From Elioraea tepida (lineage in GTDB: Bacteria; Pseudomonadota; Alphaproteobacteria; Acetobacterales; Acetobacteraceae): a stretch of 64,000 bases of DNA. Shown here piece after piece: positions 1 through 64,000 of this stretch. Each line of letters begins with the position of its first letter. The stretch's first letter is position 1. Under the pieces are notes generated by a model. It was not told where the DNA came from, made no database searches, and was given only the letters and a program-made list of their open reading frames with translations. The position numbers and the translations under genes are program-made. The stretch is from assembly GCF_019203965.1 (NCBI RefSeq), contig NZ_CP076448.1, positions 2,557,001 through 2,621,000 on the forward strand, in the 5' to 3' direction.

Positions 1-1
1 G

Positions 2-1048
2 TCGGCCGCCTCGCCCACGCTCGAGGCGCTGAAGAAGGAGGGCGAGCAGGGGCGCAAGAAGCTGAACCAGTACACGCGCTACCTGACGGTGGTAATCGCC
101 ACCTTCCAAGCCTATGGCATCGCGGTTGGGCTCGAGAGCATCCGCGGCTCCGTCGGGCCGGCGGTTGCGGAGCCTGGGTTCTTCTTCCGCTTCTCCTGCG
201 TGGTGACGCTGGTCGGCGGCACGATGTTCCTGATGTGGCTCGGCGAGCAGGTCACGGCGCGCGGTGTCGGCAACGGCATCTCGCTGATCATCTTCGCCGG
301 GATCGTCGCCAACCTGCCTTCCGCGCTCGCAGGCACGCTCGAGCTCGGGCGCACCGGAGCGATCAGCACCTTCGTGATCCTGTTCCTGCTCGTGATGGCG
401 GTGGCGGTGATCGCCGCGGTCGTGTTCATCGAGCGCGCGCAGCGTCGGATCGTCGTGCAGTATCCGAAGCGCCAGGTGGGCAACCGGATGTTCGGCGGCG
501 ACTCCACCCACCTGCCGTTGAAGATCAACACCGCGGGCGTGATCCCGCCGATCTTCGCCTCGTCGCTCCTGCTCCTGCCGGTGACGATCGCCGGCTTCTC
601 GGGTGACGGCGGGCCCGAGTGGCTGCAGACGATCACGGCCGCTCTCGGCCATGGCCAGCCGCTCTACATGATACTCTACGCGGCGATGATCGTATTTTTC
701 GCCTATTTCTATACGGCGGTCGTCTTCAACCCGGTCGAGACCGCGGACAATCTCAAGAAGTATGGCGGCTTCATTCCCGGCATCCGCCCCGGCCAGAACA
801 CGGCGGAATACTTCGATTACGTCCTGACGCGTCTGACCACTGTCGGCGCGATCTATCTGGTGGCGGTGTGCCTGCTGCCGGAGTTCCTGATCGCGCGCTA
901 CGGCGTGCCGTTCTACTTCGGCGGGACCTCGCTCCTGATCATCGTGACAGTGACGATGGATACGGTGGCCCAGGTGCAGAGCCACTTGCTTGCCCATCAG
1001 TACGAGGGCCTGATCAGGAAGGCGAAGCTGAGGGGGGGCAGACGGTGA
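2..1048 (+). CDS. secY: Protein translocase subunit SecY (5' end outside window)
   Basis: Channel-forming subunit of the SecYEG inner-membrane translocon, which exports unfolded proteins with SecA and inserts membrane proteins. The open frame runs from the first bases of the window, so about the first hundred residues (TM1, plug, TM2) are missing. 348 residues remain, beginning in the charged loop before TM3. The family-typical [12 protein letters not shown] segment and the repeated hydrophobic helices up to TM10 are present. The stop overlaps the GTG start of adk, the usual secY-adk order at the end of the spc-type ribosomal operon. Confidence 0.97.
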
Positions 1049-1698
1049 ACCTGATCCTGCTCGGCCCGCCAGGCGCGGGGAAGGGCACCCAGGCCAAGCG
1101 GCTGCAGGAACGGCACGGTCTCGCCCAGATCTCGACCGGCGACATGCTTCGCGCCGAGGTCGCCTCCGGCAGCCCGATCGGCAAGGAGGCGAAGGCGATC
1201 ATGGAAGCGGGGCAGCTCGTCCCCGATGCGCTGATCACCGCGATGCTTGCGAACCGGCTTCAGGCGCCGGATTGCGCGAGAGGGTTCATCCTCGACGGTT
1301 TCCCGCGCACCGCGCCCCAGGCCGAAGCGCTCGACGCGATGCTCGACCATCTTGGCCTCGCCCTCGATGCAGTGATCGAACTCAAGGTGGACGATGCCGC
1401 TCTCGTCGAGCGAATCGCGGGACGGTTCAGCTGCAAGAGCTGCGGCGCCGCCTATCACGACCGGTTCAAACGTCCGAAGGTTGAGGGGGTGTGCGATTTT
1501 TGCGGCGGCACCGAGTTCGTGCGGCGAGCGGACGACAAGCGCGAGACGGTCGCCGCCCGGCTCGAGGCCTATCACCGGCAGACGGCGCCGCTCCTTCCGT
1601 ATTACGCGGCCAGAGGGACGCTTCATACGGTCGATGGGATGGCGGAGATGGACGAGGTCACGCGTGCGATCGAGGCGGCGTTGCAGCGTGTGGCCTGA
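1045..1698 (+). CDS. adk: Adenylate kinase, zinc-LID type
   Basis: Cytosolic enzyme that converts ATP + AMP into two ADP. The 217-residue protein starts at a GTG that overlaps the secY stop. It shows the P-loop GPPGAGKGT at residues 7-15, the AMP-binding STGDMLR segment near residue 30 and the DGFPR motif near 84-88. The LID domain carries four cysteines (C130, C133, C150, C153) spaced as two CxxC pairs, the structural zinc site of many Gram-positive and alphaproteobacterial enzymes that E. coli lacks. Length is normal. It is translationally coupled to secY. Confidence 0.97.
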
Positions 1699-1744
1699 CG
1701 CCGGGAAAAGCCTCGCCAGGAGCGCAGGGATGCGCGGGCGGTGG

Positions 1745-1772
1745 TTGACAGGGAGAGGACCGAGGCTATAGT
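1745..1772 (+). promoter_or_regulatory. Sigma70 promoter of the rpsM operon
   Basis: A perfect -35 TTGACA (1745-1750) is followed, after 16 bases, by a five-of-six -10 TATAGT (1767-1772). It lies in the adk-rpsM gap and points at rpsM, implying a leader of about 175 bases. The rpsD promoter at 50979-51007 has nearly the same hexamers. Confidence 0.8.
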
Positions 1773-1778
1773 CCCGCG

Positions 1779-1956
1779 CGTCCGGTGGCCCCCGCGGGGG
1801 AGGCCGCCATTCGCGCTTGCGTGTCCGGCAGCGCCGCGCCACCCGCCCGGGTTGGCACGGCCGGGCCGGGATGGATCGGCGGCTTGCTGGCATGGCGGGC
1901 CCGCCTCTGTGTTGTCGTTCTGGCCCTCGTGGCTGCTTGGCAGGGAGTGACCCGTC
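1779..1956 (+). promoter_or_regulatory. Long GC-rich leader of the rpsM operon
   Basis: About 178 bases between the predicted transcription start and the rpsM GTG contain no gene. They hold several inverted repeats, including a 12-base palindrome around 1894-1905, and a GGGAG ribosome-binding site just before the start. In E. coli the corresponding leader is the S4-binding autoregulatory site. A regulatory role here is inference, since no specific S4 fold was recognised. Confidence 0.35.
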
Positions 1957-2334
1957 GTGGCGCGTATCGCCGGTGTGAACATCCCCACGAACAAGCGCGT
2001 CGTGATCTCGCTGCGCTACATCTACGGCATCGGGCCGAAGAAGGCCGAGGAGATCTGCCAGGCGCTCGCGATCCCCGAGGACCGCCGCGTGAACCAGCTC
2101 ACGGATGAGGAGATCCTGCGCATCCGCGAGCTGATCGACCGGAACTACAAGGTGGAGGGTGATCTTCGCCGGGAAGTGGCGATGAACATCAAGCGCCTGA
2201 TGGACCTCGGCTGCTACCGCGGCCTGCGGCACCGCAAGGGACTGCCGGTGCGCGGCCAGCGCACCCACACCAACGCGCGCACGCGCAAGGGCAAGGCGGT
2301 GCCGATCGCAGGCAAGAAGAAAGTCACGAAATAA
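1957..2334 (+). CDS. rpsM: 30S ribosomal protein S13
   Basis: Head-domain protein of the small ribosomal subunit that contacts the P-site tRNA and forms bridges to the 50S subunit. 125 residues, normal length. The N-terminus ARIAGVNIP, the central helix-two-turn-helix segment [12 protein letters not shown], and the basic tail with [13 protein letters not shown] are all diagnostic. It starts at GTG behind GGGAG. First gene of the alpha-type operon rpsM-rpsK-rpoA-rplQ; secY and adk lie upstream as in other alphaproteobacteria. Confidence 0.98.
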
Positions 2335-2384
2335 CCTCCCCCGGCCGCCGACCCGCCCGCTCGATCTGAAGGACCGACCTGACC

Positions 2385-2774
2385 ATGGCCAAGCCAGCCG
2401 CTCGACCGAAGAAGAAGGAGCGCAAGAACATCACCTCAGGCGTGGCGCACGTGAACGCGTCATTCAACAACACGATGATCACGATCACCGACGCCCAGGG
2501 CAATGCGATCTCGTGGTCCTCTGCGGGCTTGATGGGGTTCAAGGGCAGCCGCAAATCCACGCCCTATGCCGCGCAGATGGCCGCCGAGGATGCGGGCCGG
2601 AAGGCGCGGGAGCATGGCATGGAGGTTCTCGAGGTCGAGGTGAGCGGGCCTGGCGCGGGCCGCGAGAGCGCCCTGCGGGCGCTGCAGTCGGTCGGCTTCA
2701 CCATTACCGCGATCAAGGATGTCACACCCATTCCGCACAATGGCTGCAGGCCGCGGAAGCGACGCCGCGTCTGA
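2385..2774 (+). CDS. rpsK: 30S ribosomal protein S11
   Basis: Platform protein of the 30S subunit near the mRNA exit, contacting the Shine-Dalgarno helix region. 129 residues, normal length. The conserved [16 protein letters not shown] block lies near residues 22-37 and the C-terminal [18 protein letters not shown] tail is intact. It sits 50 bases after rpsM. The next gene is rpoA rather than rpsD, unlike the E. coli operon. Confidence 0.98.
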
Positions 2775-2907
2775 CGGGACGCACGGCCGGCCGTGCTGAA
2801 GGCGGCCGGAGCCCCGGCGTGCGGGTCCGCGCCGGGGCGGAGCCGGGTCAGGCGCTCAGGCGCCGCCTGGGAATGGACCCCTGGAAGGCAGGGCGAAGGG
2901 CCATACC

Positions 2908-3924
2908 GTGATCCAGAAGAACTGGCAATCCCTGATCCGTCCGTCGAAGCTCGACATCGAGAGCGGAAACGACCCCACCCGTATTGCCACCATCGTGGCG
3001 GAGCCGCTCGAGCGCGGCTTCGGCATGACGCTCGGCAACGCACTGCGCCGAACCCTCCTGTCGTCGCTGCAGGGGGCGGCTGTCACCGCCGTGCAGATCG
3101 ATGGCGTTCTGCACGAATTCTCGTCGATCCCGGGCGTGCGCGAGGACGTGACCGACATCGTCCTCAACATCAAGCAGCTCGCGCTCAGGATGCACGGCGA
3201 CGGGCCGCGCCGGATGTCGCTCACCGCAACCGGGCCCGGCGAGGTGACGGCCGGGCAGATCTCGGCCGGGCACGACATCGAGATCATGAACCCAGACCTC
3301 GTGCTTTGCACGCTCGATGACGGCGTCAAGCTCGGCATGGAGTTCACCGTGCAGTCGGGCAAGGGCTACGTGCCGGCGGCTGAGAACCGGCCCGAGGATG
3401 CGCCGATCGGGCTCATCCCGGTCGATGCGATCTACTCGCCGGTGCGCCGCGTCGCTTACCGGGTGGAGCCCACCCGCGTCGGGCAGGTGACGAACTACGA
3501 CCGGCTTCTGCTCACCGTCGAAACGAACGGAACGGTGAGCCCGGAGGACGCGGTCGCGCTCGCCGCCCGGATCCTGCAGGACCAGCTCCAGCTCTTCATC
3601 AACTTCGAGGAGCCGCGCCAGGTCAGCGCCGAGACGCAGCGCGACGACCTGCCGTTCAACCGTAACCTCCTGCGCAAGGTCGACGAGCTCGAACTCTCGG
3701 TCCGCTCGGCCAACTGCCTGAAGAACGACAACATCGTCTATATCGGAGACCTCGTGCAGAAGACCGAGCAGGAGATGCTCCGCACGCCGAACTTCGGGCG
3801 GAAGTCGCTGAACGAGATCAAGGAGGTGCTCGCCTCGATGGGCCTCAGCCTCGGGATGACCATTCCCGGCTGGCCTCCCGAGAACATCGAGGAGCTCGCG
3901 AAGAAGCTCGAGGAACCGTACTGA
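2908..3924 (+). CDS. rpoA: DNA-directed RNA polymerase subunit alpha
   Basis: Alpha subunit; its N-terminal domain dimerises and nucleates polymerase assembly, and its C-terminal domain contacts UP elements and activators. 338 residues, normal length, GTG start. The N-terminal domain (about 1-230) includes [17 protein letters not shown]. After a linker, the C-terminal domain holds the helix-hairpin-helix stretch ending [12 protein letters not shown]. The gap to rpsK (about 130 bases) is longer than others in this operon but shows no second promoter that I can recognise. Confidence 0.98.
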
Positions 3925-3949
3925 GACCGTTCGGAGAGGGTATCGTTCC

Positions 3950-4384
3950 ATGCGCCACCGTCTGGGCAACCGAAAGCTCGGCGTCACGAGCTCCCATCGC
4001 GCCGCCATGTTCCGCAACCTCGCCGTGGCGCTGTTCAAGCACGAGCAGATCACCACCACACTGCCGAAGGCCAAGGCGCTCCGCCCGGTCGCCGAGAAGC
4101 TGATCACGCTGGGCAAGCGTGGGGGCCTGCATGCGCGGCGGCAGGCCTATGCGCAGCTTCGGGACGACGTGATCGTCAACAAGCTGTTCGGCACGCTGGC
4201 GGAGCGCTACAGGGCACGGCCCGGGGGCTATTGCCGCGTGCTCAAGGCCGGGTTCCGCTACGGCGACATGGCACCGATGGCGGTGATCGAGCTCGTGGAG
4301 CGTGATCGTGACGCCAAAGGGCGCGACAGCGGCCCGAAGCCGGAGACGAAGCCCGAGGAGGAGGGGGCGGAGTCGCAAGCCTGA
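3950..4384 (+). CDS. rplQ: 50S ribosomal protein L17
   Basis: Large-subunit protein near the peptide exit tunnel. 144 residues: the conserved core ([11 protein letters not shown] at the start, then [22 protein letters not shown]) is followed by a charged tail rich in Lys, Glu and Pro, as usual in alphaproteobacterial L17. Last gene of the operon, 25 bases after rpoA and followed by a strong hairpin. Confidence 0.97.
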
Positions 4385-4397
4385 GCGCGGGCGCGGG

Positions 4398-4442
4398 CCG
4401 GAAATACAGGGGCGGCCGGCGGGCCGCCCCTCGCGTTTCCGG
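4398..4442 (+). terminator. Bipartite hairpin ending the rpsM-rplQ operon
   Basis: A perfect 9-bp G/C stem (4409-4417 with 4422-4430, loop GGCG) lies inside a second outer stem, CCGGAAA (4398-4404) with TTTCCGG (4436-4442). It starts 13 bases after the rplQ stop. Only a short T run follows, so termination may be partly factor-dependent. Confidence 0.7.
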
Positions 4443-4464
4443 GGTCCATTCCCATCTCCCCGTC

Positions 4465-5244
4465 ATGCACGGGATGGTGCTCCCCGAACCGGCCACCGCG
4501 CGGGACAGGCTTCGCCAGGCCCTGACGGTCCTCGCCGCCCTTGCCCAGGCTGTGCTGCCATCCCTGCCTGCGCTCACCGGCTGGGGCGTGCCGATCGGCT
4601 CCCGGGCCAATGCCGAGGGGCCGCCGCTGATCAGCCCAGCGGGCTACGCCTTCTCGATCTGGGGGCCGATCTTCGCCTGGTGCCTTGCCTACGCTGTGTG
4701 GCAGGCGCTACCTGCCCAAGGCTCCGATCCGCTCGCCCGCCGCGCCGGCTGGTGGTTCGCCGCCGCCATGGCCGGCTGCGCGCTCTGGGCGGCCGTGTTC
4801 CAGGCGGGAGGGCCGGTGTGGCTCACCGCTGTCATCCTCGCCCTGATCGCCGCATCGGCGATCGGCGCCCTCGCGCGCGCCTCCGCCCTGCCGCTTCCGC
4901 TCCGGCGCGACGGGCTGTGGCTGTTCGCCGCTCCGCTCGGGCTGCTCGCCGGATGGGTCACGATCGCCGCTTTCGTCAACCTCGCCTCGGCCTTGAGCGT
5001 CGCCGGCCTCCAGTCGCTGCGCGACCCTGCGAGCCCGCTTCCGCCCGCGCTCGTCGCTGTGGCGACGGCGGCGGCGCTCGCGGTGATCGCGCGCACGCGG
5101 CCGTTCCCGACCTACGCGCTCGCGGTCGTCTGGGCGCTTGTTGCCGTGCTCGTGCGCAACGGCATCAGCCCGACGGGACTCACCGCCGCCGTTGCGGCGC
5201 TTCTCGTTGCGGCGCTCGCCGTCCGCTCCTGGCGGGCCGGCTAG
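4465..5244 (+). CDS. TspO/MBR-related tryptophan-rich membrane protein
   Basis: 259-residue polytopic membrane protein with about seven hydrophobic segments. The stretch PAGYAFSIWGPIFAW (residues 58-72) resembles the first-helix signature of TspO/MBR-related proteins, which bind tetrapyrroles or act as redox/light-related sensors; this longer subfamily has no established substrate. Tryptophans cluster in the helices. It stands between the rplQ terminator and a convergent Bug receptor gene, so it is probably monocistronic. Family membership rests on the motif; the role is unknown. Confidence 0.65.
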   Translation: MHGMVLPEPATARDRLRQALTVLAALAQAVLPSLPALTGWGVPIGSRANAEGPPLISPAGYAFSIWGPIFAWCLAYAVWQALPAQGSDPLARRAGWWFAAAMAGCALWAAVFQAGGPVWLTAVILALIAASAIGALARASALPLPLRRDGLWLFAAPLGLLAGWVTIAAFVNLASALSVAGLQSLRDPASPLPPALVAVATAAALAVIARTRPFPTYALAVVWALVAVLVRNGISPTGLTAAVAALLVAALAVRSWRAG

Positions 5245-6206
5245 TTCGCCTGGATTCCCGCCTCGCGCACGAGGCGTGCCATCGTCTCGCGCCCCTCGCG
5301 CAGGAAACGGCCGAAGCTCTCGGGATCGGAGCCGACGGGAACCGCGCCGAGCTGGGCGAGCCGCTCGCGCACGGCGGGCTCGGCGAGAACCTGTGCGATC
5401 GCCGCGTGCATCCGCGCCGCAAGCGCTGCGGGCGTTCCGGCCGGGGCGACGAGCCCGACCCACTCGCTCATGTCGAAACCCGGGAAGCCGCTCTCGTGGA
5501 GCGTGGGCACGTCCGGCCAATTCGCGAGCCGCTCGAGCACCGTCACGGCGAGCATGCGCGCGCGGCCCGACTGCACGATCGGCCCCGCCGAGAGGGCGGT
5601 GATCAGCACCCCGTCCACATTGCCGGCGGCGAGATCACGCGCCGCGTCCGCCCCGCCGCGATAGGGAACGTGGGTGAGCCTGATCCCGGCGCGCTGCTGG
5701 AACAGTTCGAGGGCGAGATGGCCGGCCGTGGCGTTGCCCTGCGTGCCGAAGCTGAGTTCGCCCGGCCGCGCCTTCGCCGCGGCGATGAGCTCGGCCAGCG
5801 TGTGCGCGGGGAAGGCCTCTTTCACCGCGATCGCCTGCGGGAAGGTCGCGACCTGCGAGACCGGAACGAAGGCGGCGTAGTCGAAGGGGAGGTTGCGCAG
5901 AAGCGAGGGGTTGACGATGTGCGAGGAGGCGTCGAACAGCCACGTGTAGCCGTCGCCCGCGGCCTGGGCGACGGCGGCGGCCCCGATCGAGCCGCCCGCG
6001 CCGGTGCGGTTCTCGATCACGATCGTCTGGCCGAGGAGCTCCGAGACGCGCGGGAAGATGGTGCGCGCGGCGCTGTCGGCCGCGCCGCCGGCCGCGAAGG
6101 GGACGACGACCCGGATCGACCGCACGGGCCAGGCTTGCGCGGAGGCGCGCCCGGCGAGCGGCAGGGCGAGGGCGGCACCGAGCGCGCCGCGTCGGCTGAG
6201 CGTCAT
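5241..6206 (-). CDS. Bug-family (TctC-like) periplasmic receptor 1
   Basis: Secreted tripartite-tricarboxylate-type binding protein that captures carboxylates or similar small ligands. 321 residues. An Arg-Arg-containing signal peptide ends near ASA-Q, followed by WPVRSIRVVVPFAAGG, the family's first strand and ligand loop. The start at 6206 was chosen because GGGAG lies just upstream and the signal peptide begins there. It follows receptor 2 by 26 bases, so the two form an operon. No TctA/TctB permease adjoins, the common orphan arrangement in this family. Substrate unknown. Confidence 0.88.
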   Translation of the reverse strand: MTLSRRGALGAALALPLAGRASAQAWPVRSIRVVVPFAAGGAADSAARTIFPRVSELLGQTIVIENRTGAGGSIGAAAVAQAAGDGYTWLFDASSHIVNPSLLRNLPFDYAAFVPVSQVATFPQAIAVKEAFPAHTLAELIAAAKARPGELSFGTQGNATAGHLALELFQQRAGIRLTHVPYRGGADAARDLAAGNVDGVLITALSAGPIVQSGRARMLAVTVLERLANWPDVPTLHESGFPGFDMSEWVGLVAPAGTPAALAARMHAAIAQVLAEPAVRERLAQLGAVPVGSDPESFGRFLREGRETMARLVREAGIQAN

Positions 6207-6232
6207 GCGTGTTCTCCCGAGCGTGATCGTCA

Positions 6233-7204
6233 TTAAACGGTGATGTTGGCCTCGGCGACAACCGCCTTCATCGTTTCGCGCAGATTGGAGAGGAATGCCG
6301 CGAACTCGGCGCGCGAGGAGCCGACGGCGAGCGCGCCGAGGCTTTCGAGCCTCGCCCGGACGGCCGGTTGCGCGAGCGCCCCGACGGCGGCCGCATGGAT
6401 CCGGTCGAGCACGTCTTCTGGCGTTCCGGATGGGGCGTAGAGGCCGTTCCATTCGTTCAGTTCGAACCCGGGGAACCCGCTCTCGGCGATGGTCGGAACG
6501 TCCGGCAACTGGGCGAGCCGCTGTTTCGTCGTCACCCCGAGGGCACGGATTCGCCCGGCTTGGGCGAGCGCGAGCGAGGAGGACACGGTGCCCATGTGCA
6601 TGTCGATGTTGCCGGCAACGAGATCTTGCATCGCGGGGCCGCCGCCGCGATAGGGCACGTGCACGAGCGAGATGCCGGCGGCTTGGGCAAAGCGGGCGGC
6701 GGCGAGGTGTGACGAGGTGGCATTTCCCGACGAGCCGTAGGTGAGCTCACCCGGCCGGGCTTTCGCGAGCGCAATGAACTCGGCGATCGTGCGTGCCGGA
6801 AGCTCTGTCTTCACGAGCATGATCTGCGGCAGGACGGTGAGCTGGGAGATCGGCGCGAAGGCGGTGTGGTAGTCGAACGGCAGGGTCCGCATCACGAAAG
6901 GGTTCACCACGTGCGCGCCGGCATCGAGCAGCAGCGTGTGGCCGTCATGCGGCGCGCGGGCGACCTCGGCGGCGCCGATCGTGCCGCCGGCGCCGCCGCG
7001 GTTCTCAACCACCACCGGCTGGCCGAGGGCCGCGCCCATCGGCTCCGCGATCAACCGCGCCGTGGTGTCGGCGCCGCCGCCGGGTGGGTAGGGAACCACG
7101 AGCCGGATCGGCCTGGACGGCCAGGCTTGCGCCGCTGCGGCGCGCGCAAGGAATGGTGCAGCAAAGAGGCCCGCGGAAAGCGCGCGGCGTGTCGGCTCGG
7201 CCAT
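6233..7204 (-). CDS. Bug-family (TctC-like) periplasmic receptor 2
   Basis: Paralogue of the next gene: 323 residues, signal peptide ending near AAA-Q, then WPSRPIRLVVPYPPGGGAD. The conserved VENRGGAGGTIGA and YGSSGNATSSHL segments form the ligand pocket in this family. The ATG at 7204 has a run of six G about six bases upstream. It diverges from the amidohydrolase gene by about 50 bases, so both probably share one control region. The pairing suggests uptake of the compound, or a relative, that the hydrolase once attacked; this is inference. Confidence 0.88.
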   Translation of the reverse strand: MAEPTRRALSAGLFAAPFLARAAAAQAWPSRPIRLVVPYPPGGGADTTARLIAEPMGAALGQPVVVENRGGAGGTIGAAEVARAPHDGHTLLLDAGAHVVNPFVMRTLPFDYHTAFAPISQLTVLPQIMLVKTELPARTIAEFIALAKARPGELTYGSSGNATSSHLAAARFAQAAGISLVHVPYRGGGPAMQDLVAGNIDMHMGTVSSSLALAQAGRIRALGVTTKQRLAQLPDVPTIAESGFPGFELNEWNGLYAPSGTPEDVLDRIHAAAVGALAQPAVRARLESLGALAVGSSRAEFAAFLSNLRETMKAVVAEANITV

Positions 7205-7250
7205 GGCGTCCCCCCCATCCGCATCCGGCATTCTTCCGCCGGCGGTTCCG

Positions 7251-8005
7251 ATGAGCAGTAGCACCATGCTGTTCGATGCGCATCTGCACATCTTCGACCC
7301 GGCCTTCCCGCTTCCCGGCAACCAGGGCTCCATTCCCGAGCCCTTCACGGTGGAGGACTATCGCCGGCGCACGGCGTCGCTCGGGGTGGTCGGCGGGGCG
7401 GTGGTGGCCGCCTCGACTCAGGGGGAGGACCCGCAGCCGCTGCTCGCCGCGGCGCGCGCTCTCGGCGAGGGGTTCGTGGTGATCGCTGCGGCGCACCCGG
7501 GACAGGACGACGCCACCTTCGCAGCGCTCGCTGCTTCAGGAGTGAGGGGCCTGAGGTTCACCCTCCATCGTGGCGCGGCCTTCGATGTGCCCGCCATGCC
7601 GCCCATGCCCGGGCGGCGGCCGCGCATGGCCTTCATGCCGAGCTCTACGCGGATGCGGCAACGCTCGCCCCGCACGTGGACGATCTTGCCTCTCTTCCCG
7701 CCGGCCTTGTCCTCGACCATCTCGGCCTCACCGGGGCGGGGCTACCGGTGACCCTCGCGCTCGCCAAGGCCGGGGTGAAGGTGAAGGCGACAGGGTTCGG
7801 GCGCGTCACGCTCGACGTGGCCGAGGCGCTTGCGGCGATCGCCGACGCGGCTCCCTATGCGTTGATGGCCGGCACCGACCTTCCCTCGACGCGCGCGGCG
7901 CGTCCCTTCGAGGATGGCGATCTCGCCCTGATCCGGCGCGTGCTTGGGCCCGACCCTGCCGAAGCCGCTCTCCACCGCACGGCAGCAAGCTTCTACCGTA
8001 TCTGA
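7251..8005 (+). pseudogene. Amidohydrolase-2 family hydrolase, frameshifted
   Basis: Metal-dependent TIM-barrel hydrolase of the amidohydrolase-2/PDC-hydrolase type. The first frame encodes FDAHLHIFDP (metal-binding HxH) up to about 7590; the rest continues in another frame, from HGLHAELYADAATL through LVLDHLGLTG to LMAGTDLPSTR, which carries the late catalytic Asp. Both halves are intact and join if one base is added, most simply a C in the CCC run at 7590-7592. Starts at 7251 or 7266 are both possible. Either a real one-base deletion or a sequencing error. It diverges from two Bug receptor genes. Confidence 0.8.
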
Positions 8006-8038
8006 CGCTTCGGCCGCGCAGGCGCTACACTGCCGCCC

Positions 8039-9379
8039 ATGGCGCGTGAGCACAGCGGGGCAGACCTGTTCGGCGAGGTGGCGCACGCCCCGCCACCGGC
8101 AGCGACGGACGGGCGGCGCCCGCTTGCCGACCGGCTTCGGCCGCGCACGCTCGCCGAGGTGGTGGGGCAGGACCACCTGGTTGGCCCCGAGGGCGCGATC
8201 ACGCGCATGCTAGCGCAAGGGAGCCTCTCCTCGATCATCCTCTGGGGGCCTCCAGGCGTGGGCAAGACGACGATCGCTCGCCTGCTCGCCAAGGCCTCCG
8301 GCCTCGCCTTCGTCTCTCTCTCGGCGGTGTTCTCCGGGGTGGCGGAGCTTCGCCGTGCCTTCGAGGAGGCGCGCCGGCGCCGTGCCTCAGGGGAAGGAAC
8401 GCTGCTCTTCGTCGACGAGATCCACCGCTTCAACCGCGCCCAGCAGGACGGGTTCCTGCCCTATGTGGAGGACGGAACGGTCGTTCTCGTGGGCGCGACC
8501 ACGGAGAACCCCTCGTTCGAGCTCAACGCCGCCCTGCTCTCGCGCTGCCGCGTTCTGGTCCTGCGCCGGCTCGATGCCGCGGCGCTTGAGACGCTGCTTG
8601 CCCGCGCCGAGGGGTTCGCGGGGCGGACGCTCCCCGTGACGGAGGAGGCGCGCGCGGCGCTCGCGGCGATGGCCGATGGCGACGGCCGCTACCTCCTGAA
8701 CCTCGCCGAACAGCTCCTCACCCTGCCTGAAGGAATAGCCCCGCTCGACCCGGCAGGGCTCGCGCGCGTGCTCGAGCGCCGCGCCGCTCTCTACGACAAG
8801 GACCGGGAGGAGCACTACAACCTCATCTCCGCGCTGCACAAGTCGATGCGGGGGTCTGACCCGGATGCGGCGCTCTATTGGCTTGCGCGCCTGCTCGCCG
8901 GCGGCGAGGACCCGCTCTACATCATCCGCCGTGTGACACGCTTCGCCTCCGAGGATGTGGGTCTTGCCGACCCGACCGCCCTGCTCACCGCGATCGCGGC
9001 CTGGGACACCTACGAGCGGCTCGGCAGCCCCGAAGGCGAGCTCGCGATCGCCCAAGCCGTGGTGCATCTCGCCACCGCACCGAAATCGAACGCCCTCTAC
9101 AAGGCGCTCGGTGCGGCGATGCGCGCGGCGCGCGACACGGGCAGCCTGATGCCGCCCAGGCACATCCTGAATGCGCCGACGAAACTGATGGGCGAGCTCG
9201 GCTACGGCCAGGGCTACGCCTATGACCATGACACCGAGGAGGGCTTTTCCGGGCAGGACTACTTCCCCGAGGGAATGGCCCGGCAGCGCTTCTATTCCCC
9301 GACCGACCGCGGCCGCGAGGCGGCGATCGCCGAACGGCTTCGGGACTGGGAGAGGCTGAGGCGGGAGCGGCGCGGGTGA
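8039..9379 (+). CDS. rarA: Replication-associated recombination protein A (AAA+ ATPase)
   Basis: Clamp-loader-like AAA+ ATPase of the RarA/MgsA/WRNIP1 family that acts at stalled replication forks. 446 residues, normal length. Walker A GPPGVGKT is at residues 70-77, Walker B LLFVDEIHRF at about 122-131, and sensor-1 GATTENPSFE follows. The C-terminal part has the tetramerisation segment with LYWLARLLAGGEDP. First gene of a tightly packed rightward series; its stop overlaps the crcB start. Confidence 0.95.
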   Translation: MAREHSGADLFGEVAHAPPPAATDGRRPLADRLRPRTLAEVVGQDHLVGPEGAITRMLAQGSLSSIILWGPPGVGKTTIARLLAKASGLAFVSLSAVFSGVAELRRAFEEARRRRASGEGTLLFVDEIHRFNRAQQDGFLPYVEDGTVVLVGATTENPSFELNAALLSRCRVLVLRRLDAAALETLLARAEGFAGRTLPVTEEARAALAAMADGDGRYLLNLAEQLLTLPEGIAPLDPAGLARVLERRAALYDKDREEHYNLISALHKSMRGSDPDAALYWLARLLAGGEDPLYIIRRVTRFASEDVGLADPTALLTAIAAWDTYERLGSPEGELAIAQAVVHLATAPKSNALYKALGAAMRAARDTGSLMPPRHILNAPTKLMGELGYGQGYAYDHDTEEGFSGQDYFPEGMARQRFYSPTDRGREAAIAERLRDWERLRRERRG

Positions 9380-9759
9380 GCCCCCTCTCGCCTCTTGTCC
9401 TCGCCTCGGTCGCGGCCGGAGGGGCGGCGGGCTCGGTCGCCCGATATCTCGTCTCGGTCGGCGCCGTCGGGCTCGGCTTTTCGTCCTTCTGGGGCACGCT
9501 TGCGGTCAACGTCCTCGGCAGCTTCGCGATCGGGCTGTTGGCGGAACTGTTCGTTCGCGAGACGGCTCCCCCTGCCCTCCGGCCGCTCCTCATCACCGGC
9601 TTCCTCGGCGGCTTCACCACCTTCTCCGCCTTCTCGCTCGAGGTGGTGGGGCTGGGGCGCGAGGGCGCGGGCCCCGCGCTCGCCTACGTCGCCGCCTCCG
9701 TGCTGTTCTCCGTTGCCGCCTGCTTGGGCGGCGTGACGCTCGTGCGGTGGTGGCCGTGA
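9376..9759 (+). CDS. crcB: Fluoride channel Fluc/CrcB
   Basis: Small four-helix membrane protein that forms dual-topology dimers exporting fluoride. 127 residues. The pore asparagine lies in WGTLAVNVLGSF, and the sodium/Phe-box signature GFLGGFTTFSAFS follows the third helix. The GTG start overlaps the rarA stop (GTGA), so it is translationally coupled. No fluoride riboswitch is visible ahead of it, as expected for an internal operon gene. Confidence 0.95.
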   Translation: MSPLSPLVLASVAAGGAAGSVARYLVSVGAVGLGFSSFWGTLAVNVLGSFAIGLLAELFVRETAPPALRPLLITGFLGGFTTFSAFSLEVVGLGREGAGPALAYVAASVLFSVAACLGGVTLVRWWP

Positions 9760-10745
9760 GCGGCGTGACCATGCGGACCGTCGGCGAGGACGAGGGGGAC
9801 ATCCGGCTCGACCGCTGGTTCCGTCGTCACTTCCCGAACCTCGCCCATGGCGCGCTCGAGAAGCTCCTGCGCACCGGTCAGATCCGCGTGGACGGCAGGC
9901 GGGCGGAGGCGGGAACACGGCTCGCCGCGGGGCAGGTGGTGCGCATCCCGCCGCTCGGCGAGCGCGCCGCAATGCCGAAGCCCGCGCCCGAGGCGCGGCT
10001 CGATCCTCACCTCGTGAAGGACCTCCACGCGCGCGTGCTGTGGCGCGACGACAGCGTGATCGCGATCGACAAGCCCTTCGGCCTGCCGGTCCAGGGTGGG
10101 CCCGGCATCACGCGGAGCCTCGATTCCCTGCTCGACGCGTATCGGTTCGGTTCCGACGAGCGGCCGCGCCTCGTCCACCGGCTCGACCGCGACACGACCG
10201 GCGTGCTCCTGCTCGCCCGCACGCCCCGGGCCGCGAGCCGGCTTGCCGCCGCCTTCCGCTCGCGCGATGCGGTCAAGACCTACTGGGCGGTGGTGGTCGG
10301 CCGCCCGCATCCGCTTGAGGGGCGGATCGACGCCGCACTCGCGAAGCGTTCGGGGGCGCGCGGAGAGCGCGTCACGGTGGCGGAGGAGGGAGACGAGGAC
10401 GCCGCGCGCGCCGTCACCGACTACCGCACGGTGGAGTTCGCCGGGAAGACGGCTTCCTGGCTCGAGCTCACCCCGCTGACGGGGAGGACGCACCAGCTCC
10501 GCGTCCACTGCGCCGCGATCGGCTGCCCGATCCTAGGCGACGCGAAATATGCTGGCGCGGCGGCACTGCTCGAGGGGTTTCCGGAGCGGCTTCACCTGCA
10601 TGCGCGCAGGATCGTGATCCCGCATCCCGAGGGGGGTGTGCTCTCGGTCGAGGCGAAGCTGCCGACGCACATCGAGGAGACCTTCGCCGCGCTCGGCTTC
10701 ACCGCTCCGAAGCCGAAGCGGCCGTCGCGCGGCCGCCCCGGGTGA
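9756..10745 (+). CDS. RluC/RluD-family pseudouridine synthase
   Basis: Converts uridine to pseudouridine in RNA, most likely 23S rRNA. 329 residues: an S4 RNA-binding domain (about 17-75) followed by the catalytic domain with HRLDRDTTG (141-149, catalytic Asp near 144) and LTGRTHQLRVH. The GTG at 9756 overlaps the crcB stop and gives the N-terminus (M)SGVTMRTVG usual in this group; the ATG at 9771 is an alternative. The member most like this in alphaproteobacteria is RluC, but the exact target cannot be fixed from sequence. Confidence 0.9.
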   Translation: MSGVTMRTVGEDEGDIRLDRWFRRHFPNLAHGALEKLLRTGQIRVDGRRAEAGTRLAAGQVVRIPPLGERAAMPKPAPEARLDPHLVKDLHARVLWRDDSVIAIDKPFGLPVQGGPGITRSLDSLLDAYRFGSDERPRLVHRLDRDTTGVLLLARTPRAASRLAAAFRSRDAVKTYWAVVVGRPHPLEGRIDAALAKRSGARGERVTVAEEGDEDAARAVTDYRTVEFAGKTASWLELTPLTGRTHQLRVHCAAIGCPILGDAKYAGAAALLEGFPERLHLHARRIVIPHPEGGVLSVEAKLPTHIEETFAALGFTAPKPKRPSRGRPG

Positions 10746-10794
10746 CCATGCTGGCCGCGGCGGGCTAGTCTCCGCGCCAGGGAGGAGGGAGAGC

Positions 10795-13395
10795 ATGCGC
10801 CTTCGCACCGTGCTCATCGCGGCCGGCGTCGTGGTCGCGCTGCCGATCGCCGGCATCGCCATCTTCGCCGCCACCTTCGATGCCGATGCCTACAAGCCGC
10901 GTATCGCCGCCGCCGTGAAGGAGGCGACGGGGCGGGAGCTTGCGCTCAAGGGGCCGATCGGCCTCAAGCTCGGCCTTTCTCCCGGCCTCCGGGTCGAGGA
11001 CGTCGCCTTCGCCAACGCGCCGTGGGGCTCGCGGCCGGAGATGGCCCGACTGCGCGCGCTCGAGGTCGAGGTGTCGATCCTGCCGCTGCTGTCGGGAACC
11101 CTCCAGGTCAACCGCGTCGTTCTCGTCTCGCCCGACATCCTTCTCGAGACCGATGCGGACGGCCGCGGCAACTGGGAGGTCGCCGCGCCGACGCGGCAGG
11201 GCGCGCCGGCCCCGGCAGGGCCCGCGCCGACCGCGCCGTCGGCTGAGCCTTCTCCTTCGGCGCAGCGCGAGCTGTTCGTCGGTGAGGTTACCGTCACCGA
11301 CGGCACGATCGCCTTCCGTGACGGCCGGACGCGGCAGACGACGACGCTCTCCCTGCCGCGCTTCGCCGCCCGCGCCGAGAGTCGCACGAGCCCTCTCTCG
11401 CTCGACCTCGAGGCGTCGCTGAACGGCAACGCGTTCAGCCTCAAGGGGATGGTCGGCCCGCTCGCGCGGCTCCTCGGCACACGCGGCACAGGGCCGTGGC
11501 CGATCGATCTCACGCTCGGTGCCGAAGGGGCGCGGGCCACCGTCAAGGGCAGCGTTGCCGAGCCGCTGACCGGCAAGGGCTTCGACCTTGCGGTCGAGGC
11601 GTCGGTGCCCGACCTCTCGCGCCTTTCGCCCTTTCTGCCGAACGTCTCGCTTCCCCCGGCGCGCGACCTCTCCCTCTCCGTCCAGGCGGCGGACCGTGGC
11701 GGGCCGATCCCCGAGCTCCGCGCGCTCGCCGTCCGCGCAGGAGCGAGCGATCTCGAGGCGATCGTTCCGGGCCTGCGGCTCGCGAGGCTCGAGGTTTCGG
11801 CGCCTGATGTGCGCAGCCCCGTCCGGCTCGCCCTCGCCGCGACGATGCGGGGCGCTCCGGTGAGCGCAGAGGGCACGCTCGGGCCGCTTGGCGCTTTCCT
11901 GCCCGGTGCCGGCCCTGCCCCCTGGCCGGTCGATCTTCGCCTCGGCGCCGCCGGAGCCGAGGCGACGGCCAAGGGAACGATCGCCCGCCCACGCGCGGCG
12001 CAGGGGATCGACCTCGCGCTGGCCGCCACCATCCCCGACCTCGCCGCTCTCTCGCCGCTCGCGGGCGGCGCCTCCCTGCCGGCGATCAAGGGGGTCACCT
12101 TCTCGGCCCGCGCGTCCGATCTCAGGACCGGCTCCGGAGCGGCGCTTCGCGACATCGCGCTCAAGCTCGGCGAGAGCGACCTCGAGGGCTCGGCGGAGGT
12201 CGCCCTCGGCGCGCGGCCGAAGCTCACCGCGGACCTCAGGAGCCGGAAGATCGACGCCGACGCGCTTCTCGCGGCGATGGACGGCGCTGGCAGCGGGCAA
12301 CCCGAGCCCGCCCGCAGCGGCGCGGCCTCGCCAACTCCTGTGCCGGCGCAGCGGGCGGGAAGGGAGGCACGGCTGATCCCGGACACGCCCCTGCCTCTGG
12401 CTGGGCTCAAGGCGGCGGATGCCTCGATCAGGCTCGCTCTGGCCGAGCTCGTCTTCGGCGGGGCGAGCTACCGGGAGGCGCAGGCGACGGTGGCGCTCGA
12501 GGCCGGCAGGCTGAAGGTCGATCCGTTCCGCGTCACCGCTCCCGGTGCGCCGGTCTCGGGCAGCCTCTCGGTGGATGGGTCGACCGACCAGCCCCCGGTC
12601 GCGCTCGTCCTTCGCGCACCGGCGATCGACCTGCGCCAGCTCATCGCTGCCTTTGGCGGGGGCTACCGAGTCAACGGGACGCTCGAGCTCGATCTCGACC
12701 TGCGGGGGCGAGGTGCCTCGCCGGCGGCGATGGCCTCGGGGCTTGCGGGCCATGTCGGCCTCGCCGGGGCCAATCTCGACATCGACAACCGCTTGATCGA
12801 CCTCGTGGCCGGCGAAGTGTGGCGGGCACTCGTGCCAGGCGCGCCGCGCGACGGGGTGAGCAATGTCCGATGTCTCGCCGTCCGCTTCGACAGCCAGGGC
12901 GGAACGGCTGACGCCCGGGCCTTCCTGTTCGACACCTCCCTCGCGCGCGTGGCGGGAACCGGCCAGGTCCTGCTCGGGCCCGAGCAGCTTCGCCTCCGGC
13001 TCGTGCCAACCCTGAAGCTCGCGGGCGGCATGAGCGTGCCCGTGACCCTGGGCGGCACCTTCCTCGCGCCCTCGGTTCGGGTGGATGCGGCCGGCGCCGC
13101 TGGCTCGGTCGTCGGCGCTCTCGCGGGCGGCGCTGCAGCGGGTGCCATGCAGACCCCGCTCGGCGGCATCGCCGGGGCGCTTGTGGGGCGTCAGGCGGGG
13201 AGTGGTGCGGCGGCCGCGCCGGCCGATGACTGCGCGACCCAGCTCGCGATCGCCCGCGGCGGGCGGCAGGGTCCGGTTCCGGCTCCGGAGACGGCGGCCG
13301 CGCCCGCCCCGGCTCCGCCTCCCGCCCAGGCGCCCGCGCAACCGCAGCGTCCCGCCAACCCGCTGCAGCAAATCCTGCCGCGGCTCGGTCGCTGA
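10795..13395 (+). CDS. AsmA-family envelope protein
   Basis: Large AsmA-like protein of 866 residues, anchored by one N-terminal helix (about 5-28). A long beta-rich periplasmic part has the AsmA opening FDADAYKPRIAAAVKEATGR and repeated DL-type strands. Proteins of this class are bridge-like lipid-transfer or outer-membrane assembly factors. The tail has a small Gly/Ala-rich segment and ends in Pro/Ala-rich low complexity. GGAGGAGGGAGAGC precedes the ATG, a strong ribosome-binding site. It follows the pseudouridine synthase by 49 bases. Confidence 0.85.
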   Translation: MRLRTVLIAAGVVVALPIAGIAIFAATFDADAYKPRIAAAVKEATGRELALKGPIGLKLGLSPGLRVEDVAFANAPWGSRPEMARLRALEVEVSILPLLSGTLQVNRVVLVSPDILLETDADGRGNWEVAAPTRQGAPAPAGPAPTAPSAEPSPSAQRELFVGEVTVTDGTIAFRDGRTRQTTTLSLPRFAARAESRTSPLSLDLEASLNGNAFSLKGMVGPLARLLGTRGTGPWPIDLTLGAEGARATVKGSVAEPLTGKGFDLAVEASVPDLSRLSPFLPNVSLPPARDLSLSVQAADRGGPIPELRALAVRAGASDLEAIVPGLRLARLEVSAPDVRSPVRLALAATMRGAPVSAEGTLGPLGAFLPGAGPAPWPVDLRLGAAGAEATAKGTIARPRAAQGIDLALAATIPDLAALSPLAGGASLPAIKGVTFSARASDLRTGSGAALRDIALKLGESDLEGSAEVALGARPKLTADLRSRKIDADALLAAMDGAGSGQPEPARSGAASPTPVPAQRAGREARLIPDTPLPLAGLKAADASIRLALAELVFGGASYREAQATVALEAGRLKVDPFRVTAPGAPVSGSLSVDGSTDQPPVALVLRAPAIDLRQLIAAFGGGYRVNGTLELDLDLRGRGASPAAMASGLAGHVGLAGANLDIDNRLIDLVAGEVWRALVPGAPRDGVSNVRCLAVRFDSQGGTADARAFLFDTSLARVAGTGQVLLGPEQLRLRLVPTLKLAGGMSVPVTLGGTFLAPSVRVDAAGAAGSVVGALAGGAAAGAMQTPLGGIAGALVGRQAGSGAAAAPADDCATQLAIARGGRQGPVPAPETAAAPAPAPPPAQAPAQPQRPANPLQQILPRLGR

Positions 13396-13403
13396 GGGCA
13401 CGC

Positions 13404-14123
13404 ATGCGGCGCTTCTGGACGAAGGCCGAGGCTGGTCCGGTCGAGCCCGGCGGCTTCGGCGTCCTGCTCGACGGCAAGCCGATGCGCCTTCCCTCCGGCC
13501 GCATGCTCGCCGTCGGGGCGCTCGCGCTCGCCGAGGCCCTCGCCGCCGAGTGGCAGGCCGCCGGCGGCGAGCGGGGGAGAGAATTTTCGCTCGAGTCCCT
13601 GCCGCTCACGCGGCTTGTCGGCACCGCGCTCGACCGGATCGCGCCCGATCCTCAGCAGGCTGTCGCCGCCGTCGCCCGCTACGGTGAGACGGATCTCCTC
13701 TGCTACCGCGCCGATTCCCCTCCCGCTCTCGCCGCGCGCCAGCAGGCGGCGTGGCAGCCGCTGCTTGATTGGGCGGCGTTCGCTCTCGACGCGCCGCTTC
13801 GCGTCACTGCCGGAGTCGTCGCGGTCGAGCAGGAGAGGCGGTCGCTCGAGGCGCTTGCCCGCGCCGTCGCCGCGCATGATCCGATCGAGCTCGCGGCGCT
13901 TGGGGAGATTGTGCAGTCGACCGGCTCGCTCGTTCTCGGGCTTGCGGTCTCGCACGGGCGGATCGGCGCGCACGAGGCGCATGATCTCGCCACCCTCGAC
14001 GAACGGTTCCAGGCCGAGGAGTGGGGAGAGGACGCAGAGGCCGAGGCGCGGCTCGCGCGAATCCGCGCCGACATCGAGGCGGCGGCGAGGCTGATATCCT
14101 TCGCCCGCGCTGGGGCGGCATGA
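13404..14123 (+). CDS. ATP12-family F1-ATPase assembly chaperone
   Basis: 239-residue homologue of mitochondrial Atp12, the chaperone that protects the F1 alpha subunit during ATP synthase assembly; it is typical of alphaproteobacteria. Recognisable features are the start RRFWTKAEA, the LDGKPMRLPSG strand, WQAAGG, the YGETDLLCYRA motif near the middle, and the C-terminal helix with LDERFQAEEWGED. It lies 9 bases after the AsmA gene, and its stop overlaps the acylphosphatase start. No ATP synthase genes are in the window. Confidence 0.93.
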   Translation: MRRFWTKAEAGPVEPGGFGVLLDGKPMRLPSGRMLAVGALALAEALAAEWQAAGGERGREFSLESLPLTRLVGTALDRIAPDPQQAVAAVARYGETDLLCYRADSPPALAARQQAAWQPLLDWAAFALDAPLRVTAGVVAVEQERRSLEALARAVAAHDPIELAALGEIVQSTGSLVLGLAVSHGRIGAHEAHDLATLDERFQAEEWGEDAEAEARLARIRADIEAAARLISFARAGAA

Positions 14124-14398
14124 TCGCGGCGCGGCGCTTCGTCGTCTCGGGTCGGGTCCAGGGCGTGGGCTTCCGCGCGTTCGTCGTGCGGGAGGCGTGC
14201 GCGCTCGGTCTAGCCGGCTGGGTGCGCAATCTTGCCGACGGACGTGTCGAGGCCCTGGCGGAGGGAGATCCGGCAGCGCTCGCGAAGCTCGCCGAAGCGC
14301 TCGGCCGCGGGCCGCTGCTCGCCCGGGTCGATCGTGTCGAGGGGAGCGAGGTCCCGGTCAAGGGCCTGTCGGGCTTCCGGCAGGTGGCGGACGGATGA
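14120..14398 (+). CDS. acyP: Acylphosphatase
   Basis: Small cytosolic enzyme that hydrolyses acyl phosphates such as acetyl phosphate or 1,3-bisphosphoglycerate. 92 residues, normal length. It has the phosphate loop GRVQGVGFR (11-19) with the catalytic Arg19, and Asn37 in GWVRNLADG. The ATG overlaps the stop of the ATP12 gene (ATGA), and its own stop overlaps the next start, so three genes are translationally chained. Confidence 0.95.
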   Translation: MIAARRFVVSGRVQGVGFRAFVVREACALGLAGWVRNLADGRVEALAEGDPAALAKLAEALGRGPLLARVDRVEGSEVPVKGLSGFRQVADG

Positions 14399-14769
14399 TC
14401 ACGCTTCTGCGCGTGGTGTTCGGCAGCTTCTGCCTTATGGTGGCGGCGGTGTGCATCGGTGTGGCCCTGCGCCAGTACCGGCGGGAGATCACCTGGCGTC
14501 GCGTCGTTGCAGTGGTGCAGCGGCCGCCGGGCGGCCGAGAGACGGAGCTTGCCTACACCGATGCCGAGGGGGTGGAGCGCGTGGCGCGGCATTGGGGCAT
14601 CTCGAGCACGACCCCGACGGGTGCGCGCGTCACGCTTCTCCACCACCCGCGCGCTCCGGACCGCGTGGCGGTTCCCTTCGGCCCCGGCGTTCTTGCCGTG
14701 CTGGCCCTTCTTGGCCTCCTCGTCGGCCTCCTCGGGCTTATCCTGCTCGCGAACGCCCTCTGCTGTTGA
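14395..14769 (+). CDS. Small two-helix membrane protein (DUF3592-like)
   Basis: 124 residues with one hydrophobic helix at each end and, between them, a short beta-rich domain (VVAVVQRPPGGRETELAYTD ... GARVTLLHHPRAPDRVAVPF). This topology and the central strand pattern resemble DUF3592 proteins, which have no known function. The ATG overlaps the acylphosphatase stop. It is the last gene of the rightward block; the next gene is convergent. Confidence 0.6.
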   Translation: MITLLRVVFGSFCLMVAAVCIGVALRQYRREITWRRVVAVVQRPPGGRETELAYTDAEGVERVARHWGISSTTPTGARVTLLHHPRAPDRVAVPFGPGVLAVLALLGLLVGLLGLILLANALCC

Positions 14770-14853
14770 GCGCCCGCCCGTCGCATCACGGCGTGAGCGT
14801 GGCGCATATGCCTGCGGCGAGGCCTTCGCGGGCCCGCCCCTCGCGCGCGGCGA

Positions 14854-16356
14854 TCAGGCGTGCCCCGCGCCCCTCGCTCGAACCAGTTTGAGCACCGCGC
14901 GCACGATCGCCCCGGCCCAGACGAGCACAGTCAGCGTGCCGAGCACCACCGAGAGCGGGCGGTCGAAGAACGCGAGAAGGTCGCCTTGCGCCTTGATCAT
15001 GCTGGTCATGAAGGTCTGCTCGAGAAGCTCTCCGAGCACCAGGCCGAGGATCGCCGGCGCCACCGGAATGCCGTTCTCCTCCATGATCCAGCCGACGACG
15101 CCGGCGGCGAGCATGATGACGATGCCGTAGGCCGAGGAGGTGATGGCGAAGCTTCCGACGATGCAGAAGAGGAGGATGATCGGAAGCAGCACGCGCCGCG
15201 GCACGCGCAGGATCCACGTCGCCCCGCGAATGGCGACAAGCCCGAGCGGAACCATCAATAGGTTCGCCACAATGAAGGCCAGGAACACGGCATAGATCAG
15301 CTGCGGGTTCTGCACGAACACCGTAGGACCCGGGTTCATCCCCTTCATGTAGAGCACGCCGATCACGATCGCGGTGATCGAATCGCCCGGGATTCCGAAC
15401 ACGAGCGCCGGGATCCAGGCGCCCCCGAGCGCGGCATTGTTCGCCGAGGTGGCATCGATCACGCCCTCGACATGGCCGGTGCCGAACTTCTCCGGTTCGC
15501 GGGAGAAGCGTTTCGACACCGCATAAGACACCCAGGCCGCGATGTCCGCACCGGCTCCGGGCAGGGCGCCGATCAGCGTGCCGATGGCGTTGCCGCGGAG
15601 CATGTTCGGCCAGTAGCGCGCCATGATCGGGCCGAGCCCGCGCAGCACGTTGCCGATACGCCTCTGCGGCGCGCTCGCCGGCCCCTCCGGCGCGGCCATG
15701 CCGCGCAGCACCTCGCTCACCGCGAACAGGCCGATCATCGCCGGGATGAACGACACCCCCTGCATCATCTCGGTCACGCCGAAGGTGAAGCGCGGGAAGC
15801 CCGCGATCGCATCGAAGCCGACCGTGGAGACGAGCAGGCCGAAGAGGAGCGACACCATCGCCTTGAGCGGCGTCAGCGAGGCGATGAACACGCCGCAGGT
15901 GAGGCCGAGGCAGGCGAGCCAGAAATACTCGAAGCTCGAGAAGCCGAGCGCGAGATCGGCGAGCGCCGGTGCGGCGAGCATCAGCACCAGCGTGCCGAAG
16001 AGCCCGCCGAGAGCGGAGTAGACGACGTTGACGCCGAGCGCGAGCTCTGCCTCGCCCTTGCGCGTCATCGCGAAGGCCTCATCGGTGTAGGCGGCGGACG
16101 CCGGCGTGCCCGGCATGCGGAGCAGCGTGGAGGGGATGTCGCCAGCGAAGATCGCCATCGCCGTGGCGGTGACGATCGCGGCAAGCGCCGGCACAGGCGG
16201 CATGAAGAACGTCACCGGAACGAGCAGGGCGGTCGCCATCGTCGCGGTGAGGCCGGGGATCGCGCCGACGAGGATTCCGAAGACGGCGCTGCCCAAGATC
16301 ACGCCGAGAACGTTGAGGTCGGCGATCAGGCAGAAGGCGGCCGAGACGGCGCCCAT
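14854..16356 (-). CDS. tctA: Tripartite tricarboxylate transporter, large permease TctA
   Basis: Twelve-helix inner-membrane subunit that moves carboxylates delivered by TctC, driven by an ion gradient. 500 residues, normal length. The family motif GAIPGLTATMATALLVPVTF is at residues 31-50, and a second, internally repeated PGAGADIAAWVSYA segment lies in the second half. It overlaps tctB by one base. Order on the minus strand is tctC, tctB, tctA. The substrate is not determinable; citrate-like and other carboxylates are known for the family. Confidence 0.95.
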   Translation of the reverse strand: MGAVSAAFCLIADLNVLGVILGSAVFGILVGAIPGLTATMATALLVPVTFFMPPVPALAAIVTATAMAIFAGDIPSTLLRMPGTPASAAYTDEAFAMTRKGEAELALGVNVVYSALGGLFGTLVLMLAAPALADLALGFSSFEYFWLACLGLTCGVFIASLTPLKAMVSLLFGLLVSTVGFDAIAGFPRFTFGVTEMMQGVSFIPAMIGLFAVSEVLRGMAAPEGPASAPQRRIGNVLRGLGPIMARYWPNMLRGNAIGTLIGALPGAGADIAAWVSYAVSKRFSREPEKFGTGHVEGVIDATSANNAALGGAWIPALVFGIPGDSITAIVIGVLYMKGMNPGPTVFVQNPQLIYAVFLAFIVANLLMVPLGLVAIRGATWILRVPRRVLLPIILLFCIVGSFAITSSAYGIVIMLAAGVVGWIMEENGIPVAPAILGLVLGELLEQTFMTSMIKAQGDLLAFFDRPLSVVLGTLTVLVWAGAIVRAVLKLVRARGAGHA

Positions 16357-16826
16357 CAGGCGAAGACGACGAGCAGGCCCCGCGGCAGCGGAATGCGCAT
16401 GAGGCTCGCGAAGGTGTATTCGACGATCAGCGTGGTTGCGGCGGAGACGAGGAGTGCCGTGAGCACTCTCGTGCGCAGGTAGAGCATCAGCACCGCAAGC
16501 AGGACGAAGGCCGTCACGACGAAGCCGAGCGTGTCGGCGGCGAGGATGTAGAACACGATCCCCACGAGGGCGAGCGCAATCGCGCCTGCGGAACGGGCGC
16601 TCCGCGCCCAGGGCGCGAGGCGCACGATGGGAGGGCGCGGCCGGGCAAGGAGGCCGCGCAGGATCATCAGCAGCCCGGCGAGGCCGAGCCCTGCGGCGAC
16701 CAGGCGGGGAAACAGGTCGGGGCCGTAGGGCTGGCCAGGGATACGCGGGAAGGCAGCGGTGGCGGAGAAGACCGCCGCCATCAGCGCGAGCAGGAGCGCC
16801 CCGAGCACCGCCTCGTTCACCCGCAC
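16356..16826 (-). CDS. tctB: Tripartite tricarboxylate transporter, small subunit TctB
   Basis: Four-helix small membrane subunit of the TTT transporter. About 156 residues, showing the usual FPRIPGQPYGPDLFPRLVAAG loop after helix 1. Two GTG codons could start it, at 16826 and 16820; both lie in the downstream arm of a perfect hairpin (16819-16847). It sits between the tctC receptor and the tctA permease. Confidence 0.88.
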   Translation of the reverse strand: MRVNEAVLGALLLALMAAVFSATAAFPRIPGQPYGPDLFPRLVAAGLGLAGLLMILRGLLARPRPPIVRLAPWARSARSAGAIALALVGIVFYILAADTLGFVVTAFVLLAVLMLYLRTRVLTALLVSAATTLIVEYTFASLMRIPLPRGLLVVFA

Positions 16827-16847
16827 GGGGGGGCTCCCCGTGCGGGT
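16819..16847 (-). promoter_or_regulatory. Intercistronic hairpin covering the tctB start
   Basis: Perfect 12-bp inverted repeat, ACCCGCACGGGG (16819-16830) and CCCCGTGCGGGT (16836-16847), with a 5-base loop, beginning 13 bases after the tctC stop on the minus strand. The GTG start candidates of tctB are inside it. It could stabilise upstream tctC mRNA and limit tctB translation, so that receptor exceeds permease; this is inference. Confidence 0.6.
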
Positions 16848-16860
16848 GTTGCGGGTGACA

Positions 16861-17847
16861 TCACGCGCGGGCGAGGCCGACGGCCTTCATCACCTCGCCC
16901 ATCTTTCGGTCGTCCTCCGCCATGAAGGCGGCGAAGCCTGTCGGGTCGAGCCAGGTCATGCCGAAGCCGCGGCTGTTCATGAAGGACTTGAACTCCTCGC
17001 TGTTCCAGATCTTCTGCAGAAGCGACACGTAGCGGGCGACCACATTCGGAGGCAGATTGCGCGGGCCCGCGACACCGCGCCAAGCGGCGAGCGTGTAGTC
17101 GATCCCGAGCTCCTCCTTCAGCGTCGGCACGTTCGGGAATTGCGGGTTCCGCTGCGGCGCCATAACCGCGAGGCTGCGCGCGCGGCCGGCGTCAATCATC
17201 GCGCGCGCCTCCGGGACGGAGCAGGTGACGATGTCGATGCCTCCGGCGGCGAGGTCCTGCATCGCTGGCGCCGCACCGTTCGAGGGCACCCAGCGGACAT
17301 GGTCAGGCGCAAGCCCCATCCGGGTGAGCCAGCCGGCAAGGGCGAGGTGCCAGATCCCGCCCTGGCCGGTTCCGGAGGCCGTCATGCGGCCCGCCGGAGC
17401 CGCCTTGATCGCCTCGGCGAGCGCTCTGAGCGTCTGCCAGGGGCTGTCGGCCTTGACCTGCACGCCCGGCGGGTCGGTGTTCATCAGAGCGAGCGGCGTG
17501 TAGCTCGAGCCCTTGAGCTCGGTGAGACCCTGCCAGTGCATCATGCCGATCTCGACCGTGATCATCCCGATCGTGTAGCCGTCGGGCGGGGCGGACGCGA
17601 TCGCGGCGTGGCCGACGACGCCGGATCCGCCCGTGCGGTTCACCACGTTCACCGGCTGGCCGAGCTCCTTCTCGAGGGCTGCGCCGACGAACCGCGCCGT
17701 CGCGTCGGTGCCGCCGCCCGCGCCCCAGGGAACGATCAGCGTGATCGGCCGGTTCGGCGTCCACTGCGCTTGGGCCGAGGCCTCGCGGATGAGCGCAGGC
17801 GCGGCAAGCAGGGTGCTGCCGGCGAGCAGGGTGCGGCGACGGAGCAT
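16861..17847 (-). CDS. tctC: Tripartite tricarboxylate transporter receptor TctC (Bug family)
   Basis: Periplasmic receptor of the TTT system: 328 residues, with a signal peptide ending near ASAQA and the first ligand loop PITLIVPWGAGGGTDATAR. The VNRTGGSGVVGHAAIA block is in place. Unlike the receptor pair at 5.2-7.2 kb, this one is followed by its own permease genes. The 250 bases upstream (17848-18099) contain no gene and must hold the operon promoter, although no clear consensus was seen. Confidence 0.93.
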   Translation of the reverse strand: MLRRRTLLAGSTLLAAPALIREASAQAQWTPNRPITLIVPWGAGGGTDATARFVGAALEKELGQPVNVVNRTGGSGVVGHAAIASAPPDGYTIGMITVEIGMMHWQGLTELKGSSYTPLALMNTDPPGVQVKADSPWQTLRALAEAIKAAPAGRMTASGTGQGGIWHLALAGWLTRMGLAPDHVRWVPSNGAAPAMQDLAAGGIDIVTCSVPEARAMIDAGRARSLAVMAPQRNPQFPNVPTLKEELGIDYTLAAWRGVAGPRNLPPNVVARYVSLLQKIWNSEEFKSFMNSRGFGMTWLDPTGFAAFMAEDDRKMGEVMKAVGLARA

Positions 17848-18099
17848 GGGTTTCCCTCCCTAGGATCAGGCGTTGCCCCCGGGTCACGGCCCGGGCGTTG
17901 CTGCGGAGTGTCGCCGGAACCGCCGCCCAGCGAAAGAGGGTTGTCGGCAGGCAAGCGACAGGGCTCATGGGACCGGAACGGCGGGCCGGCCGCCCGCTGC
18001 GCCAGGCCCTCACGCCATGGCATTCTCCGCGTGGCCGGACGCGTCTCCCGGCCGCATCGTCGACCGCGCAAGGCGATGTCGATCGCGTTGGTTCCGGCG

Positions 18100-18552
18100 T
18101 CAGATCGCGTAGGTGAGCGGCACGTCGGGTTCCGGGGCGAGGCCTGCGGCCTCCGCCCTGCGTGCGAGCGCCTCCACCGTCACGCCGTCAAGCACCGCGA
18201 GCGCGCGGGCGCGCGCCTCCTGCCAGAGAGGAGCGACCACCTCGGCGAGCATCGGTGCGGGCCAAGGCGAGGACGCTGCACTTGCGGCGTCCGCGTCCGC
18301 CACCGCACGGACGATCTCGCCCGCGGTGATCTCGCCCCGCGCTCGGGCGAGCCGGTAGCCGCCGCGCCGGCCCCGCGTGGAGGCGAGGAGTCCGGCGCGG
18401 CTCAGGGCCTGCAGGATGGGCTCGAGTCCGCGCGGGTTCTGGCCGATCCGCTCGGCGATCGCCGCGCCGCCCACCGGGCCGGAGGCGCCGTGCAGCGCCA
18501 CGTCGACCACCGCGGCGACGGCAAGCGCCTCACGTCCTGTGACGTCCAGCAT
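18100..18552 (-). CDS. Rrf2-family transcriptional regulator
   Basis: 150-residue winged-helix regulator of the Rrf2 family. The start MLDVTGREALAVAAVVDVAL matches the family's first helix, and the wing RGRRGGYRLAR follows recognition helix NPRGLEPILQALSRAGLL. The cysteine triplet that binds an iron-sulfur cluster in IscR/NsrR is absent, so it is more like CymR or cluster-free members. It is divergent from cysK across a 61-base gap, which suggests that it controls cysK. Confidence 0.85.
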   Translation of the reverse strand: MLDVTGREALAVAAVVDVALHGASGPVGGAAIAERIGQNPRGLEPILQALSRAGLLASTRGRRGGYRLARARGEITAGEIVRAVADADAASAASSPWPAPMLAEVVAPLWQEARARALAVLDGVTVEALARRAEAAGLAPEPDVPLTYAI

Positions 18553-18613
18553 GGTCCGCGCCGGCTTTTCGCATGGAGTGAACGATGCTCCGGCGTCGTG
18601 GTAGTCGAAAGAT
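18553..18613. promoter_or_regulatory. Divergent control region rrf2/cysK
   Basis: 61 bases between two divergent starts must carry both promoters and probably the Rrf2 operator. A short inverted repeat, GGAG-N9-CTCC, is centred near 18587. No convincing -35/-10 pair was recognised on either strand. Confidence 0.4.
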
Positions 18614-19573
18614 ATGGATGTGTCACCACCGCGACAGCGAATCAACGACAGCATCCTTGACCTGATCGGCCGCACCCCGCTCGTCCGCGCGCCACACCTT
18701 GCCGCCGCGGAAGGGCTTGCGGCCGATCTCGTCCTGAAGCTCGAGTTCCTCAACCCGCTCGGCTCGGTCAAGGACAGGATCGGGCTTGCGATGGTGCGCG
18801 CGGCGGAAGCAGCAGGCACGATCCGCCCCGGGCAGGGGACGCTCGTTGAGCCGACCTCAGGCAATACCGGGATCGCGCTCGCCTTCGTCGCTGCGGCGCG
18901 CGGCTATCGTCTCGTCGTCACCATGCCCGAGGGCGCTTCGGAGGGGCGGCGGCGCATGCTGCGCCTGCTCGGGGCGGAGGTCGTCGAGACGCCGGCGCGC
19001 GAGGGCATGGCGGGGGCGATCGCGCGCGCCGAGGCGATCGTCGCCGCCACCCCAGGCGCGGTGATGCCGAGGCAGTTCGACAACCCGGCGAACCCCGCGA
19101 TCCACGAGGCGACGACGGCGGAGGAGATCTGGGCCGACACGGGCGGGGAGGTGGATGCGATCGTCGGTGGACTCGGCACGGGCGGAACGCTCACCGGGGT
19201 GGCCCGCGCGCTCAAGCCGCGCCGGCCGGGCCTCAGGATCATCGGCGTGGAGCCGGACGAGAGCGCCGTCCTCTCGGGCGAGCGGCCGTCGCCGCACGGG
19301 ATTCAGGGGATCGGTGCCGGGTTCGTGCCTGCGGTGCTCGACCGAAGCCTGATCGACCGGGTGGAGCGTGTGGCCGAGGCGGAGGCGATCGCGACCGCCC
19401 GGCGCGTGGCGCGGACGGACGGGATCCCGGTCGGGATCAGTTCTGGGGCGGCGCTCGCGGCTGCCTTGCGGGTGGCCCGCGACCCGGCGATGGCGGGCAA
19501 GCGCGTGGTGGTGATCTGCGCGAGCTTCGCCGAGCGCTATCTCTCGACGGCGCTGTTCGCTGCCCTCGACTAA
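18614..19573 (+). CDS. cysK: Cysteine synthase A (O-acetylserine sulfhydrylase)
   Basis: PLP enzyme that makes L-cysteine from O-acetylserine and sulfide. 319 residues, normal length. The PLP lysine is K53 in NPLGSVKDRIG, the substrate loop TSGNTG is at 81-86, and the PLP-phosphate loop GTGGT at about 188-192. Monocistronic as seen, divergent from an Rrf2 regulator, and followed by tRNA-Val on the other strand. Confidence 0.94.
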   Translation: MDVSPPRQRINDSILDLIGRTPLVRAPHLAAAEGLAADLVLKLEFLNPLGSVKDRIGLAMVRAAEAAGTIRPGQGTLVEPTSGNTGIALAFVAAARGYRLVVTMPEGASEGRRRMLRLLGAEVVETPAREGMAGAIARAEAIVAATPGAVMPRQFDNPANPAIHEATTAEEIWADTGGEVDAIVGGLGTGGTLTGVARALKPRRPGLRIIGVEPDESAVLSGERPSPHGIQGIGAGFVPAVLDRSLIDRVERVAEAEAIATARRVARTDGIPVGISSGAALAAALRVARDPAMAGKRVVVICASFAERYLSTALFAALD

Positions 19574-19722
19574 CCGATGCCCGTGGTCGGCTGGTGCTGT
19601 CCGGCCCGCGCACCGCAATCGCCGGAGACGCCTCAGCGTTCCCCGGTTTCAGGCGCTGTACGGGCCTGCCGAAAACCACCGCTCGGCTGGAGCGCCCGCC
19701 GCGGCGCCGCGCCTCGCTCGGA

Positions 19723-19797
19723 TGGTGGGCGCGGTAGGGATTGAACCTACGACCCCCGCCGTGTGAAGGCGATGCTCTCCCGCTGAGCTACGCGCCC
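19723..19797 (-). tRNA. tRNA-Val(CAC)
   Basis: 75 nucleotides on the minus strand fold as a complete cloverleaf: acceptor GGGCGCG/CGCGCCC, D-stem GCTC/GAGC, anticodon loop TTCACAC (anticodon CAC, reading GTG), T-arm GTAGG-TTCAATC-CCTAC, discriminator A and an encoded CCA end. Confidence 0.96.
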
Positions 19798-19810
19798 ATC
19801 CATAAGCGCG

Positions 19811-19840
19811 CAGTTACGGTCGCGCCGCCACAGCTGTCAA
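19811..19840 (-). promoter_or_regulatory. Possible promoter of tRNA-Val
   Basis: On the minus strand a perfect TTGACA (19840-19835) is followed, 17-18 bases later, by a weak -10 (GTAACT/TAACTG, 19817-19811), about 15 bases before the tRNA. The -35 box lies within the last codons of the PEP-CTERM-like gene. Confidence 0.4.
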
Positions 19841-20800
19841 GCCGCGGGCAGACCGCGCCGTCGCGGCAAAAGCCAAGCCGAGGACAGCGAGGGCGGCGCC
19901 GAACAACGGGAGGCTTCCGGGCTCCGACACGGGAATGCCGACGGACCACGCCTCGACCTCGATCGCGAGCGTCCAGTTGAACGTGACGCTTTCCCCAACA
20001 CCCGGAGACGCAAACCGCCAACTGGTCGGGATGCTTGGATTGGGGGTGGAGAGGAGGACCTCGATCAGGGAGTCGTCGGGGGTATAGATCCCGCAGGCGC
20101 GTCCGCTGTTTCCGGCGGGCATGGAGTAGATCGCTTCGTCGGAGTTTGGACCGGATGGGAGCGTGCAGCTGCGGAGCTCGATGATCTCGCTGAAACCGAG
20201 GAGATATTGTCTCGTGTCCTCGGTCACTGACATCGACGTTCTTGTCCTTGTGCCAAATCGCGCGGTGTCACTCACGAAACCCATCGGCACTTCCGAGAAG
20301 TGATGAAATTGGTTCAGAAGAGAGCGCCACTCTTGTGGTATGGAGTAGGGAAGGAAGACAGATCGCCAGAAGCTCAAGTAGAGGCCGGTCAGCTCGTTCA
20401 AACTGTGGTTGGTGACGGTGAAGCTCAGGTCCATTTCGTGGCGAAGCCGGGCAAAATGAGACTCGTTTCCCCAGGGCGGATCCACCATCGCCAGCGCCCC
20501 GATCCGGCCGGATCCGCTGTAAGGCCCCGGCCAGACACTGGACTGGTAGGCGACGCGCCCGCGGGTCGAGTGCTCGGCCTGGAGCCTGGTTGTCGTGGCG
20601 GCGGCTACAGATAGAGCTCCTGACCTGAGCACGTCTTCCACCCTCTCGGTCCAGGTCTCCCCGAGCCGCAGTGCGTACACGCCCAGGCTGACAAAGTTCT
20701 CCGGCACCAGGGCAATCGCCCCAGCAGAGGCCGTGCGCGGCGCCGTGATGGCGGCCGTGGCCAAAAGGGCGGTTGCAAAAAAGCAAGTAATCCTTCGCAT
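19814..20800 (-). CDS. PEP-CTERM-like exported protein of unknown function
   Basis: 328 residues: signal peptide MRRITCFFATALLATAAITA ending near TASA-G, a beta-rich body without a recognised domain, then a C-terminal tripartite signal (VSEPGSLPLFG, a hydrophobic helix, and a weakly basic tail). This resembles the PEP-CTERM anchor cut by exosortase, with SEP in place of PEP. The ATG at 20800 gives the clean signal peptide; a GTG at 20812 behind a G-run is an alternative. Codon use is less GC-biased than in neighbours, suggesting transfer. No exosortase is in the window. Confidence 0.75.
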   Translation of the reverse strand: MRRITCFFATALLATAAITAPRTASAGAIALVPENFVSLGVYALRLGETWTERVEDVLRSGALSVAAATTTRLQAEHSTRGRVAYQSSVWPGPYSGSGRIGALAMVDPPWGNESHFARLRHEMDLSFTVTNHSLNELTGLYLSFWRSVFLPYSIPQEWRSLLNQFHHFSEVPMGFVSDTARFGTRTRTSMSVTEDTRQYLLGFSEIIELRSCTLPSGPNSDEAIYSMPAGNSGRACGIYTPDDSLIEVLLSTPNPSIPTSWRFASPGVGESVTFNWTLAIEVEAWSVGIPVSEPGSLPLFGAALAVLGLAFAATARSARGLTAVAARP

Positions 20801-21314
20801 GCGCAGTCTCACACCCCCCCCTTCAGAGATGGTGCATCTGTTGAATGGGTGGATGGTCTCACGTCCAAGGGAAAACATCAACATGACAGAAACGATCTCA
20901 AATAAAGAGTTGTTCCATATCGATCGCAATTCCCGTCTAACGCGAAGGCGGGTTATTCCTTTTCCATGAGGTTGCTGCTCGGATAAAATATGTCTGTTTT
21001 GTCGATGGTCGTCTTGGACAAGACATCTTCTGGTTGTCACCCCTGCACATTCTGCGCGTCAGTCGCGGTATCACGGCCCGAAGGGCAGGCCGCCTCGTGG
21101 ACAGGACGTCCGGCGCGCGGTTCGATCGCGCTCGGGCCGCGTTCACCTTCGTGGGTGCGCCAACTCCGCTTGTCTGGTCGCCGCTGCGCCTTCTGGTGGC
21201 CCGTTCGTCCGAGCGGGCACGCGCCGCGCCGGGCTCTGTCGCGGGGTTCACGTTACCCACGCTCACATGCGACGATCACGAAAGCTCGCCGACACGCCAG
21301 CCGGACGCTCGCCG
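20801..21314. other. Gene-free region with an AT-richer island
   Basis: About 510 bases between the PEP-CTERM-like gene and the PsiE-like gene have no convincing coding sequence. The part from about 20830 to 21035 is distinctly AT-richer than the rest of the window. It holds a 6-bp inverted repeat GTCTTG-GA-CAAGAC (21011-21024) that could be an operator. Promoters for both flanking genes presumably lie here. Confidence 0.5.
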
Positions 21315-21818
21315 ATGAAAGATCCGCCGATGAAAGATCCAAAGCCCACCCTGCGCGGCCTCGCGCTCTGGCGGACCCTCACGCTCTATGAGCGGTTCGA
21401 GCAGGTGGTTGTGTTCGTCCTGACGTTCCTGATCGCCGTGATCGTCGTCGCGGCGCTCTGGAGCCTGTTCAAGCTCGTGCTCACCACGCTCGTGCTCGTC
21501 GATCTGCTCGACCCGACGGAGCCGGCGGTGTTCCAGGCGGTGTTCGGCGCGATCTTCACGGTCGTCATCGCGCTCGAGTTCAAGCGCTCCCTGCTCGTGG
21601 TGGTGGACCGGCGTTTCGGGATCGTGCAGGTGCGCGTCGTCGTGATGATCGCCATGCTCGCGGTGGTGCGGAAGTTCATCGTCCTCGACCTTGGCGCGAC
21701 CGATCCGGCGAAGGTGTTCGCGCTCGGCGCGGCCATGCTCGCGCTCGGCATCGTCTACTGGCTGGTGCGCGACCAGGATCGCCGGGAGGCCGAAGTGGCC
21801 GATGAGAGGGCGTCGTGA
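21315..21818 (+). CDS. PsiE-family membrane protein
   Basis: 167-residue protein with about four hydrophobic helices that fits the phosphate-starvation-inducible PsiE family (ALWRTLTLYERFEQVVVFVLT near the N-terminus, then EFKRSLLVVVDRRFGIVQVRVVVMIAMLAVVRKFIV). Biochemical function is unknown. The start is ambiguous because a perfect 15-base tandem duplication (21311-21325 and 21326-21340) repeats the start codon, giving an MKDPPMKDP N-terminus; ATG 21315 or 21330 may be used. Confidence 0.75.
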   Translation: MKDPPMKDPKPTLRGLALWRTLTLYERFEQVVVFVLTFLIAVIVVAALWSLFKLVLTTLVLVDLLDPTEPAVFQAVFGAIFTVVIALEFKRSLLVVVDRRFGIVQVRVVVMIAMLAVVRKFIVLDLGATDPAKVFALGAAMLALGIVYWLVRDQDRREAEVADERAS

Positions 21819-22018
21819 CCTTGCCCGAGAATGCGGCCCTTCTCGCGCCGGGTCGGTGAGAGCACGGCAGCGAGTCACCCGCTGATCCGAGTGGGCGGGA
21901 CCCGTCCGCCGCTCTTGTTGCGGCGGCGGCAGGAGGGCAACCGCGCACCCCGCAAGTCCTCCGGCGGCCGATCCGCCAAGGGCTTGTGCGCGGGTGTCCG
22001 GCCCGCATATGCAGGGTC

Positions 22019-22852
22019 ATGCGTGCGGCGCTGTTCTGCCTGTTCGGCGTGATCCAAACCGCAACGGCTGCCGGCGCGGCGGCCGCCGGCGGTCCCGCGG
22101 TCCAGGCGAGCTACGCGGCCTACTGGTCCGGTTTCTCGATCGCCACGATGGATGCCTCGCTCGAGCTCGGCGCAGAGGCCTACCGGGTTGAGGCGACCAT
22201 GCGGACTGCCGGGCTGCTTGCGATGTTCGTGCGCGGCGAGCAGGTCACCCTGGCCGAGGGCCGGATCGAGCCAGCCAAGACGCCGCTCGCGTTGCGGCCG
22301 CAGCGGTTCCTGATGGAGGGGCGCTGGCGCGACCGGCTGCGGCGCGTCGCCTTGGCCTGGGCCGGAGAGCGGCCGGAGGTCCTGGCACTGCTTCCCGCCA
22401 ACCAGGAGGAGCGCGAGCCTGTGCCGCCCGAGCTTCAGCACGGCACGGTCGACACGCTCACCGCCCTTGCCGCGCTCGTTCGTCTCGTCGCGCTCGAGAA
22501 CCGCTGCGATGGGGCCGCTCAGGTGTTCGACGGGCGGCGGCGAAGCGACTTCACGGCCGTGACCGAGGGGATGGAGACGCTCGAGGCGCATCGCTGGAGC
22601 GGGTTCGCCGGCCCTGCGCTGCGCTGCCGGTTCGAGGGGCGGCAGATCGCCGGGTTCTGGAAGGAGCAGGACCGGGCCGAGGCGGCGAAGCCCCGCGGTG
22701 GCACAGCGTGGTTCGCAAGCCCGGGCCCAGGGCTGCCGGTGATCCCGGTCCGGATCGAGGCGGACAGCGCGTGGGGCACCGTCTCCGTCCACATGACGCG
22801 CGCTGGGCCCGGCGTCCTCGACCTGCCCGCCCAGAGGACCGAGCGGCCCTGA
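22019..22852 (+). CDS. DUF3108 domain-containing exported protein
   Basis: 277 residues with a signal peptide (ATG at 22019) followed by a beta-rich domain of the DUF3108 type: YAAYWSGFSIATMDASLELG at the start, the RTAGLLAMFVRG strand, GTVDTLTALAALVR, and a final VPVRIEAD-like strand (VIPVRIEADS). Such proteins are predicted periplasmic and common in alphaproteobacteria; function unknown. A GC stem (22896-22911) 44 bases after the stop may help end the transcript. Upstream, 21819-22018 has no gene. Confidence 0.78.
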   Translation: MRAALFCLFGVIQTATAAGAAAAGGPAVQASYAAYWSGFSIATMDASLELGAEAYRVEATMRTAGLLAMFVRGEQVTLAEGRIEPAKTPLALRPQRFLMEGRWRDRLRRVALAWAGERPEVLALLPANQEEREPVPPELQHGTVDTLTALAALVRLVALENRCDGAAQVFDGRRRSDFTAVTEGMETLEAHRWSGFAGPALRCRFEGRQIAGFWKEQDRAEAAKPRGGTAWFASPGPGLPVIPVRIEADSAWGTVSVHMTRAGPGVLDLPAQRTERP

Positions 22853-23147
22853 CGGCGCGCACGTCCACACGCCCGGCTGCGGGCCAGCTCCCTGCCGGGG
22901 CGTTTGCCCCGCGACGCTGACCATCCGGGTGAGCTCGGATCCTACCGGATGCGGCGCACACCTGAGCGGGAGCGGACCACCCGAGCGTGAGTGGGCCTTG
23001 CCCAAGCCAAGGTGTCGGCGGACGCGATAGGTTGCCGCTGCACGGTGCATACGCTCCCGCAAGGCCAGCGCCACGTTCCACGGTGCGCCGAAAGCCGCCG
23101 AAGCACCCACAGGCTCACCGCGTCCGGTCCGCTCGCGAAGAGACAGC
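22853..23147. other. Gene-free interval
   Basis: 295 bases between the DUF3108 gene and the methyltransferase gene. Apart from a 6-bp stem CGGGGC/GCCCCG (22896-22901 with 22906-22911), nothing recognisable is seen. The reading frames here look like non-coding GC-rich DNA. Confidence 0.4.
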
Positions 23148-23945
23148 ATGCTGACGGAGCGACAGCAGATAGAAATCGAGTATCATCGAGCCCATTCCCA
23201 GAGAATTTCCGAGAAAGGGCTAGGGTTCGACCGGAGCATCCTCGACCCGGCCAAGACAAGACCATGGAAAGCTTGGTGGTATGTCTGGGAGAGGTTGCGG
23301 AAGCTCGACCTCAAGGGAAGGCGTGTGTTGGTCGTTGGATGCGGCGATGGCGGCGACGCTCTCGTCTTCGCAGCCTTCGGGGCCGACGTCTCGGCCTTCG
23401 AGCTGAGCCCGGACATGCTCGATCTGGCCCGGAGGCGCGCGGCCCATGCCGGGTTGTCGATCGAGTTCCGCGAGTGTCCGGCCGAGGCGCTGAGCTACGA
23501 CCGCGGCGAGTTCGATCTGATCTTCGCCCGCGACATCCTCCATCACGTCGACATTCCGAGAGCCATGACGGAACTCGCGCGCGTGGCAGGTCCGGGCTGC
23601 ATGTTCGTGCTGAGCGAGATCTCCTCGCATCGCTGGACCTATGCGATCCGTGACGCGGAGCTAGTCCGACGATACATCTATCCACGTATCGCTCGGGTGA
23701 TCTACGGCAACGAAAAACCTTACATCACGGCGGACGAACGAAAGCTCTCCGAGAAGGATGTGGAGCTCATCAAGAGCTATTTGCGCGAGATCGACGACGA
23801 ACAATATTTCCTTTTCGTCGTGACGAGACTGTTTTCGGAGAAGAGCGACACGCTGAACAAGGCCGACCGACTTTTCCTCCGCCTGCTCGGGAGGCGCGGG
23901 GCGCTCCTCGGTGGTCGGGTCGTCCTCAGCGGCCGTTTCGCTTGA
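23148..23945 (+). CDS. Class I SAM-dependent methyltransferase
   Basis: 265 residues. Motif I VLVVGCGDGGDA (about 60-71) binds S-adenosylmethionine, the acidic residue ending strand 2 is in VSAFELSPDML, and a motif II-like FDLIFARDILHHVD follows. The C-terminal third is lysine- and tyrosine-rich and matches no domain I know. The substrate is unknown; the closest resemblance is to the broad methyltransf_11/25 group that acts on small molecules or lipid-linked sugars. Its codon usage is less GC-biased than that of the core genes, fitting an accessory gene. Confidence 0.82.
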   Translation: MLTERQQIEIEYHRAHSQRISEKGLGFDRSILDPAKTRPWKAWWYVWERLRKLDLKGRRVLVVGCGDGGDALVFAAFGADVSAFELSPDMLDLARRRAAHAGLSIEFRECPAEALSYDRGEFDLIFARDILHHVDIPRAMTELARVAGPGCMFVLSEISSHRWTYAIRDAELVRRYIYPRIARVIYGNEKPYITADERKLSEKDVELIKSYLREIDDEQYFLFVVTRLFSEKSDTLNKADRLFLRLLGRRGALLGGRVVLSGRFA

Positions 23946-24162
23946 CGGCAGCGGGCGGCGGATGTCCGGCCCCACCGAGGCGTCCTCAGCTGCTGTCGTC
24001 ATCTTGACCGATTCGGCAGCGCCCGCGTCGCGAAGCTAGGGGCACCCGGGACAGCCGCGACGACCCCGCGCAGTACGGGCGCCACCCCGGATGCCTTCTC
24101 GGCGCGGCCCCCTTCGCACCGCAAGCCGACGGTCGACCCGAGCGGACCGATCGTCGCCCGGG

Positions 24163-25557
24163 TCATCGATCATGCGCGACGGGAACGGAACGGGCGGTGC
24201 CCACCGCGGGACGTGTCGCGGCAAGGGGGGCAGGGGCGAGCGTCAGCACGGCGGCGACGGGGATGAGCCAGGCAAGCCGAGCCTGGTATCGGTGATGCGG
24301 TTTCGAGAGCGCGCCTGTCGCGAACGCGTTCGCCGCTGCCGCTCCCAGAACCAGCACCACGAGCGCCAGGGCGCGCGCGTCGCCACGCCGGAACGACCGC
24401 CAGGCGCCCGCGAGCGCAAGCGGGGCGGCGACCGCGAGCACCAACGGGTAGAGCGGCAGGATGGGTGAGACGGCATCGAGAAGCAGGCGCCGCGCCTGCA
24501 GCGACGCCTCCTGGCGCGCGACCTCGCGGGCCGGAAAGAACTCCCTGATCCGGCTCGCCGCGGCGTTGTCGATGTCCTCCCAGGGCTGGCCGATCACGTC
24601 CGACGCGCCCGCTGTCACGAGCTGCGTGGCCGTGTTGAGCGCCATGGCGCGGGCGACCGCCCAGGGTTCGCGCGCGACCGTCTCGCGGACGATCTCGCGC
24701 GCCTCCGGCGAGAGCAGCGCCCCGCCCAGGAAACGCGGGGTGCCTGCCGGGTCGCGGTTCATCGGGCTGTCGGGCGCCCAGAGGAAGACGTCGCTGTCGA
24801 TCGGCAGGCGGTCGGCGAAGGCGCAGAGATACCAGCCGCGTTCGGGGCAGACGGCCTGGATGGTCCGCGCGGCCGGCCCGTCGGCCTGAAGCCGCGCGAG
24901 CAGGAAGGTCGCCCCGTGCGGCGAGAGCGAGAGCACGCCATGGCCCGCGAGGTTGGTGCCGAGCAGGAGCAGGGTCGCGGCGGCGAGGGGCGCGGCCATC
25001 CGCAATGCCGGCCCGAGCCGGCGCGTCAGCACCACCGCCAGCGCCACCATCGCGGCCGCGACCGGGAGATGGGAGAGATGCGCGGCGATGCCGACGCTCG
25101 CCACGACGCCTGCCCAGATCGTCTCGCCGCGCGAGAGCCGCCCCTTGCCGAAACCGAGCAGGAAGAGCGCGAGCACGACGGCGGCAGTGAACAAATCGGG
25201 CATCAGGAGCGCGATGGTGAACGGCGCCGAGGTGAGGAGGGCCACGGCCGCGCAGAGACCAAGGTGGGCGACCGGCCGCGCCCCCCAGATCACACGGCCG
25301 GTGAGCCAGAGGAGGTGCGAGACCATCAACGCCTGGGCGGCGACCGGGCCCCAGAGCGTCAGGCGCCAGTGGAACAGGTGGAGGAAAGGCCCGTAGACCC
25401 ACGGCTTGTCCCAGATCATCAGCGGCACGAGGGTCTGCGCGAGGAACGCCCCCGTATCGCTGAACAGGATCGGGTAGCCGTTGAGGAGGGCAGGCCAGAC
25501 GAGCACAGGCGCCGCGAGCAGGATCGCCGCGGCGTTGGCGATGCGGCCGCCCGTCAC
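24163..25557 (-). CDS. Polytopic membrane protein of unknown function
   Basis: 464 residues with around eight to ten hydrophobic helices. Between helices there is a large loop with ALLSPEAREIVRETV and PHGATFLLARLQADGPAAR. The layout recalls glycosyltransferase-like (GT-C) or O-antigen-type membrane proteins, but no catalytic motif could be assigned. The start is the GTG at 25557, which overlaps the moaE stop (GTGA), so it is translationally coupled to moaE. The sequence between its end and the methyltransferase (23946-24162) is a gene-free convergent gap. Confidence 0.7.
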   Translation of the reverse strand: MTGGRIANAAAILLAAPVLVWPALLNGYPILFSDTGAFLAQTLVPLMIWDKPWVYGPFLHLFHWRLTLWGPVAAQALMVSHLLWLTGRVIWGARPVAHLGLCAAVALLTSAPFTIALLMPDLFTAAVVLALFLLGFGKGRLSRGETIWAGVVASVGIAAHLSHLPVAAAMVALAVVLTRRLGPALRMAAPLAAATLLLLGTNLAGHGVLSLSPHGATFLLARLQADGPAARTIQAVCPERGWYLCAFADRLPIDSDVFLWAPDSPMNRDPAGTPRFLGGALLSPEAREIVRETVAREPWAVARAMALNTATQLVTAGASDVIGQPWEDIDNAAASRIREFFPAREVARQEASLQARRLLLDAVSPILPLYPLVLAVAAPLALAGAWRSFRRGDARALALVVLVLGAAAANAFATGALSKPHHRYQARLAWLIPVAAVLTLAPAPLAATRPAVGTARSVPVAHDR

Positions 25558-26009
25558 CGGGCCGACCAGCGCGCGGCGGCGTCGTCGTCGGCGGCGCGTG
25601 CCTCGACCCAGCGGCTTTCGCCGGTCGCGAACTCCTCCCGCTTCCAGAACGGGGCCTTGGTCTTCAGCCAGTCGATCAGGAAGGCGCAGGCCTCGAGCGC
25701 CGCGGCACGGTGGGCGGAGGCGGCGAGCACGAGCACGATCGGCTCGCCCGGAACAAGCGGCCCGACGCGATGGATCACCGTGCAGCCGGTGAGCGGCCAC
25801 CGACGCGCGGCTTCGGCCACGATCGCGCCGATCGCCCGCTCCGTCATGCCGGGGTAGTGCTCGAGAACCATCCGCGCGAGCCCGTCATCGGCACGGGTGA
25901 CGCCGACGAAGCTCGCGATGCCGCCGACATCGGTTCGCCCGCGCGTGAGCGCCTCCGTCTCGGCGGCGATGTCGAACGGCCCCTCCTGGACACGGATGGT
26001 CGGGGTCAT
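25554..26009 (-). CDS. moaE: Molybdopterin synthase catalytic subunit MoaE
   Basis: Large subunit of molybdopterin synthase, which with thiocarboxylated MoaD converts precursor Z (cPMP) to molybdopterin. About 151 residues. Characteristic features: GGIASFVGVTRADD, LEHYPGMTERAIG, then HRVGPLVPGEPIVLVLAASAHR and the active-site lysine region WLKTKAPFWKRE. ATG at 26009 is preceded by GGGAAG; an upstream GTG at 26015 is possible. moaD is not adjacent. Confidence 0.94.
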   Translation of the reverse strand: MTPTIRVQEGPFDIAAETEALTRGRTDVGGIASFVGVTRADDGLARMVLEHYPGMTERAIGAIVAEAARRWPLTGCTVIHRVGPLVPGEPIVLVLAASAHRAAALEACAFLIDWLKTKAPFWKREEFATGESRWVEARAADDDAAARWSAR

Positions 26010-26088
26010 TGCCACTTCCCAAGCACCTCTTCGCCCTCAGATGCCGCCTGAGCGCGCGCGGCTCAAGGGCTGGCTCACGCGGCGCTGA

Positions 26089-26778
26089 TCAGGACGCCGA
26101 GGCGAAGAGCGCCGCGACCGCCCCGGGCAGGGCATCGAACCGCTCGATCACCGCTGCCGCTCCGAGAGCCCGATGGTCCGCCTCGCCATAGCCGAAGGCG
26201 GCGTAGATCGCGCGGACGCCGGCGCCGCGGGCGGCGACGAGATCGTTGGCATGGTCGCCCACCATCACCGCATCCGCAGGGGCGATGCCGAGACGCTCGA
26301 GCGTGCCGAGAATGTGGCCCGGGTCGGGCTTGCGCACGGGGAAACTGTCGCCACCAGCGACCGTCGCGAAGCGGGTCTCGAGGCCGAGCCGGCGGAGGAT
26401 TGTGCGGGTCGGCGCCTCGGGCTTATTGGTGACGATCGCGAGCATGAACCCCGCGTCGGCAAGCGCCTCGAGCGCCTCCTCCACGCCCGGGAAGGGGCGT
26501 GTCTCATCCAGCGACTGCGCCTCGTAGTCGGGGATGAACGCTTCGAGTTCGGCCGCGAGTTCCGTCTCCGTGAGGGGGCGCCCCGCCGCGGCGAAGCCTC
26601 GGGTGAGGAGAACGCGGGCCCCGTCGCCGATCATCTGCTTGACCGACGCGAGCGGCTGCGGGGCAAGACCGTTGGCGGCGAGACGCCGATTGAGGGCGGC
26701 GGCGAGATCAGGCGCGCTGTCGATCAGCGTGCCGTCGAGGTCGAGGCAGACGGCGCGCCTCGGGCGCGGCTGCGGCAT
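26089..26778 (-). CDS. gph: Phosphoglycolate phosphatase (HAD family)
   Basis: HAD hydrolase that removes 2-phosphoglycolate. 229 residues. The nucleophile motif DLDGT (D13, D15) opens the protein, VTNKPE is motif II, KPDPGHIL contributes the motif III lysine, and VGDHANDLVAA is motif IV. The helical cap between motifs I and II has the usual Gph length. ATG 26778 is preceded by GGAAGGG. It diverges from glmU and lies upstream of moaE on the same strand. Confidence 0.88.
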   Translation of the reverse strand: MPQPRPRRAVCLDLDGTLIDSAPDLAAALNRRLAANGLAPQPLASVKQMIGDGARVLLTRGFAAAGRPLTETELAAELEAFIPDYEAQSLDETRPFPGVEEALEALADAGFMLAIVTNKPEAPTRTILRRLGLETRFATVAGGDSFPVRKPDPGHILGTLERLGIAPADAVMVGDHANDLVAARGAGVRAIYAAFGYGEADHRALGAAAVIERFDALPGAVAALFASAS

Positions 26779-26903
26779 GGTTACCCTTCCTCCACTGTGA
26801 GGTGCGACACACTGCGTGACCGCATGGCCTTTTGACACGGGTCGGGCGGGAAGGGCAGAACCGCGCCCAAGGCAAGGGAACTGAAGGCAAGGCAAAGGCA
26901 GCC

Positions 26904-28259
26904 GTGTCCACCTCGATCGCCGTGATCCTTGCGGCCGGCCTCGGCACGCGGCTTAAGAGCGCCGTGCCCAAGCCGTTGCATCGGCTCGGCGGCGTGCCGA
27001 TGGTGCGGCTGCTGCTCGAGGCCTGCGAGGCGGCAGGCTTCGGGCGGATCGTCGTGGTGGCGGGGCCTGAGCCTGCCTTCGACCCGATGCGCGCGCTGGT
27101 CGCCCCCCACACGGTCGTGGTTCAGGCGGAGCGCCTCGGCACCGCCCATGCCGCCTTGATGGCGGAAGAGGCGCTCTCGGAGACGAGCGGCGAGGCGATC
27201 ATCCTCTATGCCGACGTGCCGCTCGTCTCGGCCGCCACGCTCGCGGGCATGGTGGCGACGCGACTCTCGGCCGGGGCTCGGCTCGCCTTGCTCGGCTTCA
27301 GGCCGGCCGACCCTGCCCAGTACGGGCGGATCGTGCTCGAGCCGGACGGGACGGTGGCGCGCATCGTCGAGTGGCGTGACGCGACCGACGAGGAACGGGC
27401 GATCGGCCTGTGCAACGCGGGGCTCTTCTGCGCCCCGGCTGCCGACCTGCTCCGCTGGCTCAAGGCGGTCGGAAACGACAATGCCAAGGGCGAGTATTAC
27501 CTCACCGACATCGTCGCGCTCGCCCGTGCCGAAGGTGTGCGGGTGGCGTTGGTTGAGGCGCCGGCGGAGGAGGTCTTGGGCATCAACTCCCGCGCCGAGC
27601 TCGCCGCTGCCGAAGCCGCGCTGCAGCGTCGCCTGCGGGCGCGGGCGATGGCCGACGGCGTGACGCTGATCGCGCCCGAGACGGTGTTCCTCGCCGCCGA
27701 CACCGCTCTTGCCCCGGACGTGACGGTGCATCCGCATGTCGTGTTCGGCCCGGGCGTCCGCGTCGGCGCCGGGGCGGTGATTCAGAGCTTCTCCCATCTC
27801 GAGTCCTGTACGGTCGAGGCGGGGGCGACGGTCGGTCCCTTCGCCCGGCTTCGCCCCGGTGCGTCGGTGGGGGAGGGGGCACATGTCGGGAACTTCGTGG
27901 AGCTCAAGGCTGCGCGCCTCGGCCCCGGAGCGAAGGCCAACCACCTCGCCTATCTCGGCGATGCCGAGATAGGCGCGGGCGCGAATGTCGGGGCGGGGAC
28001 GATCACCTGCAACTATGACGGCTTTGGCAAGTACCGCACCGTGATTGGCCCCGGCGCCTTCATCGGCTCGAACACGTCGCTGGTGGCGCCGGTGAGGGTT
28101 GGCGCAGGCGCGATCATCGCCGCCGGCAGCACCATCACCGAGGATGTCGGGGCCGACTCGGTTGCCTTCGGTCGGGCGCGCCAGGTGGAGAAACCGGGTG
28201 CGGCACCGCGGTTCCGCGAAGCGGCGAAGGCGCGGAAAGCGCGCGCCAAGGAGGGCTAG
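26904..28259 (+). CDS. glmU: Bifunctional GlmU (UDP-GlcNAc synthesis)
   Basis: Acetylates glucosamine-1-phosphate and couples it to UTP to give UDP-GlcNAc for peptidoglycan and LPS. 451 residues. The N-terminal uridyltransferase has LAAGLGTRLKS near residues 8-18 and the usual VPLVSAATL region. The C-terminal left-handed beta-helix has hexapeptide repeats and acetyltransferase residues in HLAYLGDAEIG and CNYDGFGKYRT. GTG start at 26904. glmS follows by 3 bases: an operon for two successive steps of the same pathway. Confidence 0.96.
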   Translation: MSTSIAVILAAGLGTRLKSAVPKPLHRLGGVPMVRLLLEACEAAGFGRIVVVAGPEPAFDPMRALVAPHTVVVQAERLGTAHAALMAEEALSETSGEAIILYADVPLVSAATLAGMVATRLSAGARLALLGFRPADPAQYGRIVLEPDGTVARIVEWRDATDEERAIGLCNAGLFCAPAADLLRWLKAVGNDNAKGEYYLTDIVALARAEGVRVALVEAPAEEVLGINSRAELAAAEAALQRRLRARAMADGVTLIAPETVFLAADTALAPDVTVHPHVVFGPGVRVGAGAVIQSFSHLESCTVEAGATVGPFARLRPGASVGEGAHVGNFVELKAARLGPGAKANHLAYLGDAEIGAGANVGAGTITCNYDGFGKYRTVIGPGAFIGSNTSLVAPVRVGAGAIIAAGSTITEDVGADSVAFGRARQVEKPGAAPRFREAAKARKARAKEG

Positions 28260-28262
28260 GGG

Positions 28263-30086
<1,824 letters not shown>

Positions 30087-30087
30087 A

Positions 30088-30113
30088 CCCGGGCCGGGCC
30101 CGACGCGCCCGGG
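30088..30113 (+). terminator. Weak hairpin after glmS
   Basis: CCCGGGC (30088-30094) pairs with GCCCGGG (30107-30113) across a 12-base loop, starting at the base after the glmS stop. There is no T run. It may be an intrinsic-like pause site or only GC-rich repetition. Confidence 0.35.
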
Positions 30114-30188
30114 CCGCCGCTCTCGGGAGGGCTGGAGAGACGGGACGTTTCGTGCCACTGTCCCAGCGGATGGTGTCACCGTGACGTG

Positions 30189-31079
30189 ATGTTCCGCCGT
30201 TCCCTTCTCGGCTCGGCAATCGCCGGAGCTGCCCTCCTGGTTGGCCGGGCCGGCGCGGCCGCTGAGTGGCGCGTGCTGCCTGACCGGGTGGCGACCGCCC
30301 GGGAGGGCAGGGCTCTGCCCTACAACGTCTTCCTGCCGACGGGATACGACCCTGCGAAGGGGCCCTATCCGCTGCTCGTCCTGTTGCACGGCGCCAACGC
30401 CGACGAGCAGTTCTGGGCCGGGCAGATCCGTCTCTGGCGCGCGATCGAGGCGGGACAGCGCGCGGGGCGGCTGCCGAAGCTGATCGCGGTGATGCCAGGG
30501 AGCCGAAACTCCTGGTGGCTCGACCGTCCTGGCCAGCCGGCCGAGAGCGCGGTCGTCGAGGATCTCCTTGCTGACGTCGCGGCCAAATATCCGGTGATGG
30601 AGGAGCGCGACGGCCGCGCGATCGCGGGCTATTCGGCCGGAGCCTATGGCGCGCTCAGGATTGCGTTGCGGCATCCGCACCTCTTCGGCGCCGCTGCACT
30701 CTGGGCGCCTGCGATCTACGCCGACCTGCCGCCGCCTGTGTCCGCGGCGCGCCGCGCCCCCGCTTTCGCCGGTCCGGACGGCAGCTTCGATCCGGCCGCA
30801 TGGAAGGCGGAGGCCTGGCCGAGCCTGCTGCCCGCCTATCTCGCTCAGCCGCTGCGCGTTCCGATCTTCATCGCCGCGGGCGACGATGACCGGCTCGACA
30901 CCGCCTTCGAGGGCGCTTTCCTCGCCAAGACCCTCGCCCCGCACCAGGAGGACCTGATCGAGTTCCGCGTCGTGGACGGTGGCCACACGATGCGCGTGTG
31001 GGAGGAGACCGTCGACGAGGCGCTCGCGTTCTTGTTCGCCCATCTCGCCCGGCTGCAGCTCGCCAAAGCCCATGACTGA
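30189..31079 (+). CDS. Exported alpha/beta-hydrolase (putative esterase family)
   Basis: 296 residues: signal peptide with RR near the start (MFRRSLLGSAIAGAALLVGR), then an alpha/beta-hydrolase of the esterase-D-like type. Visible features are the oxyanion segment LLHGANADEQFW, nucleophile elbow GYSAG (147-151, Ser149), an acid in AAGDDDRLD near 230-235, and catalytic His265 in VDGGHTMRVW. The substrate is unknown. It starts at ATG 30189 (a GTG lies just before). It is about 100 bases after glmS and convergent with the next gene. Confidence 0.85.
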   Translation: MFRRSLLGSAIAGAALLVGRAGAAAEWRVLPDRVATAREGRALPYNVFLPTGYDPAKGPYPLLVLLHGANADEQFWAGQIRLWRAIEAGQRAGRLPKLIAVMPGSRNSWWLDRPGQPAESAVVEDLLADVAAKYPVMEERDGRAIAGYSAGAYGALRIALRHPHLFGAAALWAPAIYADLPPPVSAARRAPAFAGPDGSFDPAAWKAEAWPSLLPAYLAQPLRVPIFIAAGDDDRLDTAFEGAFLAKTLAPHQEDLIEFRVVDGGHTMRVWEETVDEALAFLFAHLARLQLAKAHD

Positions 31080-31142
31080 CTGGCGGCACGGCAGAAGGCG
31101 GGCGCTCTCCGGTGGGGCGGCAGGTGCTGTCCGGAACCTTCC

Positions 31143-31760
31143 CTACGGAGCGGAGCGGAACAGGAAGCCCCCCGCGATCCCGAACAGCACGAGCGAGATC
31201 ATCGCCACCGCGCCGAGGGCGATGCCATAGCCGAGCACGTGCCGCCCGAAGCGGCGTGTTAGCAGGCTCGCGGGCAGGAGAGCGAGGAGGAAGGAGAGGA
31301 TCGCGGCCCAGCTCCGCAGCCGCTCCGGCAGCTCGGCCCCGACCCAGTCACGGAAGGCGGACGGCGAGGACGCTGCCGCTGACAGCGCGAACACTGCGAC
31401 CGGAGCGAGCGCGAGGCCGATCACGGCAACGGGGCCGGCGAGAAGGGTGAGCAGCCGGGTCGCGGCCGCCGTGCGCGCAGCGCGGTGCAGCGCGATCCCT
31501 CCGGCGACGACGCCCCACACGAGCCCGAGCAGCGCCGACCAGGCGGCAAGGTCGCGTCCCGAGGGGGGTGCGCCGGCGAGGACGCGGACGGAGAGGATGA
31601 CGGTGAGCGCGACCGCTGCCGCGAGATCGACCCCCAGAGCGAGATCAAAGCGACGCAGATCGGACGCCGCCCGGTCATCCCAGCGGGGGAGGGCGCCCGG
31701 GCGCCGTTGGGCCGCCGCTGCGGTCGTCGCCGACTTCCCCTCGAATTCCGTCGTCACCAT
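31143..31760 (-). CDS. Integral membrane protein of unknown function
   Basis: 205 residues with about five hydrophobic helices. The soluble N-terminus is short and Arg/Asp-rich (RWDDRAASDLRRFD), followed by helices at roughly 43-60, 75-95, 105-130, 155-175 and 180-200. No family motif was recognised. It is divergent from the dehydrogenase at 31913 (gap about 150 bases) and convergent with the esterase. Confidence 0.6.
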   Translation of the reverse strand: MVTTEFEGKSATTAAAAQRRPGALPRWDDRAASDLRRFDLALGVDLAAAVALTVILSVRVLAGAPPSGRDLAAWSALLGLVWGVVAGGIALHRAARTAAATRLLTLLAGPVAVIGLALAPVAVFALSAAASSPSAFRDWVGAELPERLRSWAAILSFLLALLPASLLTRRFGRHVLGYGIALGAVAMISLVLFGIAGGFLFRSAP

Positions 31761-31912
31761 GGCTCGCGACCATCCGCACACCGTGTCAATGCCCCCTCGA
31801 TATGGGAATCACGCTGCGCGAGGCGAAGGGGGCTTGCCTTGACCTGCGTTCGACCGCCGCGGCCGCCTTGTGTATGGTCGGCCCGGAGCCAGGACTTTGG
31901 GAGAGAGATGCC

Positions 31913-33391
31913 ATGCTGAACCCTGCCGCGCCGCTGCCGCTCAAGGACCCCTCCCTGTTCCGCCAGGCCTGCCTCGTCGGGGGGCGGTGGATCGAGGCGG
32001 AGAGCGGCAGGACCATGCCCGTGCGAAACCCGGCAACCGGGGAGGTGATCGGCTCCGTACCGGCGTTCGGCCGCGCCGAGACACGCGCCGCCATCGAGGC
32101 CGCTTCTGCCGCCTATCCGGCTTGGCGGGCGATGCTCGCCAAGGAACGCAGCGCGATCCTGCGCAGGCTCTACGAACTGATGCTCGCCAACGCCGACGAC
32201 CTCGCCCTGATTATGACCAGCGAGCAGGGCAAGCCGCTCGCCGAGGCGAAGGGCGAGGTGGCCTATGCCGCCTCCTTCGTCGAGTGGTTCGCCGAAGAGG
32301 GCAAGCGCGCCTATGGCGACATGATCCCGCAGAACCAGAAAGGGCGGCGGATTCTCGTGATGAAGGAGCCGGTCGGCGTGTTCGCGGCGATCACGCCCTG
32401 GAACTTCCCCGCTGCCATGATCACGCGCAAGGTCGCGCCCGGGCTCGCGGTCGGCTGCACCGGCGTCGTCCGCCCCGCCTCGCAGACCCCCTTCACCGCT
32501 CTCGCGATCGGCGTGCTCGCCGAGCGCGCCGGCCTGCCCCCGGGTGTGATGAACATCATCACCGGCCCCTCGGCCGAGACGGGAGCAGAGCTCACGGAGA
32601 ACCCGATGGTGCGGAAGCTCTCCTTCACCGGCTCGACGGAGGTGGGGAAGGTGCTTCTCGAGCAGTGCGCACGCACGGTGAAGCGCGTGTCGATGGAGCT
32701 CGGCGGCAACGCGCCCTTCATCGTGTTCGACGATGCCGATCTCGACGCGGCGGTGGCCGGGGCGATGGCGTCGAAGTTCCGCAACACCGGCCAGACTTGC
32801 GTCTGCGCCAACCGGATCCTGGTCCAGGACGGCATCTTCGAGGCCTTCGCGACGAAGCTCGCCGAGGCTGCCGCGGCGATGAAGGTGGGGCCGGGCGTGG
32901 AGCCAGGGGTGACGCAGGGGCCGCTGATCAACGCCGATGCGGTGGCCAAGGTCGAGGAGCATATCGGTGACGCGCTCGCGCGCGGCGCGCGCGTGGTCAC
33001 CGGCGGCAAGCGGCACCCCCGCGGCGGCAACTTCTTCGAGCCGACGGTGCTTGCCGACGTTCCGCGCGAGGCGAAGATCTTCTCGGAGGAGACGTTCGGG
33101 CCGGTGGCACCTCTGTTCCGATTCCGCACCGAAGAGGAGGCGATCCGGCTCGCCAACGACACGCCCTTCGGGCTCGCGGCCTACTTCTACACCCGCGATG
33201 TCGGCCGGATGTTCCGCGTGGCGGAGGCGCTCGAATATGGCATCGTCGGCGTCAACGAGGGCATCATCTCGACCGAGGTCGCCCCCTTCGGCGGCTTCAA
33301 GGAGAGCGGGCTCGGCCGCGAGGGCTCCAAATACGGTCTCGATGAGTATCTCGAGGTGAAATACGTCGCTGTCGGCGGCATCGGCACCTGA
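31913..33391 (+). CDS. gabD: NAD(P)-dependent succinate-semialdehyde-type dehydrogenase
   Basis: Oxidises succinate semialdehyde (or a similar semialdehyde) to succinate; 492 residues, normal ALDH length. Active-site Glu is in SMELGGNAPFI and the nucleophilic Cys in NTGQTCVCANR. The TPWNFPAAMITRK segment and the ending FGGFKESGLGREG are typical of GabD. The usual K of the KPA-TP cofactor motif is R here (VRPASQTP). ATG at 31913 lies behind GGGAGAGA. gor follows 8 bases later, so the two are likely cotranscribed. Confidence 0.88.
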   Translation: MLNPAAPLPLKDPSLFRQACLVGGRWIEAESGRTMPVRNPATGEVIGSVPAFGRAETRAAIEAASAAYPAWRAMLAKERSAILRRLYELMLANADDLALIMTSEQGKPLAEAKGEVAYAASFVEWFAEEGKRAYGDMIPQNQKGRRILVMKEPVGVFAAITPWNFPAAMITRKVAPGLAVGCTGVVRPASQTPFTALAIGVLAERAGLPPGVMNIITGPSAETGAELTENPMVRKLSFTGSTEVGKVLLEQCARTVKRVSMELGGNAPFIVFDDADLDAAVAGAMASKFRNTGQTCVCANRILVQDGIFEAFATKLAEAAAAMKVGPGVEPGVTQGPLINADAVAKVEEHIGDALARGARVVTGGKRHPRGGNFFEPTVLADVPREAKIFSEETFGPVAPLFRFRTEEEAIRLANDTPFGLAAYFYTRDVGRMFRVAEALEYGIVGVNEGIISTEVAPFGGFKESGLGREGSKYGLDEYLEVKYVAVGGIGT

Positions 33392-33399
33392 CCGTTCCG

Positions 33400-34764
33400 A
33401 TGGAGGTCGATCTTTTCGTTATCGGCGGCGGCTCGGCCGGCGTGCGCTGTGCGCGTGTCGCCGCCGGGCACGGGGCCACGGTCGCGATCGCCGAGCGACG
33501 CTTCTGGGGCGGCACCTGCGTGAACGTGGGCTGCGTGCCGAAGAAGCTGATGGTCCAGGCTGCCGAGTACGGCGCCTGGGCCGAGGACGCGCGCGGCTTC
33601 GGCTGGGAGATCGAGGTGCGCGGCCATGACTGGGGCAGGCTCCAGGCGGCGGTGCGGGCGGAGACGGCGCGGCTGTCGGCCATCTACCGCCGCCTTCTCG
33701 AGGGGGCTGGCGCACGCCTGTTCGATGCCGAAGCAACACTCGTCGATGCCCATACCGTAGCGGTCGGAGGCGAGCGGGTCAGGGCACGGCACATCGTCAT
33801 CGCGACCGGCGGCGAGCCGGTTCTGCCCGACTTCCCGGGCGCGGAACACTGCCTTGTGAGCGACTCCCTGTTCGCGATGCCCCGCCGCCCGCGCCGCGCC
33901 GTCGTGTTGGGTGGCGGCTACATCGCCTGCGAGTTCGCCTCGCTGCTCGCCGGCCTCGGTGTGGCGACCACGCTGCTCTATCGCGGCCGGCTGATCCTGC
34001 GCGGTTTCGACGACGACCTCCGCGAGGCGCTCGCCGCCGAACTTCGCGCGGGCGGTGTCGCGCTCCGGCTCGAGACCTCGATCGCGCGTGTGGATCGCGC
34101 GGGCGAGGCGTTCCTCGTCCACTGCACCGATGGCGAGGTGATCGAGGCGGACGCAGTGTTCGCGACGATCGGCCGCAGGCCGGCAACGGCCGGCCTCGGC
34201 CTCGACCGTGCCGGGGTGGCGACGCGCCCGGACGGGGCGGTGATCGTCGATGCCTCGGGCCGGGCCTCGGTGCCGCACATCTTCGCCCTCGGCGACGTGA
34301 CCGACCAGGTCAACCTCACGCCGGTTGCGACCGGCCAGGGCCACGCGCTGGCTGATACGCTGTTCGGCGGCACCCCGCGCACCATCAGCCTCGATAACGT
34401 TCCCACCGCTGTGTTCACCGCCCCGCCCATCGCGACCGTGGGGCTGACGGAGGCGGAGGCGGCCAAGCGCGGCGAGATCGACGTCTACCTCAGCCGCTTC
34501 CGGCCGCTTCGGCACGCGCTCACCGGCCGCGACCGGCAGACCCTGATGAAGCTCGTGGTCGACCGCGCCACGCAGCGCGTGCTTGGCATCCACATGCTCG
34601 GCGAGGATGCGCCGGAGATCCTCCAGGGCTTCGCCGTGGCCGTGGTGATGGGGGCGACCAAGGCGGATCTCGACCGCACGATCGGCATCCACCCCTCTGC
34701 GGCGGAGGAGTTCGTGACGATGCGCACGAAGCGCCCTGAGCGTGTGGCGGAGGCCGCGGCGTAA
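33400..34764 (+). CDS. gor: Glutathione-disulfide reductase
   Basis: FAD flavoenzyme that reduces oxidised glutathione with NADPH. 454 residues. FAD loop GGGSAG at 9-14; redox-active pair C40 and C45 in [13 protein letters not shown]; second nucleotide fold [33 protein letters not shown]; and the C-terminal His-Glu dyad in [10 protein letters not shown]. Cofactor preference is inferred from the family. It lies directly after the semialdehyde dehydrogenase, an association without a known mechanistic reason. Confidence 0.94.
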
Positions 34765-34856
34765 CCGCCCGCCCTGCGCCGCGCGGAGTGGCGCGAGGCA
34801 CGCGTTTGTGCATAACTCCGCGCAGCAACGCAACGAGACGCCAGAGGAACCGCCAC

Positions 34857-36239
34857 ATGACCGCTCCCTGGAGCCCAGCGTCCTGGAGGAGCAAGCCGGC
34901 GAGGCAGCTTCCGTCCTATCCGGATCCGGCTGCGCTTGCCGCCGTCGAGGAGCGGGTGCGGCGCTTCCCGCCGCTCGTCTTCGCCGGCGAGGCACGCCGG
35001 CTCAAGGCGGCGCTCGCCGCCGCGGCCGAGGGGCGCGCCTTCGTCCTACAGGGCGGCGACTGCGCCGAGGCCTTCTCCGACATGTCGGCCAACACGATCC
35101 GCGACACCTTCCGCGTGCTCCTGCAGATGGCCGTGGTGCTGACTTACGGCGGCGCGGTGCCGGTGGTGAAGATGGGCCGGATGGCCGGGCAATTCGCCAA
35201 GCCGCGATCCTCCGACACCGAAACGATCGACGGGGTGACGCTTCCCTCCTACCGCGGCGACATCATCAACGGCCCCGAGTTCACTCCGGAAGCCCGCACG
35301 CCCGACCCTAGACGGATGGAGCAGGGCTACTTCCACTCTGCCTCGACGCTCAACCTGCTGCGTGCCTTCGCCCAGGGCGGCTACGCCGACCTGCACGAGG
35401 TGCACCGGTGGAACCTAAGCTTCGTGGCCCAGAGCCCCGCCGCCGCACGCTACCAGGACCTCGCCTCGCGCATCGACGAGACGCTCGCCTTCATGGCCGC
35501 CTGCGGCATGACGAGCGAAACGACGCCGCAGATCCGCGAGACCGACTTCTACATCAGCCATGAGGCCCTGCTCCTCCCTTACGAGGAGGCCCTGACACGG
35601 ATCGACTCCACCTCGGGCGACTGGTACGCGTGCTCGGCGCATCTGCTCTGGATCGGCGATCGCACGCGCCAGGTCGACGGCGCGCATGTCGAGTTCCTGC
35701 GCGGGGTGAAGAACCCGATCGGGCTCAAATGCGGCCCCTCTCTCGAAGCGGATGAGCTCCTCCGCCTCTGCGATGTGCTCAACCCGCAGAACGAGCCCGG
35801 GCGGCTGACGCTCATCGCGCGGATGGGCGCCGATACGCTCGAGGCGAAGCTTCCTCCCCTGGTTCGCGCGATCAAGCGCGAGGGGCGAAAGGTCGTGTGG
35901 CTGACCGACCCGATGCACGGCAACACAGTCAAGGCGGCGAACGGCTACAAGACGCGCAGCTTCGACGCGATCCTCTCCGAGGTGCGGCAGTTCTTCGACG
36001 TGCACGAGGCTGAAGGAACCTGGGCCGGCGGCGTGCACGTGGAGATGACCGGGCAGGACGTGACGGAGTGCCTCGGCGGAGCGCGCACCGTCACTGAGGC
36101 GTCGCTCGCCTCGCGCTACCACACCTTCTGCGATCCGCGCCTCAATGCCGAGCAGAGCCTCGAGCTCGCCTTCCTGGTCGCCGCCGAGCTGAAGGAGCGG
36201 CGCGCTCCGGCCGATCGCCAGCGCGTCGCCGCGCAGTAG
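34857..36239 (+). CDS. Class II 3-deoxy-7-phosphoheptulonate synthase
   Basis: First enzyme of the shikimate pathway: condenses PEP and erythrose-4-phosphate to DAHP. 460 residues, the long plant/actinobacterial-type (class II) form. Motifs include [12 protein letters not shown] with the metal-ligand cysteine, [24 protein letters not shown], and [21 protein letters not shown] at 34857 follows AGAGGAA. Alphaproteobacteria often carry this form instead of AroG/F/H. Confidence 0.95.
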
Positions 36240-36268
36240 GCGGCACGGCCGCGCCGGGGTGCGGCGCC

Positions 36269-37387
36269 ATGGATGCCACGCCCACGCCGGACCTCGCGGC
36301 CTGGACGGACTCGTATTTCAGCCGCACGCGCAGGATCGTCGAGCGCTTCGGCGACACGCGCGTCACCTACGCTGTGTTCCTCCGCCGCCCCGTTCTGATG
36401 GCGGCGCGCCTTGCCATCGAGTGGCTTCGCTCTGTGCGCGGCGAGTCGGTGGTGATCGAGCCGATGTACGAGGAGGGGGCGGAGGTCGGCGCGGGCGAGC
36501 CGCTCCTCTATCTCACGGGAAGCTTCGCCGCTCTCGCCGAGACAGAGACGCTGCTTCTGCAGCGGCTCGGGCCGCCCTGCGTTGCGGCATGGAACGCGCG
36601 CGAGATGTGCCTCGCCCTGCCGGATGTTGCCTTTCTCGCGATGGACGCGCGTCACTGCGCCGGAACCGAAATGGCCGAGCTGATGGCCTACGCCGCCTCG
36701 GTCGGCTCGCGGGCGGCTCAGGCGAAAGGGGCGAAGGGCTTCATCGGCAACGCCACCACCGCGACGGCCCATTATTTCGGGCGCGATACTGGGCTCGGCA
36801 CGATGCCGCATGCGCTGATCGGCTATGCCGGCTCGACGCTGCGCGCGGCCGAGATGTTCGTCGAGACCTTCCCTGGCGAACCGCTCACCGTTCTCGTCGA
36901 TTATTTCGGAGCGGAGATCACGGACGCGCTCGCCGTCTGCCGCCGGTTCCCGTCGATGGTGGCGGAAGGCAAGCTCGCCTTCCGGCTCGACACGCATGGC
37001 GGGCGGTTCCTCGAGACGCTCGACCCGGCCGCCTCCTACGCGGTGCTCGAGCGGCATGCGCCCGAGGCGATACGCCGCTACCGCTCGGAGGAGGAGCTGC
37101 GCTGGCTCGTCGGCACCGGCGTGTCTGCGGCCGCGGTGTGGCGGTTCCGCGAGGCGCTCGACGAGGCGGGGTTCAGCAGTGCCAAGATCGTCGGCTCCTC
37201 CGGCTTCTCGGTGGCGAAGTGCCGCATCATGGCAGAGGCACGGGCGCCGCTCGACGTCGTCGGCACTGGCTCCTTCCTGCCCGAGGCGTGGAGCGAGACT
37301 TACGCGACCGCCGACATCGTCGCCTATGACGGCATCCCCCGCGTGAAGGTCGGGCGGGAGTTCCTGCTTCGCCGGCCGGGCGCGTGA
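36269..37387 (+). CDS. pncB: Nicotinate phosphoribosyltransferase (PncB-like)
   Basis: Preiss-Handler salvage enzyme that converts nicotinate + PRPP to nicotinate mononucleotide. 372 residues. Features: the N-terminal TDSYFSRTRRIVE, the EGAEVGAGEPLLYLTG strand, the phosphoribosyl region FIGNATTATAHYFG with GTMPHALIGYAG, and the C-terminal catalytic-domain LDTHGGRFLETL and SGFSVAKC segments. It sits between the DAHP synthase and a DMT exporter, about 2 kb upstream of nadE, which acts later in the same route. Confidence 0.88.
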   Translation: MDATPTPDLAAWTDSYFSRTRRIVERFGDTRVTYAVFLRRPVLMAARLAIEWLRSVRGESVVIEPMYEEGAEVGAGEPLLYLTGSFAALAETETLLLQRLGPPCVAAWNAREMCLALPDVAFLAMDARHCAGTEMAELMAYAASVGSRAAQAKGAKGFIGNATTATAHYFGRDTGLGTMPHALIGYAGSTLRAAEMFVETFPGEPLTVLVDYFGAEITDALAVCRRFPSMVAEGKLAFRLDTHGGRFLETLDPAASYAVLERHAPEAIRRYRSEEELRWLVGTGVSAAAVWRFREALDEAGFSSAKIVGSSGFSVAKCRIMAEARAPLDVVGTGSFLPEAWSETYATADIVAYDGIPRVKVGREFLLRRPGA

Positions 37388-37390
37388 GCG

Positions 37391-38290
37391 GTGCAGGGCG
37401 GGAAGGCCGCGCGCGAGCAGCGCCTCGGCTTCGCCTGCGCCTTTCTCGTGCTGTTCATCTGGTCTGGCTTCATCCTGGCAAGCCGCGGCGGCGCGACCGG
37501 GGTGCTCACGCCGTGGGATCTCGCCGCTCTCCGACATGTCGTCTCGTTCGCGGTGCTCGCGCCCTTCGCAGGCGGCGGGGTGCTCGGTCGCCTCTCCTCG
37601 CGCCGGGCGGTGGCGCTCGCCGGCTTCGCTGGGCTCGGCTTCCCGCTCTGCGCCTATGCCGGGTTTGCGCTCGCGCCCGCGGCGCACGGGGCGGTTCTGC
37701 TTCCCGGGGCTCTCCCCTTCGCCACCGCGCTGGTCGCGAGGCTCTGGCTCGGCGAGCGTGTGGGGAGGGAGAGGGCGCTGTCTCTTGCCATCGTGTTAGC
37801 TGGCATCGCGCTGATCGCAGGCGCCGACTTCTTCGCCGCGTCTGGAGCCTGGCGCGGCGATTTCCTCTTCCTCGCCGGCACCACCTCCTGGGCTGTGTTC
37901 ACCCTGCTCGTTCGGCACTTGGGGGTCACCGCGCTTGAGGCGACCGTCGCCGTTGGCACCGTCTCTGCCCCGCTTTATCTGCCCGTCTGGGCGCTTGCCC
38001 TGCCCTCGCGGCTCGATGATGCGGCCTGGGGCGAAATCGCGTTCCAGGGGGCTTACCAGGGCGGGCTTGCAATGGTGGTCGCCTCGCTGCTCTACACGCG
38101 CGCTCTCGTCGCGCTCGGGCCCACGCGGCTTGCCTTCTTCACCTCCGTGGTTCTTGCGCTTGCGGCCGTCGCCGCCTGGCCGATCCTCGGCGAGCCGCTC
38201 GGGCCTCTCGCCTCCGTCGGCGTCGTCCTGGTCACGGCGGGGATGCTGTTCGGGGTCCTGCGTGGTTCGGGCCGCACCCCGGCGCGTTGA
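37391..38290 (+). CDS. DMT-superfamily (EamA) permease
   Basis: 299-residue ten-helix transporter with two EamA repeats. The first opens with FLVLFIWSGFILASRG, the second with FLFLAGTTSWAVFTLLVRHLG. Members export amino acids or other metabolites; the substrate here is unknown. GTG start at 37391, 3 bases after the pncB-like gene, so it may be cotranscribed with it. The C-terminal WPILGEPLGPLASVGVVLV is the typical helix-10 region. Confidence 0.85.
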   Translation: MQGGKAAREQRLGFACAFLVLFIWSGFILASRGGATGVLTPWDLAALRHVVSFAVLAPFAGGGVLGRLSSRRAVALAGFAGLGFPLCAYAGFALAPAAHGAVLLPGALPFATALVARLWLGERVGRERALSLAIVLAGIALIAGADFFAASGAWRGDFLFLAGTTSWAVFTLLVRHLGVTALEATVAVGTVSAPLYLPVWALALPSRLDDAAWGEIAFQGAYQGGLAMVVASLLYTRALVALGPTRLAFFTSVVLALAAVAAWPILGEPLGPLASVGVVLVTAGMLFGVLRGSGRTPAR

Positions 38291-38321
38291 CGCTGCCCAA
38301 GGCCGAACCTAGCTTCCGCCC

Positions 38322-39986
38322 ATGCCAGAGACGCTTCGCATCGCGCTAGCGCAGATCAACCCGCACGAAGGCGAGGTGGAGAAGAACGCCGCGCGCATCC
38401 GCGCCGCGCGCGCCGAGGCGGCGGCGAAAGGGGCCGATCTCGTCGTCACGCCCGAGCTCTCGATCGCCGGCTACCCGCCCGAGGACCTGATCCTCAAGCC
38501 CGCCTTTCTCGATGCGTGCGACGCGCGGATCGCGGCGCTCGCTGCCGAGACCGCCGATGGCGGCCCGGGCCTGATCGTCGGCGGGCCGTGGCGGAGCGAG
38601 GGCAGGCTCTACAACGCCGCGTTTCTGCTCGAAGGGGGGCGGATCGTGACCGCGCGCGCCAAGCACGAGCTTCCGAACTACGGGGTGTTCGACGACAAAC
38701 GTCATTTCGCACCCGGTCCAGCCCCTGGGCCCATGGTGTTTCGTGGCTTCCGCATCGGGCTGATGATCTGCGAGGACTGGTGGTTTCCCGCCGTGTGCGA
38801 GACTCTCGCGGAAAGCGGGGCGGAGATGCTGCTCTCGATCAACGGCAGCCCGTTCGAGGCGGGCAAGCAGCACGTGCGCGAGGCGCTCGCCGTCGCCCGG
38901 GTGGTCGAGACCGGGCTTCCCTTCGTGTTCCTCAACCAGGTGTGCGGCCAGGACGAGCTCGTGTTCGAGGGGGCGAGCTTCATTCTGAACGCCGACCGTT
39001 CGCCTGCAGTCCGCCTGCCGTCCTTCACCGAGGCCATTGCCGTGACGGAATGGACGCGCGACGGAGCCCGGCTCGTCTGCGCACCACAGCCGCTGCCGCC
39101 CGAGGAGAGCCGCGAACAGAGCATCTACCGGGCGATGATGCTCGGGCTTGCCGACTACGTGAACAAGAACGGCTTCCCCGGGGTGGTGCTCGGCCTCTCG
39201 GGCGGCATCGACAGCGCGCTCAGCGCTGCCGTCGCGGTCGATGCGCTCGGGCCCGGTCGTGTCCGGGCAGTGATGCTGCCCTCTCCCTACACGAGCCGCC
39301 ACAGCCTCGAGGACGCGGCCGAGACGGCGAGGCTGCTCGGAATCCGCTACGATGTCGTGCCGATCACCGGGGCGATGGCGGCCTTCCACGAGGCGCTCGC
39401 CCCGCTGTTCGGCAACCGCGCCCCCGACATCGCGGAGGAGAACATCCAGTCGCGCTCGCGCGGGCTGATTCTGATGGCCCTGTCGAACAAGTTCGGCGAC
39501 ATGCTGCTGACCACGGGAAACAAGTCGGAGATGTCGGTCGGCTACGCCACGCTGTACGGCGACATGTGCGGCGGCTTCTCCGTGCTCAAGGACGTCTACA
39601 AGACCACCGTCTTCGCGCTCGCCCGCTGGCGCAACGCGCACCGCCCGCCTGACGGCCGGGGGCCGGAGGGGCCGGTGATGCCGGAACGCGTGATCACCAA
39701 ACCGCCGTCCGCCGAGCTGAAGCCGAACCAGACGGACCAGGACACCCTCCCGCCTTACGACGTGCTCGATTCGATTCTGGAAGGGCTGGTCGAGGACGAG
39801 GAGAGTGTCGAGGCACTGGTCGCGCGCGGGCATGACCGTGCAACCGTGCTGCGCGTCTGGCGCATGCTCGACCGTGCCGAGTACAAGCGCCGCCAGGCGC
39901 CTCCGGGCGTGAAGATCACCCGCCGCGCCTTCGGGCGTGACCGCCGCTACCCCATCACCAACGGCTTCACCGGGCTTATCGCATGA
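38322..39986 (+). CDS. nadE: Glutamine-dependent NAD+ synthetase
   Basis: Amidates nicotinate adenine dinucleotide to NAD+ using ammonia from glutamine. 554 residues, two-domain form. The N-terminal nitrilase-type glutaminase has the Glu in TPELSIAGYPPEDL, the Lys in ARAKHELPNYG and the Cys in LMICEDWWFP. The C-terminal synthetase has the PP-loop LGLSGGIDSALS and GNKSEMSVGYATLYGD. Its stop overlaps the start of the following small gene (ATGA). Confidence 0.96.
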   Translation: MPETLRIALAQINPHEGEVEKNAARIRAARAEAAAKGADLVVTPELSIAGYPPEDLILKPAFLDACDARIAALAAETADGGPGLIVGGPWRSEGRLYNAAFLLEGGRIVTARAKHELPNYGVFDDKRHFAPGPAPGPMVFRGFRIGLMICEDWWFPAVCETLAESGAEMLLSINGSPFEAGKQHVREALAVARVVETGLPFVFLNQVCGQDELVFEGASFILNADRSPAVRLPSFTEAIAVTEWTRDGARLVCAPQPLPPEESREQSIYRAMMLGLADYVNKNGFPGVVLGLSGGIDSALSAAVAVDALGPGRVRAVMLPSPYTSRHSLEDAAETARLLGIRYDVVPITGAMAAFHEALAPLFGNRAPDIAEENIQSRSRGLILMALSNKFGDMLLTTGNKSEMSVGYATLYGDMCGGFSVLKDVYKTTVFALARWRNAHRPPDGRGPEGPVMPERVITKPPSAELKPNQTDQDTLPPYDVLDSILEGLVEDEESVEALVARGHDRATVLRVWRMLDRAEYKRRQAPPGVKITRRAFGRDRRYPITNGFTGLIA

Positions 39987-40378
39987 TCGCAGGGCTGTTT
40001 GCGCCGGAGGGGGGCTGGGTGGTGCGGATCCGCGACCTCTCCGCGGAGGATCCTGCGTCGCCGGAAGCCGTCGAGGAGGTGGCCGGCTTCGCTACCCTGA
40101 TGCATGCCAACGCCTTCGCGCGACGCTACGTGCGCGACAGCGTCGAGCGCTGCCGCGTGCCCGGCGCGACGGCTGAGGAGGTCGCGGCGCACTGGCACGC
40201 CTTCGGCGAGGATGCCGAGGTGGCGGATGCCGGCGTGTTGGGCTGGACCAGCGCGACCGAGCTCGCCCATTTCGCGGCGAACCCTCTCCCCGCCGGCGAC
40301 GAGGAGCGTGACTGGCGCAGCCTCGACCCGCGCCGCGACGAGGATGGCGAGGACGACGAGGACGAGGCGGGGGCATGA
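39983..40378 (+). CDS. Small acidic protein of unknown function
   Basis: 131 residues, no recognised domain. The N-terminal half is a mixed region with RIRDLSAEDPASPEAVEEV, then a helix FATLMHANAFARRYVRDSVERC. The tail is very acidic (DEDGEDDEDEAGA). It overlaps both neighbours by four bases (ATGA at nadE, ATGA at gltX), so it is translationally coupled on both sides and almost certainly real. No charge- or motif-based function can be proposed. Confidence 0.75.
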   Translation: MIAGLFAPEGGWVVRIRDLSAEDPASPEAVEEVAGFATLMHANAFARRYVRDSVERCRVPGATAEEVAAHWHAFGEDAEVADAGVLGWTSATELAHFAANPLPAGDEERDWRSLDPRRDEDGEDDEDEAGA

Positions 40379-41730
40379 CGCCCCGCGTCCGCTTCGCTCC
40401 CTCGCCGACCGGCTACCTTCACGTCGGCAATGCGCGCGTGGCGCTTGCAAACGCCCTCTTCGCATCGAAGCACAGCGGAACGTTCCTGCTTCGCCTCGAC
40501 GACACCGACCGCGCCCGCTGCCGGCCGGAGTACGAGGCGGCGATCCTCGAGGACCTCCGCTGGCTCGGCATCTCTTGGCAGGAAGGCCCATTGCACCAGC
40601 GCGGCCGGCTCGAGCGTTACGCCGAGGCCGCGGAACGGCTGAAGGCCTCGGGCCGTCTGTATCCGTGCTGGGAAACGGAGGAGGAGCTCGCCTTCAAGCG
40701 GCGCGAGCGCCTCAGGCGCGGCCTCGCGCCGATCTACGATCGCGCGGCCCTGGCCTTGACGGAGGAGCAACGCGCCCGCGCCATGGCCTCGGGCCGACGG
40801 CCGCACTGGCGCTTCCGCCTCTCCCACGGTGTTTCGGCCTGGGACGACCTCGTGCTGGGTCGCCGCGTCGTGAAACTCGCTGCCCTCTCCGACCCGGTTC
40901 TCGTGCGCGAGGACGGCACGCCGCTCTACACCTTCGCCTCGGTGGTAGATGACCTCGAGCTCGGCATCACCCATGTGATCCGCGGCGAGGACCACGTGAC
41001 CAATACGGGCGTGCAACGGGACATCCTCGCCGCGCTTGGCGGCGACCCCGAAGCGATTCGCTTCGCGCACCTGCCGCTTCTCGTCGGCGCCGATGGCGAG
41101 CCTCTGTCGAAGCGGCTCGGCTCTCTCTCGCTGCGCGCGCTCCGGGGAGATGGGATCGAAGCCGCGGCCCTTGCGGCCTATCTCGTACGGCTCGGCACCG
41201 CAGCCGACATCGCCCCGGCCGGTTGGGAGGAGCTCGTCGCCGGCTTCGACCTCGCCGCCTTCAGCCGAAGCCCCGCGCGCTTTGACCCCGTCCAGCTGCT
41301 TGCGCTGAACCGCCGCGTTCTGCAGGCGCTTCCCTTCGAGGCGGTGCGTGACCGCCTTCCCGAAGGCGCGACCGAACACTTCTGGAACGCCGTGCGCGGC
41401 AATCTCGACCTGCTTTCCGAGGCACGCCAGTGGTGGGAGGTGGTTGCGGGAAACATCATGCCGCCGCCGTTCGAGGCGGAGGAGGATCGTGCTTTCCTCG
41501 CCGCCGCCGCCGCCGCGCTGCCCCAAGGCGCCTGGGACGAGGAGACCGTCGCCGCCTGGACGAGGGCTTTGACCGCTGCCACCGGCCGCAGGGGCAGGGC
41601 GCTGTTCCGGCCGCTTCGCCTCGCGCTGACGGGCGAGGAGCACGGGCCGGAGCTCAAGGACCTGCTTCCCCTGATGGGGCGCGATCGTGCACTCTTGCGC
41701 TTGAGCCTGGCCGCCGGAGACAAAGCGTGA
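40375..41730 (+). CDS. gltX: Glutamate-tRNA ligase
   Basis: Class I aminoacyl-tRNA synthetase that charges tRNA-Glu, and in many alphaproteobacteria also tRNA-Gln. 451 residues. HIGH-type motif PSPTGYLHVGN at 9-19 and the KMSKS-type loop PLSKRLGS. The C-terminal helical anticodon-binding part is present but on the short side. The ATG overlaps the previous gene's stop. Alphaproteobacteria often have two gltX copies; this one cannot be called discriminating or not from the sequence alone. Confidence 0.93.
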   Translation: MTPRVRFAPSPTGYLHVGNARVALANALFASKHSGTFLLRLDDTDRARCRPEYEAAILEDLRWLGISWQEGPLHQRGRLERYAEAAERLKASGRLYPCWETEEELAFKRRERLRRGLAPIYDRAALALTEEQRARAMASGRRPHWRFRLSHGVSAWDDLVLGRRVVKLAALSDPVLVREDGTPLYTFASVVDDLELGITHVIRGEDHVTNTGVQRDILAALGGDPEAIRFAHLPLLVGADGEPLSKRLGSLSLRALRGDGIEAAALAAYLVRLGTAADIAPAGWEELVAGFDLAAFSRSPARFDPVQLLALNRRVLQALPFEAVRDRLPEGATEHFWNAVRGNLDLLSEARQWWEVVAGNIMPPPFEAEEDRAFLAAAAAALPQGAWDEETVAAWTRALTAATGRRGRALFRPLRLALTGEEHGPELKDLLPLMGRDRALLRLSLAAGDKA

Positions 41731-41809
41731 TCGCCCGCATCTGTCGCCACATTCGACCGTGACGCGCGCGTGACCCATTCGGGGGCTTGGCGCCCCGCCG
41801 GACGGACCG

Positions 41810-43243
41810 ATGACCGACCTTCTCCTCTACAACTCCGCTACGCGGCGGAAGGAACGCTTCCAGCCGATCGACCCGAGCCACGTTCGCCTCTACGTGTGCG
41901 GCCCGACGGTCTATGACCGGGCGCATCTTGGCAACGCCCGGCCGGTGGTCGTGTTCGACGTGCTCGTTCGGCTTTTGCGGCGGCTCTATCCGCGCGTCAC
42001 CTACGTGCGCAACATCACCGATGTCGATGACAAGATCATCGCCGCGGCGCGCGAACGGGGCGAGCCGATCGAGGCAGTGACGGAGCGAACGACGCGCTGG
42101 TTCCACGAAGACATGGCCGCCCTTGGCGCCCTGCCGCCGGATGTTGAGCCGCGCGCGACAGCGACGATCGCCGAGATGGTGGCGCTGATCGAGCGGCTGA
42201 TCGCCAACGGCAACGCCTATGTGGCGGAGGGGCATGTTCTGTTCCACGTCCCCTCCTTCCCTGGCTACGGTGCGCTTTCGAACCGGTCGCCCGAGGAGAT
42301 GGAGGCGGGTGCCCGCGTCGAGGTCGCTCCCTACAAGCGATCGCCGGCGGACTTCGTGCTGTGGAAACCCTCCTCCGACGACCAGCCCGGCTGGCCGAGC
42401 CCCTGGGGCCGCGGCCGCCCCGGCTGGCACATCGAATGCTCGGCGATGAGCTTCAAACATATCGGCGCGGACTTCGACATCCACGGCGGCGGGCTCGACC
42501 TGATCTTTCCCCACCATGAGAACGAGCGTGCGCAGTCGCTCTGCGCCTTTCCCGGCTCGGGCTTCGCGCGCTATTGGCTGCACAACGGCATGCTCCTCGT
42601 GGGTGGGGAGAAGATGTCGAAGTCGCTGGGCAATTTCCTCACGGTTCAGGACATCATCGCCGAGGGGCCGTGGGCGGGCGAGGCGTTCCGGCTCGTTCTC
42701 CTCAAGACTCATTACCGCATGCCGCTCGATTATTCCCGCGAGCGTCTGCTCGAGGCCAAGAGCGAGCTCGATGACTTCTACACGCCGCTGTTCGCCGCCG
42801 CCGGCATGACCGACCGCGAGGGAGAAACCGTCGAGGCGCTCACGGAATGGGCGCTCGCGCCGCTGCTTGATGATCTCAACACGCCGCTTGCGCTCGCGCG
42901 GCTGCACGACCTCAGGACGCTTGCCAATGTCGACCTCTCGGGCGGGTCGGCGACCGCAGTGCTCGCGCGGATCACGCCGCGGCTCGACCCTGGCCCGGGC
43001 GAGGCGGTGACGGCCCTGCGCCGGGCGGCGGGCGTGCTCGGCCTTCTCGGCACCGACCCGAAAGCATGGCGCCAGGGTGGAGCGGCGGATGCGGCGCGGA
43101 TCGAGGCGGCGATCGCCGCACGGCTCGCCGCTAAGCGCGCACGCGATTTCGCCGAAGCCGATCGGATCCGCGCCGAGCTTCTCGCGGAAGGGATCGTGCT
43201 CGAGGACACCAAGGACGGAACAACCTGGAGGCGCGCCTCGTGA
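41810..43243 (+). CDS. cysS: Cysteine-tRNA ligase
   Basis: Class I synthetase charging tRNA-Cys. 477 residues, normal length. HIGH-type motif PTVYDRAHLGN, zinc ligands from YVCGP, HIECSAMS and FPHHENERAQS, and the KMSKSLGNF loop are all present. The C-terminal DALR/helical region ends with RIRAELLAEGIVLEDT. Its stop overlaps the cimA start, coupling the two. Confidence 0.97.
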   Translation: MTDLLLYNSATRRKERFQPIDPSHVRLYVCGPTVYDRAHLGNARPVVVFDVLVRLLRRLYPRVTYVRNITDVDDKIIAAARERGEPIEAVTERTTRWFHEDMAALGALPPDVEPRATATIAEMVALIERLIANGNAYVAEGHVLFHVPSFPGYGALSNRSPEEMEAGARVEVAPYKRSPADFVLWKPSSDDQPGWPSPWGRGRPGWHIECSAMSFKHIGADFDIHGGGLDLIFPHHENERAQSLCAFPGSGFARYWLHNGMLLVGGEKMSKSLGNFLTVQDIIAEGPWAGEAFRLVLLKTHYRMPLDYSRERLLEAKSELDDFYTPLFAAAGMTDREGETVEALTEWALAPLLDDLNTPLALARLHDLRTLANVDLSGGSATAVLARITPRLDPGPGEAVTALRRAAGVLGLLGTDPKAWRQGGAADAARIEAAIAARLAAKRARDFAEADRIRAELLAEGIVLEDTKDGTTWRRAS

Positions 43244-44823
43244 GCCGCCGGATCCACATCTATGACTGCACACTGCGCGACGGGCAGCAGATGCAGGGGG
43301 TCGACTGGAGCGTGGCCGACAAGCAGGCGATCGCCCGCGCTCTCGACGCCTTCGGGGTCGATACGATCGAGGGCGGCTGGCCCGGCGCCAACCCGACTGA
43401 TGATGCCTTCTTCGCGAGCCCGCCGCCGCTCAAGCGCGCCCGGCTCGCTGCCTTCGGCATGACGCGCCGCGCCGGCCGAAGTGCTGCGAACGACCCTGGC
43501 CTCGCCGCTCTGTTCGGCGCCAAGACACCGATCATCACCCTCGTCGGCAAGACTTGGGACTATCACGCCGAAGTCGCGCTCGGCGTCAGCCTCGAGGAGA
43601 ACCTCGCGATGATCGCCGATAGCGTGGCCGAGGCCGTGCGTCGTGCCGAAACCGTGATGTTCGACGCCGAGCACTTCTTCGACGGGTTCAAGCGCAACCG
43701 CGACTACGCGCTGAAGGCCATCATGGCGGCGCATGCGTCGGGCGCGCGCTGGATCGTGCTCTGCGACACCAACGGCGGCACGCTGCCCGATGAGGTCGAG
43801 GCGATCGTGGCGGAGGTCACGCGCCACATCCCCGGCGACCAGCTTGGCTTCCACGGCCACAACGACACCGAGAACGGGGTCGCCAACACGCTCGCGGCCG
43901 TGCGCGCTGGCGTGCGTCAGGTGCAGGGAACGATCAACGGTATTGGCGAGCGCTGCGGCAACGCCAACCTGATCTCTATCATCCCCACCCTCATGCTCAA
44001 GATGGGCTATGAGACCGGCGTCACGGAGGAGGGGCTGCGGGGGCTGACGCGGCTCTCCCGCCTGCTCGACGAACGGCTCAACCGCGCGCCTGCGCGCGGC
44101 GCGGCTTACGTCGGCGAAAGCGCCTTCGCCCACAAGGGGGGGCTTCATGTCAGCGCTGTGGAGCGAGACCCCGCGACCTATGAGCACGTCGCGCCCGAGC
44201 GTGTCGGCAATCGCCGGCACATCGTGGTGTCCGACCAGGCGGGGCGGTCGAACATCCTCGCGCGCCTGCGCGATGTCGGCATCGACATCGACCCGGAGGA
44301 TCGGCGCGTGCGTCGCATCCTCGACGAGGTGAAGGCGCGCGAGTTCCAGGGCTATGCTTATGACGGGGCCGAGGCCTCGTTCGAGCTGCTCGCGCGGCGG
44401 ATGCTCGGAACCGTTCCGGAGTATTTCCATCTCGAATCGTTCCGGACGCTGGTCGAGCGGCGCGGCGAGGGGGAGGAGGCGCTCTCGGAGGCGACGCTGA
44501 AGATCGTGGTCCGCGGCGAACGGGTTCTGACCGTCGCCGAGGGCAACGGCCCGGTGAACGCGCTCGATGCCGCCCTTCGAAAGGCGCTGCTGCCGCACTA
44601 CCCGGAGGTCGAGCGGCTTAAGCTCGTCGACTACAAAGTGCGCATCCTCGCGCCGGACAGGGCGACGGCAGCGGTCACGCGCGTGATGATCGAGAGCGAG
44701 GACGCGGCCGGCAACCGCTGGTCCACGGTCGGGGTGTCGGGGAACGTCATCGAGGCCTCGTTCGGGGCGCTCGCCGATGCGGTCACCTACTTCCTGATGC
44801 GCGAGGGCGCGACGGCAGGGTGA
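43240..44823 (+). CDS. cimA: Citramalate synthase
   Basis: Condenses pyruvate and acetyl-CoA to (R)-citramalate, starting a threonine-independent isoleucine route. 527 residues. DRE-TIM signature YDCTLRDGQQ with catalytic Asp/Arg near the start; metal-binding HGHNDTENGVANTLAA; and the second signature GTINGIGERCGNANL. The C-terminal LeuA allosteric domain covers roughly 400-520. It is longer than 2-isopropylmalate synthase family members that lack that domain. GTG start overlaps the cysS stop. Confidence 0.93.
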   Translation: MSRRIHIYDCTLRDGQQMQGVDWSVADKQAIARALDAFGVDTIEGGWPGANPTDDAFFASPPPLKRARLAAFGMTRRAGRSAANDPGLAALFGAKTPIITLVGKTWDYHAEVALGVSLEENLAMIADSVAEAVRRAETVMFDAEHFFDGFKRNRDYALKAIMAAHASGARWIVLCDTNGGTLPDEVEAIVAEVTRHIPGDQLGFHGHNDTENGVANTLAAVRAGVRQVQGTINGIGERCGNANLISIIPTLMLKMGYETGVTEEGLRGLTRLSRLLDERLNRAPARGAAYVGESAFAHKGGLHVSAVERDPATYEHVAPERVGNRRHIVVSDQAGRSNILARLRDVGIDIDPEDRRVRRILDEVKAREFQGYAYDGAEASFELLARRMLGTVPEYFHLESFRTLVERRGEGEEALSEATLKIVVRGERVLTVAEGNGPVNALDAALRKALLPHYPEVERLKLVDYKVRILAPDRATAAVTRVMIESEDAAGNRWSTVGVSGNVIEASFGALADAVTYFLMREGATAG

Positions 44824-44893
44824 GTCTCGCGGGTGCTTCCGGGGAGGAGGTGTCGATCCTCCCCCCTGGACGCATCCTCCCCGGGAGCATAGC

Positions 44894-45175
44894 GTGGCGG
44901 TGATGGGTCACGGGATACGCCACGCCGCTCATGCCGATGTCGCGCGCCGCCTTCGCCGTGCGGAGGGCCATCTCCGCGGCGTCATCGGCATGCTGGAGGC
45001 GGGGCGGCCCTGTGTGGAGCTCGCCCAGCAGCTCGCCGCGATCGAGGCGGCGGTGGCGAAGGCGAAGCGTGAACTCATCCAGACGCATATCGACCAGTGC
45101 CTCGACCGCGCGGTCGCGGAGGGGCGTGCCGAGGAGGCGCTCGGCGAGATGCGCCTGATCGCAAGATACCTCTGA
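44894..45175 (+). CDS. CsoR/RcnR-family metal-responsive repressor
   Basis: 93-residue all-helical repressor of the CsoR/RcnR/FrmR family. The ligand set C40, H65, C69 (RPC ... THIDQC) is the Cys-His-Cys pattern of copper-sensing CsoR; the N-terminus also has several histidines. It probably binds its own control region and is released by Cu(I), switching on the DUF305-copC-copD genes that follow. Metal specificity is inferred from the ligand pattern and neighbours, since FrmR- and InrS-type sensors share the fold. Confidence 0.86.
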   Translation: MAVMGHGIRHAAHADVARRLRRAEGHLRGVIGMLEAGRPCVELAQQLAAIEAAVAKAKRELIQTHIDQCLDRAVAEGRAEEALGEMRLIARYL

Positions 45176-45184
45176 GGGAAACCA

Positions 45185-45598
45185 GTCGCGATATCGATTC
45201 GAACCCTTCTCGTCGCCGCACTCATGGTGATGGCGCTGCCGGGCGCAGCCTTGCCTGACAGCGCGCCTCGTCTCGAGCTCGCCCAGATGCAGCACCATGG
45301 TCATGGCGCTCACGGCCAGGGCGCGCCTGCCCGGACAAGCGAGGCGCCGAGCACGCGTGCGTTCCGCGAGGCCAACGACAGGATGCACCGCGACATGAAC
45401 ATCCGCTACACGGGGAACGCAGACCGCGACTTCGTGGCCGGCATGATCCCGCACCATCAGGGGGCGATCGACATGGCGCGCAGCGTGCTCCAGCACGGCA
45501 TGGACCCGGAGGTGCACAAGCTCGCCGAGGAGATCACCAAGGCGCAGGAAGCCGAGATCGAGCAGATGCGGGCGATCCTCCGGCGCCTGGGCGGATGA
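45185..45598 (+). CDS. DUF305 exported metal-binding protein, no standard start
   Basis: Periplasmic DUF305 protein with the motif [13 protein letters not shown] (HH and Met/Asp ligands), a family linked to copper resistance. The frame encodes a clear signal peptide core ([18 protein letters not shown]), but it opens at a GTC (45185) behind an ideal AGGGAAAC ribosome-binding site; no ATG, GTG or TTG precedes the hydrophobic core. The first ATG (45224) would cut off most of it. So either GTC or another unusual codon is used, or a GTG was mutated or misread. It follows the CsoR gene by 9 bases. Confidence 0.7.
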
Positions 45599-45948
45599 TC
45601 CCCCGACGCGCGATGTTCGGCGCACCGCTCTTGATCGCCGGACCGGCGCGGGCGCATTCCGAGTTGCGCTCCTCCGAGCCGGCGAACGGGGCGCGCCTTA
45701 CTTCGCCGCCGGAGATGCTCACGCTCCGGTTCAACGAGGGCGTGTGGCTGACCGCCGTGACGCTGCACGACGAGGCGGGCAGATCGGTCCGGCTGCCGCT
45801 TTCCCGCGACATCACCCCGCGTCCCATCGAGCAGCTCGCGGCACCGGCGCTGGGCACCGGCGCTTGGCGCCTCGAGTGGCGCGCCATCTCGGCCGACGGC
45901 CACCCGGTGCGCGGCACGATCCGCTTCACCATCGCGCCGATGCCATGA
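45595..45948 (+). CDS. copC: CopC-like copper-binding protein
   Basis: Periplasmic cupredoxin-fold protein, about 117 residues with signal peptide. Cleavage after ARA would expose His as residue 1 ([15 protein letters not shown]), the N-terminal histidine that binds Cu(II) in CopC. The conserved Asp/His in SADGHPVRG near the C-terminus complete the site. Methionine-rich Cu(I) motifs of long CopC are absent. The ATG overlaps the DUF305 stop and its own stop overlaps copD. Confidence 0.85.
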
Positions 45949-46849
45949 TCATCGAACTCCTGACACCTGATGCCTCGGCCTGGGACGCGGCAACCGTTCT
46001 GGTGCGCGCCTCCTACTACGCCGCGAGCCTCGGCGCCGGCGGCGTGGCACTGTTCCACGCCGGGTTTGCGCATCGCTTGTTCGAGGAGGATGCGCGTGCG
46101 GTCCGTCGCCTCGCTGCCGGGCTCCGATCGCGGCGATCCTCCTCTCGCTCGTGGCGCTCGTCGTCCATGCCGGAGTGCTCTCGGGCGGGGGGGATCTCCT
46201 TGCCGCCCGGCTCTGGGAGGCGATTCTCGCCTCGCGGATCGGCGATGCGTTCTGGATCCGGCTCGCCGGCCTCGCCGCGATCGCGCTGCTTGCCACATCT
46301 TTCCCGATCGCCCCCCCTCTCGCGGTCGCAGGCGCCTTCGCCGTCTGCGCATCGTACGCGGCGATGGGCCACTCGATGCTCTACCGGCCACGGCAGGAGA
46401 TCGCCGCCCTTCTCGTTCTCCATCTCGCGTGCGTGTCGTTCTGGGTCGGCTCGCTCTTGCCGCTCACGCGGCTCGCCCGCGGGCGTGATCTCGAGGCGCC
46501 GGCGATCCTCGCGTCCTGGTCCCGGCTCGCGCGGCCGATCGTCCTCGTGCTCGTCGCCTCCGGCATCACGCTCGCTGTGCTGATGGTGCGGCGGCTCGAT
46601 CTGCTCTACGCGACCGCCTATGGCTGGGGGCTGACGGTCAAGATCCTGCTCGTCGCCGTGATGCTCGCACTCGCGGCGCGCCATGCCTTCGTTCTGGTTC
46701 CTGCCGCCGCGCGCGGCGAGCGTGGCGCGGGCGAACGCCTTGCGGCTCGATCCGACTCGAGGCGGGGGTTGGCGCTCCTTGTGTTCTGGGCGGCGGCCGA
46801 GATGGTCCCGATCCACCCGCTCGATGCCGGGCACCGTATTCCGAGCTGA
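45945..46849 (+). pseudogene. copD: CopD-like copper-transport membrane protein, frameshifted
   Basis: CopD partner of CopC, proposed to move copper across the inner membrane. The first frame runs from the ATG at 45945 (overlapping the copC stop) to about 46119, with the first helix and AGGVALFHAGFAHRLFE. From 46121 the protein continues in another frame (APIAAILLSLVALVVHAGVL), through the remaining helices to 46849. The gap closes if one G is restored in the GGG run at 46119-46121. A real loss of function or a one-base sequencing error are both possible. Confidence 0.82.
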
Positions 46850-46886
46850 GCTTGCCCGGGGCTGAGCCCCGCCCTATCACCCGCGC

Positions 46887-47702
46887 ATGACCGGGCGGGC
46901 GAGAGGGGCCGAGATCGGGCCGGTGGGGGAGAACACCCCCGTCGTCATCCTGGTGCGCCCGCAGCTTGCCGAGAACATCGGCGCCGCAGCGCGGGCAATG
47001 GCCAATGGCGGGCTGTTCCATCTCCGGCTGGTCGCGCCGCGCGACGGCTGGCCGCAGGAGAAGGCCTGGCGCACGGCTTCCGGAGCGGACCGCATCCTCG
47101 AAGCGGCGACGGTGCACGCGACGCTCGCCGATGCGGTGGCCGATCTCCACCGCGTGTTCGCTACCTGCCCGCGGCCGCGTCATGTCATCATCGAAACGAT
47201 GACGGCGCGCGGAGCGGCCGCCTCCCTTCGCGACGTCGCTGCACGTGGCCTCCGTTCAGGCATCCTGTTCGGTCCCGAGCGCGCAGGCCTGCTCGCCGAC
47301 GAGCTCGCGCATGCCGACACGCTCGTGCAGGTGCCGCTCAATCCGGCCTTCAACTCGATGAATCTCGCCCAGGCCGTGATGGTGATGGCCTACGAGTGGT
47401 GGACGGCAGCGGACTCGACCCCTCCCGCGCGGCTCGTGACGAACGAAACGCGTGTCGCCACCAAGGGCGAACTCGAGAACTTCTTCCGTCATCTCACGGC
47501 GGAGCTCGATGCCTGCGGCTTCCTGCGCAACCCGCAGAAGCGGCCGGGGATGTTGCGCAACATCCGCGCCTTCTTCCAGCGTGGCGAGGTGACAGAGCAG
47601 GAGCTCCGCACGCTGCACGGCATCGTCACCGAGCTTGCGCGCGGGCGACGCGTGCTCGGCCGGATCGAGCCGGACATGCTGATGGACGACGAGCCGGCCT
47701 AA
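46887..47702 (+). CDS. trmJ: TrmJ-type tRNA 2'-O-methyltransferase
   Basis: SPOUT-family methyltransferase that modifies position 32 of certain tRNAs. 271 residues. LVRPQLAENIGAAARAMAN is the N-terminal RNA-binding/Arg motif; SGILFGPERAGL and VPLNPAFNSMNLAQAVMV form the trefoil-knot SAM site. The C-terminal extension (FFRHLTAELDACGFL) is the TrmJ-specific tail. It follows copD by about 37 bases on the same strand. The roughly 300 bases after it contain nothing recognisable. Confidence 0.93.
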   Translation: MTGRARGAEIGPVGENTPVVILVRPQLAENIGAAARAMANGGLFHLRLVAPRDGWPQEKAWRTASGADRILEAATVHATLADAVADLHRVFATCPRPRHVIIETMTARGAAASLRDVAARGLRSGILFGPERAGLLADELAHADTLVQVPLNPAFNSMNLAQAVMVMAYEWWTAADSTPPARLVTNETRVATKGELENFFRHLTAELDACGFLRNPQKRPGMLRNIRAFFQRGEVTEQELRTLHGIVTELARGRRVLGRIEPDMLMDDEPA

Positions 47703-48001
47703 GGCGCGTCCTGATAGAACGCGGGCACTGCACCCGTCCGCTCGAGGCCCGGGAAAGCGACGGATGGCGGCAGCCGGGTTGCCTTCAGCAATCCGGACAT
47801 CGTCAACCGCCTCCCGCACTGGCCGGCTTCGGGCGCACGCCCCGCGCCCTGAGCATGGCCGCGCGGGCGAAAAATCCGGCCGCGCCTGTGGTGGCCAGTC
47901 TCCCGCAGCGGAAGAGATCCCGTCCACGCCACGTGGGGGTGGTGCTCTTCGGCCGCAGGCCATAGTCTCCGCAACGTTGGACCGATCCGGGAGAACATCG
48001 C

Positions 48002-48991
48002 ATGTCCGTCCGCCGCTCCCTCTTCGCCATCGCCGTGTTCGGCTCTGCCAGGCTTGCTCCCGGACTCACGCCCGCGGCGGCGCAGGCTCCGTTCCGCCTC
48101 GGCCATGTCCTCTCCGAGAGCCATTCCTGGCACGTCAACGCCACTGGCTTCGCGCAGGAGGTCGAGCAACGCACGTCCGGGCGCGTGAAGATCCAGGTCT
48201 TCCCCGGTGGCCAGCTCGGCGCCGAGACTCGGGTGATCGAGGGGCTGCAGCTCGGTTCGGTGTAGATGGGCCTGATCGGTGCCGGATCCTTCCAGACGAT
48301 CGAGCCGAGGATGGGGATCGTCGAGCTGCCCTACACGTGGCCCTCTCGGCTGCATGCCTACCGTGCCTATGATGGCGAGCTCGGCGCGGCGCTCGCTCGC
48401 CTGATGGAAGCGAAGAACATCGTCATCCTCGCGTGGTGGGAGACGGGGCTTCGGCACGTCACGACGCGTGACCGTGTGGTGCGCACGCCGGCCGACCTGC
48501 GCGGCCTCAAGATCCGCGTCACACCGGACCGGATGCGCCTCGAGACCTTCAAGGCTTTCGGAGCGGAGCCTGCACCGCTCGCCTTCGGCGAGCTCTATTC
48601 GGCGCTCCAGCAGGGGGTGTTCGACGCGCAGGAGAACCCGCTGTCGATCATTTGGTCCGCGTCGTTCTACGAGGTGCAGAAGCATCTCTCCCTCACCGGC
48701 CATGTCTATGGCCCCGCCGCGCTCGCGATCTCGCGCAGCGCCTTCCAGCGCCTCTCTCTCGATGACCAGGCGGTCCTTCGTTCCGCGGCCGTGACCTGGG
48801 GCGGGCGGCAGCGTCTTGACAGCATCCGTGCGGACGAGGCGGCGATCGAGCAGCTCAAGGCGAAGGGGATGACCGTGACGGAGGTCGACCGTGCCCCCTT
48901 CATCGCCGCCGTGCGGCCGGTGTGGGAGGAGTTCGGCCGGCTCTATGGGCCGGAGCTGATGGGCCTGCTCGAGAGCTATCGCAACCGCTGA
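48002..48991 (+). pseudogene. dctP: TRAP receptor DctP with in-frame amber codon
   Basis: Periplasmic receptor of a TRAP transporter. The first 87 codons encode a signal peptide and LGHVLSESHSWHVNA, ending at a TAG (48263-48265) in QLGSV-TAG-MGLIGAG. The same frame then continues to 48991 with the carboxylate-binding LRGLKIRVTP and GELYSALQQGVFDAQENP. A GAG or GAC codon is expected at that site, so one base change explains the stop. dctQ and dctM downstream are intact. TAG ends other genes here (glmU, the TspO-like gene), so reassignment is unlikely. Confidence 0.88.
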
Positions 48992-48992
48992 G

Positions 48993-49454
48993 ATGGAGGC
49001 GCTGGCCCGCCGCGTGGGCGGGCTCGCGATCGCAGCCAGCGCTGTGCTGACGGCCGCGTTCACCGCGGCGGTCGTCTGGACCGTGATCGCGCGCTACGGC
49101 TTCGGGCGAACACCGGTCTGGGCGGAGGAGCTTCCGCGGCTTCTGCTCGTCTGGTCGGCGTTCCTCGCTGCCGGGGGAGCGGAGGCGCGGGGCGGCCATC
49201 TTTCGGCCGGGCTGATGCCGCTTCTGGTGCGGCACTCGGGTGCTGCACGCGTTGCGGCAGCGGCGGGTGACCTTGCCGTCCTCGGCTTCGCGGCGCTCGC
49301 ACTCTGGGCAACCATCGAATGCGTCGCGATCGCCGGAGGCGGCACGACCACGGCGCTCGGCTTCCCGGTCGCGTCGTTCTTCTGGGCGGCCGGGGCCGGG
49401 ATGGCGCTGATCGGTTTCGGAGCGGCTGCCCGGCTGCTTTCCCGCGCACGCTGA
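48993..49454 (+). CDS. dctQ: TRAP transporter small permease DctQ
   Basis: Four-helix small membrane subunit of the TRAP transporter. 153 residues with helices near 15-35, 48-65, 80-105 and 125-145, and the RYGFGRTPVWAEELPRLLLVWSAFL stretch typical of DctQ. It begins one base after the dctP frame ends, and its stop overlaps dctM. Since dctP is interrupted just upstream, expression may be lowered by polarity. Confidence 0.92.
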   Translation: MEALARRVGGLAIAASAVLTAAFTAAVVWTVIARYGFGRTPVWAEELPRLLLVWSAFLAAGGAEARGGHLSAGLMPLLVRHSGAARVAAAAGDLAVLGFAALALWATIECVAIAGGGTTTALGFPVASFFWAAGAGMALIGFGAAARLLSRAR

Positions 49455-50740
49455 TGCCGGGCGGCGCGCTCGCGACCCTGTTCGGCACCTTCGCCGTCGC
49501 GCTGCTGCTCGATGTGCCGGTCGCCTCGGCGCTCGGCATCGCCGCGCTGGCGGCGATCCTGCATCATGACATCACCCCGCTGCCCGTGGTGGCGCAGCAG
49601 ATGGTGTCGGGGCTCGACAGCTTTCCGCTGCTCGCGATTCCGCTGTTCGTGCTCGCCGGCGGGCTGATGGGCGCGGCGGGGCTGACGGGGCGGATCGTCG
49701 CGCTCGCGCTTTCCCTCGTCGGGCAGCGTCGCGGGGCACTCGCGGCGGTCGCGGTCGTCGCCTGCATGCTGTTCGGCGCGCTCTCGGGGTCTGGCGTGGC
49801 CGACACGGTGGCGATCGGCTCGCTCGTTTTGCCGGCGATGCGGCGAGCGGGTTATCCGCCGGGGTTCTCTGCTGGCCTGCTCGGATGCGCGGGCTCGCTC
49901 GGCACCGTCATTCCGCCGTCGATCGTGATGATCGTCTATGGCGTGGCGACCGGAACCTCGATCGGCAAGCTGTTCACGGCAGGGCTCGTTCCGGGCGTAC
50001 TCTCCGGTTTTGCTCTCGCCGCCGTCTCGATCCGGCGGGCACGCCGCGAGGGCTGGGGCGGCGCGGGCGAGACCGCAGGTCTCGTGCCAGGCGAGGGGCG
50101 ATGGATCGGCGTTCTGGCGCTCGGAGCGCCGGCGATCATCGTCGGCGGCATCCGCGGCGGCGTCTTCACCGCAACGGAGGCGGGCGCGGTCGCCTGTCTC
50201 TATGCGCTCGCGGTCGGCCTCGGCGTCACGCGTGCTCTGACGCCGGCGCTTCTGTGGGAGGAGCTTCGCCGCGCCGCCGAGACCTCGGGTGTGATCCTCT
50301 ACGTGATCGCCACCGCCTCGCTGTTCGGCTGGGTGCTCGGGGCGATGGGCGCACCGCAACAACTCACGGCGTGGCTTCTGCGGCTGACCAGCGATCCGAC
50401 CGTGGTGATCCTGCTCGCGATGGCGCTGCTCCTTCTGCTCGGCACCTTCATGGAGACGATCGCCGTCATCCTCCTGCTTGCACCGGTGCTGTCCTCGGCT
50501 CTGCCGCGCTACGGCATCGACCCTGTGCATTTCGGGCTGTTGCTCACGCTCAACCTCGCCATCGGGGCGAACACGCCGCCTTTGGGGATCGACCTCATGG
50601 CTGCCTGTCGCGTCGCCGGCATCCCGATGCGGGAGAGCTTCCGGCACCTGCCGGCGCTGCTCGGGGCGATGGGCGCGGTTCTCGTCGCGCTCGCCTTTGC
50701 GCCCGATGTCGTGCTTTGGCTTCCGCGCGCGCTCGGCTGA
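49454..50740 (+). CDS. dctM: TRAP transporter large permease DctM
   Basis: Twelve-helix ion-coupled permease of the TRAP system. 428 residues from an ATG that overlaps the dctQ stop (TGATG). FGALSGSGVADTVAIGSLVLPAM and GTVIPPSIVMIVYGVATGTSIGKLF are the family-wide substrate/sodium segments; the second inverted repeat ends with NTPPLGIDLMAAC. Complete. It presumably served the receptor encoded by the interrupted dctP. Confidence 0.94.
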   Translation: MPGGALATLFGTFAVALLLDVPVASALGIAALAAILHHDITPLPVVAQQMVSGLDSFPLLAIPLFVLAGGLMGAAGLTGRIVALALSLVGQRRGALAAVAVVACMLFGALSGSGVADTVAIGSLVLPAMRRAGYPPGFSAGLLGCAGSLGTVIPPSIVMIVYGVATGTSIGKLFTAGLVPGVLSGFALAAVSIRRARREGWGGAGETAGLVPGEGRWIGVLALGAPAIIVGGIRGGVFTATEAGAVACLYALAVGLGVTRALTPALLWEELRRAAETSGVILYVIATASLFGWVLGAMGAPQQLTAWLLRLTSDPTVVILLAMALLLLLGTFMETIAVILLLAPVLSSALPRYGIDPVHFGLLLTLNLAIGANTPPLGIDLMAACRVAGIPMRESFRHLPALLGAMGAVLVALAFAPDVVLWLPRALG

Positions 50741-50950
50741 TCAGGTTTCGGGCAGACGCCGGGCGAGGCGCCGCGCGAGCAGAAGCCCGATCAGCCCGCC
50801 GAGCGGCGCCCCGGGCAGAATGAGCAGCCAGCCGATATGGGCCCCCTGCACCACGAGCCCGAGCCCGATGCCGAGCGCCATCCCGCCGGTGACCGAGCCG
50901 ATGACGCCGGCAGTGAGGCCGAGCACGAGGATCTCGCCGCGCGTGATCAT
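50741..50950 (-). CDS. Small two-helix membrane protein
   Basis: 69 residues with two hydrophobic helices and Gly-rich turns (GLTAGVIGSVTGGMALGIGLGLV, then WLLILPGAPLGGLIGLLLARR). It abuts the end of dctM on the opposite strand and faces the rpsD promoter. No family was recognised; coding is supported by the clean helix pattern and an ATG, but not by conservation that I can see. Confidence 0.5.
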   Translation of the reverse strand: MITRGEILVLGLTAGVIGSVTGGMALGIGLGLVVQGAHIGWLLILPGAPLGGLIGLLLARRLARRLPET

Positions 50951-50978
50951 GGGCGGTGATTAGGCGCGGGCCCCCGGT

Positions 50979-51007
50979 TTGACAACCTCCGGGTGCCCTC
51001 CTATAGC
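50979..51007 (+). promoter_or_regulatory. Sigma70 promoter of rpsD
   Basis: Perfect -35 TTGACA (50979-50984), 17-base spacer, -10 TATAGC (51002-51007), giving a leader of about 120 bases before rpsD. It closely matches the rpsM operon promoter at 1745-1772. Confidence 0.82.
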
Positions 51008-51135
51008 CCTTCGCACTCCCGGGAATGTGGACGGGCCTGATGGCCCGCGCCCGCCATGAGCCATTTGCTCGCCGGACTACCGGGACAGCGGGCGCCGCAC
51101 GGGGCGGCGCCGGAACTACCACGGAAGGGCCGCGC

Positions 51136-51750
51136 ATGACCAAGCGCACCGAAAGCAAGTACAAGATCAACCGTCGCCTCGGGATGAACCTGTGGGGGCG
51201 CCCGAAGTCGCCGCTGAACAAGCGCGACTACGGCCCGGGCCAGCACGGCCAGCGCCGCAAGAAGCCGACCGATTTCGGCATCCAGCTGATGGCGAAGCAG
51301 CGGCTCAAGGGCTACTACGGCAATATCGGCGAGCGCCAGTTCCGCCGCTATTACCAGGAAGCGGTTCGCCGGAAGGGCGACACCTCCGAGAACCTGATCG
51401 AACTTCTCGAGCGCCGGCTCGATACGGTGTGCTACCGCATGAAGTTCGCGATCACGCCCTTCGCCGCGCGCCAGCTCGTCAACCACGGGCATGTCCTCGT
51501 CAACGGCAAGCGCGTCACCATCCCTTCCTATCTCGTGAAGGATGGCGACGTGATCGAGCTTCGCGAGAAGTCGAAGCAGCTCGCCGTGGTGCTCGATGCG
51601 GCGCAGAGCACAGAGCGCGACGTGCCCGAGTATCTCGAGGTCGATCACCGGGCGATGCGGGGCCGCTACCTCCGCGCGCCCAAGCTCGCCGATGTGCCCT
51701 ATCCGGTGCAGATGGAGCCGAACCAGGTGATCGAGTTCTACTCGCGCTGA
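51136..51750 (+). CDS. rpsD: 30S ribosomal protein S4
   Basis: Primary assembly protein of the 30S subunit that binds 16S rRNA. 204 residues. The alphaproteobacterial N-terminus [21 protein letters not shown], the GPGQHGQRR loop, and the S4 RNA-binding domain [13 protein letters not shown] ... [12 protein letters not shown] are intact. ATG at 51136 behind GGAAGG. It stands alone with its own strong promoter and a strong terminator, as in other alphaproteobacteria where it is not part of the alpha operon. Confidence 0.98.
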
Positions 51751-51775
51751 GCGAGCGACAGTCCATGGTGGCTTC

Positions 51776-51807
51776 GCGCGCCGGACGGGCCATCTCGTCC
51801 GGCGCGC
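51776..51807 (+). terminator. Terminator of rpsD
   Basis: Perfect 12-bp stem GCGCGCCGGACG/CGTCCGGCGCGC (51776-51787, 51796-51807) with an 8-base loop, 25 bases after the rpsD stop, followed by a short TTT run. Confidence 0.8.
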
Positions 51808-51826
51808 AGCGTTTCAGCCTGGGCCG

Positions 51827-53137
51827 ATGAGCGAGGCGCGGCTTCTCGAGGCGGCACGCGAGATCGCGCGGATCGTCGCCGACGTTGCCCCTTCCGCCGT
51901 GTCGGTTCGGCTCTGGAACGGCGAGCGCCTTCCCCTCGGGCGGGAGGCGGACGGGGCTGTTGCCGTGGCCGTGAACTCCCCCGTCGCGCTCGCGCGTCTG
52001 TTGCGGCGCCCGCGCCTGCGCACGGTCGTCGAGCTGATCGCCGCCGGCGATCTCGACATCGAGGGCGGCACGCTCCTCGACCTCGCCGCGCGGCGTGGCT
52101 CGGCCCGGACCAAGGGGCTGTGGAGGCGGCTTCCGAAGCGTCGCCTGCTCGCCGCAGCCTGGCCGTTCCTGATGCTGCGCGGAGCGGCGGCGCCGAGCCA
52201 TGCCTATGCCGGAGCGACGGCCGAGCGCGCCGGGCGGGGCCGCGACGATGGCGCGCTCGTCCGCTTCCACTACGACCTTTCCAACGCCTTCTACGCGCTC
52301 TTTCTCGATCCCCTGATGCAATATTCCTGCGCCTATTTCCCGCAGTGGGAGGCGGGGCTCGAAGAGGCGCAGGAGGCCAAGCTCGAGATGATCTGCCGCA
52401 AGCTCCGCCTCTCTCCCGGGGAGCGTCTTCTCGACATCGGCTGCGGCTGGGGCGGGCTCGTCTGCCATGCCGCGGCGAGGCACGGCGTGCTCGCGCACGG
52501 CGTGACGCTGTCGGAGAAGCAGGTCGAGGGAGCGAAAGCCCGCATCGCCGCGATGGGCCTCGAGGACCGGGTGACCGTGGAGCTCAAGGACTGGCGCGCG
52601 CTCCTCCCCGACCATGCCGGCCGGTTCGACAAGATCGCCTCGGTCGGGATGTTCGAGCATGTCGGGCTCGCAAACGCGCCGGCCTATTTCGCCGGCGTGC
52701 GGGAACTCCTCCGCCCGCGGGGGATCTATCTCCACCACGCGATCACCCGGCCAGCGAAGAAGGACGAGCGGACGTTCCGGCGCAAGAACCCCGAATACCG
52801 GGCGATCATCGACTACGTGTTTCCGGGCGGCGAACTCGACCATATCGGCAACACGGTCGCCTCGCTGGAGCGGGCGGGCTTCGAGGTTCACGACGTGGAG
52901 GGCTGGCGTGAGCACTATGCGCGCACGACGCGGCTCTGGACCGAGCGGCTCGCCGCACGGCGCGCTGAGGCCGAGGCCGAGGTCGGAGCGGCCCGAGTGA
53001 GGCTGTGGCTCCTCTATCTCGCCGGTGTCAGCCTCGCCTTCGAGCGCGACACCGCGCTGATCTTCCAGACGGTTGCAACAAAGAGGTCGCGCGGCCCGTC
53101 GGGCCTGCCGCCGACGCGGGCGGATCTCTACCACTGA
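51827..53137 (+). CDS. cfa: Cyclopropane-fatty-acyl-phospholipid synthase
   Basis: SAM enzyme that adds a methylene bridge to unsaturated acyl chains of membrane lipids. 436 residues. After an N-terminal domain, the family signature HYDLSNAFYALFLDPLMQYSCAYF leads into the SAM motif RLLDIGCGWGGLV and the active-site region FEHVGLANAPAYFAGV. It follows the rpsD terminator and is convergent with grxD. Confidence 0.92.
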   Translation: MSEARLLEAAREIARIVADVAPSAVSVRLWNGERLPLGREADGAVAVAVNSPVALARLLRRPRLRTVVELIAAGDLDIEGGTLLDLAARRGSARTKGLWRRLPKRRLLAAAWPFLMLRGAAAPSHAYAGATAERAGRGRDDGALVRFHYDLSNAFYALFLDPLMQYSCAYFPQWEAGLEEAQEAKLEMICRKLRLSPGERLLDIGCGWGGLVCHAAARHGVLAHGVTLSEKQVEGAKARIAAMGLEDRVTVELKDWRALLPDHAGRFDKIASVGMFEHVGLANAPAYFAGVRELLRPRGIYLHHAITRPAKKDERTFRRKNPEYRAIIDYVFPGGELDHIGNTVASLERAGFEVHDVEGWREHYARTTRLWTERLAARRAEAEAEVGAARVRLWLLYLAGVSLAFERDTALIFQTVATKRSRGPSGLPPTRADLYH

Positions 53138-53170
53138 GGTCGGGAGGTGCGGGGCTCCGGCGCCTCAGGG

Positions 53171-53189
53171 CCAGTTCGCCCCGAACTGG
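53171..53189. terminator. Hairpin between convergent cfa and grxD
   Basis: CCAGTTCG (53171-53178) pairs with CGAACTGG (53182-53189) around a 3-base loop, midway between two convergent stops. There is no T run on either strand; it may serve as a bidirectional terminator. Confidence 0.4.
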
Positions 53190-53220
53190 GGGACGGCTCG
53201 AGAGAGTGATGGCGCGCGAC

Positions 53221-53565
53221 TTACGCCGCCGCCGCCGGCTTGAACTCCACGCCCTTCTCGGTGAAGAGCTTCGCGAGCTCGCCCGACTGGAACATCTCAG
53301 TAACGATGTCGCAGCCGCCGACGAACTCGCCCTTGACGTAGAGCTGCGGAATGGTCGGCCAGTTGGTGAACTGCTTGATGCCCTCGCGCAGGCCAGGATC
53401 CTCGAGCACGTTCACGCTTTTGAACTTCACCCCCATGTGCATCAGGATCTGCACCACGCGGGCGGAGAAGCCGCACTGCGGGAACATCGCCGTTCCCTTC
53501 ATGTAGAGCACCACCGGGTTCTCGGTGATGTCGGCCTGGATTCGCTCGAACACGGGGTTGGACAT
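53221..53565 (-). CDS. grxD: Monothiol glutaredoxin Grx4 (CGFS)
   Basis: Monothiol glutaredoxin that binds and passes on [2Fe-2S] clusters, usually with BolA. 114 residues. The active-site CGFS is at residues 31-34 ([11 protein letters not shown]), with [18 protein letters not shown] as the glutathione-binding stretch. It follows bolA on the same strand by 30 bases, the pairing found in many proteobacteria and consistent with joint iron-sulfur work. Confidence 0.96.
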
Positions 53566-53595
53566 CGCGTTTCGTCCTTCGCGTGGGCGCTTTGA

Positions 53596-53832
53596 TCAGT
53601 CTTGCGGCGGGGAGGTCTGAAGCGCAAGGGCGTGCAGTGCCCCGCCCATGCGCCCCTGGAGCGCGGCGTACACCATCTGATGCTGCTGCACGCGGGTCTT
53701 GCCCTTGAAAGCAGCCGAGACGACTGTCGCGGCATAATGGTCGCCATCGCCGCGCAGATCCTCGATCGTCACCTTCGCATCGGGCAGGGCGGCGCGGATC
53801 AGAGCCTCGATCTCGGCAGCTGACATCGCCAT
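53596..53832 (-). CDS. bolA: BolA-family protein
   Basis: 78-residue BolA/IbaG-like protein. The family fold is visible as SAAEIEALIRAALPDAKVTIEDL, then GDGDHYAATVV and the VQQHQMVYAAL region with the conserved histidine. ATG 53832 is chosen over 53826 because GAGGAG lies about ten bases before it. Partner of the monothiol glutaredoxin downstream; the complex acts in cluster trafficking or iron regulation. Confidence 0.92.
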   Translation of the reverse strand: MAMSAAEIEALIRAALPDAKVTIEDLRGDGDHYAATVVSAAFKGKTRVQQHQMVYAALQGRMGGALHALALQTSPPQD

Positions 53833-53849
53833 GGAGGCGCATACTCCTC

Positions 53850-56102
<2,253 letters not shown>

Positions 56103-56284
56103 TCTGGTCTCCGTCCTGCCGCGTGATCGGCCATGGTTGCGCTGCGTCGTCAAGCTCGAACGTGCGGAGGGCGCGCCACGCGAGGGCGTGAGGTAAAGTG
56201 CGGCGCCCGACCTGCGTTCCGGCCGGTCTGCGTCGTTGCCCTGTCGCTGTTGGCACGCCCACCAGCCGCGACCGGGTCCGGCGT

Positions 56285-58093
56285 CTAGGCCGCTCTCGCT
56301 CTCCTCCACACCGAGGCAAGCGCGACGACGGAGAGAACCGCACCGATCAGGTCCGTCAGCGGATCGGGTGCGATCAGGGCAAGCCCGGCAAGGAGAAGCA
56401 GCACCCTCTGAGCGGAGGATAGAGCGCGGCCGAGCCAGCCCTCGAACCCGGCGGCAAGCGCGACGACGCCGGCAAGCGTGACGAGCAAGGCCGAGGCGAT
56501 GCCGAGCAATTCGCCAAGGAGCAGAAGGCCAGGGCGGAACACGAAACAGAACGGCAGGGCGAAGGCGACAATGGCGAGCCGGCAGGCGATCAGCCCGATC
56601 CGGATCGGGTCAGCCTGAGCGATCGAGGCGGCGGCGAAGGCAGCCACAGCCACGGGCGGCGTGATCGCGCTCATCGACGCGTAGTAGACGACAAAGAGGT
56701 GGGCGGCGAGCACCGGCACGCCGAGAGCGATCATCGCGGGCGCGGCGAGCGCGGCCGCGAGCACGTAGGCCGCGGGCGTCGGCATGCCCATGCCGAGCAG
56801 AAGCGTGACGCCGGCGGTGATCAGCATCACGAACAGGATCTGGTCGGGCGCGAAACCGAAGAGCAGCGAGGAGAACTTGCCGGAGAGATCGGTGATCGTG
56901 AGCGTGCCGACGACGAGCCCGGCAACACCGCAGGCGATGCCGACCGGCGCCGCACGGCGCGCCCCGTCCGACGCCGCCGCGAGCAGGCGAAGCGCGACCT
57001 CGAGCGGGTTGCGGAGCATCAGCGGCGCGAGCACGGCGGCGATCACGACGGCGAGCGCACCGCCGTAGACCGGACGATCGGCCGACAGCACGAGCCACAC
57101 CATCGCCGCGATCGGAACGAGGAACCACCCGCCGCGGCGCATCACCTCCGCCACGCGCGGCCCCGCTCCCTCGAAGGCGCCGAGCCGGTCGAGCACCGCG
57201 CGGGCATGCACCTGATAGAACACGGCGACGTAGTAGAGCGCCGCGGTGGCGATTGCCGAGACGGCGATGTCGGCATAGGCGATTCCGGTGAAGTCGCTCA
57301 TCAGGAATGCCGCCGATCCCATCACGGGAGGCAGGATCGCCCCGCCCGCGGACGCCGCGGCCTCGACGCCGCCCGCATAGGCGGGCGCGCAACCGAGGCG
57401 CTTCATCATCGGGATCGTCAGGCTGCCCGTGGTCACGACATCCGCTGTCGGTGAGCCGGAGATCGTTCCATACATCGCCGAGGAGACGACCGCGACCTTG
57501 GCCGGCCCCCCCGCCTGGCGGCCGACGAGGGCGCCGGCGAGATCGTGGAAGAAGTCGCCTCCGCCGAGCCTGTCGAGTACCGCGCCGAACAGAACGAAGA
57601 CGAACACGAGGAAGGCGGCGACCGAGAGCGCGGGGCCGATCAGCCCGTTCGTGGTGAACACGAGATGGTCGAGGATCTCGGTGAGGCTGAGCGGCCGGTG
57701 CGAGAACGATCCGGGAAGGTGATGACCCCAGACAGCATAGGCGAGAAAGGAAGCGACCAGCAGGCAGAGGGTGAGGCCGATCGTCCGTCGCGTCGCTTCG
57801 AGCACGAGCAGGCAGAGCAGGATCGCCGCCGCCATGTCGGCCTCGGTCAGCGGGCTGACCATCGGCCAGCGCAGCGCATGCCGCGGCGCCATCCAGACGA
57901 AGTAGCCGCTCGCGGCGAGCGACAGAGCCGCAAGGGCGTTCGCGGTCCATGATCGGTTGGTCGGCCGGAGCGCGTTGCCGGTGACGGTGAGGAAGCCGAG
58001 CGCGAGCACCGCGCCGAGGAAGGCGAACAGCGTGGCGTAGCGGTCGCTCTCGACGCCGAGGGCGAGCGCCAGCATCCATCCCGAAAGCCCCAT
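56285..58093 (-). CDS. TRAP transporter fused permease (TAXI-associated)
   Basis: Large fused DctQM-type permease that works with TAXI receptors. At least 602 residues with many helices. The permease block holds [46 protein letters not shown] and [23 protein letters not shown]. The ATG at 58093 is the first standard start, but the same frame stays open upstream, encoding ELPPAEAAIAACLG, back to a CTG overlapping the TAXI stop (58174-58172). The real start may be that CTG, or a lost GTG. Confidence 0.88.
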
Positions 58094-58170
58094 GCCGAGG
58101 CACGCGGCGATCGCCGCCTCCGCGGGCGGCAGCTCCCTCCGCCGCCCGGGGCCGAGCCGGGCGGCGAGGC

Positions 58171-59160
58171 TCAGGAGAGCAGCCCCGCGGCCCGGTAGGC
58201 CGCGGCCGCCGCCGGGTGCAGCGCCACGCCGCCCGTATCCGGCAGCGCCTTCGGCTCGAGCCGCGCCATGGTCGCGTGGCTGCGCTTGATCGCGTCGAAA
58301 TTGGCGATCATCGCCTTCACGATCGCCTCGACCATCGCGTCAGGCGTTTCCGCACTGGTGATCAGGATCACGTGCGCGCGGAACGTCTCGATCGGGTCGG
58401 GCTGGAACGGGTAGCTGTTCGCCGGGATGGTGATCGGGGTCGAACCGAGACGCGCGTTGACCTTGGCGATGACGTCGGATCCGGCCTTGAGGAAACGAAC
58501 GCGAAGCTCGCGCGTGGCGTTGATCACCTGGCCCGAGGGGAAGTCGACCACGTTGGTGATGATGTCCACCTGGTTGTTCTTGAGCATCTCGAGTGCATCG
58601 TTCCACGCGACGTAGTGCACCCTGCCGCCCCAGCGCTCGATCTGCGGCAGAGGCGCTCCGGCAGCAGCGAAGGCCTCCTCGGTCGCGAGCGCCATCAGCG
58701 TGCCGCGGAGATTGGCGGTGACGCGCACGGGAGCGCGCCTCTGGGCGATCTCCTCGAGCGAGGACACGGGAGCGCCCTCTCGCACCAGCGCCTGCCAGGC
58801 CGCCTCGCTGTCGATCAGGCTGACCGCGCGCACGTTCGGCATCGCCCGCTCGAACGGTGGCTCCCCCTTGATCGCCCGCAGCGCGATCTGCGCATGCGCG
58901 AGCCCGAGCTGGACCCGCCCCTGCGCCACGAGCAGCACATTCGCGGCATCGCGCCCGGGCTCGTAGCTGAAGGCCGAGCCGGGCACGGCGCGGCGTATGC
59001 TCTCGCCGATCGCATTGCCGATCGCGCTCCACGCTCCGCCAACGGAGCCGCCGGCGAGCGTGATCCGCATCGTCTCCTGGGCGGCGAGCCTGGGCGCGCC
59101 CAAGGGGACGGACGCAGCGGCGGCCATGCCGAGAAGAACACCTCGTCGCATCACCATCAT
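58171..59160 (-). CDS. TAXI-family TRAP solute receptor
   Basis: Periplasmic receptor that delivers substrates to the fused TRAP permease encoded next. 329 residues from ATG 59160 (GGGAGACC upstream), signal peptide ending near RLAAQ. The TAXI signature appears as ITLAGGSVGGAWSAIGNAIGESIRRAVPGSAFSYE, with GRVQLGLAHAQIALRA and the C-terminal HPAAAAAYRAAGLL. Known TAXI ligands include glutamate and other carboxylates, but this one is undetermined. Confidence 0.92.
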   Translation of the reverse strand: MMVMRRGVLLGMAAAASVPLGAPRLAAQETMRITLAGGSVGGAWSAIGNAIGESIRRAVPGSAFSYEPGRDAANVLLVAQGRVQLGLAHAQIALRAIKGEPPFERAMPNVRAVSLIDSEAAWQALVREGAPVSSLEEIAQRRAPVRVTANLRGTLMALATEEAFAAAGAPLPQIERWGGRVHYVAWNDALEMLKNNQVDIITNVVDFPSGQVINATRELRVRFLKAGSDVIAKVNARLGSTPITIPANSYPFQPDPIETFRAHVILITSAETPDAMVEAIVKAMIANFDAIKRSHATMARLEPKALPDTGGVALHPAAAAAYRAAGLLS

Positions 59161-59183
59161 GAACGGTCTCCCATCGGTTGGGC

Positions 59184-59741
59184 CTACGCCGCGCGCGGCG
59201 CGAGCCGTTTTGCCACCGCCTCCAGGGCGGCGGGAACGTCCGGCAGGACCGACCACGCCCCCTCGACCTCGGGCCGAAGCACGCCGCGCGCGCGTAAGCC
59301 CTCCATCATCCGCACGAAGTCCCGCCAGAAACCGTCGACGTCGATGAACAGCGTCGGCTTGCGGCTAAGTCCGATATCGTACCAGGTGATCATCTCGAGC
59401 GCCTCGTCGAGCGTTCCGACACCTCCGGGCAGGACGAGGAACAGGTCGGAGAGGTCTGCCATCCTCTGTTAGCGTTCCGCCAGCGTCTCGACGAGATGGA
59501 GTTCGGCGATGTCGCTCGCCATGCGCTCTCGCCCGACGAGGTGTCGCGGCATCACGCCGATGACGCGCCCGCCGGCCGCCACCGCGCCTCTTGCCGCCGC
59601 TCCCATCAGCCCGCGCGACGACCCGCCATAGACGAGGGTGTGTCCGAGCCGGGCGAGGCCCGCCCCGGTCGCCTCCGCCGCTTCAAGGAGACGCTGCGGC
59701 AGGGAATCATTCGCCGAAGCAAACAGGCCGACCGCCCCCAC
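59184..59741 (-). pseudogene. LOG-family phosphoribohydrolase with in-frame TAA
   Basis: LOG-type cytokinin-riboside-monophosphate phosphoribohydrolase-like protein, 185 codons. The first part (GLFASANDSLPQRLLEAAE, YGGSSRGLMGAAA) ends LVETLAER at a TAA (59469-59471). The same frame continues QRMADLSDLFLVLPGGVGTLDEALE, holding the catalytic PGGxGTxxE. A Lys, Glu or Gln codon is expected at the stop. The gene starts at GTG 59741, 3 bases after nadC. It is complete apart from that one codon, so either recently inactivated or a sequence error. Confidence 0.88.
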
Positions 59742-59744
59742 GCC

Positions 59745-60600
59745 TCAGCCCCCTGCCTCGATGGTCGCATCGAGGCCGATGTCCACTGGAGGCGCCCCCT
59801 GGGTGAGCCGCCCGACGCTGATGAAATCCACGCCCGTCTCGGCGATCGCACGGATCGTCTCGAGCGTCACGCCACCGGAGGCCTCAAGCGGCACCCGCCC
59901 CGCCACCAGCGTCACGGCCTCGCGCAGCATCGGCGGCGTCATGTTGTCGAGCAGGATCACGTCCGCCCCCGCCGCGACCGCTTCGGCGACCTGGTCGAGC
60001 CGGTCGCATTCGACCTCGATCTTCGTCAGAAGCGGCGCGGCGGCGCGGGCGCGCGCCACCGCCGCCGTGATCGAGCCGCAGACGGAGATGTGATTGTCCT
60101 TGATCATGATGCCGCCGGCGAGATCGAGCCTGTGATTGCGCGCCCCGCCGACGGTGGTGGCGTGCTTCGATGGCGCGCAGGCCGGGTGTGGTTTTGCGCG
60201 TGTCCACGAGCACTGCCTTGGTGCCGGCGATCCGCTCGACATGGCGGCGCGTGTGTGTCGCGATCGCCGACATGTGGGCAAGCAGGTTGAGGGCGGTGCG
60301 CTCGGCCGTCAGCAGGGCCCTGGCCGGGCCGGTGACGGTCGCGAGCGCCGTTCCCGACGCTGCGGTCGCCCCCTCCGCGATCGGTGCGTCGAAGCTGCAT
60401 GTCGGCGCGCGGGAACGAAACACCGCCTCGGCCACGCCGAGGCCGCAGACGACGATCGGGTCACGAGTGCGCAAGACGAAGGTCGCACGCGCCCCGGCCG
60501 GGATCACCGTCTCGCTGGTGAGGTCGATCGCCCCGATGTCTTCGGCGAGTGCCGCCTCGACGATCCGGTGGACAGCCCCCCACTCGAGCACCGACGGCAC
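59745..60600 (-). pseudogene. nadC: Quinolinate phosphoribosyltransferase NadC, frameshifted
   Basis: Converts quinolinate and PRPP to nicotinate mononucleotide in de novo NAD synthesis. The first frame encodes AALAEDIGAIDLTSETVIPAG through VDTRKTTPGLRAIE (to about 60168). The rest, KHATTVGGARNHRLDLAGG and GIMIKDNHI through ETGVDFISVGRLTQG, is in another frame. The two join if two bases are restored, as in ATCGAGAAG losing one GA. All catalytic segments are present on either side. The start at GTG 60600 is preferred; GTG 60642 is an alternative. Confidence 0.87.
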
Positions 60601-60652
60601 CCCCGATTGTTCGTATGCGTATGAGAAGTGTGAGCCTCCCACGCCCGGGCCG

Positions 60653-61531
60653 TCAACGCCGCCCGAGGCGACGTGGCATCAGCGCGATGCCGTTGCCCAA
60701 CGCAACGAGCAGGGCGCCGGCGATCGCGCTCATCGACCAGCGCCAGTCCTCGACCAACGATGACTGGATCAGGGAGAGCACCGGAACGACGACGAGCACA
60801 TAAGCGGCCCTGTCGGCGCCGATGCGCGCCTGCAGGGTGAAGTAGCAGAAGAACGACAGGATCGAGACGGCGAGCGACTGGAACGCGAGCGCGGCGAGCC
60901 AGGGCAGGCTCGGCGGGATGGCTATCCCCTGGCCGCGCGCGAGGGAGACGGCGGCGGCGAACACCCCGCCGATCACGAGACCGTCGGCGATCACCGCGAG
61001 CGTTGGCAGCCGCGCGCGGGCGTTGCGAACCGCCGCCATGTTCGCGCACGCGACGACGCAGGAGCCCGCCACGGCGAGCAGGACGCCGCGCCAGGCCCCG
61101 CTTCGCCCGAGCGAAGACCATTCCGGAGCGAAGACGAGCGCGAGCCCAGCCGCCGCGACCGCCGCGCCTGCGACCACCGCACCGCTGACCGGCGTGCCGA
61201 ACAACGCCCGCAGGCCGAAGGCGTTGAGCGGGATCACCATGGCGACGATCACCGCGACAAGGCCCGAGGCAATGAACGCCACCGCCTCGTAGAAGATTAG
61301 GTTGTTGATCGCGAACAGGCCAAGCCCTTGGGCGGCAACAAAGGGCAGGTCGCGCAAGGGGAAGCCGCGATGGCGGCCGCTTGCGCGCAGCCAGGCCTGA
61401 AGCAGGGCGCCGGCGAGGAGGAGCCGCCAAGCGACCGCAGGCCCAGCCGGCGCGATCTCCACCTGCACCCGGATGGCAGCCCAGCCCAGCGCCCAGAGAA
61501 CGGCGGTGACGGAGAAGAGGAGGGCGTTCAC
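60653..61531 (-). CDS. DMT-superfamily (EamA) permease
   Basis: 292-residue ten-helix transporter with two EamA domains (first from FSVTAVLWALGWAAIRVQVE, second from WRGVLLAVAGSCVVACANMAAVR). The helix-4 segment AINNLIFYEAVAFIASGLVAVIVAMVIPLNAFGLRAL is typical. It is probably an amino-acid or metabolite exporter, substrate unknown, and lies upstream of nadC on the same strand. Paralogous to the DMT protein at 37.4 kb only at family level. Confidence 0.85.
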   Translation of the reverse strand: MNALLFSVTAVLWALGWAAIRVQVEIAPAGPAVAWRLLLAGALLQAWLRASGRHRGFPLRDLPFVAAQGLGLFAINNLIFYEAVAFIASGLVAVIVAMVIPLNAFGLRALFGTPVSGAVVAGAAVAAAGLALVFAPEWSSLGRSGAWRGVLLAVAGSCVVACANMAAVRNARARLPTLAVIADGLVIGGVFAAAVSLARGQGIAIPPSLPWLAALAFQSLAVSILSFFCYFTLQARIGADRAAYVLVVVPVLSLIQSSLVEDWRWSMSAIAGALLVALGNGIALMPRRLGRR

Positions 61532-61733
61532 CGGGAGGGAGCATCGCGCCGCGTGCGGCGTCAGGAAAGTCCCGTGCCTGCGGTTCGGCCCTGCGCGCCG
61601 GTCGCGGCGACGCTTCCCCCGATCACCCTCGACCGATGGCGCGGCGAGCCGGCCTCGTCGAGCGGTTCATTCGCTCACCGGCGTCCATCTCTGACCGGCA
61701 AATCGACTCCTCGACCGGTGCGCGGGCAAACAC

Positions 61734-61764
61734 CCCCCGGCGCACGGGGAACGCGCGCCGGGGG
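61734..61764 (-). terminator. Terminator of the phytase-like gene
   Basis: Perfect 10-bp stem CCCCCGGCGC/GCGCCGGGGG (61734-61743, 61755-61764) with an 11-base loop, 11 bases past the stop of the gene on the minus strand, followed there by TGTTTGCC. The rest of 61532-61733 shows nothing recognisable. Confidence 0.65.
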
Positions 61765-61775
61765 CGGCCGAGGCC

Positions 61776-63158
61776 TCAGCGCGCGGCGAGAAGTTCCGGC
61801 GCGCGGATCAGGATGAACTCGTTGTCGGCGGCGCGGTCGAGCCGCCGGCCCGAGGAGAACGGCAGGTTGTTGTCCATGTTGACGAGGATGTGCGCGTCAT
61901 CGACGGCAACCACGCCCTCGATCGTGAAGAACGGCATCGTGAAGCGCCCGCGCAGCGGCGGATTGGCGGCCGTCTCGACACGCGCGAGGCCTTCCGGGTC
62001 GGCGATGTCCATCAGGTCGATGTGGCCCAGCTTCCGCACGAAGCCGTTTGCATCCGTCTGGGCGAGGTCGACCACATAGACGCGCTTGAACCGTGCCGGG
62101 TTCGGGAAGCAGTCCGGGCGCGGCTGGTTCGGCGCGGGGCAGGCGAGCGAGGGGTCGCCCTCGCCGTCGTCACGCTCGATCACGAGCGCCCGCGTGGCGT
62201 CGATCATGTTGAAGTCGCCGATCGCCGTCGCCCCCTGCTCGAGCGCGTACTTGACGCTGCGCCCGGTCCAGCGTCCGGCCGCTGTGTCGAACTCGAGCAC
62301 GCGGAGGAAGCGGCCCTCGGATTGGCCCTCGGCGGTGAGGATTGGCTTCTCGAGCATCGCCCAGAGCCGGGTTCCGTCCGGTGTGGCGGCGAGGCCCTCG
62401 AAGCCACCGCTGCGCGGCACGCGCCAGTCGCGCCCGGGGGCGGCCGGCTGCACGAGCCCGGGATGGTCAGGGCTGCGGAGCACCTGGCCGTCGAGCATCG
62501 TCTCGAACAGGCCGGTGACGCGGCCATCGAGCGTGGCGCGGATCAGGTAGGGGCCGAACTCGTCGCCGATCCACACCGTATCTCCGATCACCTGGATCGA
62601 CTCCGGGTCGAAGTCGCCGCCCGTGAGGTAGCGCTCGCGGGTGCCCTCGTTGACGATCCGGAAGGGGATCACCCGGTCAGGGTCGCGCAGGAAGATGCGC
62701 TCGCGCACATCCACTGCACCGCTTGCCCAGTCCGGCATCACGCGCACGAAGAGTAGGAGCGCGTCGGGGCTGTTGCGCTTGTTGCCGAAGCCGTTATCGA
62801 TGATCGCGTAGAACGAGCCGTCGGCGGCGCGGCTGCGCGAGAAGCCGGAGAAGCCCTGGAGCGGCTGTCCGATGAAGGGGAAGGAGATGCCGGTCGCGCG
62901 GTTGCCATGCAGCGCTCCGGTCGTTCCCATCACGCTCATCGGGCGGTCATTGCGCAGGTTTCCGGGCCCGGCGAAGCGGCCGCTCATCATCGCCTCGGCC
63001 GGGGCATCCGCAGGCGGAAGGTGCAGGCTGAAGGCGGGGAGCAGCGCATGGCCGGCAAGCCGCGCAGGGAAGCGCTGGTCGGCTTCGGCCGGCGTGGCGA
63101 GGATCGTGGCGGCGAGGAGGCTCGCGGCGAGGCCCTGAGCGGTCTGGCGAAGGCGCAT
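61776..63158 (-). CDS. Exported phytase-like esterase domain protein
   Basis: 460 residues with a signal peptide ending near AEA-D. The rest fits the esterase-like activity of phytase family: repeated beta-propeller strands with Asp-rich turns, GFSGFSRSRAADGSFYAIIDNGFGNKR, GDFDPESIQVIGDTVWIGDEFGPYLI and SGGFEGLAATPDGTRLWAMLE. Members are calcium-dependent and usually bind phosphate esters or release phosphate. The specific substrate is unknown. Confidence 0.85.
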   Translation of the reverse strand: MRLRQTAQGLAASLLAATILATPAEADQRFPARLAGHALLPAFSLHLPPADAPAEAMMSGRFAGPGNLRNDRPMSVMGTTGALHGNRATGISFPFIGQPLQGFSGFSRSRAADGSFYAIIDNGFGNKRNSPDALLLFVRVMPDWASGAVDVRERIFLRDPDRVIPFRIVNEGTRERYLTGGDFDPESIQVIGDTVWIGDEFGPYLIRATLDGRVTGLFETMLDGQVLRSPDHPGLVQPAAPGRDWRVPRSGGFEGLAATPDGTRLWAMLEKPILTAEGQSEGRFLRVLEFDTAAGRWTGRSVKYALEQGATAIGDFNMIDATRALVIERDDGEGDPSLACPAPNQPRPDCFPNPARFKRVYVVDLAQTDANGFVRKLGHIDLMDIADPEGLARVETAANPPLRGRFTMPFFTIEGVVAVDDAHILVNMDNNLPFSSGRRLDRAADNEFILIRAPELLAAR

Positions 63159-63296
63159 GATCGTTCGGTCCTTTTCGGTGGATGAAACGCGCCGTGGGCA
63201 TACTCGCGTGCTGTTACAGCCGCGTGGCCCGACGATGACGGTTCCGTTGCACCTGCCCGTCGCGGCGAAGGTCCCGCCGCGCCATACTGCTGTGAG

Positions 63297-63482
63297 ATGA
63301 CGGACACGCTGCGCAGCCTCGACCTCAACCTGCTGACCGTTTTTGCCGCGATCATGGCCGAACGCTCGGTCACACGCGCCGGCGAACGGCTCGGCTTGTC
63401 ACAGCCGGCCACGTCCGGTGCGCTTGCACGGCTGCGCGTGGCGCTCTGCGATCCGCTCTTCATCCGCACCGGGCGCGCTTTA
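63297..63482 (+). pseudogene. LysR-family regulator cut by an insertion sequence
   Basis: N-terminal winged-helix part of a LysR regulator: [41 protein letters not shown] and [11 protein letters not shown], about 62 native residues. The frame then runs into the insertion element and stops at 63509; the effector-binding domain is missing in this window. It diverges from the phytase-like gene by about 140 bases. Confidence 0.88.
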
Positions 63483-64000
63483 GGCTCCGGACTCATAACC
63501 GGCAAGTGACGGTTGCGGCGAGGTAGACGGCGCTGAGGAAGACGTCTGCGCGTCGGTCGTATCGCGTGGCGATGCGTCGGAAATCCTTGAGGCGGCAGAA
63601 GACGCGCTCGATCAGGTTTCGCTTGCGCCAGGCGCTCCGGTCGAAGGGGTGTGCTGTTTGCGGGTGGGGTTGTTCGGGATCACCGGCAGGATGCCGCGGG
63701 CGAGGAGGAAGCTGCGGATGCCGTTGCTGTCATAGGCAGCGTCGGCGATGCAGAGCTTGGCTGACGGCCAGGGAGCAAGCAGCGCCAGTGCCACTGGCGC
63801 ATCGCCGTGCTGGCCGGCGGTCAGTTCGAAACCGATCGGGCGGCCAAGATGATCGGTCAGCGCGTGGATCTTGGTGGTCCGCCCGCCCCGCGGCGGGCCC
63901 CATCGCGGCTTGCCGCGATGGGTTCCGCGACCGCCCGATGGCTTGCGCGCGCTCCCCCCTTTTCCACCCCCGGCGCTGCGATGGGCCTTCACATGGCTGC
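63483..64000 (-). mobile_element. IS5-family insertion sequence (end off window)
   Basis: The element starts right after TTA inside the LysR gene with GGCTCCGGACTCATAACC, which is probably its terminal repeat. It carries a minus-strand DDE transposase whose coding region reaches to within 10 bases of that end. The other end is beyond the window, so the matching repeat and target duplication cannot be seen. Confidence 0.85.
63493..64000 (-). pseudogene. IS5-family (IS427-like) DDE transposase, frameshifted, partial
   Basis: The upstream frame encodes KAHRSAGGGKGG, TTKIHALTDHLGRPIGFELT and LCIADAAYDSNGIRSFL with catalytic Asp residues, and reads off the window edge in its N-terminal half. After NNPTRKQHTP the frame is lost; the rest, FDRSAWRKRNLIERVFC and RLKDFRRIATRYDRRADVF with the catalytic Glu, is in another frame ending at 63493. 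One C missing from the CCCC run (63646-63649) explains it. The break lies between catalytic residues, not at the orfA/orfB site where programmed shifts occur in this group. Confidence 0.85.

Follow-up and report, generated by a model that had tools for sequence, protein, structure and literature searches.

Salvage genes and an interrupted nadC row

Elioraea tepida is a hot-spring bacterium, and the window considered here is the whole 64,000-nucleotide stretch of its genome that was analysed; its genes bearing on NAD metabolism, and their neighbors, are collected in Table 1. The original prediction, that this DNA holds an intact nicotinate phosphoribosyltransferase gene and an intact glutamine-dependent nadE, was correct for both. 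The 554-residue NadE passed the glutamine-dependent NAD synthetase model NF010588 with 804 bits against a cut-off of 479. All eight NCBIfam matches to the pncB product were to nicotinate phosphoribosyltransferases, each under its own curated cut-off (the best at 109.2 bits vs 378), and due to this the name is a family-level call; profile matches to 2i14 (1.1e-6) and 2f7f (9.5e-6) were also obtained. Of 60 genomes sampled, 39 besides E. tepida carry a pncB ortholog, at 62–87% identity (40/60 counting E. tepida itself); within the family the figure is 34 of 36. The gene between pncB and nadE encodes what we take to be an EamA/DMT-like transporter; its product had no match in the NCBIfam profile search.

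Table 1. Positions within the window of the NAD-related genes and their neighbors
Feature	Position	Strand	Basis and remarks
pncB-type nicotinate phosphoribosyltransferase, intact, 372 residues	36269..37387	+	NCBIfam matches, below curated cut-offs
Presumed EamA/DMT-like transporter, between pncB and nadE	37391..38290	+	named from its sequence; kept in both congeners
nadE, glutamine-dependent NAD synthetase, intact	38322..39986	+	NCBIfam NF010588
Fused TRAP permease, intact	56285..58093	-	Pfam DctM
TAXI-family TRAP solute-binding protein, intact	58171..59160	-	TIGR02122; start at 59160 inferred
LOG-family phosphoribohydrolase-like gene, interrupted	59184..59741	-	TIGR00730; in-frame TAA at 59471-59469
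nadC, C-terminal frame	59745..60281	-	TIGR00078 positions 132-268
nadC, N-terminal frame	59884..60642	-	TIGR00078 positions 2-141; out of frame after ~60167
EamA-family transporter upstream of nadC	60653..61531	-	kept in both congeners

The frameshift claimed for nadC (59745-60642, minus strand) was likewise borne out: alignment of the DNA with that of two congeners revealed a two-base deletion near 60167, outside any homopolymer and inside a short two-base repeat. The two overlapping frames score 126.2 bits (N-terminal) and 173.0 bits (C-terminal) on TIGR00078, both under the cut-off of 198.4, compared with 320.2 and 327.6 bits for the congeners' genes, and whole-genome searches of E. tepida for an intact nadC or a second copy returned just these two pieces of one gene. 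The N-terminal piece keeps 34 of the 37 invariant residues that it covers, the remaining three all lying past the break, and the C-terminal piece keeps 58 of 58. As synonymous change far exceeds non-synonymous change in the congeners' nadC (w 0.127–0.208), their genes are kept by selection; we saw no relaxation of selection on the E. tepida gene, both pieces looking as selected as intact genes, a result that fits a recent break and fits an assembly error as well. The loss of nadC appears recent.

A second break, absent from the original prediction, lies directly downstream, in a LOG-family gene that is unbroken in both congeners (loci L008 and L111) and whose product is closest, among solved proteins, to cytokinin riboside 5'-monophosphate phosphoribohydrolases. 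The TAXI-family binding protein beyond it scores 121.9 bits on TIGR02122 (cut-off 84.35), and the adjoining fused TRAP permease 262.5 bits on Pfam DctM (cut-off 23.8). The row in the congeners starts with an intact orphan nadC, followed by LOG, TAXI binding protein and TAXI permease; the order nadC-LOG-TAXI is common to both, the locus of one (G002) ending inside the binding-protein gene. A promoter scan of 56–62 kb found none (0.3 expected). Each of the three Elioraea has a TTGAC(A/G) ... CACACT pair ahead of nadC, spotted by eye and given as an observation only.

Gene content for the de novo route

The suggestion that de novo NAD synthesis was lost through nadC did not hold. No nadA was found in E. 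tepida or in any of the three Elioraea genomes by a search that was positive in 12 of 14 control genomes; as the congeners G001 and G002 are without nadA yet have an intact nadC, no nadA-based route remained in the genus to be lost. Intact nadC without nadA is thus found in two of the three Elioraea, nadC being broken in the third, E. tepida. The position of nadB is less clear-cut: E. tepida has three TIGR00551 matches (one at C1:269345-270916), the best with 350.8 bits against a cut-off of 452.75, and this cut-off is strict, since G010 and G015 have matches lying 50 and 530 bases from nadA that reach just 401 and 398; in G009 and G028 nadA is present and the NadB-like matches are weak. The absence of nadA favors salvage, and the E. 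tepida NadB-like matches score below those found beside nadA elsewhere. A search for 3-hydroxyanthranilate dioxygenase (HAAO, PF06052) was negative in all three Elioraea and all 14 control genomes, and positive in 6 of 60 genomes. Judging from gene content, we infer that the aspartate route to quinolinate is closed to Elioraea, because the genus is without nadA.

E. tepida would therefore be expected to obtain NAD by salvage, from nicotinate to NaMN via PncB, then through a putative NadD and finally NadE, and it should depend on nicotinate or other ready-made vitamin B3. Reliance on nicotinate salvage, as originally predicted, agrees with the missing nadA and the lower-scoring NadB-like matches; the break in nadC as its cause does not, with nadA missing genus-wide. 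Niacin-requiring bacteria that rely on PncB-NadD-NadE are a known type, which E. tepida resembles in having no nadA and an intact pncB and nadE; the difference is nothing essential, and salvage dependence looks ordinary in our Acetobacteraceae sample. The 36 family genomes sampled include incomplete ones; 24 of the 36 gave no nadA, and all 12 that have nadA have nadC over the cut-off. The loss itself is ordinary; the surroundings of the gene matter more.

Tree position and genomic context of NadC

In a careful tree of 63 NadC rows, hand-picked from a quick tree of 111 rows (roots are midpoints), the Elioraea sequences fall in a 17-row group (support 98/92) apart from the family's nadABC-type genes. 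Among the loci examined, none of the 17 lies beside nadA or nadB, and 12 lie beside a TAXI-TRAP transporter, a PhnN/nucleotide phosphorylase or a LOG gene. In the quick tree the 17 rows do not form one group; 14 stay together (support 89) and three Defluviicoccus-type rows fall apart from them. The group is not purely for salvage, because three Salinicola genomes and G067 combine such a nadC, the only copy found in each, with nadA elsewhere in the genome. These four genomes, and the quick-tree split, count against the explanation that we favor below.

The TAXI association recurs outside Elioraea: Salinicola lusitanus, Pseudolabrys sp. and G464 each have nadC next to TAXI, and the arrangement differs in all three. 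The nadC cluster of Salinicola lusitanus and that of a near relative carry nicotinate-degradation genes. Relatives of this NadC at loci L033 and L185 have as neighbors proteins close to solved 6-hydroxynicotinate 3-monooxygenase, deformylase and maleate isomerase, which recalls nicotinate degradation (nic) clusters.

Probable loss of quinolinate use and its alternatives

Our preferred reading, to which we give a probability of about 0.6, is that the congeners' nadC uses imported quinolinate and that E. tepida recently lost this use and depends on salvage. In the congeners the TAXI-TRAP transporter would most likely import quinolinate, NadC would then convert it with PRPP to NaMN, and LOG, as kin of nucleoside-monophosphate phosphoribohydrolases, would split surplus NaMN to release nicotinate; the gene content, breaks, gene order and tree position are observed directly, whereas we infer the substrate, the LOG action and the phenotype. 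Because of the separate tree position and the TAXI-TRAP row in the congeners, the loss of nadC most likely removes quinolinate use, and because nadC is frameshifted and LOG stopped with the transporter genes still intact, that loss would be recent. The survival of intact transporter genes beside a broken nadC also counts against this explanation.

The arrangement resembles orphan-NadC quinolinate salvage (Bordetella; Streptococcus pyogenes; quinolinate-binding Bug69/Bug27), in which, as in the Elioraea congeners, de novo genes are missing and nadC is kept. PMC11452294 (2024) describes this for Bordetella, with a periplasmic binding-protein gene beside nadC, and reports that in Bordetella pertussis genome context did not reveal a membrane partner for importing quinolinate. 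In Elioraea, by contrast, the binding protein is of the TAXI-TRAP type and comes with a permease, instead of being a lone TctC/Bug protein, and LOG lies between nadC and the binding-protein gene. The nadC gene rows name a complete candidate quinolinate importer, including the permease, the part not identified in Bordetella. TAXI-TRAP uptake of o-phthalate, an aromatic 1,2-dicarboxylate that we take as the benzene analog of quinolinate, is reported for denitrifying bacteria in a review (PMC13040137); the transporter type is the same, although the Elioraea genes adjoin nadC and not phthalate genes and their substrate is predicted. In PMC5812351, glutamate and glutamine are the main ligands described for TAXI proteins, which counts against the quinolinate reading.

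A wider proposal, which we hold tentatively and think somewhat less likely true than false, is an unrecognised quinolinate-use module that joins a TAXI-TRAP (or MFS) importer, one NadC subfamily and an enzyme freeing the base from NaMN, in versions with a PhnN-linked phosphorylase PRPP cycle or with the Elioraea LOG, and that is decaying in E. tepida. If so, a phosphorylase of nucleoside monophosphates, either PhnN-fused or encoded next to PhnN, would rebuild PRPP, and the cycle would turn quinolinate into nicotinate and CO2, feeding nicotinate degradation, with the LOG phosphoribohydrolase replacing the phosphorylase in Elioraea. The nadC gene rows suggest such a PRPP-recycling degradation of quinolinate. 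A literature search, with subscription journals mostly outside its reach and sources available in part, found no link between TAXI-TRAP and quinolinate uptake or between nadC and a nucleotide phosphorylase; quinolinate occurs in the reference list only in the available part of PMC12344293, and PMC6953515 has nothing on NAD.

Among the alternatives, we consider it unlikely, though not strikingly so, that the frameshift is an assembly error, with nadC intact in the cell and quinolinate use kept as in the congeners. The genome was assembled from PacBio Sequel reads with Canu 1.8, the Methods section mentioning no short-read correction; a further frameshift, of one base, lies at ~46.1 kb, and both nadC pieces seem under the same selection as intact genes. 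This makes two frameshifts among ~38 gene places compared with the congeners, all within the window; a control comparing 120 kb of E. tepida sequence that flanks the window with congener contigs gave no mapped place outside it, and the rate rests on these ~38 places. The description of the genome as PacBio/Canu only and this rate count against our explanation. However, the adjacent LOG gene is broken by base substitutions, dctP at 48.0 kb reads TAG where both congeners read CAG, and long-read errors do not usually take the form of a two-base deletion outside a homopolymer. The coding-sequence density (3083 in 3.37 Mb) is only slightly below that of four other Elioraea genomes (published Table 3). 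The places flagged at 26.1, 49.1 and 61.8 kb were discounted, by judgement, as start-site or N-terminal extension differences, and the copD frameshift showed up in the comparison with G001 alone.

That nadC, LOG and TAXI are neighbors without shared function, TAXI carrying another organic acid, we likewise regard as unlikely. LOG is not known as an NAD gene, TAXI lies near nadC in just 3 of 80 loci examined, and the few TAXI substrates known are described in PMC5812351 as glutamate-like; against this stands the recurrence of the nadC-TAXI adjacency in three other genomes in different arrangements. It is improbable that the Elioraea row is catabolic, with quinolinate taken up, converted to NaMN and cleaved by LOG to nicotinate as a carbon and nitrogen source: rows of NadC relatives do carry PhnN and phosphorylase and, in two genomes, nicotinate-degradation genes, but a search with a NicC-like query found no match in the three Elioraea at E-values up to 1e-30. 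Very improbable is the history implied by the original prediction, in which nadC is all that remains of a nadABC de novo pathway ancestral to the family: the presence of nadC over the cut-off in all 12 family genomes with nadA favors it, and G021, with a nadABC-type nadC though nadA is missing, shows that such a gene can outlive nadA, but neither nadA nor nadB lies beside the congeners' nadC, nadA is nowhere in E. tepida, and the tree has already weakened the idea, a branch with 100/99 support separating the Elioraea NadC from five other family rows of the nadABC type.

State of nadC, pncB and nadE in E. tepida

As the original prediction held, pncB and nadE are intact in the window sequence, which sits on one contig of 3,367,643 bases, while nadC is split. 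The break in the sequence is real: compared with the intact nadC of the two Elioraea congeners, G001 and G002, two bases are missing at a site with a short two-base repeat and no homopolymer. The second piece keeps all 58 invariant residues that it covers and the first keeps 34 of 37, the remaining three lying past the break; the closest named match among the matches listed was that of an Elioraea MAG (89% identity over the C-terminal part). As non-synonymous change in the gene is not above the level of intact genes, the break is either recent or an error. An assembly error is a possible explanation, since Canu built this genome from PacBio reads and the Methods section of its description names no other read type (PMC8781829); the two-base size of the deletion and the substitution-type stops close by argue against one.

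The next gene, which encodes the TIGR00730 phosphoribohydrolase-like protein LOG, has TAA where both congeners have AAG, and dctP and a copD-like gene of the window also look broken (see table). A frame comparison of about 38 gene places, all inside the window, flagged seven rows representing six places, which we sorted into three broken (copD, dctP and nadC) and three set aside; the LOG break was added from direct inspection, outside the flagged places. The DctQ and DctM genes behind dctP have open frames and full Pfam matches.

Coordinates of features in the window and in nadC loci of other genomes
Feature	Location	Strand	Detail
copD-like gene behind CopC	window, about 45864-46849	+	one-base frameshift near 46.1 kb relative to G001
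dctP (DctP TRAP binding protein)	window, 48002-48991	+	in-frame TAG at 48263; CAG in both congeners
nadC deletion	window, near 60167		two bases
TTGAC(A/G) ... CACACT pair, E. tepida	window, about 60600-60657		5' of nadC
TTGAC(A/G) ... CACACT pair, congener	L008:1400-1460		5' of nadC
TTGAC(A/G) ... CACACT pair, congener	L111:5605-5665		5' of nadC
SIR2-like protein	L033:8494-9660		close to nadC
SIR2-like protein	L185:5482-6690		close to nadC

The motif pair upstream of nadC occurs in all three Elioraea and is followed by the word CATACGCATACGAACAATC, which E. tepida shares with G002 and which G001 has in altered form. The pair is possibly a regulated promoter; a consensus promoter scan over 56-62 kb of the window, this region included, found none.

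NAD routes in Elioraea and the Acetobacteraceae

A genome search found nadA neither in E. tepida nor in G001 and G002, and HAAO, of the kynurenine route, was absent in all three Elioraea in a search that matched none of 14 control genomes. NadB-like matches in E. tepida reach 350.8 bits at most, below the weakest matches close to nadA (398 and 401 bits), and resemble the scores of genomes without nadA; nadB is nevertheless the softer part of the case, because some nadA-bearing genomes have only weak NadB-like matches. Among 36 sampled family genomes, some of them incomplete, nadA was present in 12, nadC above the cut-off in 16 and pncB of the E. tepida type in 34, with nadC lacking nadA in four (G001, G002, G020 and G021). 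Across the searches made, which covered nadA, nadB, nadC, HAAO, pncB and nadE, no route to NAD but nicotinate salvage was seen. With nadA absent and nadC split, the predicted dependence of E. tepida on salvage is likely, and it looks ordinary for the family. Strain MS-P2 came from a Yellowstone hot-spring mat, and its description reports growth tests in medium with yeast extract, which is compatible with a vitamin need without proving it, and mentions missing B12 and methionine-synthase genes; the sections considered here make no mention of NAD (PMC8781829).

The nadC gene row and its relatives

The prediction had also set salvage against a lost de novo synthesis, and this part is not supported: the broken nadC most likely belonged to a row for quinolinate use rather than to de novo synthesis. 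The order in Elioraea is an EamA gene, nadC, LOG, a TAXI-family TRAP solute-binding protein and a fused permease (the G002 locus stops within the binding-protein gene). TAXI also adjoins nadC at L033 of Salinicola lusitanus, L035 of Pseudolabrys sp., where the two are divergent, and L186 of G464. In the best 80 of at least 530 nadC loci, TAXI was near nadC in three (L031, from an Elioraea MAG, L033 and L035), and genes for PhnN and/or a nucleotide phosphorylase adjoined it in four (L033, L043, L048 and L045, which ends early). A NadC profile, made from ten NadC that we picked (eight with TAXI, LOG or PhnN/phosphorylase adjoining), matched 344 of 398 Pseudomonadota genomes; PhnN and phosphorylase adjoin nadC in all four best matches (G380, G464, G454 and G321) and in none of the following 16 loci by score, a count that is biased because neighbours were inspected for 20 of the 344 and the profile came from chosen NadC.

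Trees were made from intact NadC, a quick one of 111 rows and a careful one of 63 rows chosen from it, with the E. tepida pieces left out of both. The careful tree placed Elioraea NadC inside a 17-row group (support 98/92), 14 rows of which were together in the quick tree (support 89), with three Defluviicoccus-type rows (L043, L045 and L048) separate. In the careful tree, five other family NadC, four adjoining nadA or nadB plus that of G021, lie across a 100/99 branch from those of Elioraea. Within 3.5 kb of nadC and the locus extent, several loci being short, TAXI, PhnN/phosphorylase or LOG adjoins nadC in 12 of the 17 rows (all except L032, L039, L040, L189 and L190), and nadA or nadB is near it in none. 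Not every member of the group serves salvage: G061, G062, G067 and G068, in which the single nadC found belongs to it, have nadA elsewhere in the genome. In searches that covered group genomes other than G380, G464, G454 and G321, nadA was absent in G064, G069, G070, G072 and G020. Loci L189 and L190 (G078 and G132) have no transport genes beside nadC; the neighbours are presumably genes for lactate-utilisation-type iron-sulphur proteins.

A proposed PRPP cycle and nicotinate-degradation genes

Where the three genes adjoin, NadC would convert quinolinate and PRPP to NaMN and CO2, the phosphorylase would split NaMN with phosphate into nicotinate and ribose 1,5-bisphosphate, and PhnN would turn the latter into PRPP, together closing a PRPP cycle. 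The models matched by the phosphorylase beside nadC were AMP and thymidine phosphorylases. Orthologues of bug27 are reported to adjoin nadC and phnN in a paper whose main text lacks the words phosphorylase and catabol- (PMC11452294). Two parts merit testing: the TAXI-TRAP system as a candidate importer, and the version with phosphorylase and PhnN.

The L185 cluster (G380) encodes a protein matching 6-hydroxynicotinate 3-monooxygenase (5eow, E 1.2e-170). It also encodes a molybdenum-subunit-like protein, a 2Fe-2S subunit like that of xanthine dehydrogenase, and a cytochrome c protein whose molybdopterin-domain match is weak and under the cut-off; the L033 cluster encodes matches to a deformylase (4l0c, 1.8e-88) and maleate isomerase (4fq7, 1.2e-108), and an isochorismatase-type hydrolase. 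We take these to be nic-pathway enzymes. A NicC-like protein (at least 50% identity) occurs in six of 17 genomes, the query's own G380 included: six of the nine with PhnN/phosphorylase beside nadC (G020, G062, G069, G070, G072, G321, G380, G454 and G464) versus none of the eight without (G000, G001, G002, G061, G064, G068, G078 and G132; highest identity 41%, in G064), a split for which we claim no significance because the genomes are related. Lastly, a SIR2-like protein is encoded close to nadC at four Salinicola-type loci (L033, where it has a Pfam SIR2_2 match, L185, L032 and L040), with or without PhnN-phosphorylase.
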